59,184 nucleotides of DNA. It comes from Acetofilamentum sp. GTDB lineage: Bacteria; Bacteroidota; Bacteroidia; Bacteroidales; DYOH01. The DNA lies in the NCBI GenBank assembly GCA_020720625.1, contig DYOH01000012.1, positions 1 through 59,184 of the forward strand, given 5' to 3'. The notes beneath the pieces were generated by a model. That model worked only from the letters and a program-made list of their open reading frames with translations, was not told the origin of the DNA and searched no databases. Both the position numbers and the translations under genes were made by a program. Numbering within the stretch: the first letter of the stretch is position 1; the number at the start of each line of letters is the position of its first letter. Of the stretch, positions 1 to 59,184 are shown piece after piece.

Positions 1-39
1 ATAAAAATCAACGCTGGCAGGGTTTTTAGACTAGACTCA
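1..39. repeat. End of a repeated mobile element (copy 1)
   Basis: The first 32 bases recur exactly at 17536-17567. If a 5-base AGACT duplication in this copy is allowed for, the match runs on to the bases TCA. The second copy is one terminus of a palindromic element, so this is probably the right-hand end of a related element whose body lies outside the window. The methyltransferase gene begins only 21 bases further on. Confidence 0.6.
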
Positions 40-59
40 TTTAAAAAAACAATATCAAC

Positions 60-671
60 ATGGAAGATAAATTCTCGCATAAAGCCAATGATTGGGATAG
101 TGCCGGAAAAATTGCAATGACTGCAAAGTTTGTGGCCGAAATAAAAAAACTAATCGCACTTAGCACAGAAATGAAAGTGCTCGAAGTAGGAACCGGAACA
201 GGATTGGTGGGTCTGCAAATAGCGCCTTGGGTAAAAAGTTTGCTGTTAATAGACACATCGCCGTCCATGCTGAAGGTGCTGGAACAGAAACTGGAACAAA
301 CTCCGGCGGCTAATGTGCGTTATGCCCTGATGCCTATAGAAACAGTGGTAGAAAAAAAATTCGATATGCTTATCGCATTCATGTCGTGGCACCACATTGC
401 CGACCAAGATAGCGCTTTTGCAAGCACTTACGAATTGCTTAATAAAGGCGGAAAGCTCATTATTGGCGATTTATTGCCCGAAGATGGCAGTTTTCATGGT
501 GGCGAAGATGTTCCATATTTGGGCTTCGATATGCAAGAGCTTAGTGCTTTTGCCGAAACTTATGGTTTTAAGGTACTACAAGTTTATCCCTATTCGGAGA
601 TGCTAAAACCTGATAAATCCGGAGAGACCCGGCATTATGGTCAGTTTATTTTATTGGCCGAAAAAAAATAA
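60..671 (+). CDS. Class I SAM-dependent methyltransferase
   Basis: This 203-residue cytoplasmic protein has a class I methyltransferase Rossmann fold. Motif I is VLEVGTGTGLVGLQI near residue 40, followed by the acidic strand LLLIDTSPSML near residue 62, which should bind the SAM ribose. The segment FDMLIAFMSWHHI near residue 101 fits motif IV of the UbiE/COQ5-like group. The substrate cannot be told from sequence. The ATG at 60 lies just past a mobile-element end (1-39), so its upstream control region may have been replaced. The next gene starts 84 bases on, behind a strong hairpin. Confidence 0.85.
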   Translation: MEDKFSHKANDWDSAGKIAMTAKFVAEIKKLIALSTEMKVLEVGTGTGLVGLQIAPWVKSLLLIDTSPSMLKVLEQKLEQTPAANVRYALMPIETVVEKKFDMLIAFMSWHHIADQDSAFASTYELLNKGGKLIIGDLLPEDGSFHGGEDVPYLGFDMQELSAFAETYGFKVLQVYPYSEMLKPDKSGETRHYGQFILLAEKK

Positions 672-694
672 AATACACAAAGCATTTGGTTCTT

Positions 695-736
695 TTTACA
701 CTATCCGAAAATTTCTTATCTTTCGGATAGTGTAAA
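695..736 (+). promoter_or_regulatory. Perfect 16-bp inverted repeat before the porin gene
   Basis: Arms 695-710 (TTTACACTATCCGAAA) and 721-736 (TTTCGGATAGTGTAAA) are exact complements around a 10-base loop. No T-run follows, so it is not a textbook intrinsic terminator, although the arms end in A/T runs. The right arm ends 19 bases before the porin ATG at 756, so it could act as a leader hairpin, an operator or a 3'-end stabiliser for the methyltransferase mRNA. Confidence 0.6.
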
Positions 737-755
737 TACATTGATTCCTTTGCAA

Positions 756-2027
756 ATGAAAAAAGATTTCTGCGTATTATTGCAGCTTCTGGTATTCTTG
801 AGTAATTGGGGCATGGCTCAGGAGATTAAGTCCGATAAAAAGTTTACTGTTGATGCCGAATTTCGTTCCCGAGCCGAATATCTCGATGGTTTTGGAAAAT
901 TGGTCGCCAAATCAGATTCATCGGCAGCCAATTTATTGATATCCACACGAGCACGTCTAAACTTTGCATTCGTTTCGCCATTGCACGAAATGTATTTTTC
1001 GGTGCAGGATGTTCATATTTGGGACGATAATAAACATTGGGAAACCAAATTGCCTGTGATGGTAAACGAAGCCTGGATTCGCTATAAATTTAACGAAACC
1101 TGGTCGCTGAAAACGGGGCGCCAACAAATTAGCTATACCAATGGTCGCTTGCTTTGGAAAAAGGAGTGGAATAATTATGGGGCTGCCCACGATGCCCTGC
1201 TGTTTCAATATCAGCAAAATAACTGGATGGCTCAATTTGGGGGTGCCTACAATGCCAATCCAGGTTTAAGGCAAACACCATTTTTGCTGGCCACCGATTT
1301 TCAGCTCTATAAAGCCATGGGCATTCTTTATGTAGAAAAAAAATGGAGTTCGGGAAGCTCCTTGCATTTACTCAATTTTGCCGAAGGTATAGAAGCGCCG
1401 GGGCGCACGGCCCTATACTTGCGCAATTCGGCCGGTTTTCATTTTATACTTAAAAAGGGTGTTTTTAAGGTTGATGCTCAATTTTATCATCAACATGGGG
1501 TGCACACCAATGGAGGCCAAATAATGGCTGCGGCGTATTTGTTGCATGGCACTATAAAACTTCCTAAAATATCGCTTACCGCCGGATTCCATGGGCAAAC
1601 CGGAGAAAGTTACAACGATAATCAAGCCGACAAACGCATGAAGGCTTTTGTTTCTCCTTATTTTAGTGGACGACTGATGTACGGGTATATGGAATACCTT
1701 GCTTATGGCAGCATACAAAAAAGCCCCGGATTAAACGATTTTTATTCCGAATGGAATTTATTACTTAATCAATCGGTTAAAATGCAGGCTATTACACACA
1801 CCATGAGCTATGCGCAAAGTCCGGGCAGCAACCTGAGTAAAAGCATTGGCACGGAAAGCGATTTGGTTTTAACTAAAAAACTGGTGGGCATGCATATATC
1901 ACTTGTTTATTCATTTTTGTTATATCACAATGATTTGGCCTTAGAGAGAACAAAAAACACAGATGTTTATTTTCCCCAATGTGCATGGGTAATGATAAGT
2001 TTTAAACCGGAATTATTTAGTCAATAA
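756..2027 (+). CDS. Alginate-export-like outer membrane beta-barrel protein
   Basis: The product is about 423 residues from the ATG at 756; the open frame extends to a TTG at 741, but the ATG gives a clean signal peptide (MKKDFCVLLQLLVFL, cleavage near GMAQ). The mature part alternates polar and hydrophobic residues, as in a beta-barrel. It carries SLKTGRQQISYTNGRLL and an AAHDAL segment resembling the alginate-export (AlgE-like) porin family common in Bacteroidota. It probably forms a specific outer-membrane channel, but the substrate is unknown and no polysaccharide lyase or SusCD pair lies nearby. The 16-bp hairpin just upstream may influence its expression. Confidence 0.75.
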   Translation: MKKDFCVLLQLLVFLSNWGMAQEIKSDKKFTVDAEFRSRAEYLDGFGKLVAKSDSSAANLLISTRARLNFAFVSPLHEMYFSVQDVHIWDDNKHWETKLPVMVNEAWIRYKFNETWSLKTGRQQISYTNGRLLWKKEWNNYGAAHDALLFQYQQNNWMAQFGGAYNANPGLRQTPFLLATDFQLYKAMGILYVEKKWSSGSSLHLLNFAEGIEAPGRTALYLRNSAGFHFILKKGVFKVDAQFYHQHGVHTNGGQIMAAAYLLHGTIKLPKISLTAGFHGQTGESYNDNQADKRMKAFVSPYFSGRLMYGYMEYLAYGSIQKSPGLNDFYSEWNLLLNQSVKMQAITHTMSYAQSPGSNLSKSIGTESDLVLTKKLVGMHISLVYSFLLYHNDLALERTKNTDVYFPQCAWVMISFKPELFSQ

Positions 2028-2091
2028 GGAAACAGTTTTTTTGTCTACCCATATTATTTTTCTATTTTTAAGCCTTTATTTTTTTAAATGA

Positions 2092-3043
2092 ATGGTGATG
2101 GAAGAAAGTTTATTGGTATTGGATAGCATTCGCCTCAATTTTAGTGAGTCCGGCTTATTTTTTTTAAACATAACTTTGGCACTAATTATGTTTGGTGTAG
2201 CACTCGATTTAAAAAGCGAAAATTTTAAACGGGTTTTATTGCAGCCTAAAGCTGTTGTGGTGGGTGTAGTTTCGCAATTTATTCTAATGCCTGCCATGAC
2301 TTTTCTGCTTATTTTATTAATAAAACCTAGTAGCAGTGTGGCTATGGGAATGATTCTGGTTGCTGCTTGTCCGGGTGGAAATATTTCAAACTTTTTTAGC
2401 TCATTGGCCAAGGGTAATGTAGAATTATCTGTTACACTTACCGGAATTGCCGATTTGGCCGCCTTGGTTATGACGCCCCTTAATTTTGCTTTTTGGGCAG
2501 GATTATACAGTGCCACATCGAGCATGGTGGTGCCCATTGAAATAGATTTTTGGGAAATGATGCAAACAATGATGCTTTTATTAGCTTTACCCATTACTGT
2601 GGGCATGATTTTCTCCTGGAAATTTCCTTTGCTTACAAAAAAAGTAATTAAACCAATCAAAATTATCTCCATTATTATATTTCTAGGTTACATTGTTGGT
2701 GCTTTGAGCTTAAATTTCGAGTATTTTTTAAGATACATTCACCTTATTGCTTTAATCGTTTTTATTCATAATGCATTGGCCATTCTTACCGGATATTTTA
2801 TGGGGCGCATCTTTAAACTTGGCGAAAGAAATACAAAGACCATTGCTATCGAAACGGGCATTCAGAACTCTGGATTAGGATTGGTGCTTATTTTTAAATC
2901 CGGATTTATTTAATGGTTTGGGCGGAATGGCTTTTATTGCTGCCTGGTGGGGAATTTGGCATATTGTCTCCGGATTACTTATTGCCTTTTTCTGGGGGGC
3001 TAATTTCATGCCTTTCTGGATGAAAAGCTTTCAATCTAAATAG
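2092..3043 (+). pseudogene. BASS-family (bile acid:sodium symporter-like) transporter, frameshifted
   Basis: The first frame (2092-2913, 273 residues) has eight or so hydrophobic helices and the family signature ETGIQNSGLGLVL, then stops early. One base more than expected in the run at 2890-2898 moves the reading frame. In the +1 frame the protein continues NPDLFNGLGGMAFIAAWWG and ends at the TAG at 3041-3043. The repaired product would be about 316 residues, normal for BASS transporters, which carry organic anions or keto acids with Na+. The A/T run makes a sequencing indel possible; no canonical slippery site is seen. The start may also be the ATG at 2098. Confidence 0.8.
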
Positions 3044-3333
3044 CAGTGGACTATTGTTTTATTGTTTTGGAATTGTTTTTGCTTAGTACTTGTATTTTGT
3101 GGCAAAATGCTTTGATGCATAATTATCAGGCATTTTTCATAGATAATTCGGTTTAGGAATCTATATGCAAGAAACCATGATTTAGCGAAGTTTTTCTCTA
3201 CATAGAATTTTTGCGATTAGCAGAATTAAATTTTATTGATATAGATGACAGCGAAAATTTACTGAAAAGCGAAGTCTTTCATGTAGGGTTTAATCCGGGT
3301 TAAAATTTGACAATTTATTTAAAACCTAAAATA
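3044..3333. other. Spacer with a short coding-like remnant
   Basis: No full gene is seen. A frame at about 3180-3303 reads FLRLAELNFIDIDDSENLL and ends at a TAA. It looks coding in composition but has no start codon, since a stop sits immediately upstream. It may be the tail of a decayed gene. Confidence 0.3.
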
Positions 3334-4452
3334 ATGAAAATAACGCACTTATTTACTTTGATTGCTTTTGTATTATTTTTCTCCTGCAAGAGCAATAACG
3401 AGGCAAAAGAGCAGGAAAAAATTCAGCAAATTTCCGACGAACAAGCTACTGATAGCCTAAACGGAATCCAAAGCATGGTCGAAAACCAATCTTATACATC
3501 GGACTTGGATTTAATACGCTTTTTTTACAACGAAGAATGGACTAAAAGTAAGCTGGAAAACTATTATATTTTTTTGGCAGACAGCAATCAGATAATCAGC
3601 AACGATGGAATTATAGCCGTTTACGATTACCGCGATACACTTATCAGTCAGTTGAATAAAAATGGGGTATTCGAAAGATTATTTGATCGCGTTGGGCAAG
3701 GTGTATTTTCGTGGGATAGTATGTGGATAGTAATGCTGGAGTTTGAAAAAATAGGTATACACATTGTTACTGCAGAAGGCATGTACGTGGGGCTGGAGAG
3801 AGCGCCACTGCTATCTTATGCGCTCGAAAATCTGGCAACCGAAGATTTTAAACTTTCGCAGCAGATTAAAAATGCCTACGGAATGACTATTGGTGGAGAG
3901 TATCCTTTTCTTGATCTGGAATGGAACGATGATGTAATTCTTGCCGGTGAACAATTGCTAAGTAAATTCCCTGCAAGCGATTATACTTCTGAAGTACTCG
4001 GATATTTCGAAAATGCACTTACTCCTTTTGTTGATTTGCACAAAGTGATTTCTGAAGATGGAAGTGAAAGTTTTATTGTAGGCGGCTTTGAGGTAGAATC
4101 GTGGCCGGGTTTAACCGATACAGCTTACCATCACCAGTTTTTAAGAAGTTATCCTAAATCGGTTTTTGCGCCTATGATAAGCCGGATTATTAATAATCCT
4201 TCGCAAATGAAAGCGGATGCAAATCTTATTTATATTGTTAAAGTACCTTATCTCGAAAAAGAAATTACCTGGTTTAATTATTTCCTGAATGGCATTGATA
4301 TAGCACACAAGCTCTATATTGACGAGAATATGCCCGAAAATCCGACCCTGGCCTATCGCTTTTACGACGATAAACAGAAGGCTCTGAATGCTTTAAATAA
4401 AATTCTGCCATTGGTACCAAAGGCAGAAATAATCCAGTACAAATTAAACTAA
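3334..4452 (+). CDS. Uncharacterised lipoprotein
   Basis: The product is about 372 residues from the ATG at 3334. The frame opens earlier at a TTG (3307), but the ATG yields a lipoprotein signal, MKITHLFTLIAFVLFFSC, with the lipobox Cys near residue 18. A charged linker (NNEAKEQEKIQQ) follows, then a globular region rich in aromatic and acidic residues with no motif I recognise. It is presumably anchored in the outer or inner membrane. It ends one base before rtcB starts, so the two are probably co-transcribed, but no functional link is evident. Confidence 0.75.
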   Translation: MKITHLFTLIAFVLFFSCKSNNEAKEQEKIQQISDEQATDSLNGIQSMVENQSYTSDLDLIRFFYNEEWTKSKLENYYIFLADSNQIISNDGIIAVYDYRDTLISQLNKNGVFERLFDRVGQGVFSWDSMWIVMLEFEKIGIHIVTAEGMYVGLERAPLLSYALENLATEDFKLSQQIKNAYGMTIGGEYPFLDLEWNDDVILAGEQLLSKFPASDYTSEVLGYFENALTPFVDLHKVISEDGSESFIVGGFEVESWPGLTDTAYHHQFLRSYPKSVFAPMISRIINNPSQMKADANLIYIVKVPYLEKEITWFNYFLNGIDIAHKLYIDENMPENPTLAYRFYDDKQKALNALNKILPLVPKAEIIQYKLN

Positions 4453-4453
4453 C

Positions 4454-5791
4454 ATGTTCAGCATTATTGGAAAATACACATCTGCCGATATTTTTATAGA
4501 CCAGATTGATGATGTAACCTATAGTCAGATTGAGCAACTGGTTAATCATCCGTCTTTTACGCAAAAAGTATCTATTATGCCCGATACACACGCCGGAGCT
4601 GCCAATTCTGTGATTGGATTTACTATGCCACTTAGCGATAGTCTTATTCCTAATACTGTGGGAGTAGATATTGGTTGTGGCATGCTATCGGCCCGTATTT
4701 TTGCCAACAAAGAAAACCTTGATTTAAAAGAAATTGATAATAAGATAAGAAAAGTGGTGCCTATTGGTAATCGCAACGGTACCCATAAAAATAATCCCGA
4801 AAATTTTGCCAAATCTTTCCCTTTCGAAAAAGCATCAGATTTGCTACACCAATTTACGCAAAAACTAAATATTAGGCTCGGAGCTAATTATACTCCGATT
4901 GAGTACAATTACCCCTGGTTCGAAAAACTTTGCAAACGGGTTGATTCTGACCTTAAATACACAGAAGCAAGTCTAGGTACCCTCGGTGGCGGTAATCATT
5001 TTATCGAGATTGGAGAATCTTCGCAAGATCAGTCGCTGTGGATAACCTTTCATAGCGGAAGCCGCAAAATCGGTGGAGATATTGCCAAATATCATTCACA
5101 CATAGCCGCTAAAAATGCAGGGTTCGACCAGGAAGGTTTTAAGAAGGAGTTCGAACGGATAAAAGCCGGCCTTGGGGCAGTAGATAAGAAGAAATTGGCC
5201 GATGAGCACAAAAAACTAAAGAGCAAATTTAAATCTCATTATCCGGACGTGCCTAACCAAATGGAGTTTTTGAGCGGACAATTGATGTACGATTATCTGG
5301 TAGATATGATTTTTGCGCAGTTCTATGCCCAAACAAATAGGTTGATGATGCTCAGGCATGGTGCACAGGTTTTGAAAGCTGATTTTTCGGAAACCATTGA
5401 AAGTACTCACAACTACATCGATCCCATAGATCTGATTATTCGTAAAGGAGCAATCAGAGCTTATAAAACCGACCAAATGATTATTCCTTTCAACATGGCC
5501 GACGGTATTCTTATTTGCAAAGGTAAAAGCAATCCCCTTTGGAATTATTCTGCACCTCACGGAGCCGGAAGAATTATGAGCCGCAATAAAGCCAAAGAGA
5601 ATATCAGCATGAAGGATTATGAAAACAGAATGAAGATGAGTGGGGTTTTTAGCAGTTCGATAAATACGGCCACGCTCGACGAAGCGCCGCAGGCCTATAA
5701 AAGTGCAGCAATTATCGAAAAAGCTATTGAAGCTACCGCTGAAATTCTATTTCGATTGAAGCCAATTTATAATCTTAAAGCCGGAAATTAA
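4454..5791 (+). CDS. rtcB: RtcB-family RNA ligase
   Basis: At 445 residues this is close to the usual RtcB length. The family joins RNA 2',3'-cyclic-phosphate (or 3'-phosphate) ends to 5'-OH ends using GTP and Mn2+. Conserved features are VGVDIGCGM (residues 69-77, metal-binding Asp72 and Cys75), GTLGGGNHFIEIG, the metal-site HSGSRKIGG, a THNYIDP segment, and APHGAGRIMSR with the guanylylated histidine at about residue 369. All key residues appear present. There is no rtcA or archease gene alongside. It follows a lipoprotein gene by one base and ends in a bidirectional terminator. Confidence 0.92.
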   Translation: MFSIIGKYTSADIFIDQIDDVTYSQIEQLVNHPSFTQKVSIMPDTHAGAANSVIGFTMPLSDSLIPNTVGVDIGCGMLSARIFANKENLDLKEIDNKIRKVVPIGNRNGTHKNNPENFAKSFPFEKASDLLHQFTQKLNIRLGANYTPIEYNYPWFEKLCKRVDSDLKYTEASLGTLGGGNHFIEIGESSQDQSLWITFHSGSRKIGGDIAKYHSHIAAKNAGFDQEGFKKEFERIKAGLGAVDKKKLADEHKKLKSKFKSHYPDVPNQMEFLSGQLMYDYLVDMIFAQFYAQTNRLMMLRHGAQVLKADFSETIESTHNYIDPIDLIIRKGAIRAYKTDQMIIPFNMADGILICKGKSNPLWNYSAPHGAGRIMSRNKAKENISMKDYENRMKMSGVFSSSINTATLDEAPQAYKSAAIIEKAIEATAEILFRLKPIYNLKAGN

Positions 5792-5803
5792 CTCCGGCTT
5801 TTT
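5777..5803. terminator. Bidirectional intrinsic terminator
   Basis: Arms AAAGCCGGA (5777-5785) and TCCGGCTTT (5793-5801) flank a 7-base loop and run into T's on the plus strand and A's on the minus strand. It overlaps the stop codons of rtcB and of the convergent lysoplasmalogenase-like gene, and can serve both. Confidence 0.85.
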
Positions 5804-6432
5804 ATGTGTGCTGAACTATTTTTATAGGCCGATACAAAGATTAGAGCCTGCGCCAGCCAATAGCAACACATAATATACCATTGGGCATAATTTATATTGC
5901 TATAAAAGCGGTTATAGGCAATAATACTGTCGCTTACAACAAATATAAGTGCTCCCCAAAAGGCGTAATTGGCAAAAGCCCCAGTGCTGCGTTGTGCAAA
6001 AGCCCGCCAAAGCATTATCAATATAAAACTCATATATACGGCTACCGGAACTGCCATATTGGCCAAACCCGGAAATAGGATTACATAATTTATGAGGCCC
6101 ACTAATAGCAATACAATACCCGAAAAAATAGAAGTTTCTTTGCTTCGGCTAAAGAATGCAAGGGTATAAAAAATGTGAGCTACCAGAAAAGCCAATAAAC
6201 CTCCTACAAATAAATGGTAGGGCAGTTCAAGCAGAATATCGCCCAAGGCCGAAAATAGAAAGCCTGCAATGATGTAGATATTATATTTCCCTTTAGGATT
6301 TATCAGCAATAGCAGCAATAGGATGGGTAGTGGCTTTGTTATCACTTTAAGCCAGAGATAATTGTTGTACAAACCGATAAAATATATAAACGCCAGAATA
6401 ACTACACTGCTAAAAATAAGTTTTGCTTTCAT
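5788..6432 (-). CDS. YhhN/TMEM86-family membrane protein (lysoplasmalogenase-like)
   Basis: The product is about 214 residues with roughly eight membrane segments and the family pattern LWLKVITKPLPILLLLLL ... GFLFSALGDILLEL ... FLVAHIFYTLAF. Characterised relatives hydrolyse the vinyl-ether bond of lysoplasmalogens. The Asp in SALGDILLE and the His in VAHIFY correspond to conserved positions. I chose the ATG at 6432; the frame extends to 6510 through a poor N-terminal sequence. The gene converges on rtcB and their stop codons overlap. No plasmalogen genes are in the window, so the substrate is open. Confidence 0.8.
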   Translation of the reverse strand: MKAKLIFSSVVILAFIYFIGLYNNYLWLKVITKPLPILLLLLLINPKGKYNIYIIAGFLFSALGDILLELPYHLFVGGLLAFLVAHIFYTLAFFSRSKETSIFSGIVLLLVGLINYVILFPGLANMAVPVAVYMSFILIMLWRAFAQRSTGAFANYAFWGALIFVVSDSIIAYNRFYSNINYAQWYIMCCYWLAQALIFVSAYKNSSAHIKSRS

Positions 6433-6522
6433 AAGCTTGTTTTCTATTATTATTACAATTTTCAGTTGAAGTTCGCCTTTACAAGATAAGTTCTTATTGA
6501 CTATAAACAAAATTTATGGTAT

Positions 6523-6558
6523 AAAAAAACCGGAAATATCGCTTACTATATTTCCGGT
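6523..6558 (-). terminator. Intrinsic terminator of the acyl-CoA dehydrogenase gene
   Basis: Arms 6529-6539 (ACCGGAAATAT) and 6548-6558 are exact complements of 11 bp. On the minus strand the stem is followed by a run of T's (A's at 6523-6529), 26 bases past the stop codon of the gene at 6584. Confidence 0.85.
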
Positions 6559-6583
6559 AAAATTAAACCTAAAAAAAATGCCT

Positions 6584-8281
6584 TTAATAGTTCATTTCAT
6601 ATTCGCCTTTAAGTGCATATACATAATTGTTCCACACTTTTAAGTAACGTTCCTGATTAACAACAGGTTTTTTAATCATTTTCATGCAATAAGCCATTTG
6701 TTCGGGTGTCGACGAAGGTTTATTGTGCAATTCAAGTGCAAATTTTGAGAAATCGCGTACCAGAAAATCAAAAATTTGGTCGAGAATATCTTCATCAATC
6801 TGTTGAATTTTGGCATTTTCGAGAATTAATTGAGCATAAGGAATGAGCGTGAAAATATTTCCTACAGCCAGCATTACTTCCGTATCTTTTTGTTGTTCGG
6901 GAGTAGATGGAGCCTTGTAAAGCGATTCCTTGAAAATTTCTACCTGCTGCTTAAATAATTCGAGATTGGGCAGATTGTACAAAGCAAACGCCTTTTTGTA
7001 ATCGTGGAATTTTATGTCGCCCAAGCCTTTGGTAGGACCTTGTGCAAATAAAAAATCGTCGTTAGCAGCATCATTTCTCTGTGGAATTTCGTTAAATTCT
7101 GCGGGTTTGAACAAAAAGTTTTGCAAAAATTTCACAATCAGCGCAATATTTACATGCACAGTGCCTTCTAATTTTGGTAAAGCACGAATGTCGCGGGTAA
7201 GCATTTCGAAGAATGTATCTTTTTCAAAACCTTTGGCAGCAATAACATCCCACATCAGGTCTACGACTTCTTCTCCTTGCGAGGTTACTTTCATTTTTAC
7301 CAATGGATCGTAGAGCAGATATCTTCTGTCGGATAATGATGCTGAGCGCATATAATCTGCAGTACGAGAAGCATATAATTTCATAGCCACCAAGCGGCTA
7401 TAGGCATCTACAAATAGCTTTTTAACATGGGGGAAGTCGGTTACATACATATTGTAAAGCCTGCGGTTAGACGCATGATTAATGGCCTCGTACAATCCAT
7501 GTGTACACATACCTATGGAGGCCCACCCCAGATTGTATTTTCCTACGTTTACTGTGTTGAGAGCGTTAAACCATGCTTCGTCGCCTTTAGCCAAAATATC
7601 TTGCTCTGCTACCGGATAATTTTCCAAAGCATATTCACCTACATAATTTTGACTGTTAACCGTATTTTTTACCAGTTTATATTTATTGTGTTTGTAACTG
7701 GCCACAAAGAAAACATATTCGTTGGTTCCGGCAATTTTTCCGAATGTTGAAACCATATCCGCTTCGTTGGCATTTCCAATATAGTATTTTGAGCCATTAG
7801 CCAGATAAGAACCATCGGGTTGGGGTGTTAGTGTCATTTCGGTAGAATATACATCGGCTCCATGTGCTCTTTCTGAAAGACCAAAGGCAAAAATAGCTCC
7901 TTCCTGGAGTAGTTTGGCCGCTTTTTGCTTGGCACCATCGTTTTTCGACATCCAGATGGGGCCTAAACCCAAAATGCTTACTTGCCAGGTATACCAATAG
8001 GGTAGGCCGTAAAATCCGATAATCTCATTGAAACCCTGAATTCTCCACATATCCCAGCGTGAATGCTCATCGCCGTATTTTTCCGGAGTGAGCAGGCGGG
8101 CAAAGATTTTTTCTTTGCCAATGAAGTCCAAAAATTCGCGATACCAGATTCTTTCATGGTCGTCTTTTTTTACACTACCTAAACCTTTGGTTTCAAAGAA
8201 CTCGATGGTTTTTTCCATTATTTCCCGCGATATCTTGTCGGGATATTCTCTGTTATACTTTTTGGGATTGAGTAAAATCAT
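6584..8281 (-). CDS. Long-form acyl-CoA dehydrogenase
   Basis: The product is about 565 residues from the ATG at 8281 (MILLNPKKYNREYPD); the frame runs on to 8332 without a better start. The flavin-binding middle domain is clear: FAFGLSERAHGADVYSTEM near residue 135, followed by GSKYYIGNANEADMV. The C-terminal half is helical, as in acyl-CoA dehydrogenases and oxidases. It is longer than the usual 380-residue enzyme, like the extended acyl-CoA dehydrogenases seen in Bacteroidota. It should oxidise acyl-CoA at C2-C3 using FAD. An enoyl-CoA hydratase, the next step of beta-oxidation, lies 2 kb away on the other strand. Chain-length preference is unknown. Confidence 0.85.
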   Translation of the reverse strand: MILLNPKKYNREYPDKISREIMEKTIEFFETKGLGSVKKDDHERIWYREFLDFIGKEKIFARLLTPEKYGDEHSRWDMWRIQGFNEIIGFYGLPYWYTWQVSILGLGPIWMSKNDGAKQKAAKLLQEGAIFAFGLSERAHGADVYSTEMTLTPQPDGSYLANGSKYYIGNANEADMVSTFGKIAGTNEYVFFVASYKHNKYKLVKNTVNSQNYVGEYALENYPVAEQDILAKGDEAWFNALNTVNVGKYNLGWASIGMCTHGLYEAINHASNRRLYNMYVTDFPHVKKLFVDAYSRLVAMKLYASRTADYMRSASLSDRRYLLYDPLVKMKVTSQGEEVVDLMWDVIAAKGFEKDTFFEMLTRDIRALPKLEGTVHVNIALIVKFLQNFLFKPAEFNEIPQRNDAANDDFLFAQGPTKGLGDIKFHDYKKAFALYNLPNLELFKQQVEIFKESLYKAPSTPEQQKDTEVMLAVGNIFTLIPYAQLILENAKIQQIDEDILDQIFDFLVRDFSKFALELHNKPSSTPEQMAYCMKMIKKPVVNQERYLKVWNNYVYALKGEYEMNY

Positions 8282-8369
8282 ATTATTTGTATTTTTGCGG
8301 AATATAAATATTTCTACTAAAATACTAAGCATGCATAATAATGTTTTAGAGCTTATAAAATATTATTGC

Positions 8370-9716
8370 TTAATTATCAGTTAATTGAATTGAAATATCT
8401 TTTATCAGTACCTGACGTTCGCTCTCTAGCCTATATTCGTCGAGTCGTGAAATTGTAGACAAAAGCTCATTATATTTAGTTGTCTCCAAAACAGGTAGTT
8501 TATCCAAACCAAGCTTTTCGAGCTGCTCCGAAACGTATCCATAGCTTATCTGGGCGATATCTAGTGCAGGAGCGTAGCCCTCGTGATCGTCGGCATCTTT
8601 GGCAATTAGCAATATTCTTGCTTTTATGAGCAGATTTGCAACATAATTGGTTAAGGTGTATGGAATACCTGTTTTTAGCGATAATTCGTCGTTATTGAGC
8701 GGACGGGCACCGATTAAAAAACCATGGATAATGGAATTTAGCAACACGCTGGCAATCCGCATTTTAAGTCCGAAACTTATTTCTTCGCTAAGGCTATTGT
8801 AACGGTATCTTTTTACATTCTGTACGGCAAAACTAAGCTCAGAACCCAACAATACAATTACCCAGCTTAATTGTGCCCAAACCATAAATAGCGGCAATGC
8901 CGCAAAACTTCCATAAATTGTATTATAGCGCGAAACGCCAATCTGAAAATTGATATACGCCCATTGAGTTAGCTGGAAAGCTGTTCCGGCAACAACACCG
9001 GCGATTAGGGCCGGAAGAAAATCTACTTTTGTGTTGGGCAAAATGATGTAAAGCAAAGTAAATAATAACCAAAACAAAAAGTAGGGTGTAAATTGTATTA
9101 GATATAATACTGCCGACGAGAGAAAAGTAAGTACTTCGTGGCCTACCGAAATATTTTCTATGTAGGTAGTTATAAAAACAGTTGCACTTGAGGCCAGAAT
9201 AAGTAGAATTGGGGCAAAAAGGAGAATTGAGAAGTAATCGGTGAGCTTGCGCAGAAAGTTACGATCTTTGGCCACTTTCCAAATACGGTTAAAGGCATCC
9301 TCGATATGATTGAGCAGCTTAACTACCGACCAAAAAAGCACCACAATACCAACCCCGGCAATGGCTTCGCCTTTGGTAGTATCTAGCAGCGAATGGGCAA
9401 ACTTTAGGGAGAAATCAAGCACTTGTTCTTGGCCTTGAAATGCACTGGCTAGTTCCCTTTCGAGCAGTGCCGATAATCCGAATCCTTCGGCTATACCAAA
9501 AGCCATGGCCAGCAATGGCACTATGGACAAAATGAGATAAAAAGTTAGCGCACTTGCCCTTAGTTGAATTTTATCTCTTAAAAACTGTGTGGTGGCCAAA
9601 GTAATTACCTGAATACTTTTATACCAAAAGGCTCTTAGAACTGGCATAGATTCTAGTTCAATTGACCATATTTTGTAATCGAAAAAATGCATAATCTTTT
9701 CGATTCTTTGTTTCAT
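8370..9716 (-). CDS. YihY/BrkB-family inner membrane protein
   Basis: The product is about 448 residues from the ATG at 9716 (MKQRIEKIMHFFDYKIW); ATGs at 9758 and 9773 are alternatives. The first 300 residues hold six membrane segments and family hallmarks: LRASALTFYLILSIVPLLAM, FWSVVKLLNHIEDAFNRIWK and YNTIYGSFAALPLFMVWAQL. A cytoplasmic C-terminal part of about 140 residues resembles a winged-helix domain (NDELSLKTGIPYTLTNYV), common in Bacteroidota members. The family was once called RNase BN; that activity is now assigned to another protein, and the role here is unknown. Confidence 0.85.
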   Translation of the reverse strand: MKQRIEKIMHFFDYKIWSIELESMPVLRAFWYKSIQVITLATTQFLRDKIQLRASALTFYLILSIVPLLAMAFGIAEGFGLSALLERELASAFQGQEQVLDFSLKFAHSLLDTTKGEAIAGVGIVVLFWSVVKLLNHIEDAFNRIWKVAKDRNFLRKLTDYFSILLFAPILLILASSATVFITTYIENISVGHEVLTFLSSAVLYLIQFTPYFLFWLLFTLLYIILPNTKVDFLPALIAGVVAGTAFQLTQWAYINFQIGVSRYNTIYGSFAALPLFMVWAQLSWVIVLLGSELSFAVQNVKRYRYNSLSEEISFGLKMRIASVLLNSIIHGFLIGARPLNNDELSLKTGIPYTLTNYVANLLIKARILLIAKDADDHEGYAPALDIAQISYGYVSEQLEKLGLDKLPVLETTKYNELLSTISRLDEYRLESERQVLIKDISIQLTDN

Positions 9717-10259
9717 GCCTAAGCCTTTGATTTTTATTCGTCTTGTTTGTTTATTCATTGCTTGCAATATCATTTATGTGAAAGCATTGTCTTGCTGACA
9801 TTTATTCCTGCATTTATAATTCGATGGCGTTTAAAGTGATATAGTCGGATTTGAACGCTTTCAGTTATTATTTTTTGCGCATTCCATAAAATTTTTGTGT
9901 ATAATATTTCTCCGGAATGCAAATCGGCATAAATTTAGTACAAAATTTTATAAATACGATTTTCCGGCAAACGATTTTTACATTTCTCCTTTGGAACTCA
10001 AAAAATTGTGTCCACATAAATCTAATTCAAGAGGAATATTACTGCTTTAAATAAGTTAATCGTTTGAACTATTGAATATATACCATGTTTAATGCCGCTA
10101 TTACTTAAAAATACTGTGTTCCGCATTAGTTACGCTAGCCAAACGATACCAAGTTTAAATTGGACTATATTGAAAGTCAAATCGGTAGAAATATGCTTGT
10201 CGAACATAAAAAACTTTGCGGAAATTCACTAGCTTTCGACCCAAAAAAAGAAAGAACGT
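9717..10259. other. 543-bp AT-rich divergent spacer
   Basis: This spacer separates divergently transcribed genes and must carry their promoters. A short open frame at 10160-10360 overlaps the hydratase gene and has no coding look. I see no RNA gene, clear repeat or convincing promoter match. Confidence 0.5.
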
Positions 10260-11039
10260 ATGAACTATCAAACTATTCTTACAGAAAAGCAAGGCAAAAT
10301 TTGCAAAATTTTGCTAAACAGGCCACAACAATTAAATGCATTAAATACCCTGGTCTTTAGTGAATTGGAAACTGCCTTTAATAGAGCTGCTCAGGACAAC
10401 GATATTTGGGCTGTTTTGATAAGCGGCTCTGGTGATAAAGCATTTGCTGCCGGTGCAGATATCAAGGAATTTGCCGGATTTAATAAAGCCCAGGCAAAAG
10501 AACTTTCGGCCAATGGCCAACGTATTTTTAATCTGATTGCCGATATGCGTAAACCTGTGCTGGCTGCCATTAACGGTTTTGCATTAGGTGGAGGTCTCGA
10601 ACTGGCCATGGCTTGCCATTTGCGCATTGCTTCGGAAAATGCTCGTTTTGGCCAACCAGAAGTGAGTTTGGGGCTTACTCCAGGATATGCCGGCACACAG
10701 AGGCTTACCGAATTGATTGGCCGATCTAAAGCCACCGAATTTTTGCTTTCAGGCGAAATGTTTGGTGCCGAAGAAGCCCTTAAGCTTGGTTTGCTTAACT
10801 ATGTTGTACCTCAATCTGAATTAATGAATAAAGCCATGGAAGTGCTCGCGAAAATTACGAAGCAGGCTCCTGTGGCTCTGGCAGGTGTTCTCAAGTCGGT
10901 GAATGCTTATTTTGATAAACAAACCGATGGATATCAAACCGAAGTAAATGAGTTTGCGCACTGCTTTACATCCGAAGATTTTAAAGAAGGTACTTCGGCT
11001 TTTATTGAGCGACGAAAGCCCGAATTTAAAGGTAAATAG
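10260..11039 (+). CDS. Enoyl-CoA hydratase (crotonase family)
   Basis: This 259-residue protein is a standard crotonase. The oxyanion-hole and CoA segments AAGADIKEF (near residue 65) and FALGGGLELAMACHLRIAS (near 107) are present. Both catalytic glutamates are there, one in GGGLELA and one in FGQPEVSLGLTPG, supporting hydratase rather than a degraded paralogue. It would hydrate trans-2-enoyl-CoA, possibly crotonyl-CoA, in fatty-acid oxidation or a butanoyl-CoA route. It has its own upstream region and no partner thiolase or 3-hydroxyacyl-CoA dehydrogenase nearby. Confidence 0.9.
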   Translation: MNYQTILTEKQGKICKILLNRPQQLNALNTLVFSELETAFNRAAQDNDIWAVLISGSGDKAFAAGADIKEFAGFNKAQAKELSANGQRIFNLIADMRKPVLAAINGFALGGGLELAMACHLRIASENARFGQPEVSLGLTPGYAGTQRLTELIGRSKATEFLLSGEMFGAEEALKLGLLNYVVPQSELMNKAMEVLAKITKQAPVALAGVLKSVNAYFDKQTDGYQTEVNEFAHCFTSEDFKEGTSAFIERRKPEFKGK

Positions 11040-11305
11040 GCCAGTTTTTTTTAAATTTTTCAAATATCTGCCGGCCTGTATCATAAAATATGAATTAAAT
11101 TCTTCTGCTTTTTTCAGGCCGGATGGTATTTCGCTCATTTTATATCGTACAGAAAACCACTGCCATTTACTTTTGTTGCTAAACAATGCCTGATTATAAA
11201 GTATGCACTTTTCGGTACTTGTTTTGACCCACTTTTTTTTATCAGGATTTTTATCCTAATTTTAGCTTGTCTAATTTATAATTTAAAATTTAATGCTACG
11301 ATAAG

Positions 11306-12595
11306 ATGAAACTAAAATATGCGCTATACATACTGCTCTTTTCAGGAATTATTGGGTTAAGTTCCTGTAATTGGTTCGATAAGGAAGATGATTTAACGGA
11401 AACGCAAGATTTAAATAAGTTTATTTTCGAGGTAATGAAAGAACAGTCATGGTATTACTGGTACGATATGGTGCCCGAATTAGAACCACTGGATTATGCC
11501 GACAGCTACCAATATCTCGAAGAATTGAAATACCAGGAGCTTGATGGCTGGAGTTATCTAACAACCATTGAAGAATATAATGCACACTACGTTTATGCGG
11601 TATATTACGGGCATGGTTTTGCCTATAAATTTGACGAAAGCGGCAAAATGCGCATCAGTTTTGTATATGCAAACTCGCCCATCGCGCAATTAGGTGTGCA
11701 AAGGGGCTGGGAAATCATTGCCGTGAATGCTACCTCTGTGCCCGACATTGTTTCGCAAAACCTGTTGGCAACAATTTTTGGACCTTCGCAGGCCGGCTAT
11801 ACCAATCATATAAAAATAGTAAACTTGCAACAAGACACCTTGGAATTTGATGTTCAAAAAACAGAAGTGTCTCAAAATACAGTTCTTTACAAAAATGTTT
11901 ATGAATATGCCGGAGGTAAAACCGGCTATCTCGTATTTAAAAGCTTTATAGAACCTTCAATAGCTGAGTTAAAGACTGCATTTACCTATTTTCAGTCAGA
12001 GAACATTAATAACCTTGTGCTCGATTTGCGCTATAATGGCGGCGGATTAATGAGTGTTGCAAATTATCTGGCTTCGGCAATTGGTGGCGCTAATGTAACA
12101 AACAAAGTATTTGTAAAATTTTCGCACAATAATACCAAAACCGGAAACGATTTTCAAAACTTGTTTTCGACACCCGATGTGCCATTGAATATTAATAAAT
12201 TAGTGGTAATTGCTACCAGTAGCACTGCATCGGCATCCGAGGCGGTTATAAATGGTTTAATGCCATTTATGGAGGTAAAAGTTGTAGGCGGAAACACACA
12301 CGGAAAACCCGTGGGTATGTATTCTTTCGAGCATGGTAATTACAAGCTTGTGCCCATTTGCTTTAAATTAACCAATAGCCAGGATTATGGCGATTATTTC
12401 GATGGTTTGCCGGCAGATGCTCTCCGTGCAGATGATTTGTCGAAAGACTGGGGAAATAAGGAAGAGGCCAGCTTGAAAGAAGCCCTTTATTATATCGAAA
12501 ATGGTTTTTTCAGCAACCAACTGCCTGTAAAATCAAACCCGAACTTACCCAAAATGCCGCTTAAAGGATTGAAAGCGGAAATAGGAGCAATTTAA
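11306..12595 (+). CDS. S41-family (C-terminal processing) protease, lipoprotein
   Basis: The product is 429 residues and starts with a lipoprotein signal (MKLKYALYILLFSGIIGLSSC, Cys near residue 21). An N-terminal helical cap is followed by a PDZ-like region (SPIAQLGVQRGWEIIAVN) and the S41 core. The catalytic Ser lies in ATSSTASASEAVINGL and the general-base Lys in GGNTHGKPVGMYSF. It probably cleaves envelope or exported proteins. Bacteroidota have many such cell-surface S41 lipoproteins with uncertain substrates. The RlpA-like gene starts two bases after its stop, suggesting one envelope operon. Confidence 0.88.
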   Translation: MKLKYALYILLFSGIIGLSSCNWFDKEDDLTETQDLNKFIFEVMKEQSWYYWYDMVPELEPLDYADSYQYLEELKYQELDGWSYLTTIEEYNAHYVYAVYYGHGFAYKFDESGKMRISFVYANSPIAQLGVQRGWEIIAVNATSVPDIVSQNLLATIFGPSQAGYTNHIKIVNLQQDTLEFDVQKTEVSQNTVLYKNVYEYAGGKTGYLVFKSFIEPSIAELKTAFTYFQSENINNLVLDLRYNGGGLMSVANYLASAIGGANVTNKVFVKFSHNNTKTGNDFQNLFSTPDVPLNINKLVVIATSSTASASEAVINGLMPFMEVKVVGGNTHGKPVGMYSFEHGNYKLVPICFKLTNSQDYGDYFDGLPADALRADDLSKDWGNKEEASLKEALYYIENGFFSNQLPVKSNPNLPKMPLKGLKAEIGAI

Positions 12596-12597
12596 AT

Positions 12598-12990
12598 ATG
12601 AAACGATTAATTTTTATTAGTATATTGCTTTTTCTACAGTGTAAGGCTGCTGTGGAAGAACCAAAGGAAAAGTATAATTTCTTTGCCGAGGGAAATGCGA
12701 CTTGGTATGGTAATTCTTTTCATGGAAAATATACAGCCAGTGGCGAGTTGTTTGACACCAATAAACTAACCGCAGCGCACAAAACGCTCCCATTTGGCAC
12801 TGTGGTGCGGGTTACCAATCTGAGTAACAATCTTTCGGTGCTGGTAAGAATAAACGACAGAGGCCCAGTTAGCAAGAGCCTCATTATTGATTTGTCGCAA
12901 TCTGCTGGTACGGAAATTGACATTTTGCACGCTGGCGTGGCAAAGGTAAGACTCGAAATTCTGGAGCTGACAAAGCAATCTGAAGAATGA
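12598..12990 (+). CDS. RlpA-like septal-ring lytic transglycosylase lipoprotein
   Basis: The product is 130 residues with a short lipoprotein signal (MKRLIFISILLFLQC). The remainder is one double-psi beta-barrel with the RlpA signatures GNATWYGNSFHGKYTASGE, LPFGTVVRVTNL and VLVRINDRGPV, including the conserved Asp. RlpA proteins cleave or bind denuded peptidoglycan at the septum. This one lacks the C-terminal SPOR domain found in larger homologues, so septal targeting must come from elsewhere. It is coupled to the upstream S41 protease gene. Confidence 0.88.
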   Translation: MKRLIFISILLFLQCKAAVEEPKEKYNFFAEGNATWYGNSFHGKYTASGELFDTNKLTAAHKTLPFGTVVRVTNLSNNLSVLVRINDRGPVSKSLIIDLSQSAGTEIDILHAGVAKVRLEILELTKQSEE

Positions 12991-13055
12991 ATGAGCCTAC
13001 AGCAATTGATTTTGCTAGCTTCATTAAAATCATATATTTAATTGTTTGTAAAAAA

Positions 13056-13087
13056 TTTGGTTTTGTGCTTAATATTTTTTTATTTTG
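13056..13087 (+). promoter_or_regulatory. Probable rpsT promoter
   Basis: TTTG at 13056-13059 and TTATTTTG at 13080-13087, 20 bases apart, match the Bacteroidota housekeeping consensus TTTG-N19-TAnnTTTG with one mismatch. The box ends 50 bases before the rpsT ATG. Confidence 0.55.
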
Positions 13088-13137
13088 CACTCCCAAATCA
13101 GGAAATTTAAGTAGAAAGATATAAAAGTTTAAAGGAA

Positions 13138-13404
13138 ATGGCTAATCATAAATCAGCAAAGAAGAGTATCAGACAAGCAGAAACTGCTAGATTACGTAAC
13201 AGATATTACTACGTTACCACACGTAATGCAGTAAAAAAATTAAGAACGACTACTGAAAAAACAGACGCAGAGAAACTGATGCCCAGCGTTTTTTCAATGC
13301 TAGATAAACTGGCTAAAAGAAACATTATTCATAAAAACAAAGCATCTAACTTAAAATCTAAGTTAAATGGTTATGTAAACCGCTTAACTGCTAAAGCAGC
13401 TTAA
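13138..13404 (+). CDS. rpsT: 30S ribosomal protein S20
   Basis: The product is 88 residues, normal for S20. It starts [15 protein letters not shown], is very rich in Lys and Arg, and is helical throughout, ending in NRLTAKAA. S20 binds 16S rRNA and helps assemble the small subunit. It is monocistronic, with its own promoter upstream and an intrinsic terminator downstream. Confidence 0.96.
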
Positions 13405-13431
13405 TTTAGCAGTTTGCTGATAAAAATATAC

Positions 13432-13456
13432 AGCCGCCATGAGTGCGGCTTTTATT
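13432..13456 (+). terminator. rpsT intrinsic terminator
   Basis: A stem AGCCGC (13432-13437) / GCGGCT (13445-13450) with a 7-base loop is followed by a T-rich stretch. It lies 28 bases past the rpsT stop codon. Confidence 0.75.
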
Positions 13457-13615
13457 GTTTATTTTAGTCCCAAATTTATACTCATCTCTTCTTATTTTTA
13501 TTTCTTTTCAGCCATTGATTGGATAATTATCAACATAAAAAATCTTATCTCCCGAAATGATAAATATTTCGGTAAAAAGAATTAAATTCATATCCAAATT
13601 TAATGTTTATGGCTT

Positions 13616-14728
13616 ATGAAGAATTCTTTTGTTGTTGTATTGTTGTTGGCTATCATTTTTAGTGCTTGTAATCATCGAAGTGTTAATGAAAATAATGAAT
13701 CCTTTAAAACGTATTTTTGGCTTGGAAGCTATACTGATGGCAATAGTAAGGGAATATATCAATACTCTTTAAGCGATAGTGGTATTGTAAAATTGGAGAA
13801 ATTGGCTGCAATAAGCGAAAATCCATCATTCCTGACAAAATCTGCCGACGGTAAATTCCTTTTGGTGGTGAACGAAAATAGTTCGGAAGGTAAAGTATCT
13901 TTATATCAGATAATTAATGATAGTCTTGTGTTTGTTAATAGTCAGATATCCGGAGGCGAGCATCCATGCTATATAACCATAAACCAAAACAACACAGTAC
14001 TTACAGCCAATTACAGCAGCGGCAGCATAGGACTACACAACTTAAGCGAAGAAAATACGCTTAGCGAGCTGCTTTTTAAGGAACTCCATACAGGCAAAAG
14101 TTCCCACGAACGGCAGCAAGGGCCGCATGCTCATTCGGTCTATTTTTTAGAAGACGATTGGGTTGTTTCTGCTGATTTAGGTAGTAACCAACTTTGGTTT
14201 TCGCGCCTTGATTCCAATCAAAGTATTCTTTTAATGAACGATAGCATAAAAATTTCATTGCCAGAAGGCAGCGGGCCAAGGCATTTGGCTATTACCAAGG
14301 CTTTTGAACAGATATATGTGCTAAATGAATTAAGCAGTACTATTACACTCCTGCAAAAAGATTCGGGCGTATATTACCGCACTTTACAACATTTTAGCAC
14401 ACTTCCGGTTAATTTCGAAGGAGAGAATTTAGCCGCAGATATACATTTATCGTCTGACGAAAGATTTGTGTATGCTTCGAACCGGGGGCACAACAGTATT
14501 GCAGTTTTTGAACGTAATATGCACAATGGCTCTCTACAGTTAGTGGCCCATGAAATTGTGCGCGGTGAGTGGCCCCGGAATTTTGCCCTTACCCCCGACA
14601 ATAGTTTTTTGTTGGTAGCCAATCAGCACAGCAACAATATAGTGGTCTTTAAACGAAACCCAGAAAACGGTACATTGCAATTTGTTAGCGAAACAGAGGC
14701 TTTCGCTCCGGTAAGTATACTTTTTTAA
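13616..14728 (+). CDS. Lactonase-family beta-propeller lipoprotein (Pgl/YbhE-like)
   Basis: The product is 370 residues with a lipoprotein signal (MKNSFVVVLLLAIIFSAC). The rest is the seven-bladed propeller of the YbhE-type 6-phosphogluconolactonase family, with typical FWLGSYTDGNSKGIYQY, GGEHPCYITINQNN, QGPHAHSVYF and GSGPRHLAI segments and the repeated blade motif ANQHSNNIVVFKR. Because it is exported and lipidated it probably does not serve the cytosolic pentose-phosphate pathway; a periplasmic or surface sugar-lactone substrate is more likely. The GH13 gene follows after 11 bases. Confidence 0.82.
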   Translation: MKNSFVVVLLLAIIFSACNHRSVNENNESFKTYFWLGSYTDGNSKGIYQYSLSDSGIVKLEKLAAISENPSFLTKSADGKFLLVVNENSSEGKVSLYQIINDSLVFVNSQISGGEHPCYITINQNNTVLTANYSSGSIGLHNLSEENTLSELLFKELHTGKSSHERQQGPHAHSVYFLEDDWVVSADLGSNQLWFSRLDSNQSILLMNDSIKISLPEGSGPRHLAITKAFEQIYVLNELSSTITLLQKDSGVYYRTLQHFSTLPVNFEGENLAADIHLSSDERFVYASNRGHNSIAVFERNMHNGSLQLVAHEIVRGEWPRNFALTPDNSFLLVANQHSNNIVVFKRNPENGTLQFVSETEAFAPVSILF

Positions 14729-14739
14729 AACTTTAGGAT

Positions 14740-16284
14740 ATGATTAATCAGGACGACATCATTTATTTTATTGTTACCGACCGCTTTGCCGACGGTGACA
14801 AAAGCAACAACAAAGGCGTGGATAAGGCCAACCCTAAAAGGTTTCACGGCGGAGATTTTGCTGGTTTGATTCAAAAGGCACCTTATTTGCAGAAATTAGG
14901 AATCACTGCAGTGTGGATAACGCCTGTATATTTAAACATCGGGCAGTTTAATCATGTGGATCCGTATCATTATTACTGGGCCCTGGATTTCGACAAAGTA
15001 GATCCTCATCTCTACACCTACAAAGCTGAGTACGCCGAAGGTAGTAAAAAATATGTGAAAGACCTAGTTGATGAATTGGCAAAATTTGGCATTAAACTGA
15101 TTTTGGATATGGTGGTGAATCATGCCGGTTATGAAGCAGAAAATCATTACAACAAATATTGGTTTCAGCATGGAACCGGAGAAATTGAAGGTCAGTTAGC
15201 TGGTTTGCCCGATTTTGATCACGACAATCCCAATGTGATAGATTATTTCATTAATAATATTCTCGACTGGATAGAAGAAACGGGCATTCAGGCTATCCGT
15301 ATGGATACAGCCAAGCATGTGGAAAGTAAATTCTGGAATGCTTTTAAAGCCCAAATTAAAGGAGCTTATCCAAACCTTACTTTACTCGGCGAAGTGCTTT
15401 ACGAAGATAAAAACATGATTCCTGAGATTGCTAAATTTCAGCGGTACTACGATTTCGATTCCCTTTTTGATTTTCCGCTGCGAACAGCAATCAAAAATAC
15501 CATTATTTGGGATTACCCCATGACAGAATTGGCTCGACCGCAAATGCATACCGACGAAGAGCCGGGAGTACTCGACATGGACAACCCTTATGAGAATGGA
15601 TACTCCAATGCTAACCGACTTGTAACTTTGCTCGATAACCACGATTTGGATAAACGCATCATGAGTCATGCCCGCCAGCGGCATCCAAACACCGAAGGAC
15701 TACCCTGGGCTTATAAAGTGATGAAACTTGCTTTGGCTTTGCAGTTTGCTGTTAGAGGTATTCCTCAGCTCTACTATGGTATTGAGCTCGGATTGGAAGG
15801 CTGGCGGACAGAAGATTCCGATGCCGATTTGCGACGGGATTTCCCTTGGCAACTGCTCGACAATAACTTTGAACCTAAAAATACCGGCGATGGATTGCCA
15901 TCTTATCAAGGGGATTTGTTTTTGTATACTCAATCATTAATTAAATTGCGTAAAGAGCATGCTGCTTTGCGTTATGGCATGATGATTACACTCTGGGTTG
16001 ATGTTCATGTGTATGCTTTTGCACGCTATCATCGGAATAATCTGGTAATTACGATCATAAATAATGGTTATCTGGATATGGACGAAGCGCTGATTGTGCC
16101 TTTGAAAAAATATGGCGACCAAGAAAAAAACAATCAGTTATTACCCGACAGAATTATGGATATGATTGATAAATATGGGCTTGTTGAGTATAAGGCACAA
16201 TATCTGCTCCTAAAGCGCGAAAACGATTCGCTTAGTTTTTTGGTACCAGGTAAAACGGCCCATTTTTATGTCTTGAATCAATAA
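14740..16284 (+). CDS. GH13-family alpha-amylase-type glycoside hydrolase
   Basis: The product is 514 residues without a signal peptide, so it is cytoplasmic. The four GH13 regions are intact: LILDMVVNHAGY (I), IRMDTAKHVE with nucleophile Asp at about residue 189 (II), LLGEVLYED with acid/base Glu at about 218 (III), and LLDNHDLDKR with Asp at about 302 (IV). The start IIYFIVTDRFADGD is the first strand of the (beta/alpha)8 barrel. It should cleave or transfer alpha-glucosidic bonds in starch- or glycogen-derived sugars. Exact specificity is not readable. It is co-oriented with, and 11 bases from, the lactonase gene. Confidence 0.9.
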   Translation: MINQDDIIYFIVTDRFADGDKSNNKGVDKANPKRFHGGDFAGLIQKAPYLQKLGITAVWITPVYLNIGQFNHVDPYHYYWALDFDKVDPHLYTYKAEYAEGSKKYVKDLVDELAKFGIKLILDMVVNHAGYEAENHYNKYWFQHGTGEIEGQLAGLPDFDHDNPNVIDYFINNILDWIEETGIQAIRMDTAKHVESKFWNAFKAQIKGAYPNLTLLGEVLYEDKNMIPEIAKFQRYYDFDSLFDFPLRTAIKNTIIWDYPMTELARPQMHTDEEPGVLDMDNPYENGYSNANRLVTLLDNHDLDKRIMSHARQRHPNTEGLPWAYKVMKLALALQFAVRGIPQLYYGIELGLEGWRTEDSDADLRRDFPWQLLDNNFEPKNTGDGLPSYQGDLFLYTQSLIKLRKEHAALRYGMMITLWVDVHVYAFARYHRNNLVITIINNGYLDMDEALIVPLKKYGDQEKNNQLLPDRIMDMIDKYGLVEYKAQYLLLKRENDSLSFLVPGKTAHFYVLNQ

Positions 16285-16424
16285 TGATCTGTTTACTTGA
16301 CGGTAAATTATTTTTTATAAAATAAAGGATAATCGAATCTAAATTCATTTATTTTGATTAATTTGTAGCTGTTTCTGCAAATGATTTAGCAGACTGAGGA
16401 TGAAAATGTTTCACATAAAAAAAA

Positions 16425-16910
16425 ATGAAAATGATTGATCAATTACTTAGTTCAGTAAAAGGCATGGTGGGCGAACAACTAGCAGGGAAAGTTAATTTCG
16501 ACCAAACTCAGTTGGAAAAAACAATGGAAGTTACCAAGGAATCGGTCTTAGGCGGATTAAAAAAAGAAGCTTTGGGCGGAAATGTATCTGGTATTCTTAA
16601 TCTTTTTAACGGAAAAGATGTGGCCAATAACGAAAATCCTATTGTAAGTTCAGTTTCCAACATGTTTGTGGTGAAGGCTATTGAAAAATTGGGCGTTAAT
16701 GCCGAAACCGCAATGTCGCTTAGCAATACTGTGGTGCCTTTGGTAATGCAAAAATTTGCCAGCAAAGACGAAACAGGCGAAGCCAAAAGCGAGCTTGAAT
16801 TGATGGATTTAATTGGATTTAGCGCCGATAGCGATATGAAAGAGCTTGTTTCGGGTTATCTGAAAAAAGGTACCGACTTATTGGGCGGCTTGGGAGGATT
16901 ATTTAAATAA
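16425..16910 (+). CDS. Small helical protein (DUF937-like)
   Basis: The product is 161 residues (159 from the second ATG at 16431, MIDQLLSSVKGMVGEQL, which is just as plausible). It is soluble and alpha-helical, with glycine-rich hinges (KKGTDLLGGLGGLF) that resemble DUF937-type proteins. No catalytic motif is seen. It is a single gene between the GH13 gene and a terminator. Confidence 0.65.
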   Translation: MKMIDQLLSSVKGMVGEQLAGKVNFDQTQLEKTMEVTKESVLGGLKKEALGGNVSGILNLFNGKDVANNENPIVSSVSNMFVVKAIEKLGVNAETAMSLSNTVVPLVMQKFASKDETGEAKSELELMDLIGFSADSDMKELVSGYLKKGTDLLGGLGGLFK

Positions 16911-16978
16911 TTGTTTTTTTTTGAAAGGCGACAAGCGGTATTTTTCTTGTGGCCATCTCATCTTTTGGCATTTGATAT

Positions 16979-17012
16979 ACCTTGGCAGATTTTCAGTCTG
17001 TCAAGGTTTTTT
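16979..17012 (+). terminator. Intrinsic terminator
   Basis: Arms ACCTTGGCAGA (16979-16989) and TCTGTCAAGGT (16997-17007) pair over 11 bp with one G-U pair, followed by T's to 17012. It sits 69 bases past the stop of the small helical protein gene. Confidence 0.8.
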
Positions 17013-17177
17013 AGGTTTTCAAAATAATTATGCAGTTTTGTTGGCCTATCATTTACTAAAGTTTCGCAGTTGTAAATAACTGAGCTACAAATATAAAATT
17101 TCTGAAACAAAATAGCTAACAAAACCTGATGGTATTGATATTGAGTAAGATACAAACATGATTACCATACTGCCAAA

Positions 17178-17438
17178 TTATGCCACATTATCATCTTGTT
17201 GTTGAAGCAATATCATTATTGCCCACAACTTTTGATTATTCGGATGTTCTGATATTATTTTTTGAATCACATCATCAATATCTATGTCAAACAATTCAAG
17301 TAATGTGTTGATTATTTCAAAAAATAAGCCCCATAGTTTATCCCATAGATTCAATTTGCGTAGTTGCCGGTTTTCCTGTCTAAAAAGTGCCCCAAATGAT
17401 TCGTAATCATCAAATCGCTTTTTAAAATTAAGTAACAT
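17178..17438 (-). CDS. Small ORF of unknown function beside a MITE-like element
   Basis: The product is about 86 residues from the ATG at 17438 (MLLNFKKRFDDYESF). The frame continues upstream to 17546, but that part lies inside the palindromic element at 17442-17570 and is unlikely to be authentic. The protein is hydrophobic and acidic (LFFEIINTLLELFDIDIDDV), with no motif I know. It may be a remnant of a gene carried or interrupted by the element. Confidence 0.35.
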   Translation of the reverse strand: MLLNFKKRFDDYESFGALFRQENRQLRKLNLWDKLWGLFFEIINTLLELFDIDIDDVIQKIISEHPNNQKLWAIMILLQQQDDNVA

Positions 17439-17441
17439 ATA

Positions 17442-17570
17442 TGAGTTCAGTCTAAAAAGATTGAAAAAATGATTATACCCCTGCCAGCGTTTTCTTAATT
17501 GACTTATAAACTGTTTAGTACAGTTACAGCATTTTATAAAAATCAACGCTGGCAGGGTTTTTAGACTCAG
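17442..17570. mobile_element. Palindromic MITE-like element
   Basis: The right end (17545-17570) reads AACGCTGGCAGGG then TTTTTAGACTCA. The left end carries the same blocks inverted: TGAG at 17442-17445, GTCTAAAAA at 17450-17458, and after about 20 extra bases CCCTGCCAGCGTT at 17479-17491. The result is a roughly 129-bp element with inverted ends and no transposase. A 32-base part of its right end recurs at window position 1-32. It abuts a truncated FAD oxidoreductase gene and supplies that remnant's stop codon. Confidence 0.6.
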
Positions 17571-17728
17571 CCCGCATGTATTACCTCGCTATTTCGACTG
17601 CTGGTTTCTTGTCCGAATCGGGCATTTTTTTCAAGGATTACCACATCGGCAAAAGTTTTTGATAATTCACAAGCCAAAGCAAGTCCAATTACTCCGGCAC
17701 CTACTATACTAATCTGAAAATCGGCCAT
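17567..17728 (-). pseudogene. Truncated FAD-dependent oxidoreductase (LhgO-like N-terminus)
   Basis: From the ATG at 17728 this reads 53 codons: MADFQISIVGAGVIGLAL, an FAD-binding GxGxxG strand, then VVILEKNARFGQETSSRNSE and VIHAG. The SSRNSEVIHAG motif is characteristic of L-2-hydroxyglutarate oxidase (LhgO/YgaF) and relatives, which have about 400 residues. The frame ends at a TGA inside the palindromic element, so about 350 codons are missing. A TAATTTTG promoter box (17754-17761, minus strand) is still present upstream. The rest of the gene is not in the window. Confidence 0.8.
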
Positions 17729-17804
17729 TTTGTCCAAGCATTTTTATCAAAATCAAAATTATAAATAATTAGGATAAATATTGATAAAAATATCATAAGG
17801 TATT

Positions 17805-18203
17805 TTATTGTCTTGGCTGATATTGATTTGCGTAGAAAAGGCTAATGAGCATAAATAATAAACTGATGGCGGCAAAACCCCAAACAAGGACAGGCGAGAT
17901 GCTCCATTGACCTAAGCCTGTGCTTAGGAATTCGAAGAAATGGGTAAGCCTGAATTTGGCCGGGAGAATATATTTTGGCGTACTAAAGATGCCATAAACG
18001 AAGATGGCAATGAAAACACCCATTATTATAAACCAGCCATGCTTGCTTACTAGTGGCTCATAATGAAGCTGTTTTTCTTTGGCAGCCAAAATTTCTATTT
18101 TTTTTATGGTGTTGAGAGTAAAATGCTCCGATGGCGAAAGCAAGTTATTCTTACCAAGGCTGTCATTTAATAGATTATCAATGGAGCTATGCTGATTATT
18201 CAT
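17805..18203 (-). CDS. Membrane protein partnered with the ECF sigma factor
   Basis: The product is about 132 residues from the ATG at 18203 (MNNQHSSIDNLLND). It has a polar N-terminal half of about 60 residues and two membrane helices (WFIIMGVFIAIFVYGIF and VLVWGFAAISLLFMLISL). Its start overlaps the end of the sigma gene by 8 bases, implying translational coupling. By position and shape it could be an anti-sigma factor, but no ZAS zinc motif (HxxxCxxC) is present, so this is inference. Confidence 0.65.
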   Translation of the reverse strand: MNNQHSSIDNLLNDSLGKNNLLSPSEHFTLNTIKKIEILAAKEKQLHYEPLVSKHGWFIIMGVFIAIFVYGIFSTPKYILPAKFRLTHFFEFLSTGLGQWSISPVLVWGFAAISLLFMLISLFYANQYQPRQ

Positions 18204-18768
18204 AATAGTCAAATTTAATAAATTGTGATGAATTTTCCAGTTGTTTCTGAAGAAAATTTCTGCTGCGATGCAGTTTTACTTTGGCGTTGTTCTCTGTAAT
18301 GCCAACTACAGAAGCAATTTCTTTGAGCGATAGTTCATCAAAATAAAACAAAGAAACGATAAAACGCTCTTCTTCGGGGAGTAATAGTAATAGTTTCTGA
18401 ACAAAAGCTTGTTGTTCGGTTTGCACAATATTTTCATCAATAGCTTTCATGTAGGAATTTTGCGTTTCAATGGCCACATTTTCATGTTTCTTCTTTCGAT
18501 TTTCGTCTGCTTTAAGCCTGTCTACAGAAATATGGTAGCATATTTTGTAAAGCCAGGTTGAGAATTTGGCTTTTCCCTGAAATTGCTTCATAGATTTGAA
18601 TGCCTGAATAAATACATCCTGTGCCGCCTCTTCTGCTTCTTCGCGTTGTTGCAAAATACGCATGGCCAGAGTAAAAACCCTGGCTTTATGCAGGTTTATT
18701 AGCTTTTCGAAAGCTTTCAAATCTCCTTTTTGCGACTGTGCTATGTATATTTGTTCTTGTTTGTCCAT
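18196..18768 (-). CDS. ECF-type RNA polymerase sigma-70 factor
   Basis: The product is 190 residues with both ECF regions. Region 2 runs from about residue 20 to 90 (AEEAAQDVFIQAFKSM, FSTWLYKICYHISVDRLK). Region 4 is near 125-180 (LLPEEERFIVSLFYFDELS, EIASVVGITENNAKVKLHRS). It would direct RNA polymerase to a small regulon. A membrane-protein gene overlaps its 3' end and a divergent DUF6249-like membrane protein lies upstream. The inducing signal is unknown. Confidence 0.92.
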   Translation of the reverse strand: MDKQEQIYIAQSQKGDLKAFEKLINLHKARVFTLAMRILQQREEAEEAAQDVFIQAFKSMKQFQGKAKFSTWLYKICYHISVDRLKADENRKKKHENVAIETQNSYMKAIDENIVQTEQQAFVQKLLLLLPEEERFIVSLFYFDELSLKEIASVVGITENNAKVKLHRSRNFLQKQLENSSQFIKFDYYE

Positions 18769-18831
18769 TTCTAATTATATGACTGATGTTTTGCAGGATT
18801 GGTTACAAAATCCAATTAAATAAATCACCAC

Positions 18832-18966
18832 TGTCCGATTAAAAGTTTGAGATTCCTAGCAATGCTCGGAATGACAAGCCCTTTTCCTATTTGTAACTAA
18901 CTGATTGTCATGTCGAACGCAGTGTGGAATCTTTAAAAGTAAATGGTTTTTTTATTTAGTCGGACA
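18832..18966. repeat. 135-bp imperfect palindrome with 12-bp inverted ends
   Basis: The outer arms TGTCCGATTAAA (18832-18843) and TTTAGTCGGACA (18955-18966) are inverted copies with one mismatch. Inside, GATTCC...GAATGACAA (about 18851-18877) faces TTGTCAT...GGAATC (about 18905-18931), giving a second nested inverted pair. The inner words resemble a dispersed GATTCC/GGAATGACA repeat type common in Bacteroidota intergenic DNA. It lies in the divergent spacer upstream of the sigma gene. Confidence 0.55.
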
Positions 18967-19061
18967 ATAGAGTAAAAAAATATAAAAACTTTTTTATTGA
19001 ATTTTGTAACCTAAGATAATAAATAAGGGTCAAATATTTAGAAACAATAAAATTTTAGAAA

Positions 19062-19412
19062 ATGGAACCAATAATTGTATTTGTGAGCATGTTTTTGATG
19101 ATTTTCGGTATTTCGTATTTATATCTTACTACCCGCAACAAAGAGCGCTTAGCCTTAATAGAGCGCGATAAGGATGTAAGTATTTTTATGAAAACCAATT
19201 CAGGAAAAACGCCAGCTATTTGGAAAATTATTTTGATTACGCTGGGTATGTTATCAATCGGTATCGGACTCGGTGTGTTAACGGGTAGCTTGCTTACTAT
19301 GGCAGGTATGGAGGAAGATATGGCTTTCCCATCGGCTGTTTTTCTTACCGCCGGAACGGCTTTATTGCTTAGCTATTTCCTGATTAGAAAAATGGACAGA
19401 GAATCTTTGTAG
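19062..19412 (+). CDS. DUF6249-like small membrane protein
   Basis: The product is 116 residues with three membrane segments: an N-terminal one (IIVFVSMFLMIFGISYLYL), one near residue 55 and one near 92. A cytoplasmic loop with TTRNKERLALIERDKD lies between the first two. Proteins of this type are often found beside ECF sigma genes in Bacteroidota, as here. The function is unknown. An intrinsic terminator follows. Confidence 0.7.
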   Translation: MEPIIVFVSMFLMIFGISYLYLTTRNKERLALIERDKDVSIFMKTNSGKTPAIWKIILITLGMLSIGIGLGVLTGSLLTMAGMEEDMAFPSAVFLTAGTALLLSYFLIRKMDRESL

Positions 19413-19451
19413 TAATATTCGTTAAGCGTTTTGATTATTCGATTTTGAAAG

Positions 19452-19482
19452 ATCCGGTTACTAAGCGTGGCCGGATTTTTTT
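19452..19482 (+). terminator. Intrinsic terminator
   Basis: ATCCGG (19452-19457) pairs with CCGGAT (19471-19476), followed by a run of T's. It lies 40 bases after the DUF6249-like gene. Confidence 0.7.
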
Positions 19483-19575
19483 GCCTGAGACTTTTCAGTT
19501 ATAGGGCAATATTGTGGCGTAAAGCTTAAAATTTCCACAAAAAATTGTATCTTTCGCTTTTAAAAGCGCAAAATC

Positions 19576-20481
19576 ATGTCGATAGAGATAAGGGAGCTAA
19601 GCAAACATTATGGTATGCAAAAGGCGCTCGATAAAGTAGATTTTAGTATACAACCAGGCGAGATAGTTGGATTTCTTGGACCAAATGGTGCCGGAAAATC
19701 AACATTGATGAAAATAATCTGCGGCTATATTCCGCCAACGGAGGGCACTGTTTTTGTAAATGGCTTGGATGTACGTAAAAAACCTTTGGAAGTACAAAAA
19801 CTGATTGGTTATCTTCCGGAGCATAATCCCTTGTATAATGAACTTTACATAAAAGAATCTCTTGCATTTGCTGCCCGTATTCATGGCATTCGGAGAAATA
19901 TTCCTTCTTTGGTTTCAGAAATGATCAGGCTTGTTGGGTTAGAGCGTGAGCAACACAAAAAAATTGGTGCTTTATCAAAAGGTTACAGACAAAGGGTAGG
20001 GCTTGCACAAGCCTTGATACATCAACCCGGTATATTAATTCTTGATGAGCCCACTACGGGCTTGGATCCCAATCAGATTATTGAAATAAGGGATTTAATA
20101 AAGCAATTGGGGAAGGAAAAAACAGTAATGCTTTCCACGCACATTATGCAGGAGGTTGAGGCTGTGGCAGCAAAAGTAATAATTATAAATAAAGGTAAAT
20201 TGGTGGCCAACGATTCTACCCGCAATATGCAGCAAAGCCATAATAAACAAATAATTACTTTGGAGCTAAACAAAACGGCCGATGATGTTGAATTCAGCCA
20301 TCTGACAGATTTGGTGGAATTGCGCAAAATCTCAGAAATGCAATGGATTTTGGTATTTAGTTCAGAAAAAGATCCCCGTGAAACTATTTTTGATTGGGCA
20401 GTAAAGAGGAATTTGGCTGTTTTAACCTTGCTTAGGCATGATAAAACATTAGAAGAAGTGTTTCGCGAGCTTACAAAATAA
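19576..20481 (+). CDS. gldA: ABC transporter ATPase, GldA-like
   Basis: The product is 301 residues, a single ABC ATPase domain with Walker A (GPNGAGKST, near residue 35), the signature LSKGYRQRVGLAQAL near 137, Walker B (LILDEPTTGLDPNQI) and the switch His in STHIMQE. Overall it matches GldA, the ATPase of the GldAFG complex that Flavobacterium johnsoniae needs for gliding; GldA homologues are widespread in Bacteroidota, including non-gliders. The permease partners GldF and GldG are not adjacent. A TATCTTTC box 20 bases before the ATG may be its -7 element. Confidence 0.82.
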   Translation: MSIEIRELSKHYGMQKALDKVDFSIQPGEIVGFLGPNGAGKSTLMKIICGYIPPTEGTVFVNGLDVRKKPLEVQKLIGYLPEHNPLYNELYIKESLAFAARIHGIRRNIPSLVSEMIRLVGLEREQHKKIGALSKGYRQRVGLAQALIHQPGILILDEPTTGLDPNQIIEIRDLIKQLGKEKTVMLSTHIMQEVEAVAAKVIIINKGKLVANDSTRNMQQSHNKQIITLELNKTADDVEFSHLTDLVELRKISEMQWILVFSSEKDPRETIFDWAVKRNLAVLTLLRHDKTLEEVFRELTK

Positions 20482-20575
20482 GGAAATAATGATATTTATT
20501 CGCATTAATTGGCTAAAAAAAATTAGGCATAATTTTCTGTATGAAGCAATATCGTTTTTTTGAAGGCAAAATCAT

Positions 20576-20608
20576 AAAAAAATGGGCTGCTTAAAAAAGC
20601 AGCCCATT
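20576..20608 (-). terminator. Intrinsic terminator of the lipoprotein gene
   Basis: A perfect 12-bp stem (20581-20592 with 20597-20608) and 4-base loop is followed on the minus strand by T's (A's at 20576-20580). It sits 29 bases beyond the stop codon of the gene at 20637. Confidence 0.88.
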
Positions 20609-20636
20609 GGATATAATAAGTTCTGATTTCGAATGA

Positions 20637-21251
20637 TTATTCAGCAGCTACTTTGGCAACTAAATTTAATTTAGCTTTGTGCACAAAAGTGTTTAATGCA
20701 TCAACTTGTCCTTCTTTGGCAAATGCTTTTTCAACCATCACGTTAAAACCGGCTTCGGTTTTTTCGATAGCATAATTCACTTCTACACTGTCTTTGGTCA
20801 TAGCCATAACTGCAGTTGTGTCAGGAGCTAAAGTAAATGTTCCATCTTCGCAAACAACTTCAGCGTTTAAAACACTGTAAGATCCATCAGCTTTAAAAAC
20901 AAAGCTCATAGTTTCGAACATTTTGCTTACTTCAGCTTTTAAAGCTTCCGACTGAGCATCAAGAGCAGCTACAGTAGAGTCTAATTTTGCAACAGCAACA
21001 GCTTTTGCAGCTCCAACAGCAGTTTTTTCTTTGGCTTTCATTTTTTCAGTAACCATTAAAGAAGAGTCCTGAGCCAATTTAGCTTCTAAATCTGCTTTCA
21101 CAGTAGATTTGTAAAGTGTAAAATACTCATCCCAGTTTTGCAGCTCCACGCTGTTTACGTTCCAATCTCCATCAACTACAGTTCCTTGTTTGCTGCAACC
21201 CATTGCTAAAGCCATAACGGCAATCATCGAAATAAAAATCAGTTTTTTCAT
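20637..21251 (-). CDS. Lipocalin-like lipoprotein
   Basis: The product is 204 residues with a lipoprotein signal (MKKLIFISMIAVMALAMGC). The mature protein opens with GDWNVNSVELQNW and later has FVFKADGSYSVL, which resemble the start and middle strands of lipocalin-like proteins. An Ala/Lys-rich helical stretch (MKAKEKTAVGAAKAV) is inserted between them, and the function is unknown. A TACATTTG box on the minus strand at 21287-21294 is a plausible -7 element. Confidence 0.7.
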   Translation of the reverse strand: MKKLIFISMIAVMALAMGCSKQGTVVDGDWNVNSVELQNWDEYFTLYKSTVKADLEAKLAQDSSLMVTEKMKAKEKTAVGAAKAVAVAKLDSTVAALDAQSEALKAEVSKMFETMSFVFKADGSYSVLNAEVVCEDGTFTLAPDTTAVMAMTKDSVEVNYAIEKTEAGFNVMVEKAFAKEGQVDALNTFVHKAKLNLVAKVAAE

Positions 21252-21333
21252 TTTCTTGTTTACTTAAAATTGTTTTAAAAGCGGCGCAAATGTATGGCAA
21301 GTTTTGCCTCATTATTCTATTTGGCCTGAATTT

Positions 21334-21422
21334 AGTTATCAACATCTTAAATTACTGTTTAATAATATTTTATGATTTTAAGCTTAAAATTTGTATATTT
21401 TTGCTTAAAACTGTTGATAACT
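21334..21422. other. Inverted pair of DnaA-box-like 11-mers around AT-rich DNA
   Basis: AGTTATCAACA (21334-21344) and its exact complement TGTTGATAACT (21412-21422) flank 67 bases of very AT-rich DNA. TTATCAACA differs by one base from the DnaA box TTATCCACA. No dnaA gene is nearby, so this may be only regulatory or chance. Confidence 0.3.
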
Positions 21423-21545
21423 TTTGTGGGCATTGTCTATAAAGGCTTGTATTTGGTATCTACGGAAAAATGGTGAATTGAGAACCTTAGCGAATATAAA
21501 GATGATGATAATTAGTAAAAGGTAGTCGATTTTACACAGATTATC

Positions 21546-21575
21546 TTGGCTTGTTCACAAGAATCATTAACTTTG
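21546..21575 (+). promoter_or_regulatory. metK promoter
   Basis: TTG at 21546-21548 and TAACTTTG at 21568-21575 are separated by exactly 19 bases, matching TTTG-N19-TAnnTTTG at all of its core positions. It lies 32 bases before the metK ATG. No SAM riboswitch-like fold was evident in the leader. Confidence 0.75.
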
Positions 21576-21607
21576 CCACTTGAATAAAAAAAGTAAAAAT
21601 TTAAATT

Positions 21608-22888
21608 ATGGCATATTTTTTCACTTCAGAATCCGTTTCAGAAGGCCATCCCGACAAAGTAGCCGACCAAATATCGGATGCGCTATTGGACGAATTTTTA
21701 AGACAAGATCAGGAGTCGAAGGTAGCTTGCGAAACATTAGTTACCACTGGATTAACTGTACTCTCGGGCGAAGTGCGCACCGAAGCTTGGGTAGATGCTC
21801 AAACCATTGCCCGTGAGGTAATAAACAATATTGGCTATACCAAGGCTAGTTATAAATTCGACGGAAATTCGTGTGGCGTTATCTCTGCCATTCACGAGCA
21901 ATCGCCCGATATAAACAGAGGTGTGGTTCGCAAGTCGGAAGATGAGCAAGGCGCCGGCGACCAAGGAATGATGTTTGGTTATGCAGTTAAAGATACAGAA
22001 AATTATATGCCTGTTGCTCTCGATATTGCGCATAAACTGTTGCTTGAATTGGCCGCAATACGTAAAGAAGGGATACAAATGCTTTATTTAGCTCCGGATG
22101 CAAAATCGCAAGTTACCTTAGAGTACGACGATAACAATAATCCTTTGCGAATTGATGCCATAGTGGTTTCTACGCAGCACGACGATTTTGTGAAAGCAGG
22201 AAACGGTCTTAGTCAGGAACACGCCGATGAGCAAATGTTGAAAATAATATATAACGACGTAAAAAATATACTTATTCCACGTGTAATAGCGTCTTTACCT
22301 GTAAAAATTCAGGCATATTTTAAAGATGATTTTCGTTTATTTGTAAATCCCACCGGAAAATTTGTTGTTGGTGGACCACATGGCGATACCGGACTTACCG
22401 GACGTAAGATTATCGTGGATACTTACGGAGGTAAAGGGGCGCATGGTGGTGGTGCATTTTCCGGAAAAGACCCATCTAAAGTAGACCGTTCGGCGGCCTA
22501 TGCTATGCGACACATGGCCAAAAATGCGGTGGCTGCCGGTTTGGCCGAAGAAATTTTGGTCCAAGTAGCTTATGCCATTGGTGTGGCAGAACCAATGGGT
22601 ATTTATGTTAATACTTATGGAACGGCTAAAGTGGCTTTTTCCGACCGACAAATTGCCGAAAAACTTGCAAAGGTTTTCGATCTTCGTCCGGCCGCACTTA
22701 TTCGTCGTTTGAAACTAAAAAATCCAATTTATTTACCAACAGCCAGCTACGGTCATTTTGGCCGTAATCCTTATACACAAAAAGTTCCCATGAAAATTAA
22801 CGGTCAAATGACCGAAAAAGAAATCGAATTCTTTACATGGGAAAAATTAGACTTTGTTGATGCTGTGAAGAAAGAATTTGGCTTATAA
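21608..22888 (+). CDS. metK: S-adenosylmethionine synthase
   Basis: The product is 426 residues. It makes SAM from methionine and ATP and acts as a cytosolic homotetramer. The start [20 protein letters not shown] carries the methionine/ATP-binding residues. [12 protein letters not shown] and the P-loop-like [18 protein letters not shown] are also intact. Length and motifs are those of the Bacteroidota form, slightly longer than the 384-residue E. coli enzyme. It is monocistronic, with a promoter upstream and a 17-bp terminator stem downstream. Confidence 0.97.
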
Positions 22889-22905
22889 TAAATATTGTAC
22901 TGAGC

Positions 22906-22950
22906 AAAACAAAATAAGCGGCCGAATAAGTGCCGCTTATTTTGTTTTGG
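22906..22950 (+). terminator. metK intrinsic terminator
   Basis: Arms 22906-22922 and 22932-22948 form a perfect 17-bp stem with a 9-base loop, the outer parts being A-rich and T-rich. It begins 18 bases past the metK stop codon. Confidence 0.88.
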
Positions 22951-23182
22951 GACAGGAAGATAATTTGAAACCACCTTTTTTTACAGGCTATAGACAATTT
23001 ATTACTATAGCTGATTAATTGATAATAAGCCGTGGATTGCTTATATTGTTCGGGATATATACTTTTGTTTATCATTTAACTATGGAGTTTCGGAACCTGT
23101 GCACATAATGATTTATTTTAATACAAATGGTTTTAAGCTATTGCATTGGAAATATATATGTTGCCGTATTTAAATTTTGATT

Positions 23183-24034
23183 ATGCAAGTAGATGAAAAA
23201 AAATTAGCAAATTTCCGGAGAATATTCGATTATTTGAGTACATCAAAATCGATGGTGATTACAGCTGGTGCAGGAATAGGAGTTAACAGTGGTTTAGCCG
23301 ATTATCGAGGTAATGGAGGGCAGTGGGGAACTGTGGAAGCAGAAGCAGGGAAAAGTGTTTTTGATGTTGTAAATCCAAAAATATTTAGTGAGAATCCTCA
23401 ATATGGCTGGAAATTATTTGCATCAAGGTTAATTGAATACTCAAAAACGAATCCGCATCTTGGATTTCAAATTCTACAAAATTGGATACAACTGTTTAAT
23501 CTTGATTTTTTTGTTTTAACTTCAAATATTGATAATCAGTTTCAAAAGGCTGGATTTAATGAGGACAAAATAAGAGAATTACATGGTTCAGTTTTTTATT
23601 TACAATGCAGTACTCCTTGCACAAATAGCATTTGGAAACACGATATTCAGCTGGATACAATTCTCTTGGATATTGAGCAAGGAAATTACCCGATTTGCCC
23701 TAAATGTGGGAAAATTTCACGACCAAATGTTTATATGTTTAGAGATAATACCTATCTATCCGAAATGTCGAATGAGCAAGAGTTTCGTTTTCAGGAGTTT
23801 TTAAAGAATAATGGAGATAGTCCAATGATTGTTTTCGAGATAGGGTCTGGGCCTCATGTGCAAAGTATTCGTAAGAAAACCCGAATGTTGGGAATAGAAT
23901 ATAAAGCAAAAATTGTAAGAATTAACACCCAAGATTCAAAAATTAGAGAACCCCATATAGGAATCGCTCAAGGAGCACTCGAGAGTTTAATAGAAATTAA
24001 TGAATATATTATGCAAGAAATGTCTTTAAAATAG
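23183..24034 (+). CDS. Sir2-family NAD-dependent protein (variant sirtuin)
   Basis: The product is 283 residues from the ATG at 23183; the frame also reads from a TTG at 23177. NAD-binding motifs are present in modified form: GAGIGVNSGLADYRG (residues 29-43; usually GAGISxxSGIPDFRG), TSNIDNQ (113-119), the catalytic His134 in ELHGS, and a zinc site with Cys142, 146, 172 and 175. GSGPHVQ near 227 fits the late NAD-binding loop. It could be a protein deacylase or an ADP-ribosyltransferase/NADase. It stands alone between metK and a MORN-repeat gene. Confidence 0.85.
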   Translation: MQVDEKKLANFRRIFDYLSTSKSMVITAGAGIGVNSGLADYRGNGGQWGTVEAEAGKSVFDVVNPKIFSENPQYGWKLFASRLIEYSKTNPHLGFQILQNWIQLFNLDFFVLTSNIDNQFQKAGFNEDKIRELHGSVFYLQCSTPCTNSIWKHDIQLDTILLDIEQGNYPICPKCGKISRPNVYMFRDNTYLSEMSNEQEFRFQEFLKNNGDSPMIVFEIGSGPHVQSIRKKTRMLGIEYKAKIVRINTQDSKIREPHIGIAQGALESLIEINEYIMQEMSLK

Positions 24035-24066
24035 AGATTTGCGAAATAGTTAATGCATAGAAAATT

Positions 24067-25599
24067 TTATTTAATTCTTTTTCCATCAATTTTAACTGCT
24101 TCGTCATTATGGTACAAAATTGATTTTTCGAGTATTCCTTCTTCCGAATAATATCTCCATTCTTTTTCGCGGCGCCCCATGATGTAAAACTCTTCGGCTT
24201 TTGGTTTTTCGTTTGGATAATAACTTAAATGCCAACCGTCTGGCTCATCTTGCACAAATTTGCCTTCGTATTTTAGCGTACTGTCAGCGAAGAAATATTT
24301 CCAGGTGCCGTCGCGCAGTCCATTATCATATTTTCCTACAATAATAGCTTCGCCCACTTTAAAAAGCCATTCATTGTGTCGCTCGCCCTCAGTATATTCT
24401 CCTTGCGCAATAAGCATTCCATTTTGGTCGTATTCAACAGAATTACCTTCGGTAAAGCCACGCAAATATTCATCTTCTCTTCTAAGTTCGCCATTGTCGA
24501 AATACCATTTCCATAGGCCTTGTGGCTTTCCGCTTCGATATTCGCCTTTTTGAATTATTTTATTCTGCGCATTGTAAAAAGTCCAAAGACCATTTCGAAG
24601 GTTGTTTCGGTATTCTCCTTTGGCAGTTAAATGACCTAAAGAGTCAAATTCCAACCAAAGACCTTGTCGTTGTTCTAGCGTGTCTATCATACCTCGGGCC
24701 GAAACAAATCCGGCAGAGCTATACAAAATGGCCGAATCAATTTCTCCTGTCGGTTTGAAATAGGTATGAACGCCTACTTTTTTATTTCCCTGATAGGGGC
24801 CTTTACTTTTTAGAGAGCCATCGGCATTAAGCTCTGTTTTAACCTCTACTTTATTTTCGGTATTCTCTGCTTTCTCATTCAAAAGAACACCATTTTTGTA
24901 TAATTTGGTCTCAATTATTTTTCCTCGCTCATTGTAAAACTTTATTATTCCTTCCAGTAAATTATTTTGATAAAACGCTTCCGATTTGATGGTAAAATCA
25001 TCGTAAAAAGTTTTCCAAACACCCTGTTTTTGATTCTGAGCATTATATCTGTTGATGTATTCTTTATCGTAAAGCAAATCGTTGTTGTAACGAAGGAGGG
25101 TTATTATTTCACCATTTTTATTAAACTCAAAACCCTGTCCTTGTCTTTTTCCGTCTAAATACGGAATAAGCTGATATATTTCGCCGGTAGTGTAATAATA
25201 GAATGCATTTCCTTGTTTCTTATCGTCCAGGTAAATTACTTTTTCAATTACATGATTTATGCGCACAGAATCGTCGTAGGCAGCATATCTCAAATACCAT
25301 CCGTTTTTTTTACCACTATGGTAGCTAATTTTTTCGGTGGTATCGTTGTTTTCTGCAAAAAACACCCAAATGCTGTCGAGCTGAAAATTGGTTCTTTTTC
25401 CTACCGATTTTAAATGTCCGTTTGGATAATAAGTCTTCCAATAGCCATCAGGTTGCCCATTTTTCAGGTTTCCTTCTGATGCAATTTGTCCGCCCTGATA
25501 GCGAAAAATAGAATTTCCATTGGGATTTACTTCGTTTTGACCCATCAATAAGGAGGTCATTATCAGAGTGAGGAAAAGGGATATGCCAAATTTTTTCAT
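24067..25599 (-). CDS. MORN/YwqK-repeat exported protein
   Basis: The product is 510 residues with a signal peptide (MKKFGISLFLTLIMTSLLMG). The rest is a long series of about 20-23-residue repeats of the form GxYxxGKxxGxWKxYxxNG (GLWTFYNAQNKIIQKGEYRS is one), the MORN-variant pattern in YwqK-like antitoxins and many Bacteroidota secreted proteins. It is predicted to form a long beta-solenoid-like fold in the periplasm or on the surface. The role is unknown; the repeat type is commonly linked to surface binding. Confidence 0.85.
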   Translation of the reverse strand: MKKFGISLFLTLIMTSLLMGQNEVNPNGNSIFRYQGGQIASEGNLKNGQPDGYWKTYYPNGHLKSVGKRTNFQLDSIWVFFAENNDTTEKISYHSGKKNGWYLRYAAYDDSVRINHVIEKVIYLDDKKQGNAFYYYTTGEIYQLIPYLDGKRQGQGFEFNKNGEIITLLRYNNDLLYDKEYINRYNAQNQKQGVWKTFYDDFTIKSEAFYQNNLLEGIIKFYNERGKIIETKLYKNGVLLNEKAENTENKVEVKTELNADGSLKSKGPYQGNKKVGVHTYFKPTGEIDSAILYSSAGFVSARGMIDTLEQRQGLWLEFDSLGHLTAKGEYRNNLRNGLWTFYNAQNKIIQKGEYRSGKPQGLWKWYFDNGELRREDEYLRGFTEGNSVEYDQNGMLIAQGEYTEGERHNEWLFKVGEAIIVGKYDNGLRDGTWKYFFADSTLKYEGKFVQDEPDGWHLSYYPNEKPKAEEFYIMGRREKEWRYYSEEGILEKSILYHNDEAVKIDGKRIK

Positions 25600-25690
25600 C
25601 TAATGATTATTTTTCACAATTACAAAGATAATGGAAGATGCTAGAAGAAAAAAATACTATGGTGTGATGATTTTAGAAAACCAAAAAAAA

Positions 25691-25722
25691 TGAAAACGAC
25701 TACTCATAATTGAGTAGTCGTT
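25691..25722 (-). terminator. Hairpin after the aldo/keto reductase gene
   Basis: A perfect 12-bp stem (25695-25706 with 25711-25722) and 4-base loop lies 22 bases beyond the stop codon of the gene at 25744. On the minus strand it is followed by a TTTTCATTTTTTTT stretch, fitting an intrinsic terminator. Confidence 0.75.
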
Positions 25723-25743
25723 AAATAATGTTATACCTTATAA

Positions 25744-26742
25744 CTAGTTTTTTCGCCAGTCTATTTCTTCAGCTGGTTTGTTTTGCATAATGATGTCAAT
25801 TTTGTTCATCACTTCGTGGTTTAATTTACTTACTTGATTCATGGCTTTCATGTTTTGGGTAACTTGTTCCACTTTTGATGCACCAGTTATTACTGTGCTT
25901 ACATTTGGATTTTTGAGGCACCAAGCCAGACCTAATTCGGGTAAACTCATATTTAGGTTATCGGCCAAATCGCGCAATTGCAAGACTTGTTTTATTTTTT
26001 GCTCTTTATCATCCTTTTCGAAACGGGCTTTTAGCCAGCTATATTCAGCTAAATCGAGTCTGCTGCCACGCGGAATGCCATCGGTATATTTGCCCGTAAG
26101 CCATCCGCTGGCTAAGGGACTCCAAATGGTGGTACCCATACCATATTCCTTAAATAATTGAAGGTATTCTTTTTCCATGGTGTTGCGATGGAATAAATTG
26201 TATTGAGGTTGCTCCATTAAAGGGGCAATAAGATGTTCGCGCCTTGCTATCAAGTGTGCTTCCATAATCTGTGTCGCACTCCATTCGCTAGTTCCCCAAT
26301 AAAAAGTTTTGCCCTGTTGAATAAGAATATTCATGGCTCTCACAACTTCTTCCATAGGTGTAAACATATCGGGTCTATGACAAAAAAGCAAATCAACATA
26401 TTCTAGTTGAAGACGCTTTAGCGAGGCATTTGTGCCTTCAATAATATGTTTGTGCGATAAACCGGTATCGTTTGGTCCTTTGCCTCCCCAAAATATTTTT
26501 GTAGAAATAACCAAATCTGAACGTTTCCAAGCTGCACGTTTTAAAACCTTACCCATAATTATTTCTGCTTCTCCGTTTGCATAAGCTTCGGCGTTATCAA
26601 AAAAGTTCACGCCACTGTCGTAAGCATTTTTCATTAACTCATAAGCCAGATTTTCGTCTGCCTGAGTATGAAAAGTAACCCAGGCACCGTAAGATAGTGC
26701 CGATACTTTTAGTCCAGATTTTCCTAAAAATCTATATTCCAT
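25744..26742 (-). CDS. Aldo/keto reductase (Kv-beta-like subfamily)
   Basis: The product is about 332 residues from the ATG at 26742 (MEYRFLGKSGLKVSAL). The frame runs on to 26985, but that part is low-complexity and non-homologous. The catalytic tetrad can be seen: Asp and Tyr in NFFDNAEAYANGEAE, Lys in VISTKIFW, and His in LLFCHRPD. WGTSEWSATQI and VSTVITGASKVEQVTQN match voltage-gated K+ channel beta subunit relatives such as bacterial YghZ. It probably reduces aldehydes or ketones with NADPH. Confidence 0.9.
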   Translation of the reverse strand: MEYRFLGKSGLKVSALSYGAWVTFHTQADENLAYELMKNAYDSGVNFFDNAEAYANGEAEIIMGKVLKRAAWKRSDLVISTKIFWGGKGPNDTGLSHKHIIEGTNASLKRLQLEYVDLLFCHRPDMFTPMEEVVRAMNILIQQGKTFYWGTSEWSATQIMEAHLIARREHLIAPLMEQPQYNLFHRNTMEKEYLQLFKEYGMGTTIWSPLASGWLTGKYTDGIPRGSRLDLAEYSWLKARFEKDDKEQKIKQVLQLRDLADNLNMSLPELGLAWCLKNPNVSTVITGASKVEQVTQNMKAMNQVSKLNHEVMNKIDIIMQNKPAEEIDWRKN

Positions 26743-27280
26743 GATAATTTGTTTTATTTGCTGATTATAATACTGCAAGATAGCAAAAAGCTTATGTATT
26801 TCGCAAAGAAAAATTGCCTGATGATATTCTTTTTTTTTCCAGACCAGAGTAATCATCGCTTGCTCAAAGCTACTAAAAAGTATAAAAAAAAGGAGGAATT
26901 CGCTTTTCAAATAATATATTACCAAGCAGTAAAAAGTATCCAAATAGTTTTTAAAATATATTTCCTGCCTGCTTTTCACGACCATTAATAATTCCAGCTA
27001 TTTTTTTCTATTGTTTTTAGCATCAAATTTTTATACTGATAAAATTTGATACAATAAACCTATTATCTTTAACATCCGGGGTAATTTGAATCAGAAAAAG
27101 TGATATAAGGTTTAGATTTTTTAAAAGAAAAACAACGATGCAATGAAAAGATAATATGTTGAATTACTGACAATATATAATACAAACTGTGTATTTAAGT
27201 ATATGTATAAATAAAATAAATAACTAAAGAAGCGCATATTCTCATAAAAATGCATAACTTTATCTAAAAATAAGAATTTT
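26743..27280. other. 538-bp AT-rich divergent spacer
   Basis: The spacer separates the aldo/keto reductase gene from the SpoIIE phosphatase gene. Open frames here are low-complexity and not convincing. No RNA, repeat or clear promoter match was found. Confidence 0.5.
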
Positions 27281-28654
27281 ATGCTGTCTGAAGATAAATC
27301 AGGAAAATTACAAATGCATAAAGCTGCGGTCTTGTATCGTTTGATACTGATAAGTTTTGCACTACTACTAGTTTTTAGCTCAATAGTTATGCTTCTGGCC
27401 TTGGATATGTATCTGGTTCCTTTGGGATTCTTGCTCTCTTCGCCAATTCTTTTATTAAGTGTTTGGTTTCTTAAACAAAAAAGAGCGTTATTGTCAGTTC
27501 ATATTATTACGCAAATTTTTCCGGTAATATTTGTTGTATTGTCGGTAGTAAGTAAAATGCATAACGAAGGAACAAGCCTGATTTTTTACATTGCTCCCCG
27601 TTTTGGTATACTCGTAACTATTTTGTTGCCATTTCTTATACTAGGTACCCAAAATCATAAACAATTATTTTATGCCACAGTGCCAGCGATTTTTTGGTTT
27701 TTTATGTTTGATGCAGTTCACTCTATGGCAGGTATAAAACAGAGCATTAGTTTTTCGCAGACAGACTATCCATTTGTAGTTGCAGGCTCCTTAATAATGT
27801 TGATACTTGCTGTACTTATAATTTATCTCTTGCAAAATGTGAACGAAAAGTATGAAGCGCTTATAATAAAACAACGCGACGATTTGCAGCAGGCTCAGCA
27901 AAAGATAAGTGATAGCATAGCTTATGCCAGTCGTATTCAGGCATCTTTGCTTATGGGTGAAAATATTCTGGAAAAGCAATTTGCAGATTATTTCTTAATC
28001 TTTCAACCCAGAGATGTAGTTAGTGGTGACTTTTTCTGGATTCGACAAAAAGATAACAAAACATTTTGTATGGCGGCAGATTGCACAGGTCATGGTGTAC
28101 CAGGCGCTTTTGTTAGTATGCTGGGAATTGCTTATCTTAACGAAATACAGAATATGGAGAATTTGTCTGCCGCAAGTGTACTTGAAATATTACGACAAAA
28201 AATTAAAATAAGTTTTGCTCAGAATAAGGAAGGCCGATATAGGCAGGATGGTATGGATGCCGCTTTTTGTATTATCGACCATCAAAACTGGCAGATAAAT
28301 TATTCGGGTGCTCATAATCCTATTTTTGTGGTGGAAAAACAAAATCAACTCACAGAATATAAGTCAGTACCCAATACAATTGGTTTTAATGCCAAAGAAA
28401 TAGCTTTTAAAGATGTATATATTCCCATGCAATCGGGCGATAAACTTTTTATGTTTTCCGATGGTTATGGTGATCAATTAGGCGGACAAAAGAATAGAAA
28501 AATTACCAAGCACCAATTGTCACAGCTCATACACCAAAACTCCGGAGAATCATTTTTTTCTCTGAAGAATATTTTGATTGATTATTGGCAAAAATGGAAA
28601 GCCGAAAAAAGTCAAACAGACGATATTTTAGTTCTTGGTGTAGAAATAAAATAA
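27281..28654 (+). CDS. Membrane-anchored SpoIIE-type PP2C serine phosphatase
   Basis: The product is 457 residues. Residues 1-190 hold about six membrane helices, a short coiled coil follows (KQRDDLQQAQQKISDSIAYA), and residues 225-457 form the phosphatase. Metal-binding motifs are intact: RDVVSGDFFW, DCTGHGVPGAF, DGMDAAFC, FSDGYGDQLGG and TDDILVLGV. It probably removes phosphate from a Ser-phosphorylated regulator, such as an anti-anti-sigma factor, in response to a membrane signal. A STAS-like small protein is encoded 1.5 kb away, which is suggestive but not proof of a pathway. Confidence 0.88.
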   Translation: MLSEDKSGKLQMHKAAVLYRLILISFALLLVFSSIVMLLALDMYLVPLGFLLSSPILLLSVWFLKQKRALLSVHIITQIFPVIFVVLSVVSKMHNEGTSLIFYIAPRFGILVTILLPFLILGTQNHKQLFYATVPAIFWFFMFDAVHSMAGIKQSISFSQTDYPFVVAGSLIMLILAVLIIYLLQNVNEKYEALIIKQRDDLQQAQQKISDSIAYASRIQASLLMGENILEKQFADYFLIFQPRDVVSGDFFWIRQKDNKTFCMAADCTGHGVPGAFVSMLGIAYLNEIQNMENLSAASVLEILRQKIKISFAQNKEGRYRQDGMDAAFCIIDHQNWQINYSGAHNPIFVVEKQNQLTEYKSVPNTIGFNAKEIAFKDVYIPMQSGDKLFMFSDGYGDQLGGQKNRKITKHQLSQLIHQNSGESFFSLKNILIDYWQKWKAEKSQTDDILVLGVEIK

Positions 28655-28704
28655 TGTGAGCGTCTTTTATTCGTATGGCTTTTTCTATACCGCGTAATCA
28701 GCAA

Positions 28705-29961
28705 TCAGGTTTTCTGTTTCTTCTTTTTTGCCGCAGGGAAAAGCACATTATTTAAAATTAATCGATAACCAGCAGAATTAGGATGTAGATTTAAATCAGT
28801 AGGCGGATCGCTTACAAAATGCTGATAATCTTCGGGGTCGTGGCCACCATAGAAAGTCCAGGTACCTTTTCCAAGTTCACCATGAATGTATCTGGCTTCG
28901 CTTGCAGCTTTATTCTCTCCCATAATCAGCACATTGGGTTTTATAGTTTTTTTATTGAAAGATGTGGTTTGGCCCATAAATCCGCTCACCAGACTAGTAT
29001 GGTTCTGACAAAGCATTGTAGGCACCGGATCCCATTTGGCCGAAAATTCAAATAACGAAAAATAATCGTTTTCGGCTTGTAATGTCCTGGTTGAAGTGGC
29101 ATCAATATCAGAAAACTCGTAAACGGCAGGGTCTAAGCTAATTTTAAAATTCGTAAAAGCAAAAGTTTTAGAATAATCGAGTTTTTCATTTGCGCCCGGA
29201 TCAGCAGGGTCTCCATCGAACATGCTTTGGCAAATATCTACTCCTTCGGCAGCCAGAGCTATGTCTATGCTGTCGGTGGCAGAACACATGGCAAACAGAA
29301 ATCCGCCCCTGAATACGAATTCTTTGATGGTTTTTGCCACAAAAAGTTTTAATTGCGACACTTTTGCGAAACCCAATTTCATGGCCACCGATTCGGCCTC
29401 TTTTTGGTTAGCAACATACCAGGGTGCTCCCCTGTAGCTTATCCAGAATTTTCCGTATTGTCCGGTAAAATCTTCATGGTGAAGATGCAACCAGTCGTAT
29501 TCAGCTAATTTTCCGGCAACTATTTCCTCGTCGTAAATAATGTCGTAAGGAATTTCGGCATAAGAGAGCGCCAGAGTTACAGCATCGTCCCAAGGCTGCT
29601 TATTTTTGGGGCTATAAACGGCAATTCGCGGCGCTTTTTCAAGTTTCACGGCATCCATATTAACTTCGGGCCTGGAAATGTCGTTTAAAATGGCACTAGC
29701 CTGCCCATCGGCAATGGTTTTATATTTTACTCCTCTAATCAAACATTCATTTTCAACTTCTTTGGTAAAAGCGGTTAAAAAACTTCCGCCTTCGTAATTG
29801 AGAAGCCACTGCACCGATCCTCCACTTTCAAGAATCCAATAGGAAATTCCGTAAGCTTTTAAGTGATCGGTTTGATCTTCGTTCATAGGAATTAAAATGA
29901 AGGCAGCCCAAATACTCTTTTTGATGATAAGAAAGAAAAATAGGAGAAATATTTTTTTCAT
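28705..29961 (-). CDS. Conserved Bacteroidota secreted protein (often labelled asparagine synthetase B)
   Basis: The product is about 418 residues from the ATG at 29961, with a signal peptide (MKKIFLLFFFLIIKK). It lacks an ATP-pyrophosphatase synthetase domain and the N-terminal Cys of a class II glutaminase, so the asparagine synthetase label that I recall for such proteins is not supported. The segment RIAVYSPKNKQPWDDAV and the later GKGTWTFYGGHDPED resemble the fold of class I amidotransferase-like hydrolases. The pattern FRGGFLFAMCSATDS offers a possible nucleophilic Cys. The function is unknown. Confidence 0.65.
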   Translation of the reverse strand: MKKIFLLFFFLIIKKSIWAAFILIPMNEDQTDHLKAYGISYWILESGGSVQWLLNYEGGSFLTAFTKEVENECLIRGVKYKTIADGQASAILNDISRPEVNMDAVKLEKAPRIAVYSPKNKQPWDDAVTLALSYAEIPYDIIYDEEIVAGKLAEYDWLHLHHEDFTGQYGKFWISYRGAPWYVANQKEAESVAMKLGFAKVSQLKLFVAKTIKEFVFRGGFLFAMCSATDSIDIALAAEGVDICQSMFDGDPADPGANEKLDYSKTFAFTNFKISLDPAVYEFSDIDATSTRTLQAENDYFSLFEFSAKWDPVPTMLCQNHTSLVSGFMGQTTSFNKKTIKPNVLIMGENKAASEARYIHGELGKGTWTFYGGHDPEDYQHFVSDPPTDLNLHPNSAGYRLILNNVLFPAAKKKKQKT

Positions 29962-30095
29962 TTGCATCTGAATTTCGATTTAAATAATTACACGCATGTA
30001 CAAGCTTTTCTAAATATTTGTTTCAATTTAAATACTCAATAGTACAAACGATAAAGTTAATAAAAAATTAAACACTTGAAAAATTAACCTTAATT

Positions 30096-30125
30096 TTGTT
30101 AGGGAGTATTATTTTCTTATCTTTA
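30096..30125 (+). promoter_or_regulatory. Promoter of the STAS-like gene
   Basis: TTG at 30096-30098 and TATCTTTA at 30118-30125, exactly 19 bases apart, match the Bacteroidota consensus except for the last base. Transcription would start near 30132, leaving a short leader. Confidence 0.65.
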
Positions 30126-30151
30126 CGAAATACCGCAAAATGTTGCAAACC

Positions 30152-30526
30152 ATGAAAAAAACACAATTAATAAGCCATAAGGGCTTGCAGATATATTATA
30201 GCGATTTTTCTAATTTGAAAGAATTAGCCGATTTTGATGATGCAATCAATGAAGTTAATAGCTACATTAGGAGTCAGCCGCAAAATTCGATTTACACATT
30301 AACCAATTTTAGCAAAACTTTTTTCAATAGTACAATTACAAAAAAAATATCCGATATGGCAGCCGGAAACAAGCCTTTTGTTAAAACCAATGCTGTTATT
30401 GGACTTGGTGGCCTAACGAAAATTGTGTTTGATGGAATAATACGTGTTACCGGAAGAGATTCTAAAAGCTTTAATACCATAGAAGAAGCTAAGGAGTATC
30501 TTTACGAACGCTCTATAAAAGGCTAA
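30152..30526 (+). CDS. Small STAS/SpoIIAA-like protein
   Basis: The product is 124 residues from the ATG at 30152 (MKKTQLISHKGLQIYYSDFS); an ATG at 30140 is also possible, but would leave only about eight leader bases after the predicted start site. The strand-helix pattern, with TLTNFSKTFFNSTITKK and AVIGLGGLTKIVFDG, recalls STAS/SEC14-type single-domain proteins. A function cannot be assigned. It has its own promoter and is followed by a 13-bp hairpin. Confidence 0.65.
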   Translation: MKKTQLISHKGLQIYYSDFSNLKELADFDDAINEVNSYIRSQPQNSIYTLTNFSKTFFNSTITKKISDMAAGNKPFVKTNAVIGLGGLTKIVFDGIIRVTGRDSKSFNTIEEAKEYLYERSIKG

Positions 30527-30527
30527 A

Positions 30528-30561
30528 ATGAGTATTTCATTCAATTGTATGAAATGCTCAT
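30528..30561 (+). terminator. Hairpin after the STAS-like gene
   Basis: ATGAGTATTTCAT (30528-30540) pairs with ATGAAATGCTCAT (30549-30561) over 13 bp with one G-U pair. No T-run follows, so it may stabilise the 3' end rather than terminate by itself. Confidence 0.45.
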
Positions 30562-30652
30562 ACCCTAATTTGGCGCTTTAAATTTATATCACTGCAAATC
30601 AATAAAAAAAACAAAAAGAATACAGATTAAGTGTGAATTAACAAGCTAATTT

Positions 30653-30683
30653 TTTGCATAATCAATAGAATTTATTAATTTTG
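30653..30683 (+). promoter_or_regulatory. Promoter of rimP-nusA-infB
   Basis: TTTG (30653-30656) and TAATTTTG (30676-30683) with a 19-base spacer are an exact match to the Bacteroidota housekeeping promoter. Transcription should start near 30690, giving a leader of about 50 bases. Confidence 0.8.
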
Positions 30684-30709
30684 CACCATCAAAAAAAGAA
30701 AACAAGCGT

Positions 30710-30736
30710 AAGGGGACAGCAGTCCCCTTCTTTATT
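30710..30736 (+). promoter_or_regulatory. Leader hairpin upstream of rimP
   Basis: AAGGGGAC (30710-30717) and GTCCCCTT (30722-30729) form an 8-bp stem with the loop AGCA, followed by a T-rich CTTTATT. It falls between the promoter and the rimP ATG at 30739, so it could be an attenuator or a protein-binding leader. Leader hairpins before rimP-nusA operons are known in other bacteria. Confidence 0.6.
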
Positions 30737-30738
30737 AA

Positions 30739-31209
30739 ATGTTTATGTTGAACAAAAAAGAACTCGAAATTCAAATTGAAAATTTACTTATCGGAAGCGA
30801 TAAGTTTTTAGTAGACTTAAAGCTAAGTACATCAAATGTAATTCAGGTTTTTTTGGATGGAGATAAAGGGGTTACAATAGACGATTGCGTGGAATTTAGC
30901 CGCTTGCTAGAGGAAAATATCGACAGGGAAAAAGAAGATTTCGAGTTACAGGTTTCATCAGCAGGTATTGATGCACCGCTAAGAAATATACGTCAGTTTA
31001 TAAAAAATATTGGAAGAAGCATTATGCTCAGAACTTCCGATGGGATTGAGTTAAAGGGGATTATTCGCAGCGCCGGGAACAACGAAATTGTGGTGGAAAA
31101 CACATTTACACAAAAAAAACCACAATCAAAGAAAAAAGAAGAAATTACTGAACAAGTAAAATTGGAAATACAAAATATTTTATCAGCAAAAATTATAATT
31201 AGCTTTTAA
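30739..31209 (+). CDS. rimP: Ribosome maturation factor RimP
   Basis: The product is 156 residues (154 from the ATG at 30745). RimP is a two-domain protein that helps assemble the 30S subunit. The N-terminal domain (SDKFLVDLKLS) leads to the signature FLDGDKGVTIDDCVEFSRLL and FELQVSSAGIDAPL. It is first in the rimP-nusA-infB operon, which is conserved in most bacteria, and nusA follows after 12 bases. Confidence 0.93.
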   Translation: MFMLNKKELEIQIENLLIGSDKFLVDLKLSTSNVIQVFLDGDKGVTIDDCVEFSRLLEENIDREKEDFELQVSSAGIDAPLRNIRQFIKNIGRSIMLRTSDGIELKGIIRSAGNNEIVVENTFTQKKPQSKKKEEITEQVKLEIQNILSAKIIISF

Positions 31210-31221
31210 TACCATAATTCG

Positions 31222-32463
31222 ATGGAAAATATAAATCTTATTGACACCTTTTCGGAATTTAAAGATACCAAGAATATTGACAGGCCAACAATGATGGCAA
31301 TACTTGAAGATGTTTTCAGATCAATGCTTGTTAAGAAATATGGCACTGCCGATAATTGCAGTATTATCATAAATATTGATAAAGGTGACTTTGAAATATT
31401 GCGTTATCGTGAGGTGGTCGAAGATGATGAGCTCGAAGATGAAGGGAAACAGATAAAACTAAGCGATGCCCAAAAAATTGACGAAGATTATGAAGTTGGC
31501 GAAGAAGTGGCAGACGAAATAAAACTTGGCGATTTTGGACGAAGAGCTATTTTATCGCTTCGTCAGAATCTTAGCTCAAGAATTGCCGAACTGGAGAAGG
31601 ACAATCTTTACAATAAGTATAAAGATCGTGTTGGCCAGATAATGACGGGCGATGTGTATCAAGTATGGAAACGCGAAATTTTGGTACTTGATGATGAAGG
31701 AAATGAGCTAATTCTTCCAAAAAAGGAGCAAATTCCAAGTGATTATTTTCATAAAGGCGATACCATTAGGGCAATTGTGCTGGAAGTTAGTTTGCGCAAT
31801 AACAATCCTCAGATTATTTTATCGCGCACTTCAAATGTATTTTTGGAAAGATTGTTCGAACTTGAGGTTCCCGAGATTTTTGATGGATTAATCACCATCA
31901 AAAATATTGTACGTATGCCCGGTGAAAGAGCCAAAGTTGCTGTAGAGTCATACGACGATAGAATAGACCCTGTGGGCGCTTGTGTAGGAATGAAAGGACA
32001 TCGTATTAGTGGTATTGTTCGGGAACTTAGAAACGAGAACATTGATGTAATAAATTTTACCAACAATATAGAATTGTATATTCGCAGAGCACTTAGTCCC
32101 GCGAAAATTACGGAGGTAAAGATTTTCGAGTCTGAAAAACGTGCCGATGTGTACCTCGAGCCCATAGAAGTTTCTAAAGCCATCGGAAAAAGTGGATATA
32201 ATATAAAATTGGCCATGCAATTAACGGGATATAATATAGAAGTATTCCGGAATAAATCTGAAGAAGACGAAGAAGACGTTGATTTGTCTGAATTTTCTGA
32301 TGAAATTGAGCCATGGATTATTGAAGAACTCAATAGAATTGGTTGCGATACTGCGAAAAGTGTATTAGCTTTGTCGGCCAAGGAGCTCGAAGAGAGAACA
32401 GATTTAGAAGAAGAAACAATTCAGGAGATAATTCAAATTTTGCAAAACGAATTTGAGCAATAA
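31222..32463 (+). CDS. nusA: Transcription termination/antitermination factor NusA
   Basis: The product is 413 residues. An N-terminal RNA-polymerase-binding domain (to about 135) is followed by an S1 domain (DRVGQIMTGDVYQVWKREIL) and two KH domains (DPVGACVGMKGHRISGIVRE; KAIGKSGYNIKLAMQLTGY). The end has a helix-hairpin-helix-like stretch (LEERTDLEEETIQEI). It lacks the acidic repeats of the 495-residue E. coli protein, which is usual outside proteobacteria. It modulates pausing, termination and antitermination. Confidence 0.95.
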   Translation: MENINLIDTFSEFKDTKNIDRPTMMAILEDVFRSMLVKKYGTADNCSIIINIDKGDFEILRYREVVEDDELEDEGKQIKLSDAQKIDEDYEVGEEVADEIKLGDFGRRAILSLRQNLSSRIAELEKDNLYNKYKDRVGQIMTGDVYQVWKREILVLDDEGNELILPKKEQIPSDYFHKGDTIRAIVLEVSLRNNNPQIILSRTSNVFLERLFELEVPEIFDGLITIKNIVRMPGERAKVAVESYDDRIDPVGACVGMKGHRISGIVRELRNENIDVINFTNNIELYIRRALSPAKITEVKIFESEKRADVYLEPIEVSKAIGKSGYNIKLAMQLTGYNIEVFRNKSEEDEEDVDLSEFSDEIEPWIIEELNRIGCDTAKSVLALSAKELEERTDLEEETIQEIIQILQNEFEQ

Positions 32464-32508
32464 GAAGCTTATACTTAACTTTGCATCGTATTTAGATAAT
32501 TTAGGTTT

Positions 32509-35500
32509 ATGTCAGATAGCGGAAAAAAAAGACTTAGTAAATTAGCCAGTGAACTCAATGTGGGAATTAGTACCATTGTAGAGTTTCTGCAAAAAAAAGG
32601 GCTCAACATCGATACCAATCCAAACAACAAAGTGGAGGTTGAGTATGTTGATTTGCTCTACAAGCAATATAAAGCAGATTTAAACCTCAAGAAAGAAACC
32701 GAAAAGATTTCGGAGCTACGTAAAACCAAAAAGAAAAACGTTTCTCTCAGAGCTAGTGACGAAGATGATGAGGAATTTGAAGAAGATGAAGAGGAATTCG
32801 AAGACGAAAAAGAATCAAACGAAAAAGTTCTTCTAATTAAAGACAGAACGAACAATATTTCTGATGATAAAAAAATCGAAAAGCCCAAGGAAGTTAAAAA
32901 GGAAGAGGTTTTTACTGAAGAAAAAAGCGTAATTGAAGGTCCGAAAATTCTTGGAAAAATTGAACTGGAAGAGCCTAAAAAAGAAGAAAAGATTATTGAA
33001 GATGTTGTTCCGGAAGTGGTTATGGAAATAATCACCGAAGTGCAAAATAATAACGATGCAATTATTGATGTAGAACCTATAAAAGAAGAGAACATAGAAA
33101 CCTTAGAGAAAACTTTCGAAAAGAAAGACAAAAAAGTGGCCGAGAAGAAAGAAGTTGTGCTTCTGAAAAAAGAAGAGGCAGAAAAACAACCGCTTGTGCC
33201 CGAGAAAAAGAAATTAGTGTTGCGAAAGAAGGGCGATGCAGATTATCAAAGTAATCAGCAAAATCAAAAACCGGAGCATAAGAAGCATTTTCTGGACAAA
33301 AAGGACCACAAGAAAGAAGACAAAAGAGATGATAAAAATGCGGGTAATAAAATTCGGGTTGTTGAACCAACCGAAATTTTTCGTACCAAGATTGATCAAC
33401 TCTCCGGACCCACTGTTGTTGGAAAAATTGAACTCTCTGATTTTGAAAACAGGAAAGAGCAAGAGAAGCGCAATAAAAAGAAGAAGCGTAAACGCATTAA
33501 AAAAGACGCTGTTAATATCGAAGGATTTAATGATTCTCCAAAGAAATTAGTGAAATTTCACGAAAAAGAAATGGAGGAAAAACCGGCAAAAGATCATAAG
33601 AAGGATAAAAAGCAGGTGGTTATCAAAGATGCCGGCAGCGATAAAAACCTGAAACAGGTTAAAAAGAAACTTGTTAAACAAGATCCACTTCTTAAACAGG
33701 ATGTAAGCGACGAAGATGTATTTAAAAAAGTTAAAGAAACACTTGCACGCTTGCAATCAAAAGGTAAAACCAAATCATCGAAATTCCGTCGTCAGAAACG
33801 TGATAATATTGAGAAAAAGCATCAGGAAGAGCTTTTAAAGCAGGAGGAAGATCGCAAGATTTTGCGCATAACCGAGTTTATTCCTGTAAGCGAATTGGCG
33901 CATTTAATGGATGTGCAGGTAAACGAGGTAATATCTGCTTGTATGAGTTTGGGAGCTATGGTTAGTATTAATCAGCGTTTAGAAGCCGATTTACTGCAGC
34001 TTGTTGCCGAAGAGTTCGACTTTAAAGTGGAATTTATTAGTGTTGATGCAAAAGATGATGTGCATAACGAAGTAGATAAGGAAGAAGATATGAGACCTCG
34101 TCCGCCGATCGTTACTGTTATGGGGCACGTAGACCACGGTAAAACATCATTCCTCGATTACTTAAGAAAAACCAACGTTATAGCCGGTGAAGCCGGTGGT
34201 ATAACCCAACATATTGGAGCCTACAGAGTTAGTTTACCAAATTCGAAAGAAATTACATTCCTGGATACTCCGGGGCACGAAGCTTTTACGGCCATGCGTG
34301 CACGTGGAACTCAGGTTACCGATATTGCCATAATTGTAATTGCCGCCGACGATAGCATAATGCCGCAAACCAATGAGGCAATTAGTCATGCTCAGGCTGC
34401 CGGCGTTCCAATTATATTTGCTATTACCAAAGTAGATAAACCAAGTGCTAATCCCGACAAAATAAAAGAGCAACTGGCTGCCAAAAATCTGTTGATTGAA
34501 GAATGGGGAGGAAAATACGGTTCTGCCGATATTTCTTCTAAAACTGGTAAGGGTATTGATGAGCTTCTCGAGAGAATATTGCTCGAAGCAGAGATGCTCG
34601 AATTAAAAGCAAATCCTTCAAGAAAAGCCATTGGTACAGTTATTGAATCTGCGCTTGATAAAGGTAGAGGCTATGTTGCAACAGTGCTTGTTTCTACAGG
34701 CAATTTAAAAAATGGCGATGTAATTCTTGCCGGACAATACCATGGAAAGGTAAAAGCCATGTTCAACGAGAGAGGTCAAAAGGTTGCTGAAGCAGGTCCT
34801 TCGCATCCGGTGTTAATTCTAGGATTAAATGGTGCTCCGGGAGCTGGCGATAAATTTAATGCTCTTGAAGACGAAAGAGATGCGCGCGAAATAGCTGCCA
34901 AAAGAGAACAAATCATTCGCGAGTTAGGTCAGAGAAGCAGCAGACATATTACGCTCGATGAAATCGGACGACGAATTGCCGTTGGTAACTTTAAAGAGCT
35001 GAATGTGATAATTAAAGGTGATGTTGATGGTTCTATTGAGGCCTTAGCAGATTCCTTAATCAAACTTTCTACCGAAGAAATTCAGGTTAACGTTATTCAT
35101 AAGGCAGTAGGTCAGATTGCAGAAAGTGATGTAAATCTTGCATCCGCATCCGATGCCGTAATTATTGGTTTCCAAGTGCGACCATCTTCAGCTGCCAGAA
35201 GATTGGCAGAAAAAGAAGGTATCGAAATTAGGCTATATTCAATAATCTACGATGCCATAGAAGAACTCAAGAGTGCTATGGAAGGCATGTTATCGCCGGA
35301 AATCAGGGAAGAAATTATAGGTTCGATGGATGTTCGCGAAACATTTAAAATTACAAAAGTAGGTACTGTGGCCGGATGTTTGGTTACCGAAGGTAAGGTG
35401 CTAAGAGATGCTAAAGTGCGTATTATTCGCGATGGCATTGTGATATATACTGGTAATTTAGGTTCGCTTAAACGATACAAAGACGATGTAAAAGAAGTTA

Positions 35501-35604
35501 GAAGCGGTACCGAATGTGGACTTAATATTGATCGATACAACGATATTAAAGTGGGAGATACCATTGAAGCCTTCCAGGAATTTGAAGTGAAGAAAAAGCT
35601 TTAA
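32509..35604 (+). CDS. infB: Translation initiation factor IF-2
   Basis: The product is 1031 residues, a long IF-2. Residues 1-50 form the N-terminal IF2N fold ([19 protein letters not shown]). About 60-430 is a low-complexity, Lys/Glu-rich linker, then a second IF2N segment (near 450) and the GTPase domain. The latter shows [19 protein letters not shown] (G1), DTPGHEAF (G3) and TKVDKP (G4). Domains II-IV follow and bind fMet-tRNA. IF-2 places initiator tRNA on the 30S subunit. It ends the operon at a strong terminator. Confidence 0.97.
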
Positions 35605-35629
35605 TTACAAGTCATAAATTATTCAATCT

Positions 35630-35670
35630 AAAACTTTATCTGACATTAAGTGGCAGATAAAGTTTTTTTT
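35630..35670 (+). terminator. Terminator of the rimP-nusA-infB operon
   Basis: A perfect 13-bp stem (35630-35642 with 35654-35666) and 11-base loop, followed by a T-run to 35670, lies 25 bases past infB. The remaining spacer to ruvB (35671-35935) is AT-rich, with no gene or clear motif seen. Confidence 0.88.
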
Positions 35671-35935
35671 ATTTAATTTTGATTCAGGCTCTTTTTAAAA
35701 TTTGATTCAGTTTATATAGCAATACCAATTATATTTAAAGTATAGTATAATCTATAGTTTAAATATATAATGGTTAATGTGGGTTAATACTTGATTATAT
35801 TGTGTTACGCTCTTTTTTTGCAACTCCTTATGAGGAAAGTAAAATCGGTATAAAATGCAATTTGAATCATATTTTTTGTAAATCAAGATAAGTGTTCCTA
35901 ATATAGTTGGATAAAGCAGTAAATAAAGCAAGGAG

Positions 35936-36961
35936 ATGGATTTAGACATACATTCACCACAAGGTGGAAAACAAGACGAAGAGTTTGAGAGGAAACTTCG
36001 TCCGGCACATTTTGAAGATTTTCAGGGACAAGCAAAGGTACTCGAGAATCTAAAAATATTTGTTCAGGCGGCTAAAATGCGCAAGGAAGCCCTGGATCAT
36101 GTGCTTTTACACGGCCCTCCCGGACTTGGCAAAACCACTCTATCGAACATCATTGCCAACGAACTGGGTGTGAACATGAAACTTACTTCGGGACCAGTGC
36201 TCGACAAACCCGGCGATTTGGCCGGTTTACTTACTAATCTTGATGAACACGATGTGTTGTTTATCGACGAAATTCATAGACTAAGCCCCGTGGTCGAAGA
36301 ATATCTCTATTCGGCAATGGAAGATTATCGCATCGATATCATGCTTGACAAAGGCCCAAGTGCACGAAGTATTCAGCTAACGCTTAATCCGTTTACCCTC
36401 ATTGGTGCAACTACCCGAAGCGGTTTGCTCACAAGTCCGCTCAGGGCGCGTTTTGGAATTAATGCACATCTGGAGTACTATGATTTAGATATTTTAACCG
36501 GCATTATTCAGCGTTCGGCCTACATCCTAAAAGTGCCTATTCTGGAAGCCGCAGCCATAGAGATTGCCCGTAGAAGTAGGGGAACACCGCGTATTGCCAA
36601 TGCATTGCTTAGAAGAGTAAGAGATTTTGCACAAGTTAAAGGTAGCGGAAAAATCGATAGCGAAATAACGCATTTTGCGCTTGATGCCCTTAATATTGAC
36701 AAACGAGGGCTTGATCAAATGGATAATAAAATTCTGCTCACCATTATAGATAAGTTTAAAGGTGGGCCCGTTGGAGTAAATACCATTGCAACTGCCGTTG
36801 GTGAAGATGGAGGAACCATTGAAGAGGTTTACGAGCCATATCTGATCAAAGAAGGCTTTATTAATCGTACTCCACGTGGGAGAGAAGTTACCGATTTGGC
36901 TTATAAACATTTGGGTAAAATAAGATATAATGATATTCAGCAGCGACTTTTCGACGAATAA
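35936..36961 (+). CDS. ruvB: Holliday junction DNA helicase RuvB
   Basis: The product is 341 residues, normal length. RuvB is the AAA+ motor that drives branch migration with RuvA. Walker A ([12 protein letters not shown], near residue 62), Walker B ([20 protein letters not shown]), sensor I ([17 protein letters not shown]) and the arginine finger region are intact. The winged-helix end includes [14 protein letters not shown]. ruvA and ruvC are not adjacent. It is monocistronic between two terminators. Confidence 0.97.
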
Positions 36962-37023
36962 TGTTTCGGCAAAAATACTAACTCTTTTTTTATTGGTTTG
37001 AATAGCGGTATCCTATAAAACTT

Positions 37024-37065
37024 AAACAATAAAACCCGAATATATTTCGGGTTTTATTGTTTTTA
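37024..37065. terminator. Bidirectional terminator between ruvB and riboflavin synthase
   Basis: A perfect 17-bp stem (37024-37040 with 37046-37062) around a 5-base loop carries A-runs on the left and T-runs on the right. It can end both ruvB and the convergent minus-strand operon. Confidence 0.88.
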
Positions 37066-37074
37066 ATCTGAGCG

Positions 37075-37674
37075 CTATTTTTTCAGGTAATGTTTCATCA
37101 TTTTAGCAATATATTTTCCTATCACATCAAATTCTATGTTTACAATTGTACCCACTTTAAAAGTATGAAAATTGGTTATTTCGTATGTAAATGGAATAAT
37201 TGCTACCTGAAAGGAGTTTTCTCTGGAATTAACCACCGTTAAACTAACACCGTTTACAGAAACCGAACCTTTTTCCACAGTGATATAATCTTCCTGAGCC
37301 GGAATATAATCAAAAGTATAGTACCAGCTGCCATCTGCTTCTTCTACTTTTGAACAAACAGCTGTTTGATCAACATGTCCTTGCACAATATGTCCGTCGA
37401 GCAAACTATCCGGGCGCATACTTCTTTCAACATTTACTTTATCGCTAAGCTGCAAATTACCAAGGTTGCTTTTCTCGAGGGTTTCTTTAATGGCCGTAAC
37501 GGTGTAATTATTATTGCTTATGTCGACCACAGTAAGACAAACACCATTGTGAGAAACACTTTGGTCAATTTTTAATTCATTCACAAACGAACACGACATA
37601 GTGATGTGCAAATTACCTTGTTCTTGCCTTAATGCTACTACTTTAGCAGCTTCTTCTACAATTCCTGAAAACAT
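37075..37674 (-). CDS. ribE: Riboflavin synthase alpha chain
   Basis: The product is 199 residues with two repeated lumazine-binding barrels: MFSGIVEEAAKVVAL ... VSHNGVCLTVVDI and the second LDGHIVQGHVDQTAV ... VSVNGVSLTVVNS. It dismutates two 6,7-dimethyl-8-ribityllumazines to riboflavin and a diaminopyrimidine. It is last on the minus strand after the threonine-synthase-like gene, 90 bases away, so it may be read with that operon. No FMN riboswitch is visible upstream. Confidence 0.95.
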   Translation of the reverse strand: MFSGIVEEAAKVVALRQEQGNLHITMSCSFVNELKIDQSVSHNGVCLTVVDISNNNYTVTAIKETLEKSNLGNLQLSDKVNVERSMRPDSLLDGHIVQGHVDQTAVCSKVEEADGSWYYTFDYIPAQEDYITVEKGSVSVNGVSLTVVNSRENSFQVAIIPFTYEITNFHTFKVGTIVNIEFDVIGKYIAKMMKHYLKK

Positions 37675-37764
37675 TTTATGCTGATTTATTATTTGTCTCT
37701 AAAGTACTATTTTAAACTAAGTTTCGAATATTAAAACATGCTAAAACTTTTAACTACGAACTTA

Positions 37765-39087
37765 CTAATATTCCATCATCGGACGCCATACAAAATCGCG
37801 GTATTTTTCTCTGTCGAAGCGCTGAGTATCTGCTACCGATGTAATCTCTTCTGTAGTATAAGAAACTTGTTCGAGGAAAGAGATTGCCCTTCGAACGCCT
37901 TCGCCCATATTGATAAATACAGTTTGTTCGTTGTCGATGGCCTTGTTTTTTAGAGCTTCGAAAAAGCCCAAAATGGCAGCTGCCGATGCCGGCCCAATTT
38001 TTACTGCTTTTTCGTAAGCCACCAAACGTGCAACTTCTATTGTTGTTTCTTCATTAATGGCAAAATACTCTCCATTTGTGCGTTTTACCAGACGTGCCAG
38101 ATGAGGGTATAATCCCGGATTACCTGTGGCAATAGTGGGAATAAAAACTTTGGGGTTTTCGTAAATAGGGTATTCATTTTCCCATCCTTCGGGAAAACCT
38201 TTGGCTTTGGCATTATTCCAAGCATCCACCTGTGGGGCACAATAATGTCCCTGAATAAAAATCATTTTAGGCATTTTTCCCAAAATGCCGGTATCTCCAA
38301 AATCGTGGAATGCCTTCTCGATGGCCAGAGGAGCAGTTCCGCCACTAACAGCCTGGATATAAACATCGGGCATTTTGCCTAATTGCCGCAAAATCTCAAA
38401 GGCCGATGTTTTTTTGGATTCCAAACGGAGTGGGTCTAAATTTCCTAATGAAATTAGTATTCCGTGTTTTTTTGCATAATCGGCAGCTACCTTTTTGGCA
38501 TAAGCATAATCGCCTTTTACTATATATACTTTTTGTCCTAATGACCCTATATGAACAAAGTTTTCGTGCAAAGCATCCTGCGGAACAAAGATAGATGCCG
38601 AAATACCTGCTTTGGCAAGATATTGTGCAACAGAATTGGCTGTATTTCCGGTACTGGCCACAACGTATTCTTTTATACCTTGTTCTTTTAAAACACTGGC
38701 AATTAGCGTACCTCCTTTATCTTTGAATGTTCCGGTGGCCGGACTGTAATCATTGCGGTTTACATATACTTTTAGGTTAAGACCATGTTTTTCCTTTGCA
38801 AATTTTTCGAGAAAGCTCCACTGCTGTATTGGTGATACTCCTTCACCGTCGGAAACAATATTTTCCGGATTTTCAAGAGGCAGAAAATCAAAATAATGCC
38901 ATAAACTATCTGGCTTTGTTTTCTGGGCAATGAGCTCTTTCAGTTTTTGCTTATCCGTATTGTAAACTGTATAGATATTGCTTTTTCCGCATTTTGGGCA
39001 TTTTTGCCCTTCGGCAAACCATTCTTTAAAACCTGGAATGTGGTTTCCGCAAGATCGACATTCAAAATAAAATTTGGTATTACTCAT
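37765..39087 (-). CDS. Threonine-synthase-like PLP enzyme, probable cysteate synthase
   Basis: The product is about 440 residues from the ATG at 39087 (MSNTKFYFECRSCGNHI). An N-terminal zinc ribbon (CRSCGNHI ... CPKCGKSN) precedes a fold-type II PLP domain. The PLP lysine is in SPATGTFKDKGGTL, the substrate loop is STGNTANSVAQYLAKAG, and the phosphate-binding Gly loop is AVSGGTAPLA. Threonine synthase is the default call. However, no thrA or thrB is nearby and the operon holds sulfate reduction and an alpha-oxoamine synthase. Cysteate synthases that use O-phosphoserine and sulfite belong to this family, so that role is preferred here by inference. Confidence 0.6.
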   Translation of the reverse strand: MSNTKFYFECRSCGNHIPGFKEWFAEGQKCPKCGKSNIYTVYNTDKQKLKELIAQKTKPDSLWHYFDFLPLENPENIVSDGEGVSPIQQWSFLEKFAKEKHGLNLKVYVNRNDYSPATGTFKDKGGTLIASVLKEQGIKEYVVASTGNTANSVAQYLAKAGISASIFVPQDALHENFVHIGSLGQKVYIVKGDYAYAKKVAADYAKKHGILISLGNLDPLRLESKKTSAFEILRQLGKMPDVYIQAVSGGTAPLAIEKAFHDFGDTGILGKMPKMIFIQGHYCAPQVDAWNNAKAKGFPEGWENEYPIYENPKVFIPTIATGNPGLYPHLARLVKRTNGEYFAINEETTIEVARLVAYEKAVKIGPASAAAILGFFEALKNKAIDNEQTVFINMGEGVRRAISFLEQVSYTTEEITSVADTQRFDREKYRDFVWRPMMEY

Positions 39088-39142
39088 GATATAATGTTTT
39101 ATTTTTTCGTAAATCAATTTTTTTTCTGTATACAAACATATT

Positions 39143-40930
39143 CTAAAAATAGATTGAATATAGGGTTATTACAGCCACAAACATGTAAATAAACGTGAGC
39201 GGTGTGCCCACTTTTAGATAATCCTTAAATTTATATCCTCCCGGACCATAAATCATCATATTGGTTTGATATCCGATTGGTGTCATAAAATTAGCTGCTG
39301 CCGAATAAGCAACAAGCAATGCCATACCATGTGGCGAAAGATTTAAATCGTTGGCAAGGCTTATAACAATTGGGAAAATTAGCGCTACCGCAGCTTTGTT
39401 GGTTATAAATGCAGCCAAAAGGGCGTTTATAAAATAAATGCCAAAAAGAAGTATTAGCGTACCATGGGGAAGAAATAGTTTAATAAATTGTTGTGCAATA
39501 AATTCGGCCACTCCGGTTTTGGTCATTGCGATACCCAGAGAGAGCGAAAGAGCAATAATGAGCGCCAAATCGTAATCTATACTTTTGGGTAATTCTTTGG
39601 GCGATGATATTTTAAACATTAAACTTAATAGGAGTAAGGTAATTAAACCCATAAATAGTTTAATAATACCAAGCGACGAAAGCACAATAATACCAATGGT
39701 TCCGCCAATAAGAATGAATGCTTTCAGAAATCCGAGTTTTCTGATTTCCTTAACCTGAGAAATCAAAAAGAAATCTTTCTGGCTTCTTTCAAGAATCATA
39801 AAATTGGGGCCTGCGAGCAATAGAATGGCATCGCCGCTCTGGATAATCACATTTTCTATCTTCCCGGAAAGCACCTCTCCATTTCTATGAATAGCTATTA
39901 TGGTGGCATCGTATTGTTTCCTGAAATTTACATACTTAATTGCTTTGCCAATAAAGCTGGAATTATGCGAAATGGCTATTTCAACCACCTGTGTTTCTGC
40001 TTTTTGAGCAAACATACCAACCGATGGAATTACCAAGCCGTTGTTTGTATTTACCATTTCTGCAATTTGTTGCACATTTCCGGCAAAAACAAGGGTATCG
40101 TTTTCGAAAATAACAATATTGGGAGATGCGGGAATAGAGCGCTGGTCGGCACGTACTATTTCTACAATGTCTAAACCTTCGGCATTAAAAAACTCAGTTT
40201 CTTTAATTACTTTACCAATAAGCGGACAGCCTGGTTTTACTTCAACTTCTACAATATATTTTCTATCCTGATCATGCAATTTTTCCAGAGCGGCTTTTCT
40301 ATCCGGAAGCAGTTTATTTGATGCCAGGCTTAGATAGATAAATCCAATAAAAGCCATGGGTATTCCTACTGCTACAAACTCAAAAATGCCCAAAGGTTCA
40401 ACATTCGGAATTACTTTTTGGTCGAGCAATAAGCCGCCTACAATAAGGTTTGTGGATGTTCCTACCAAAGTAACACAACCACCCAGAATTGTAGCGTAGG
40501 ATAAGGGGATAAGGAATTTAGAAACCGAAACCTGATTTCTTTTGCTCCAGGTGTGCACATACGGCATCATTAAGGCTACCAAAGGTGTATTATTTAAAAA
40601 TGCTGAAAAACTACCGGTAATCCACATCATTCGTCTGCGAAATTGCCCCGGGCTTTTTACACCATTAAATAATTTGTCGAATAATCCATTAAGAACCCCT
40701 GTTTGCCTGTATATTTCGCCTACCAATAAAAGCATGATAATGATGGCAATTTGTTCGTTGGCCAAACCTGCCAATATTTCGGAAGGCGTAAGCACCCTTG
40801 TAATACCCAAAAAAATGACAGCAATTACAAAGCTATAGCTTGCTCCAACAAATTCGGTATATAAACTAATAAGTATAAAGATAAGTGCAGCTATAACCAG
40901 ATATGCATCAGGAAAAACAAGCATTTGCAT
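39143..40930 (-). CDS. SLC13/DASS-type permease with TrkA-C domains, probable sulfate transporter
   Basis: The product is 595 residues. Membrane blocks at about 1-210 and 400-595 contain the family motifs FLNNTPLVALMMPYV, TILGGCVTLVGTSTNLIVGG and NKAAVALIFPIVI. Two TrkA-C (RCK-C) domains lie between them near 215-300 and 305-385. This layout is found in putative sulfate and anion permeases of the SLC13 group. It abuts the APS reductase gene (its start lies next to that gene's stop), which supports sulfate as substrate. The ion coupling is not readable. Confidence 0.8.
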   Translation of the reverse strand: MQMLVFPDAYLVIAALIFILISLYTEFVGASYSFVIAVIFLGITRVLTPSEILAGLANEQIAIIIMLLLVGEIYRQTGVLNGLFDKLFNGVKSPGQFRRRMMWITGSFSAFLNNTPLVALMMPYVHTWSKRNQVSVSKFLIPLSYATILGGCVTLVGTSTNLIVGGLLLDQKVIPNVEPLGIFEFVAVGIPMAFIGFIYLSLASNKLLPDRKAALEKLHDQDRKYIVEVEVKPGCPLIGKVIKETEFFNAEGLDIVEIVRADQRSIPASPNIVIFENDTLVFAGNVQQIAEMVNTNNGLVIPSVGMFAQKAETQVVEIAISHNSSFIGKAIKYVNFRKQYDATIIAIHRNGEVLSGKIENVIIQSGDAILLLAGPNFMILERSQKDFFLISQVKEIRKLGFLKAFILIGGTIGIIVLSSLGIIKLFMGLITLLLLSLMFKISSPKELPKSIDYDLALIIALSLSLGIAMTKTGVAEFIAQQFIKLFLPHGTLILLFGIYFINALLAAFITNKAAVALIFPIVISLANDLNLSPHGMALLVAYSAAANFMTPIGYQTNMMIYGPGGYKFKDYLKVGTPLTFIYMFVAVITLYSIYF

Positions 40931-41677
40931 TTAATTTATCTTTTTGGTATTTATTGTAAGATTTGTATTTAATTGTTCGGGCGCATGCAAGCCACATTCT
41001 TTTTTGGAATTATCTTCCCACCACCATCGGCCGGCACGAAAATCTTCACCTGGTTTAATGGCTCTTGTACATGGTTGACAGCCAATGCTTACAAATCCCT
41101 GGTCAAAGAGTTTATTGTATGGAATATCATTGTTTTTGATAAACTCCATGGTTTCTTCAAGCGACCAATATAGCAGAGGATTGTATTTTATTAAATCGAA
41201 ACTCTCGTCGTATTGAAATAAGTCCAAATCTTTACGTGCATCCGATTGCGAAGCACGTAATCCGGTAATCCATACTTTTACATCTTTTAAGGCACGCTTT
41301 AGAGGCAATACCTTACGTATATTGCAGCATTCTTTTCGGTTTTCTACAGATTCGTAAAAACTGAATGGGCCTTTTTCGCTCATCATTTTCTCTACCAAAT
41401 CTTTTTGGGGATAATAGCAAATAATGCTTTTATTGTATTTCTGAATCGTTTTTTCAAAAACTTTGTATGTTTCTTCAAATAATCGTCCGGTATCGAGGGT
41501 AAAAACTTTAATATCCAGGTTGCTATTAAAAATGTAATGCGAAATAACCTGATCTTCTTGTCCAAAACTCGTAGAAAAGGCTATGTTGCCTTTATATTGC
41601 TTATTTAAAAATGTAAGGGTTTCTTCAATAGATGTTTGGGCAAATTGTTGGCTTAACTGTAAAGCAATCTCTTTCAT
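40931..41677 (-). CDS. cysH: Assimilatory adenylyl-sulfate (APS) reductase, CysH family
   Basis: The product is 248 residues. It reduces APS to sulfite with thioredoxin. The sulfonucleotide loop is IAFSTSFGQEDQVI and the specificity region is VFTLDTGRLFEETY. It has the [4Fe-4S] cysteines CC in ENRKECCNIRKVLPL and CxxC in SIGCQPCTRAI, and the catalytic Cys in KKECGLHAPE. The cluster cysteines mark it as the APS-type rather than the PAPS-type enzyme. ATP sulfurylase and sulfite reductase genes are absent from the window. The permease gene starts immediately at its stop. Confidence 0.92.
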   Translation of the reverse strand: MKEIALQLSQQFAQTSIEETLTFLNKQYKGNIAFSTSFGQEDQVISHYIFNSNLDIKVFTLDTGRLFEETYKVFEKTIQKYNKSIICYYPQKDLVEKMMSEKGPFSFYESVENRKECCNIRKVLPLKRALKDVKVWITGLRASQSDARKDLDLFQYDESFDLIKYNPLLYWSLEETMEFIKNNDIPYNKLFDQGFVSIGCQPCTRAIKPGEDFRAGRWWWEDNSKKECGLHAPEQLNTNLTINTKKIN

Positions 41678-41701
41678 TATGGTTTATTAAATAAATTGAT
41701 A

Positions 41702-41752
41702 CAAAAAAAAAACTACATTTGATTTTGTTCAAAAAAACAGTTCAAATGTAGT
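41702..41752 (-). terminator. Hairpin with T-run between the oxoamine synthase and APS reductase genes
   Basis: Arms 41712-41722 (ACTACATTTGA) and 41742-41752 (TCAAATGTAGT) pair exactly over 11 bp. On the minus strand the stem is followed by about ten T's. It could end most transcripts after the first gene, so the cluster may be read as one gene plus an operon. Each arm also contains TACATTTG, a match to the -7 box. Confidence 0.7.
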
Positions 41753-41778
41753 AAATTTTTATAAAAGGCCGAAGTTTA

Positions 41779-43017
41779 TTAAACCATCTTCACTTCAGTA
41801 CCATCATATTTTCCTTGTTTAAGTTTTACAGCCACCTCGTCGAATGCCTTTACAGTATATGCAACGTCTTCTAAAGAGTGAGCAGCCGTAGGAATTAAAC
41901 GAATAAGAATAATTCCCTTGGGAACAACCGGATATACAACTGCAGAGCTAAAGATACCATAATTTTCGCGTAAATCGAGAATAATATTGGTTGCCTGTGC
42001 GGGTTCGCCATGGAAAATAACAGGAGTAACCGGAGAGCCACTGTGTCCTAAATCAAAACCGGCTTTTCTTAAACCTTCCTGAAGTGCATTAACAATAACC
42101 CAAAGTTTTTTTCTTTGTTCGCCACTACGAACATATTCTAAACGCTTAAGAGCCCCAATAACCATAGGCATTGGCAGCGCTTTGGCAAAAATTTGCGAAC
42201 GCATGCTGTAACGAAAATAGTCGATAATGTGTTTTGGTCCGGCAACAAAACCGCCAATTCCGGCCATTGCTTTAGCAAAAGTACCAAAATAAACGTCGAT
42301 TTCATCCTGAACACCTAGAAAATCGGCAGTACCGCGACCTTGTTCACCCATAGAGCCAAAACCATGAGCATCGTCGATTAGTAAACGAAATTCGTATTTT
42401 TTCTTTAAAGCAGCAATACTTCTTAAATCGCCTAAATCGCCGCTCATTCCATAAACACCTTCTGTAATAACGAGTATTCCTCCGGGTGTTCCTTCAATCA
42501 TTTTGGTGGCTTTTTGTAATCGATCTTCCAGCTGAGCCATGTCGTTGTGCTGATATACAAGGCGTTTACCAAAATGCAAACGAGTACCATCGTAAATACA
42601 TGCATGATTTTCGTTATCGTATATAACCACATCATGCCTGTCGAGTAAAGAGTCGATAATGGAAACCATTCCCTGATAGCCATAATTAAGCAAAAATGCA
42701 TCTTCTTTTTGCTCAATAGCGGCAAGTTCTTGCTCCAATTTTTCGTGATAAGAAGTGTGTCCCGACATTAATCGGGCACCCATTGGATAAGCCAATCCCC
42801 AATCTTTGGCTGCCTGAGCATCTACTTGTCGAATTTCGGGCATATTGGCAAGCCCCAAATAATTATTGATACTCCAAACTAGAACTTCTTTTCCTCTAAA
42901 AGTCATACGGGGACCTATTTCTCCCTCTAATTTCGGAAATGCGAAGTAACCTTCTGCTACATCACGATATTTTCCTAGTGGCGTTTTTTTGACGTCTAAT
43001 TTTTTAAAAATGTCCAC
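41779..43017 (-). CDS. Alpha-oxoamine synthase, probable cysteate fatty-acyltransferase
   Basis: The product is about 412 residues from the GTG at 43017 (reading MDIFKKLDVKKTPLG). The frame runs on to a TTG at 43044, but that would place the start inside a promoter box. It is a fold-type I PLP enzyme of the serine palmitoyltransferase/KBL/AONS group: ENHACIYDGTRL, DDAHGFGSMG and the PLP lysine in FGTFAKAMAGIGGF. The stretch GYFAFPKLEGEIGPRMTF is, as I recall it, typical of the Bacteroidota group that condenses cysteate with a fatty-acyl thioester to form 3-keto-capnine. Ordinary serine palmitoyltransferase or glycine acetyltransferase activity cannot be excluded by sequence. Confidence 0.72.
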   Translation of the reverse strand: MDIFKKLDVKKTPLGKYRDVAEGYFAFPKLEGEIGPRMTFRGKEVLVWSINNYLGLANMPEIRQVDAQAAKDWGLAYPMGARLMSGHTSYHEKLEQELAAIEQKEDAFLLNYGYQGMVSIIDSLLDRHDVVIYDNENHACIYDGTRLHFGKRLVYQHNDMAQLEDRLQKATKMIEGTPGGILVITEGVYGMSGDLGDLRSIAALKKKYEFRLLIDDAHGFGSMGEQGRGTADFLGVQDEIDVYFGTFAKAMAGIGGFVAGPKHIIDYFRYSMRSQIFAKALPMPMVIGALKRLEYVRSGEQRKKLWVIVNALQEGLRKAGFDLGHSGSPVTPVIFHGEPAQATNIILDLRENYGIFSSAVVYPVVPKGIILIRLIPTAAHSLEDVAYTVKAFDEVAVKLKQGKYDGTEVKMV

Positions 43018-43041
43018 GGTTTCAAAATTTAAATTCGGGTA

Positions 43042-43119
43042 CAAATGTAGCTTATTTCTTTTAATTTGGTAAAAAATTGGAAGGTATTATTTATCATACT
43101 GTCAATTGTTTTATCTTTG
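43042..43119. promoter_or_regulatory. Divergent -7 promoter boxes
   Basis: TACATTTG on the minus strand (43042-43049) lies 25 bases before the oxoamine synthase GTG, and TATCTTTG on the plus strand (43112-43119) lies 20 bases before the VOC gene ATG. Both match TAnnTTTG exactly. No clear TTTG was found 19 bases further upstream of either. Confidence 0.55.
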
Positions 43120-43139
43120 CCCGCAAACATTTTAAAGAT

Positions 43140-44198
43140 ATGGCAAAATTAATTACAGGTATTCAGCAAATAGGTATTGGAGTAAGTAATGTTCACGAAG
43201 CATGGAGATGGTATAGAGAGGCATTTGGCATGCGCGTACCAATTTTTGAAGAGGCGGCAACAGCGGCTCTTATGCTGCCGTATACGGGGGGAGAGCCCCG
43301 CGACAGACATGCTGTTTTGGCTGTTAACTTGCAAGGGGGAAGCGGTTTCGAAATTTGGCAGTATACCGGCAGAGTGCCACAAGCACCCGCTTTTCAGATT
43401 CAATGGGGTGATTTAGGGATATTGGCCGCCAAAATCAGAAGCAATCAAATTGAAAATACATACAACAAGTTCGAAAGCAATAATTACTACATCAAAACTA
43501 CACTCCAAAATGCTCCAAACGGTAAGAAACATTTTTTTGTAAACGACCCTTATGGTAATTTGTTTGAAGTGGTAGAAGATGAATACGTATATGCTGCTGG
43601 TAATGAGCTCACAGGTGGGCCATTTGGGGCGGTAATTGGTGTTTCCGATATTGATAAGGCCATGAAATTGTATGCTGACATTTTGGGCTACAATCAAATT
43701 ATTTCTGACAAAACAGGCGTTTTCGATGATTTTAAAGGCATTAGTGGTGGCGAACGTGCATTTAGAAGGGTTTTACTTGGTCATGAAAAGCCCCGCAAAG
43801 GAGCATTTAGTGAGATGTTTGGATACAGCCAACTCGAATTGGTGCAACTTACCGAAGAAAAGGGACGCAAAGTTTTCGAAAACCGAATGTGGGGTGATTT
43901 AGGATACATACATCTTTGCTTTGATATTATTAAGATGGCCGATTTGCGCCAAGAATGCAAAGAAAATGGATTTCCATTTACTGTGGATGCAGGAGATTAT
44001 TTCGATATGGGTGAAGCCGCTGGTACATTTGCCTATATCGAAGACCCTGATGGTACTTTGATTGAATTTGTGGAGACTTTTAAGATTCCCATTTTTAAGA
44101 AAATTGGGTGGTATCTGAATCTGAAAAAGCGCGATGCAACAAAAGTTATTCCTAAATGGATGCTGAAAACTTTGCGCTTTAATGCCGTGAAAGATTAA
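43140..44198 (+). CDS. Two-domain VOC (glyoxalase/dioxygenase superfamily) protein
   Basis: The product is 352 residues from the ATG at 43140 (MAKLITGIQQIGIGVSNV), 20 bases after a TATCTTTG box. It has two VOC modules, residues about 5-150 (HFFVNDPYGNLFEVVED) and 155-320 (GTFAYIEDPDGTLIEFVETF). The repeated D-P-x-G-x-x-x-E-x pattern supplies metal ligands, so it is likely metal-dependent. The substrate is unknown. It is divergent from the oxoamine synthase gene and sits close to dprA; a link to lipid metabolism is only suggested by position. Confidence 0.78.
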   Translation: MAKLITGIQQIGIGVSNVHEAWRWYREAFGMRVPIFEEAATAALMLPYTGGEPRDRHAVLAVNLQGGSGFEIWQYTGRVPQAPAFQIQWGDLGILAAKIRSNQIENTYNKFESNNYYIKTTLQNAPNGKKHFFVNDPYGNLFEVVEDEYVYAAGNELTGGPFGAVIGVSDIDKAMKLYADILGYNQIISDKTGVFDDFKGISGGERAFRRVLLGHEKPRKGAFSEMFGYSQLELVQLTEEKGRKVFENRMWGDLGYIHLCFDIIKMADLRQECKENGFPFTVDAGDYFDMGEAAGTFAYIEDPDGTLIEFVETFKIPIFKKIGWYLNLKKRDATKVIPKWMLKTLRFNAVKD

Positions 44199-44233
44199 GC
44201 TGCTTTAATAATTTTGTATAGCCTCTGTTTCTC

Positions 44234-45343
44234 ATGGCAGATACCCAAGAATTATTGCATACACTGGCACTTCTTCAACTGAAAGGAGTTGGAAACAATA
44301 TTCTGCGCCGACTTACCGATTATTTCGGCTCGGCGCACGATGCTTTTCTTGCTTCCGAAGCTGATTTGGTTAAAGAAGGTTTAATTGGGGCCAAAATAAT
44401 TGAAACCTGGGATAAACAGCAGGCTTTGGCGGCTGCCCTGAAGGAAATTGAGCTATTGCAGACGCATAAAATCGGAGCACTGAGTATTGCCAATGCAGAT
44501 TATCCCTATAAACTCATGAATTGCTACGATGCCCCGGCAGTTCTGTATTTTCTTGGAAATACCGATTATAAAGGATACAAATTTATCAGCATCGTAGGAA
44601 CAAGAAATGCATCGGCTTACGGACTTGAGCTTTGTCGGAATTTTGTACGCGATATCAAACAACTTTACCCCAAAGTTGTTATTGTGAGTGGTTTGGCCGC
44701 CGGAATTGATGCTTGTGCTCACAAAGCGGCTTTGGATAACGAGTTGCCTACCTTGGCGGTGCTTGGGCATGGACTTAATACCATTTATCCGGCAGGCAAC
44801 AGGGAACTTGCTGCCAAAATTGCTAAATCAGGCGCTCTTATTACCGAATACTCCTTCAATAGCCGAATTATGCCCGAAAACTTTGCCCGACGTAACCGTA
44901 TTGTGGCCGGTTTATCGGATGCAACAATTGTGGTGGAAACGGGTACTAAAGGTGGCTCACTTATTACTGCCGATTTGGCATTGAACTACAACCGCGATGT
45001 GTATGCTTTTCCAGGGAGGGTGGGAGATACGCGTTCTGCCGGTTGTAACTTACTGATTAAAAAGAATACAACTGCATTAATAGAAAATGCAGCCGATTTT
45101 CTCGATAGCATGCAATGGATGCAGAGCAATACTCCTAAAGCTGTGCAGCAGGAATTATTTATTCGATTAACTGCCGAAGAGGAAATCGTGTACCAGTTTC
45201 TGAAGGATAAGAGCGATGTTTTTATTGACATGATTGCCCATGGATGTGCTATGAGCATGCAGGCTCTTTCTCCTGTTTTGCTATCGCTTGAGTTTAGCGG
45301 CTTAATTAAAACCTTGCCCGGCAAGATGTACCGAATTGTTTAG
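44234..45343 (+). CDS. dprA: DNA-processing protein DprA
   Basis: The product is 369 residues. DprA loads RecA on incoming single-stranded DNA during natural transformation. An N-terminal helix-hairpin-helix (LKGVGNNILRRLTDYFG) precedes the Rossmann-like core with GTRNASAYG, VSGLAAGIDACAHKAAL, GHGLNTIYPAGNREL and VVETGTKGGSLITADLAL. The C-terminus is a winged-helix region (about 300-369). All expected segments are present. It follows the VOC gene by 35 bases. Confidence 0.95.
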   Translation: MADTQELLHTLALLQLKGVGNNILRRLTDYFGSAHDAFLASEADLVKEGLIGAKIIETWDKQQALAAALKEIELLQTHKIGALSIANADYPYKLMNCYDAPAVLYFLGNTDYKGYKFISIVGTRNASAYGLELCRNFVRDIKQLYPKVVIVSGLAAGIDACAHKAALDNELPTLAVLGHGLNTIYPAGNRELAAKIAKSGALITEYSFNSRIMPENFARRNRIVAGLSDATIVVETGTKGGSLITADLALNYNRDVYAFPGRVGDTRSAGCNLLIKKNTTALIENAADFLDSMQWMQSNTPKAVQQELFIRLTAEEEIVYQFLKDKSDVFIDMIAHGCAMSMQALSPVLLSLEFSGLIKTLPGKMYRIV

Positions 45344-45674
45344 CTTGTTTTTCCGCTAATTTATTGACAAATTAAACCACTATTTAAACAATTAAATAAA
45401 ACTTTGCATAAGCCCAAAGATTATTCCCTTCTTATGAAACATTATTTTTGCTTACGCCGATTCGGCATGCCATGTAAGATTTTTATCATATAGTAGAATT
45501 GCATGGAGAATATTTTTTTTGCGAAATATTTCATTGAATATGCATTCCAGGCGACAGATATTCCTGCTAGCTTAATCTTTTCAAATTTCAGTTTGATATT
45601 TTTTTATGGAAATCGCATTTATCCAAAAACAAAAAATATTACTTAACTTTGTAATTGATTTGCTAAAAAAGAAT
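45344..45674. promoter_or_regulatory. 331-bp spacer with a -7 promoter box
   Basis: TAACTTTG at 45644-45651 is an exact TAnnTTTG box 23 bases before the ATG at 45675, and it argues against the upstream start at 45606. The rest is AT-rich with no gene seen. Confidence 0.5.
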
Positions 45675-46829
45675 ATGGCAGCTAAAAAGAAAAATACATG
45701 GCCCGAAGGACCATTTATCAATCCGTTTACAGATTTCGGGTTTAAAAAATTGTTTGGTTCCGAACCAAACAAAGACTTGCTTATTGATTTTTTAAACGAG
45801 CTGCTTCGCCAACACCATGTGCAAATTAGCGATTTAAGCTATAAACGCACCGAGCATTTGGGCAATACCGCCCAAGACCGTAAAGCCATTTACGATTTGT
45901 ATTGCGAAAATGAGCACGGCGAAAAATTTATTGTTGAACTGCAAAAAGCGGAGCAAAAATTCTTTAAAGACCGCACGGTATTTTATTCCACTTTTCCAAT
46001 ACAAGAGCAAGCCATTAAGGGCGAATGGGATTACGAACTTAAAGCGGTGTATGCAGTAGCCATTTTAGACTTTGCTTTTAGAGACGAAGACAAGGATGAA
46101 ACAGTGCTTAGCCATGTAAAACTTCTCGATGTAAACACCCACAAAGTTTTCTACCACAAACTTACATACGTGTATGTGCAAATGGAGAACTTCACAAAAA
46201 ACATCGACGATTTGGAAACTCATCTGGATAAATGGTTATACGTGTTAAAGCATTTGGATAAATTTGAACGCATACCCGAACATATACGCGAAAAAGTATT
46301 CGAAAAAGTATTTCAGATAGCTCGCTACGATAATTTGAGCCGAATTGAGCAAGAAGCCTACGAAAGCAGCATAAAATACTACCGCGATATGAAGAATTCT
46401 TTCGACACCGCATTTGAAAAAGGGAAAAATGCATCCATTAAACTATTAATGGAAGCCGAAAGCAAAACAAAACAAGCCGAAAGCAAAACAAAACAAGCCG
46501 AAAACAAAGCAAAACAAGCCGAAAACAAAGCAAAGAAAGCCGAAAATCTGGCAAGGAAGGCCAAAGTTAAAGCTGAACAAGAGCGAAAAGATAAGAAAGA
46601 AGCCGAGACCAAAGCCAAAAAGGCTGTAGTCAAGGCCAAACTGGCCGAATCTAAAGCCATGCAGGCCGAATCTAAAGTTAAAGAAGCTGAAGCAAAAGTA
46701 GAGCAAGAGCGGAATGAAAAGATTGAGGCTATGCATAAACTAGCCGCTAAAATGAAAAGATATGGGGAGCCAGTGGATGAAATCATTAAAGAAACAGGCT
46801 TAAGTCGTGAAGAAATAGAAAAATTGTAA
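45675..46829 (+). CDS. Rpn/PD-(D/E)XK nuclease-family protein with coiled-coil tail
   Basis: The product is 384 residues from the ATG at 45675 (MAAKKKNTWPEGPFINP). Residues 1-250 match the PD-(D/E)XK nuclease (transposase-like, Rpn) family: NPFTDFGFKKLFGSE, then the metal-binding pattern D-x(n)-ExQ in DRKAIYDLYCEN and GEKFIVELQKAE. Members are typically tied to genome rearrangement. Residues about 255-350 are a charged coiled coil built of heptads (KQAENKA). The end, YGEPVDEIIKETGLSREEI, is typical of the family's C-terminal helix. It lies between dprA and tRNA-fMet. Confidence 0.85.
   Translation: MAAKKKNTWPEGPFINPFTDFGFKKLFGSEPNKDLLIDFLNELLRQHHVQISDLSYKRTEHLGNTAQDRKAIYDLYCENEHGEKFIVELQKAEQKFFKDRTVFYSTFPIQEQAIKGEWDYELKAVYAVAILDFAFRDEDKDETVLSHVKLLDVNTHKVFYHKLTYVYVQMENFTKNIDDLETHLDKWLYVLKHLDKFERIPEHIREKVFEKVFQIARYDNLSRIEQEAYESSIKYYRDMKNSFDTAFEKGKNASIKLLMEAESKTKQAESKTKQAENKAKQAENKAKKAENLARKAKVKAEQERKDKKEAETKAKKAVVKAKLAESKAMQAESKVKEAEAKVEQERNEKIEAMHKLAAKMKRYGEPVDEIIKETGLSREEIEKL
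46455..46559 (+). repeat. Five tandem 21-bp units in the Rpn-family gene
   Basis: Units start at 46455, 46476, 46497, 46518 and 46539. Each opens GCCGAAA and encodes the heptad AESKTKQ/AENKAKQ. The first two are identical and later ones differ by only a few bases, so this is recent DNA-level duplication rather than just a coiled-coil protein. Confidence 0.85.
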
Positions 46830-47152
46830 GCTAAATATTCTTCTGAATAGTATGGCGCTATTTGATTAACAGATGTTTTACCTTGCTGCAAAGGCTGAAA
46901 ATTTTTAGTAAAACGAATGCGCATTGAAATTAATTTATGCGATTAATGAGCGCATTGCAGATAATGATTTTATGATGGATCTTTTGCGAATTCAATCACA
47001 TTTTTTTGGGCTATCGATTTCTGTAGGCCTCATTTTTCTTATGGGCTGAGCTAAAAATATAAAATTTATTGCAAAAGATTTGCATAATTCAAAAAATAGA
47101 TTTACTTTTGCATCACATTTGAAACGACAAAGTAATTAAACTTAAGATATAT
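46830..47152. other. 323-bp spacer before tRNA-fMet
   Basis: A short frame at 46924-47049 has some coding look (INERIADNDFMMDLLRIQ) but begins with TTG and has no known match. It may be the remnant of a gene. No clear promoter for the tRNA was pinned down. Confidence 0.3.
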
Positions 47153-47225
47153 TGCGGGGTGGAGCAGTTGGTAGCTCGTTGGGCTCATAACCCAAAGGCC
47201 ATAGGTTCGAGTCCTATCCCCGCTA
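47153..47225 (+). tRNA. Initiator tRNA-fMet (anticodon CAT)
   Basis: The cloverleaf is complete: acceptor TGCGGGG/CCCCGCT, D-stem GAGC/GCTC, anticodon stem TTGGG/CCCAA with loop CTCATAA (CAT at 47186-47188), T-arm ATAGG/CCTAT with TTCGAGT, discriminator A. Three G-C pairs in the anticodon stem and an unpaired 1:72 position (T:T) mark the initiator rather than the elongator tRNA. CCA is not encoded. Confidence 0.95.
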
Positions 47226-47231
47226 CTAAAG

Positions 47232-47264
47232 AAAAACCGGAGTATTACTACTTCGGTTTTTTTA
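47232..47264. terminator. Terminator after tRNA-fMet
   Basis: A 13-bp stem (47232-47244 with 47249-47261, one G-U pair) and a 4-base loop run into T's on the plus strand. The A-run on the left also serves the convergent gene ending at 47262. Confidence 0.8.
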
Positions 47265-47627
47265 TTTTTGTTGATATAGCACTTCAAAGTCGCTACCAAG
47301 CAGTAAGGATATTTCTTCATGGAGGGATTTGGCTTGCATAAAAAAATAATCCCATTGCGCCCAGCTCCAAATCGAATCTCCTCCAGGATTTTGGGCATCT
47401 AAACTTGCCATGTATAATATGTCTAATTCGTATATTTTTTGTTTGATGTATTGCGGCAGTGCGATTGGCGCCGGCCGAATTATATTTCCTTTTAAGTCGA
47501 AGTTGTCGGCATCCAAAGCACCTACACCATATTTATCAATGGCCGGTTTATTAGCGCTCCACAAACATGCTCCGCTGCCATACTCGAAAAAAAAGCGAAT
47601 TCTATAGGTAGGCTTTGAGTTGTTCAT
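47262..47627 (-). CDS. Small protein of unknown function
   Basis: The product is 121 residues starting MNNSKPTYRIRFFFEYGSG, with conserved-looking Trp, Gly and Pro positions (ACLWSANKPAIDKYGVGAL, GGDSIWSWAQWDYF). It is soluble with no signal peptide. I do not recognise it. It follows the 87-residue unknown gene by 41 bases in the same direction and ends at the tRNA terminator. Confidence 0.7.
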   Translation of the reverse strand: MNNSKPTYRIRFFFEYGSGACLWSANKPAIDKYGVGALDADNFDLKGNIIRPAPIALPQYIKQKIYELDILYMASLDAQNPGGDSIWSWAQWDYFFMQAKSLHEEISLLLGSDFEVLYQQK

Positions 47628-47668
47628 CGCGTTTATTTTACCTTGTTTATTGATTGTGAAAGACTTTC

Positions 47669-47932
47669 CTACTTTTGCTTAATAAGATTTATCCATTTTT
47701 GATAATATGCGATGGAGAAATTGCTCGCTTTTTCAATAAAATCTGCTCTGGAATAGCTTGCTAAATAAGCATTGTTTTCGCGGGCATCGTACTCCACAAT
47801 TTCATACAAATCTTTGCTAAATCTCAAAATTTCTACAATGTAATTTGGTTTTGCCGTTTCGGTAATATTTCCTTGCTGAATGTAATCTGCAAGGATGGTG
47901 GCATTTTCGATGCCTATTTTTTCGTTCTCCAT
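47669..47932 (-). CDS. Small protein of unknown function
   Basis: The product is 87 residues (MENEKIGIENATILADYIQQ), acidic and probably all-helical, with no signal peptide or known motif. It lies upstream of the 121-residue unknown gene in the same orientation, so the two probably form a bicistronic unit. The size and pairing recall toxin-antitoxin or toxin-immunity arrangements, but nothing in the sequence confirms it. Confidence 0.65.
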   Translation of the reverse strand: MENEKIGIENATILADYIQQGNITETAKPNYIVEILRFSKDLYEIVEYDARENNAYLASYSRADFIEKASNFSIAYYQKWINLIKQK

Positions 47933-48276
47933 GTTGTATTTTTATGTTTGTGCTACACTCATATTATTTTTTAGGTTTATATGTTTTGATCCGCAAAAAT
48001 AATTTAAGCTATCCGAAATTATTACGGATTTAAAGTTACAAAAAAAATATGTTTTTATCGATCAAAGTGAATAGTGAATAGTGAATAGTGAATCGAGAAA
48101 TCCCTGTTTTAGTGGCGAAGCGAGGAGAAATCTAATGCCCTTGTTACTATTCATCTAACCTGGAGGAAAATTTTGGGAGTGCTATACTTATTCAATAATT
48201 GTATTTACGCTGTAGTTGAAATAAGCATATCTGTATTTTTATAAAAAAGTGCTACATTGGTAGGAAAAATTCAGAG
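47933..48276. repeat. Spacer with a 7-bp tandem repeat and a dispersed repeat scar
   Basis: At 48067-48094 the unit GTGAATA is present four times (the last ends in C). It is followed by GAGAAATCC and GGCGAAGCGAGG words (about 48094-48133), which resemble degenerate dispersed repeats. A CAAAAATA box (47994-48001; TATTTTTG on the minus strand) may be the -7 element of the small gene pair. Confidence 0.5.
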
Positions 48277-49512
48277 ATGCGCAGAGCCATATTTTTTGTT
48301 ATAGCTTTGATGTGGAGTGGGGGAGTTTGGTCGCAAAACCTTATTGTAAAAGGATTGCTACTAGATAGCGCAACCCGGCGACCCTTGATTTATGCCTCGG
48401 TGCAGATCAAGAACAATCAATTGGGAACCATTAGTAATGCCGAAGGGCTTTTTTATCTGAAACTTCCGCCCACGCTAGGGCTAGATACACTGGTATTTTC
48501 GTTTATTGGTTTCGAAAGTCGCGAAATACCTGTGCAAGCCCTATTGCAAACCGACACTTTGGTGTATCTTAAAGAAAAGATGTTTGAGATAGGAGAAGTT
48601 TACGTGCAGGCCACCGGAGCTACAGAGATTGTGCAAAGGTGCATTGGTACTTTTGATTCGCTCTATTATCAGGATGCGCTTATGTTAAAGGCTTATTTTC
48701 GGGAGCTCATAACCGACAATGGCCGCATGGAGAAGTTTACCGAGGCACAGTTGGCCATTGCCAAGCAATCTTATAGCGGAAAGAAGCAGGATGCCATGCA
48801 GTTTCTCGAAGGCAAATATCACGAAAACCAAAGCTTGTCGCCCTTATGGAAATATCTCGATTTTATAAATGGACCTTATGAAGTACTTCATTGCGATGTG
48901 GCCAAATATTCCAATAATTTTATTCTTATACCCACAGCCTCCTTGAGTTTTCTGAATCCGGGGCATTTTAAGCATTATCAATATAAAATACTGGCAGAAA
49001 ACGGTGCTGAGTATCTGATTGAATTTAGACCCAAAAGTAAGCGGGCGGTGTTTAAGGGGCAGCTAATAATCAACAAAAGCGATTATGCGCTGTTGGCCTA
49101 TTATTACACCATCGATAACGCAAAACTGAGTCGTGTGAGTCTTATTCAGTTCGATACGCAGCAATACTTAAGGGAGCTCGATATTCAGTCGCATAGCACC
49201 GATTATTATGCTTATGCCATTTATCGGCAGTTTAATGGTGCGTATATTTTGCATCATGCCGGATTAAGCTACGAATCTTTGTTTCACAGTACGGGTAAGA
49301 ATTTTTTGTCGCTGATTAGGGTTAGCAATCAGTTGGTAATAACGGAGTATAACAATAATGAGCCTACAGAGATTCCTTTCTTAAAACGCATATCGCATCA
49401 GATACCGGTTTATGAGCAGATTTTGCGGCTAAATAATCCGGACTTCGAAGGCATGCAAATTATAGTGCCAGAGCAGAATATACGCCGGTTTTTGCACTCT
49501 GCTGCGCAATAA
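48277..49512 (+). CDS. Carboxypeptidase-regulatory-like domain protein, exported
   Basis: The product is 411 residues with a signal peptide (MRRAIFFVIALMWSGGVWSQ). Residues about 22-110 form a CarboxypepD-reg/CNA-B-like beta-sandwich: VKGLLLDSATRRPLIYASV, GLFYLKLPPTLG and LVFSFIGFESREI. The rest (120-411) is a beta-rich region as in many Bacteroidota outer-envelope proteins; it is much shorter than a TonB receptor. The function is unknown. Confidence 0.78.
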   Translation: MRRAIFFVIALMWSGGVWSQNLIVKGLLLDSATRRPLIYASVQIKNNQLGTISNAEGLFYLKLPPTLGLDTLVFSFIGFESREIPVQALLQTDTLVYLKEKMFEIGEVYVQATGATEIVQRCIGTFDSLYYQDALMLKAYFRELITDNGRMEKFTEAQLAIAKQSYSGKKQDAMQFLEGKYHENQSLSPLWKYLDFINGPYEVLHCDVAKYSNNFILIPTASLSFLNPGHFKHYQYKILAENGAEYLIEFRPKSKRAVFKGQLIINKSDYALLAYYYTIDNAKLSRVSLIQFDTQQYLRELDIQSHSTDYYAYAIYRQFNGAYILHHAGLSYESLFHSTGKNFLSLIRVSNQLVITEYNNNEPTEIPFLKRISHQIPVYEQILRLNNPDFEGMQIIVPEQNIRRFLHSAAQ

Positions 49513-49775
49513 GTTTAGGAGCTTTTGGTGGTAAGCCTTAAAATCCGAGAATGGCGTAGCCATCAACGAAGGTAATTTTTTGGGTAAAAACCTAAGATTG
49601 TCTCCTTGACGGATAATTCTTTTTTAGAAACAGATAAATTACGCAGCGAATTATATAAGGCAAAATAGGCTTTCAAGAATCCAAATGGTATACATTGCGG
49701 GAAATTATCCTTAATAATTTCAATATAGAATAATTACCAAGTTCAATTTGAGCAACAGAAAAGCCATAATGTAAA

Positions 49776-50183
49776 TCACGAATGCTTTAAATGTTCGGCA
49801 GCGCATCTGTCGTAGGACTGAATGTGGTTGATAAGCCAGTTTTTGAGGTACTGAAAAAATTCGGGGAACATTTCTTCGCGTTTCTCTTCGTATTGTTTCT
49901 GAAATTTAATAAGACTTTGTACAAAATTGATATGCGATTTGCGGTGCTCTTCCAGGTTAGGACAGTTGTTCTGCGCAAAAAATCGCTCTTCTTCCACAAA
50001 ATGGTTTTCGGCGTAAAAGGCCAAACGATGGTAGATAGAAAAAAAGCTCTCGTGGCTTTCTTCATTATTTAGGGCATCTACCAACATGTTGATGGTATTA
50101 ATAAATTTTTTATGCTTTGCATCTATATAGGGTGTTCCTATCGAATACTCTTCTTTCCATTCTATTGCTTCAATTTTTTCCAT
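49776..50183 (-). CDS. Bacteriohemerythrin
   Basis: The product is 135 residues, a single hemerythrin domain that carries a di-iron O2-binding site. Ligands are visible: IDAKHKKF (His), ENHFVEEERF (His, Glu), EEHRKSH (two His) and NHIQSYDRC (His, Asp). It lies on the minus strand in an isolated position. It may store or sense O2 or supply it to oxygenases, in keeping with an organism that meets low oxygen. Confidence 0.93.
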   Translation of the reverse strand: MEKIEAIEWKEEYSIGTPYIDAKHKKFINTINMLVDALNNEESHESFFSIYHRLAFYAENHFVEEERFFAQNNCPNLEEHRKSHINFVQSLIKFQKQYEEKREEMFPEFFQYLKNWLINHIQSYDRCAAEHLKHS

Positions 50184-50350
50184 AGTCTAAGATATTTGCA
50201 CTAAAATAAGCTCATTGGGCTAATCTAAGCAATGACTTTTGTCAGGATGCTTTGGCAGGTTCATTATTTTGTAGAATGGAATTTTTTTTGATAAACTTTG
50301 AATCAGTTTTGCCCAAAAATATTCATATTTGCATTTCATAAAACTTACCG

Positions 50351-51346
50351 ATGCAGATATTCAAGTGGATTGACCAGATATTCGAAGAGCACACGGAAGC
50401 CGATTTCGAAATGCTAGCCATGGAGTTATTTCGTTATCAGTATCATAATAATGCACTTTACCACTCATTTTGCAATCAGTTGGGCAAAACAGATGATAAT
50501 GTGGCGAATTTGCAGTCCATACCATTTTTACCAGTAGAGTTTTTTAAAACACATCAAGTGCAAAGCTTTGCAGGGCATGCAGAGGATATTTTTTTAAGTA
50601 GCGGAACTTTAGGCATGCAGCAAAGCAAACATTATGTAAAAGATTTGGACATTTATATTCAGAGCTTTGTAAAGTCATTCGAATACTTTTATGGAAGTGT
50701 AAGCGATTACACCATTCTTGCGCTTTTACCCGGTTATTTAGAAAGGCAAGGATCATCGCTAATTTTTATGGTAGATGAGTTGATTGCCCTTTCGGGGCAG
50801 GAGGAGAGCGGGTTTTACTTGCACAACCACGAGGAGCTTTTTGATATGCTGATAGATTTAAAGCGCTTACGCCGAAAAGTGCTGCTTATAGGTGTATCTT
50901 TTGCTTTGCTCGATTTTGCCGATGAGTACGAGTTTCGCCTAAATCTGGACCAAACCATTGTGATGGAAACCGGAGGAATGAAAGGCAAAAGAAAGGAATT
51001 GCTTCGCGAGGAGCTTCATGCAAATTTAAAAAAGGCCTTTGGTGTAAACGAAATTCATTCGGAATACGGCATGACAGAGTTGCTCTCCCAGGCTTATTCT
51101 TTGGGCGATATGCGTTTTAGTACGCCTCCCTGGATGAAAGTGATGATTAGGGATACCTACGATCCTTTTGCTAATCTCGGGCATGGTCGCACGGGAGGCA
51201 TCAATATTATCGACCTTGCCAATGTGTATTCTTGTAGTTTTATCGAGACCAAAGATTTGGGCAAAATTGTGTCGCCTAATAAATTTGAAGTTCTCGGACG
51301 CTTTGATAATTCCGATATCAGAGGCTGTAATTTAATGATTGAATGA
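50351..51346 (+). CDS. LuxE-like acyl-protein synthetase
   Basis: The product is 331 residues of the ANL adenylating superfamily, LuxE/acyl-protein synthetase type. DIFLSSGTLGMQQSKHYV near residue 80 is the ATP-binding P-loop motif. VMETGGMKGKRKELLREEL and HSEYGMTELLSQAYSL are the later signatures. LuxE activates fatty acids and passes them to a Cys on itself; homologues without lux genes are common in Bacteroidota with unknown acyl acceptors. Its stop overlaps the start of the thioredoxin gene (ATGA). Confidence 0.85.
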   Translation: MQIFKWIDQIFEEHTEADFEMLAMELFRYQYHNNALYHSFCNQLGKTDDNVANLQSIPFLPVEFFKTHQVQSFAGHAEDIFLSSGTLGMQQSKHYVKDLDIYIQSFVKSFEYFYGSVSDYTILALLPGYLERQGSSLIFMVDELIALSGQEESGFYLHNHEELFDMLIDLKRLRRKVLLIGVSFALLDFADEYEFRLNLDQTIVMETGGMKGKRKELLREELHANLKKAFGVNEIHSEYGMTELLSQAYSLGDMRFSTPPWMKVMIRDTYDPFANLGHGRTGGINIIDLANVYSCSFIETKDLGKIVSPNKFEVLGRFDNSDIRGCNLMIE

Positions 51347-51873
51347 ATAGAACTATGATAAAGAAATTATTATTAGCCGGCATTAGCATGCTATTTGTAT
51401 CTTATATTTTGTATTTTTTGATCTTTCCGGTTTATTTTGGGGTGAGCGATATTCGCACATACTTGAGAATTCGTAAGATGCCTGAATTTACGTTTTATCA
51501 ACCCGAGAATGATACAATAGCTTTTTTACCATCAGATTTATCGCTTAATAAGCAAATTGTGATTATTTTTTTTAATACCAATTGTGAATATTGTCGGCAG
51601 GAGCTGGAGCAATTAAGCTTTACTGCCGAAGAGTATGGTAACATGGAGTTTTTGCTGGTTGCCGAGCAGAAGCCGCGAGCAATAATTGGATATTTACAGG
51701 AAATTTCGTTGTATGGCCGCAGCAATGTGCAAGTGGCTATTAGTAAAAATCTGGAGTTTATAAAGAAATTCGGTCATAAGCCTATTCCAAGCACTTATAT
51801 TTACATGCCCAATGGCCACTTACGCAAGCGCATTATCGGTGCCTATCCGCTACACTTACTCAAGGAGCTTTAG
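51343..51873 (+). CDS. Membrane-anchored thioredoxin-like protein
   Basis: The product is 176 residues with an N-terminal anchor (LLLAGISMLFVSYILYFLIF) and a thioredoxin fold containing the CEYC active site within IIFFNTNCEYCRQEL. It most resembles TlpA/AhpC-TSA-like membrane thioredoxins facing the periplasm. It shares a 4-base overlap with the LuxE-like gene, so translation is coupled. The start might also be the ATG at 51355. The substrate is unknown. Confidence 0.83.
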   Translation: MNRTMIKKLLLAGISMLFVSYILYFLIFPVYFGVSDIRTYLRIRKMPEFTFYQPENDTIAFLPSDLSLNKQIVIIFFNTNCEYCRQELEQLSFTAEEYGNMEFLLVAEQKPRAIIGYLQEISLYGRSNVQVAISKNLEFIKKFGHKPIPSTYIYMPNGHLRKRIIGAYPLHLLKEL

Positions 51874-51943
51874 GGCTTTGTTTATTATGATTTTGGATAC
51901 AATAAACATTAACCCACATTGGATAAGCGTGATGAGCATAAAA

Positions 51944-51973
51944 AAGGCTGCCCGAAAAAATGCGAACAGCCTT
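51944..51973 (-). terminator. groESL terminator
   Basis: AAGGCTG (51944-51950) pairs with CAGCCTT (51967-51973). On the minus strand the stem is followed by a run of T's. It lies 22 bases past the groEL stop codon. Confidence 0.75.
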
Positions 51974-51995
51974 ATTTTTATCTTGATATTTGGAA

Positions 51996-53645
<1,650 letters not shown>

Positions 53646-53673
53646 TTAATGTTTTAGTTTATTGTTTTATTAA

Positions 53674-53952
53674 TTAAATTATTGCAAGAACATCTGCTTG
53701 TTCCATAATCAGAAAATTTTTACCATCGTGTTTTATTTCCGTTCCGGCAAATTTGCCGTATAATACAACATCGCCAACTTTTAGTTCCATTGGATTGGTT
53801 TCACTGCCTTTTGCCACAGCCACAACTGTTCCTTTGGCCTGTTTTTGCTGCGTGTTTACGGGGATAAAAATGCCGCCCTCTGTTTTGCTTTCGGCATCCA
53901 TAGGCTCTACTACAATTCTGTTTCCTAGTGGTTTTATTGCTATTGTACTCAT
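53674..53952 (-). CDS. groES: 10 kDa co-chaperonin GroES
   Basis: The product is 92 residues. GroES caps the GroEL ring. It starts MSTIAIKPLGNRIVVEPM and keeps the mobile loop (ESKTEGGIFIPVN) and the conserved VVLYGKFAGTEI. It is the first gene of the groESL operon. No CIRCE element is seen upstream; a separate TGTCAG/CTGACA palindrome lies at 54172-54189. Confidence 0.97.
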   Translation of the reverse strand: MSTIAIKPLGNRIVVEPMDAESKTEGGIFIPVNTQQKQAKGTVVAVAKGSETNPMELKVGDVVLYGKFAGTEIKHDGKNFLIMEQADVLAII

Positions 53953-54171
53953 TTTTTTGTTGATTTAATTCCTTGGTTAATCTCGATGGCATGTAATCAT
54001 AATGTATGCCAATACCGAATATGGCCTTTTTACTGTCAAACCACCGACAAATTTTCAGTAAACTATTTATTTTGTTTCAAAAAAAGCAATTTCACTATTT
54101 GTATCCTATCAATTTTCAGTATTATAAAATGGAATGAAAACACAGGCATGTGAATTGGGTCTCTTCGAAGG

Positions 54172-54189
54172 TGTCAGAAAGGCCTGACA
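54172..54189 (-). promoter_or_regulatory. Palindrome upstream of groES
   Basis: TGTCAG (54172-54177) and CTGACA (54184-54189) with a 6-base spacer, followed by TTTTGACA, form a dyad in the groES upstream region about 220 bases before its ATG. It might be a stress operator or part of the 3' end of the glutathione peroxidase gene. Confidence 0.35.
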
Positions 54190-54232
54190 TTTTGACAACA
54201 TTATCATAAACTACCTTCATTTTAAATGCCTA

Positions 54233-54712
54233 TTACAGAATGCCGGCCAAATACCGGTCTATTTCTTCCGGTTTGTTAAATGGCGAAAACCTTTTTAATG
54301 GTTTACCGTTTTTGTCGAGCAAAAATTTGGTAAAGTTCCACTTAATGGCGGGGCCAAAAATACTTGAAAGTTCCGATTTGAGGAATTTATAGATTGGGTG
54401 TGCATTTTCGCCATTAACTTCTACTTTCGAAAACATGGGAAAAGTAACGTTATAATCAATCACACATCCTGCGGCAATAGACTGCTCGTCGCCGGGCTCT
54501 TGGTTGGCAAACTGATTGCATGGAAAACCGAGTACCACCAATCCTTTGTCTTTATATTTTCTGTACAGCGTCTCCAATCCTTCGAATTGTGGCGTAAATC
54601 CGCATTTCGAAGCTGTGTTTACCACTAAAATCATGTTGCCTTTAAAAGAATTCATTTTTACTTCCTCACCTTTAATATTTTTGGCCGATAGTTGGTAAAA
54701 TGTTGCGTTCAT
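54233..54712 (-). CDS. Glutathione peroxidase family protein (Cys type)
   Basis: The product is 159 residues. It reduces peroxides, in bacteria usually with thioredoxin as donor. The peroxidatic Cys37 in NTASKCGFTPQ replaces selenocysteine; the Gln (FEGLETLYRKYKDKGL region) and Trp-Asn (IKWNFTKFLLD) of the catalytic tetrad are present, as is LGFPCNQFANQEPG, whose Cys may be the resolving residue. It is a monocistronic cytosolic enzyme upstream of groES. Confidence 0.93.
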   Translation of the reverse strand: MNATFYQLSAKNIKGEEVKMNSFKGNMILVVNTASKCGFTPQFEGLETLYRKYKDKGLVVLGFPCNQFANQEPGDEQSIAAGCVIDYNVTFPMFSKVEVNGENAHPIYKFLKSELSSIFGPAIKWNFTKFLLDKNGKPLKRFSPFNKPEEIDRYLAGIL

Positions 54713-55034
54713 AGTATGTTGTATTTAATGTGGAGCAAAATTATTCATTTAGGAACATTTATGATTGAGTTTTGTGTTTTCAACAAAACATTAACATGCG
54801 CATTAGGCAAATATTCAAAATTCCATAACCATGAGAACTGTACGCTGATAAATTTTTTTTGTATGATGCTAAGCTGTGAACCAAAGAGTAGCAGTATCAA
54901 AACGTTTTTATTCGAAAAGTGGCTGATTTTATGTATGAAAGAATATTTCTAAATGTTTTTAAACTTGTTTATAAAGAATGCACCTAAATGAAACATTTTG
55001 TATATTCGTGAAAAGAAACAAAAGAAAGTGAATA
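54713..55034. other. 322-bp AT-rich divergent spacer
   Basis: The spacer separates the glutathione peroxidase and histidine kinase genes. The one open frame in it is not coding-like, and no motif or repeat was recognised. Confidence 0.45.
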
Positions 55035-56996
55035 ATGGGGTGGGTTAAGCTTTTGCTTATCATGCAATTTTTATTTTTGTTTGGAAATGTTCGTTCCCAA
55101 TGCGATTCTTTGATATCAGAATTTGAACGCACCGCAAAAGTTACATTTAATATTTCAAAATTAATTGATATCTCTTATAATCTCATTCATTATAATACAG
55201 ATAGTGCATATCAATACGCCCACCAAATATTAGAAATTGGCGTACCTTACAACGATTATGAATTGAATTGTAAGGTTTTACTTAACCTGGGTGTAATTGC
55301 AAAAACAAACGGAAAATATAGTGAATCCAATGAATATTTGTTTAAGGCTTTGGCGTTGGCAGAGAAAGGCAATTTATTGCCATATAAAATAAAATGTCTT
55401 TGTCATATAGGCGATTTAAATCGTTGTATGGGTTGCTTAGACAGAAGTTTGTCCTATTTGTACTTGTCAAGAAATTTGGCACACATCAACAATGTAAGTC
55501 ATGATTATCCATTTTTATATGATAGAATTGGTTCAACCTTTTTTCAATTGGCGGAAAGGGATTATCCTGAATTTAAATGTTCAAATATCCTATATCAAAC
55601 GGAGTTCAATTTAAAAACGGGTACTGTAAGTGAGTATCTTGAACTTAGCAAAGTGTATGCCGATTCGGCAATTGATTTTTCCAATACGCTAAACGAAAGC
55701 ATCACGAAGCTTAGTGCATTAAATTTAATAGGGGCTTATTACAGGAAACAAAACAACTACGACCAAGCTATTGAATATTTTAATCGGGCAATATTACTAG
55801 CGGAGAAAGTAAACTATTTGACAGACATTCCAAATTATTACATTAATATCGCCCAAACATATTTTAATTTAAAGCAATACCAAACTGCCATCCAAAATGG
55901 CCTTAAAGCTTACCGCTTGGCAACCGATTTGAATATATTAGCTTATAAAGCTACCTCTTCATATATTTTGCGCATGTCGTATACCGAAATGCAAGATTAT
56001 AAAAATGCACTTCATTACCAGCAGGTTGAGGCCACAACAAGAGCCGAAATAGTGAGTCAACAAAACTGGAACAAAGTATTGGAACTAGACAAAAAATATG
56101 AGACTGCGCAAAAGCAAGAAGAAATTGAGCACCAAAAATATATGCTAGAAATGCAAAATGCGCAACTTTTCTGGCTTCATATTATTATTGTACTTTTGTT
56201 ATTGGTGATGGTCTTAGTTGTTCTTGGAGTTATTCACATAAAACGAAATAGTGCTAAAATGAAATTCGCCTTTGAAAAGATATCCAGACAAAATGAAGAA
56301 TTAAACCAAATAAATACGACAAAAAATAAACTGATGTCAGTAATTGCGCACGATTTACGCGGACCAATAGGAAATATTTTTTCCGGTTTAGAATTGGTAA
56401 ACAAAAGGAGAGATGATAAAGAATTAGTAGATAAATTTATCCCAAGGTTGGCTACTCAGGCAGAAAACGCATTTGTACTACTCGAAAATTTATTGTTTTG
56501 GGTTCGTAATCAGTTGCAAAATCCGGATGCGGAAATGGAATACCAAAAAATATTTCCGGTATTTGTAACTAATAAGAGCTTATTACAGAAACAGGCAGAT
56601 GAAAAGAACATCGAAATAAAAATAAACTCGGATGAAAATGTAATGGCCAATTTTGATAAGGATATGCTTTGTATAGTAATTAGAAATTTGTTGAGTAATG
56701 CCATTAAATTTACCCACAATGGAGGCATTATTACAATGAGTGCTTATATTGATAATAATAAGGTTTTTGTAGAAATTGCGGATACCGGTATTGGTTTTGA
56801 TAAAGAGAATCTGGCAAAAATTAACGACTCATCTACTTATTTTACATCACTTGGGACAAATGCGGAAAAAGGAACAGGTTTAGGTTTGAAAATTTGTAAG
56901 GAATTAGTGGAGAAAAACCGCGGAATGCTCTTAATGAGGAAAAATTCGCCCAAGGGTACAGTTATATATTTTAATTTATTAGCCCCAAAAGAATGA
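55035..56996 (+). CDS. TPR-containing sensor histidine kinase
   Basis: The product is 653 residues with a signal peptide (MGWVKLLLIMQFLFLFG). Residues about 25-345 form tetratricopeptide repeats in the periplasm (NYDQAIEYFNRAILLAEK is one), then a coiled coil and one membrane helix near 375-398 (LHIIIVLLLLVMVLVVLGV). The kinase follows: HisKA with SVIAHDLRGPIGN (phospho-His at about 439), and the ATPase with NLLSNAIKFTHNGG, EIADTGIGF and GTGLGLKICKELVEKN. No response regulator is next to it. Confidence 0.93.
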   Translation: MGWVKLLLIMQFLFLFGNVRSQCDSLISEFERTAKVTFNISKLIDISYNLIHYNTDSAYQYAHQILEIGVPYNDYELNCKVLLNLGVIAKTNGKYSESNEYLFKALALAEKGNLLPYKIKCLCHIGDLNRCMGCLDRSLSYLYLSRNLAHINNVSHDYPFLYDRIGSTFFQLAERDYPEFKCSNILYQTEFNLKTGTVSEYLELSKVYADSAIDFSNTLNESITKLSALNLIGAYYRKQNNYDQAIEYFNRAILLAEKVNYLTDIPNYYINIAQTYFNLKQYQTAIQNGLKAYRLATDLNILAYKATSSYILRMSYTEMQDYKNALHYQQVEATTRAEIVSQQNWNKVLELDKKYETAQKQEEIEHQKYMLEMQNAQLFWLHIIIVLLLLVMVLVVLGVIHIKRNSAKMKFAFEKISRQNEELNQINTTKNKLMSVIAHDLRGPIGNIFSGLELVNKRRDDKELVDKFIPRLATQAENAFVLLENLLFWVRNQLQNPDAEMEYQKIFPVFVTNKSLLQKQADEKNIEIKINSDENVMANFDKDMLCIVIRNLLSNAIKFTHNGGIITMSAYIDNNKVFVEIADTGIGFDKENLAKINDSSTYFTSLGTNAEKGTGLGLKICKELVEKNRGMLLMRKNSPKGTVIYFNLLAPKE

Positions 56997-57115
56997 AATT
57001 ATTTTTACATTGCGTAGATAAGCGTTAGAGAACAATTTTCAAATATTATTCAAAATTGCCAAAGTATGAAAAATGAGCATGCATAATTGTAGATATTTGA
57101 TTTAAGCAGTAGATT

Positions 57116-59050
57116 ATGAGCGTAAAAACATCAGGAATACTAGATATTCCATTGCAAGACCACGAAAACGATAAATTGCAGATTCTTTCTTTTGAAATGG
57201 CACTAAACGAATTTGTGCGAAAAACATCTACGCCAATTTCTATTGCTCTGCAGGGCGAATGGGGCAGCGGTAAAACCTCGCTGATGAACCGGCTAAATTA
57301 TGAAATCTGCAAAAACGAGAACGCAACATCTTATGGCATCTGGCTCAATACCTGGCATTATGCGCTACTAAAAAATAAAGATGATATTCTGGAAGAGATT
57401 ATTTTTGCCCTGATAAACGAGGTATTAGCTATTTCTAAAAAAGAGTATCCCGATAAGTTTAAAACACTGGCAAAAGATATATATATAATTGGCAGAAATA
57501 TATTTAAGGGAATTTCTAAAATTGCCGTAAAAACTGCTGTTTCGCAGGTAAATTCAGAATTAGCCAATGCAGTAGAAGAAACTGTCTTTTCAGAAAAAGA
57601 AGACGCTAGCTATAGTTTAAACGACTTAAAGAATAAGCTTAGCGATTTAGTTTCGCAATTAATGCAGCGAAATACCGAAAATGCCAAATCTCAAAAGTCT
57701 ATCATATTTTTTATCGATGATTTAGATCGCATTGAGCCGGCTTTGGCTGTAAATATCTTAGAATTGTTGAAAAATATTTTCGACATAGAGCATTGCATTT
57801 TTATGCTGGCCATAGATTACGATGTGGTAGTAAAAGGATTAAAACACAAATTTGGAGAGCTAAACGAGCAGAATGAGCGTGAGTTCAGGTCGTTTTTCGA
57901 TAAAATTATTCAATTGCCTTTTCAGATGCCCATTGCATCGTATAATATTATAGAGTATATAAAAGATTTACTGGAATCTGTTGATTATATTACCGAAACA
58001 GAAGCAAAAAATGATGGTTTTACAAATTCTTTAGTGAGATTCACCAATTTAACTGTTGGAACTAACCCTCGCAGTATTAAGCGTTTAGTAAATACACTTT
58101 CGTTTGTGAATTTGCTTATACGCGCAAAATCGAAGCTCGAAAATAGGGAACATGCCATTTCAAGCGATTACAAGCAGATTATTTATGCGCTAACATGTTT
58201 GCAATCTGCGTTTCCTGATATTTTTAATTTATTAACCTATAACCCCAATATTGAGAACTGGAATTTTGAATTTGCGCGAAAAAAAAATATTGAAGTAAAT
58301 GAGCATAACTCCTTAATATGGGAGGGTATTATTGTGGGATTTTGCAATAAAACAGAGTATTTAAAGAGAAATAGCTACAATATAATAAGCATCATCAAGG
58401 AAATGCAGATTATTGCCGAAAATAATCACCGCAAACTTCACGAAATTTTGCCCGAAACTGTAGAATTGTTATCGGTTACAAATATCAAATCAGACAAAAT
58501 CAGACCAAAGTTAGAGATAAACGAAATAAGGGTATTGTATGCTTTAAATCAGCGATTATTGCCCGCTATTGAGCAAAAACTGGCCGAACCACTTAAATTT
58601 ATTGAAAGAAAGGGCCGAATGATTGCCAAAATTACCTATAAATTTGACGAGCAAACCAAAAACAATTCCATAAGTCTTTCGGTATCAGTAAAGCATAACA
58701 GCATTTACCTAAAAGTAGGGGCTAGTATCGAACTTTTTGCTATTTCGGAAACAGACAAAGACGTTTGGCAAATTGTAGTAGATAAGGGAAAAACGGAGGT
58801 ATTCAATCAACTATCTGCCGATTTTCTGTCGCTCGAGAAAAAATACCAACAGATAAAGTTGGCCAACACAACCCGAAGTGGATTATCCCTAAAGAATAGC
58901 GCTGTATACTTAGATCAAAATTTTCAGGTAGTTGCCGAAAATGCCGAATATCTTTATGCTGAAGAGTGTATTTGCGAAATTAGTAGTTTTGTAGTGGATT
59001 ATATGATATTGCTATATAAAATGAATGAACTTAATTGGCAAACCAAATAA
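57116..59050 (+). CDS. KAP-family P-loop NTPase
   Basis: The product is 644 residues. Walker A is GEWGSGKTSLMNRL (47-60), with the family's IWLNTWHYALLK after it. Walker B, IIFFIDDLDRIEP, lies near 197-208 and a sensor-like stretch NPRSIKRLVNTLSFVN near 323. KAP NTPases include animal Kidins220 and phage-exclusion PifA, and many sit in mobile or defence regions. Unlike many KAP proteins it shows no strong membrane helices between the Walker motifs; only a weak one near 120-150. The C-terminal 170 residues are unrecognised. Confidence 0.88.
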   Translation: MSVKTSGILDIPLQDHENDKLQILSFEMALNEFVRKTSTPISIALQGEWGSGKTSLMNRLNYEICKNENATSYGIWLNTWHYALLKNKDDILEEIIFALINEVLAISKKEYPDKFKTLAKDIYIIGRNIFKGISKIAVKTAVSQVNSELANAVEETVFSEKEDASYSLNDLKNKLSDLVSQLMQRNTENAKSQKSIIFFIDDLDRIEPALAVNILELLKNIFDIEHCIFMLAIDYDVVVKGLKHKFGELNEQNEREFRSFFDKIIQLPFQMPIASYNIIEYIKDLLESVDYITETEAKNDGFTNSLVRFTNLTVGTNPRSIKRLVNTLSFVNLLIRAKSKLENREHAISSDYKQIIYALTCLQSAFPDIFNLLTYNPNIENWNFEFARKKNIEVNEHNSLIWEGIIVGFCNKTEYLKRNSYNIISIIKEMQIIAENNHRKLHEILPETVELLSVTNIKSDKIRPKLEINEIRVLYALNQRLLPAIEQKLAEPLKFIERKGRMIAKITYKFDEQTKNNSISLSVSVKHNSIYLKVGASIELFAISETDKDVWQIVVDKGKTEVFNQLSADFLSLEKKYQQIKLANTTRSGLSLKNSAVYLDQNFQVVAENAEYLYAEECICEISSFVVDYMILLYKMNELNWQTK

Positions 59051-59184
59051 CGAAGGCAATTTTATAGGATTAATGAAAAATTTATATTTGCGCTAAATTC
59101 TGGAAAAAAGTTATCTCTAAATATACTAGTATCAATGTCGTTTAGTTAAGTTAAACTCATAAGTGTTTGTAGTTCATAGAATAG
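59051..59184 (+). promoter_or_regulatory. Terminal spacer with a possible promoter box
   Basis: TATATTTG at 59083-59090 is an exact TAnnTTTG box, but no good TTTG lies 19 bases upstream. No coding sequence is seen before the window ends. Confidence 0.35.

Follow-up and report, generated by a model that had tools for sequence, protein, structure and literature searches.

The sulfonolipid pathway is already known, and its genes CapABC were reportedly named in a 2022 paper. Passages of PMC10191378 and PMC12927429 also treat CapABC, and passages of PMC11211663 and PMC3463246 tie sulfonolipids to gliding, a choanoflagellate rosette signal, and inflammation. The known acyltransferases (SulA, CapB, or CFAT) include the crystallised A. 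finegoldii alfi_1224 (PDB 7u7h), F. johnsoniae Fjoh_2419, and 28eh, the PDB title of which is cysteate-C-fatty acyltransferase; the enzyme activity of the SulA in 7u7h has been demonstrated, and its Lys281 is a SulA marker, with alanine at the same place in SPT (PMC9304779). The exchange K281A is reported to abolish 3-ketocapnine formation, and PMC11211663 describes a product of m/z 364.25 (positive mode). For the preceding step, the closest described cysteate synthases are the CBS-like CapA1 (C. ochracea PDB 9k2p; NF053679) and the CapA2/archaeal type (A. finegoldii PDB 9k3c, also 9k3o; TIGR03844). Across the literature surveyed by title and selected passages, with few subscription journals covered, we found no paper that links sulfonolipids to an APS reductase, to a threonine-synthase-like enzyme, or to a missing sulfite reductase.

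The locus compared here lies in a window of 59,184 nucleotides (the whole stretch of DNA analysed) from Acetofilamentum sp. A preliminary description had placed a four-gene cluster at 37765-43017, and all four open reading frames were recovered there on the minus strand, within the following arrangement:

37024..37062, minus strand: 17-pair hairpin with a T-rich tail, 3' of riboflavin synthase (terminator-like scan, consensus match only)
37075-37674, minus strand: riboflavin synthase, the next gene after ThrL on the same strand
37765..39087, minus strand: ThrL, PLP enzyme of threonine-synthase fold, 440 aa; putative third-lineage cysteate synthase
39143..40930, minus strand: permease of SLC13/CitMHS type carrying two TrkA_C domains, 595 aa; possible importer of sulfate
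40931..41677, minus strand: iron-sulfur APS (adenylylsulfate) reductase, 248 aa; TIGR02055 and cysteine motifs
41779..43017, minus strand: sulA/capB, 412 aa, alpha-oxoamine synthase identified as cysteate fatty acyltransferase; GTG start at 43017
43140..44198, plus strand: VOC protein with two domains of glyoxalase fold, 352 aa, oriented divergently to sulA

The gaps between sulA, reductase, permease, and thrL are 101, 0, and 55 nt, with the permease start touching the reductase stop; an alternative TTG start of sulA at 43044 would add nine residues. All four genes have Pfam-type family scores far above chance (Aminotran_1_2 107 bits, PAPS_reduct 159, CitMHS 172, and PALP 148), and the order SulA-APSR-SLC13-ThrL is conserved in a genome of the same genus (G360), the SulA of which is cut by the contig end. 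Between 36900 and 43300, terminator-like sites numbered 13 (5.5 +/- 2.1 in shuffles), and the hairpin at 37024..37062 is possibly the transcription end of the minus-strand run, judging by its consensus; promoter-like sites were no more frequent than in shuffles (20 versus 22.6 expected). The gldA-like gene mentioned in the preliminary description lies at 19576-20478 and indeed scores over the TIGR03522 cut-off (424.5 versus 402.6 bits).

From sequence, we consider it probable (roughly 0.78) that this run is an operon for capnine-type sulfonolipid synthesis that provides its own sulfite, and that ThrL represents a cysteate synthase branch beside the archaeal/CapA2 enzymes and apart from the CBS-like CapA1. 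A capnine-type cluster had been proposed before, and this reading gains support from the SulA clade, from the sister position of ThrL to the CapA2/archaeal synthases, and from the linkage to SulA. In the pathway that we envisage, sulfate may enter through the SLC13 permease, ATP sulfurylase (CysDN, on another contig) would make APS, and the APS reductase of the operon would turn APS into sulfite. ThrL would then convert O-phosphoserine and sulfite to cysteate, which SulA, in a step strongly supported by its family, would join with a fatty acyl thioester to give 3-ketocapnine; reduction and N-acylation would fall to genes outside those located.

The oxoamine synthase of the window is firmly identified, by sequence comparison, as the cysteate fatty acyltransferase SulA/CapB. 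Its PDB matches are led by 7u7h (566.7 bits) and 28eh (550 bits), followed by the next at 223 bits, and 254 of the 404 residues aligned with 7u7h are identical (63%), as are 12/12 active-site residues checked, the shared PLP site included. Residue K279 aligns with the diagnostic Lys281, the motif of which was found in 102/102 SulA proteins versus 0/2 for the remaining AOS in their BLAST cluster. The preliminary description had named a grouping with KBL or SPT as counting against its reading; in our tree, the protein falls inside the SulA/CFAT clade with 7u7h and 28eh at 100/100, apart from SPT, KBL, and AONS, and these three identities are ruled out by the PDB scores and the tree. The KBL of this genome is a separate gene (L001, 666 bits).

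ThrL is more distant from described enzymes. Among the 25 NCBIfam families listed for it, out of 28, ThrL falls under every cut-off, including those of the nearest profile PRK08197 (threonine synthase; 176.9 bits, cut-off 303), TIGR00260 (threonine synthase; 101.7 bits, cut-off 167.1), and TIGR03844 (cysteate synthase; 112.7 bits, cut-off 324.9), the last of which was exceeded in 2/198 genomes of the phylum (405-410 bits) and by no protein of its own genome. NF053679 was absent among these same 25 of 28 families, and CapA1 identity is ruled out by this profile listing together with placement in another clade. In a tree with 19/72 ThrL rows plus L049 and L057, from which a dehydratase row (long branch), 6/10 thrC rows, and 5/8 CapA rows were left out, the ThrL family forms its own clade, sister to the archaeal/CapA2 cysteate synthases at 100/99, although the archaeal placement could be biased because that branch is long (2.8). 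Two alternatives were rejected by AU tests (p-AU 0.015 and 0.038). The motif Q-x5-P-x4-W occurs in 3/3 archaeal-type rows versus 0/18 threonine synthase and CapA rows, and its ThrL form, Q-x3-C-x-P-x4-W, in 61/68 ThrL proteins. Alignment A2 comprises 41/72 ThrL plus L049 and L057. Zinc-ribbon-like cysteines (CxxC...CxxC) mark the ThrL N-terminus.

With a profile of three sequences, ThrL was found in 72/393 genomes of the order, so a single-protein search of 198 phylum genomes (E<=1e-60), which returned only its own genome, says little. Within the ThrL stretches (4-20 kb, 30/71 of them < 12 kb), SulA lies nearby in 22/72, sulfate-activation genes in 25/72, either in 37/72, and neither in 35/72. 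ThrL directly follows SulA in eight loci, its first ATG lying -4 to 98 nt from the SulA stop; this count leaves out L229, which carries SulA and a ThrL outside the BLAST cluster, and for L193 the measurement was made from a different oxoamine synthase, though the SulA and ThrL of L193 share a strand. In the survey of 102 SulA loci, where spacings run between open frames and not start codons, CapA-like genes occur in 8, ThrL in 24, and both in 0, with 22 of the loci having been reached through ThrL; among the other 80 loci, which are free of this bias, ThrL is nearby in only 2. This last figure and the 35/72 stretches with neither neighbour weigh against our reading. ThrL occupies the place beside SulA that CapA has elsewhere, with CapA-like genes directly before SulA in seven loci and ThrL directly after SulA in others.

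The reductase exceeds the cut-off of TIGR02055 (244 versus 235.3 bits) and also that of PRK02090 'phosphoadenylyl-sulfate reductase', and it carries the motifs CCxxRKxxP and GCxxCT, 82 residues apart, as two cysteine pairs for a [4Fe-4S] cluster. The permease matches CitMHS (172.1 bits, over cut-off), TrkA_C twice, and Na_sulph_symp (34.2 bits, cut-off 27) and is under the cut-off of TIGR00785 (DASS/SLC13 anion symporter; 89 versus 198.6 bits), and we therefore regard it as a related permease. It is a candidate for sulfate import. Its homologues lie beside cysN in eight loci (L022, L057, L166, L167, L168, L170, L176, and L177).

It might be argued that ThrL is simply the threonine synthase of the organism, located beside sulA by accident, and that SulA receives its cysteate from another source or by uptake. 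The closest NCBIfam profile and the closest folds of ThrL are those of threonine synthases (Z up to 40.1, with CapA2 at Z 34.1), and the possibility raised earlier, that this is the only threonine synthase of the genome, stands insofar as ThrL is the sole thrC-like protein (the two weaker matches are a dehydratase-like protein and TrpB). This does not prove it to be the threonine synthase, because no thrB over cut-off was found in the genome (TIGR00191, 26.4 versus 168.25 bits; this kinase type only), because the homoserine dehydrogenase gene forms a hom-metX-metY-like run with genes for a MetX-like protein and O-acetylhomoserine sulfhydrylase, and because a separate thrC over cut-off exists in 40/72 ThrL genomes. 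Moreover, seven zinc-ribbon threonine synthases taken from genomes with ThrL, of which five exceed the TIGR00260 cut-off and two fall slightly short of it, form a clade apart from ThrL, the adjacency to SulA recurs, and both tree and motif unite ThrL with CapA2. A plain threonine synthase was set aside on tree, motif, SulA adjacency, and thrC coexistence, and we consider this account unlikely.

Less likely again, in our view, is that only sulA and thrL have a lipid role and that the reductase and permease belong to the usual assimilation of sulfate into cysteine. Genes of this kind are frequent in assimilatory pathways, and a sulfite reductase could be missing because the assembly is 98.5% complete in 143 contigs; however, NIR_SIR (sulfite reductase) was not found in this genome, while 11/14 control genomes were positive, and its only three PALP proteins are ThrL, a BhcB/serine-dehydratase-like protein, and TrpB, without CysK, CysM, or CBS, i.e., without a PALP-fold cysteine synthase. 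CysQ, CysD, and CysN are present, and in other genomes ThrL and SulA are accompanied by the reductase, the permease, cysD, cysN, and cysQ. The search of this genome found none of thrB, sulfite reductase, and PALP-fold cysteine synthase, which leaves cysteate as the sole evident destination of the sulfite, and the lack of the latter two suggests that the sulfate route serves the lipid alone. Finally, archaeal cysteate synthases feed coenzyme M, and SulA is absent (E<=1e-100) in 9/72 ThrL genomes, five of which are at least 92% complete, as might be expected if cysteate were made for another sulfonate (taurine, sulfolactate, or a coenzyme M-like thiol) and SulA were a side branch. Given that ThrL directly follows SulA in the eight loci above, and that no such sulfonate gene was recognised in the 45 most frequent families of neighbours, the majority of them named by eye, this seems very improbable, and we retain the capnine-type operon with its own sulfite supply as the probable reading.

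The VOC gene, divergent from sulA with its start at 43140, is a recurrent partner, present in 14/102 SulA loci. Its model (pLDDT 90.5) has GLOD4 and glyoxalase I as nearest folds, i.e., two-domain glyoxalase-like, and the protein has weak NCBIfam glyoxalase matches (best 39.8 bits); searches with three relatives at 1e-20 or 1e-25 yielded no NCBIfam family. Alignment A3 comprises 15/16 VOC proteins. We lean slightly towards a wider proposal, in which ThrL would be a third cysteate synthase family of Bacteroidota, the sulfate route would end at sulfite for the lipid only, uncoupled from cysteine synthesis, and the VOC protein would be a further pathway member. CapA1/CapA2 as a marker for sulfonolipid producers would miss the cysteate step in ThrL-reliant genomes, and the nearest profile would label ThrL a threonine synthase. 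If true, a sulfate route that stops at sulfite to supply a lipid would represent an uncommon kind of sulfur assimilation, and 35S-sulfate would be expected in lipid, not in cysteine. Our literature search found no published test of the ThrL branch.

Compared with known SulA/CapB/CFAT enzymes, the window SulA is alike in identity, active site, and clade, and no functional difference was seen; its gene opens a run with the APS reductase, and divergent bamD is a SulA neighbour in 32/102 SulA loci. ThrL has the fold, sister clade, and Q-x5-P-x4-W-type motif in common with the CapA2/archaeal cysteate synthases and probably acts at the same pathway step, but differs in its TIGR03844 score far under cut-off, its zinc-ribbon-like N-terminus, and the long branches that separate them. 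CapA1 belongs to a different PLP branch (100/100). Threonine synthases (TIGR00260; PRK08197) have the fold and the PLP lysine motif in common with ThrL, which differs in being under both cut-offs, in its clade, and in its coexistence with thrC. As in assimilatory sulfate reduction (cysDN-cysH), the genome has ATP sulfurylase and APS reductase, but unlike there, the route appears to end at sulfite in the assembly examined, where no sulfite reductase was found. What is new relative to the known pathway is the ThrL branch, with its predicted activity, and the apparently dedicated sulfate route.

The preliminary description had proposed a sulfonolipid synthesis cluster, and the four genes that it named are present in the proposed order on one strand, as judged from the ORF listing and from Pfam and NCBIfam matches:

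41779-43017, minus strand: alpha-oxoamine synthase gene (SulA)
40931-41677, minus strand: PAPS/APS reductase gene
39143-40930, minus strand: CitMHS/SLC13-type permease gene with two TrkA_C domains
37765-39087, minus strand: PALP-fold PLP enzyme gene (ThrL)

The intergenic gaps, from the oxoamine synthase to ThrL, are 101, 0, and 55 nt; a riboflavin synthase gene comes next on the same strand, and a divergent gene for a two-domain VOC protein lies upstream of the run. Elsewhere, the window carries gldA (19576-20478, above the TIGR03522 cut-off), an Rpn-family PD-(D/E)XK nuclease containing an extended tract of charged 7-residue repeats (45606-46826), and a KAP-type P-loop NTPase that weakly resembles the anti-phage ATPase QatA (57116-59047; 72 of 600 bits).

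Its sequence identifies the oxoamine synthase as a cysteate fatty acyltransferase. Among PDB chains, it scored 566.7 bits to 7u7h, which is the A. finegoldii SulA according to PMC9304779, and 550 bits to 28eh, which carries the name cysteate-C-fatty acyltransferase, with the next chains at 223 bits. It is identical to 7u7h at 254 of 404 aligned residues and at all 12 checked active-site residues taken from that paper, including Lys281, which its authors proposed as a mark separating SulA from serine palmitoyltransferase (SPT). All 102 collected SulA proteins had the Lys281-bearing motif, which was missing from two other oxoamine synthases that shared their BLAST cluster. In a tree of 21 sequences, the window protein fell inside the SulA clade (100/100), outside of which were the SPT 3a2b, three KBL, and the AONS 8s1y, so the earlier assignment as a sulfonolipid acyltransferase, and not a KBL or SPT, held. 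NCBIfam models for KBL, BioF, SPT, and ALAS all scored below cut-off, and the KBL of this genome is a separate gene.

The PLP enzyme ThrL was harder to place, as it stayed below the curated cut-off of each NCBIfam family shown (threonine synthase PRK08197, 176.9 bits, cut-off 303; TIGR03844 cysteate synthase, 112.7, cut-off 324.9; TIGR00260, 101.7, cut-off 167.1). A profile combining the window protein with two relatives recovered ThrL from 72 of the 393 genomes in its order (E<=1e-50), with scores of at least 404 bits except for one fragment at 357. In a tree of 42 sequences, these proteins formed a single clade (98/99) whose sister (100/99) was the archaeal-type cysteate synthase group, represented by PDB 9k3c (titled "CapA2 from Alistipes finegoldii") and by two TIGR03844 proteins from the phylum sample; the CBS-like cysteate synthase CapA1 and threonine synthases of four kinds fell outside this grouping. 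Trees forcing ThrL together with the threonine synthases (p-AU 0.015) or with the zinc-ribbon ones (p-AU 0.038) were rejected. Given the moderate p-AU values and the long archaeal branch, we consider the sister placement probable, not certain. A motif agrees with it: Q-x5-P-x4-W was found in 3/3 archaeal-type rows but in 0/18 rows of threonine synthases and CapA, and 61 of the 68 ThrL proteins that exceed 380 residues carry Q-x3-C-x-P-x4-W.

The rival reading, raised in the preliminary description, is that ThrL is simply the only threonine synthase of its genome, and part of this stood, in that no other thrC-like protein occurs there. Among positions that every group conserves, four match threonine synthases and none the archaeal group alone, which speaks against archaeal-type kinship; another 13 and 13 positions are conserved in just one of the two groups. 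The predicted structure (pLDDT 93) likewise resembles solved threonine synthases (Z up to 40.1) more closely than it does CapA2 (34.1), from which ThrL is also distant in sequence (50.5 bits), although fold alone would not decide the reaction. Against the rival, thrB was not found with the TIGR00191 model (26.4 bits), and thrC was above cut-off elsewhere in the genome for 40 of the 72 ThrL genomes. The homoserine dehydrogenase gene is grouped with a MetX-like gene (below its cut-offs) and an O-acetylhomoserine sulfhydrylase gene (above cut-off), a context that points to methionine. Some room for threonine synthesis is left, because the absence of thrB rests on TIGR00191 and a phosphoglycerate-mutase-like homoserine kinase would lie outside that search.

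Gene neighborhood ties ThrL to the lipid. Across 72 ThrL stretches (the window and L164-L234 from other genomes, the latter spanning 4-20 kb, with 30/71 under 12 kb), SulA occurred in 22, one or more of APS reductase, CysD, CysN, CysQ, and permease in 25, and SulA or sulfate genes in 37, where chance alone would give less than one SulA (estimated from a median stretch of 14 kb and genomes of 2-7 Mb). SulA and ThrL shared a strand in 18 of 23 measured loci, and ThrL directly followed SulA in eight (L049, L198, L222-L225, L227, and L233), with -4 to 98 nt between the SulA stop and the first ATG. In five others (L057, L166, L167, L168, and L177), a VOC-APSR-CysD-CysN-SLC13-CysQ-ThrL block was divergent from SulA. 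Across the 393 genomes, SulA was present in 63/72 with ThrL versus 216/321 lacking it (odds ratio 3.4 by Fisher test, p 0.0005, uncorrected for relatedness). SulA was not found at E<=1e-100 in nine ThrL genomes, five of which are 92-99% complete (G219, G233, G371, G475, and G497) and may either use cysteate otherwise or have lost or strongly changed SulA; neither protein was found in G253, which belongs to the family of the window genome. The 102 SulA loci (80 from the scan, 22 reached via ThrL) held a CapA-like gene in 8 (that of L082 at 504 bits to NF053679, below the cut-off of 600) and ThrL in 24; no locus had the two together. This exclusivity is not significant by itself, because the 80 scan-derived loci held just 8 CapA-like genes and 2 ThrL.

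The sulfur route looks dedicated, judging from gene content. CysQ, CysD, and CysN, each above a cut-off, lie together on another contig, and the genome has just two PF01507 proteins, CysD and the operon reductase, which is above the TIGR02055 cut-off and carries the two cysteine pairs typical of iron-sulfur APS reductases. Since 4 of 17 collected reductases lack the full pattern, those enzymes (in L187, L193, L200, and L219, beside SulA and ThrL) may be PAPS reductases, and PAPS may be the substrate in other genomes. The window genome gave no match to the sulfite reductase domain PF01077 (11/14 control genomes positive), and its three PALP proteins are ThrL, TrpB, and one nearest BhcB/serine dehydratases, with no CysK, CysM, or CBS among them; in this 98.5% complete assembly of 143 contigs, one gene could be missing, two less likely. 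Cysteate is therefore the likely fate of operon-made sulfite, as no reductive exit is evident, and the O-acetylhomoserine sulfhydrylase would allow use of imported sulfide.

Other SulA loci offer accessory candidates. An SDR family, absent from the window, lies near SulA in 18/102 loci (e.g., L061, L067, L071, L075, L078, L087, L200, and L219-L224; that of L078 is above the PRK06181 cut-off) and is a candidate ketocapnine reductase; according to PMC11211663, the ketocapnine reductase genes of two species are not adjacent to cfat and Cys. Relatives of the VOC protein at 43140-44198 numbered 15 (L022, L030, L057, L073, L078, L082, L166, L167, L168, L177, L200, L212, L216, L222, and L223), and three that were scanned had no NCBIfam match at 1e-20 or 1e-25. 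The two-domain VOC occurred in 14 SulA loci (9 with ThrL, 2 with a CapA-like gene, 3 with neither) and may be an undescribed pathway member. A divergent bamD adjoins SulA in 32/102 loci (e.g., L014, L015, L021, L023, and L038), often followed by genes that we read as rpoZ-like, coaBC, DUF4835, recN, and fabI; this is a conserved sulA address outside the ThrL type. In L040, an SPT-like gene (4968-6218) that groups with 3a2b (100/99) lies 2.6 kb from sulA, and so this genome may produce sphingolipids as well as sulfonolipids, described as possibly mutually exclusive in PMC10191378.

The sequences show the identity of SulA, the APS type of the reductase, the presence of ATP sulfurylase, and the conserved linkage. 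The permease would import sulfate, ThrL would convert O-phosphoserine and sulfite to cysteate, and cysteate would flow into the lipid, with later reduction and N-acylation. In the literature searched, which covered few subscription papers, we came across no account of sulfonolipid loci with a threonine-synthase-like family, nor of an APS reductase that serves these lipids alone. The sulfonolipid pathway itself is already known, and in Alistipes and Odoribacter an archaeal cysteate synthase homologue replaces CapA, according to PMC10191378. What appears new here is a putative further cysteate synthase branch, for which we found no published test, bundled with its own apparent sulfate-to-sulfite supply.
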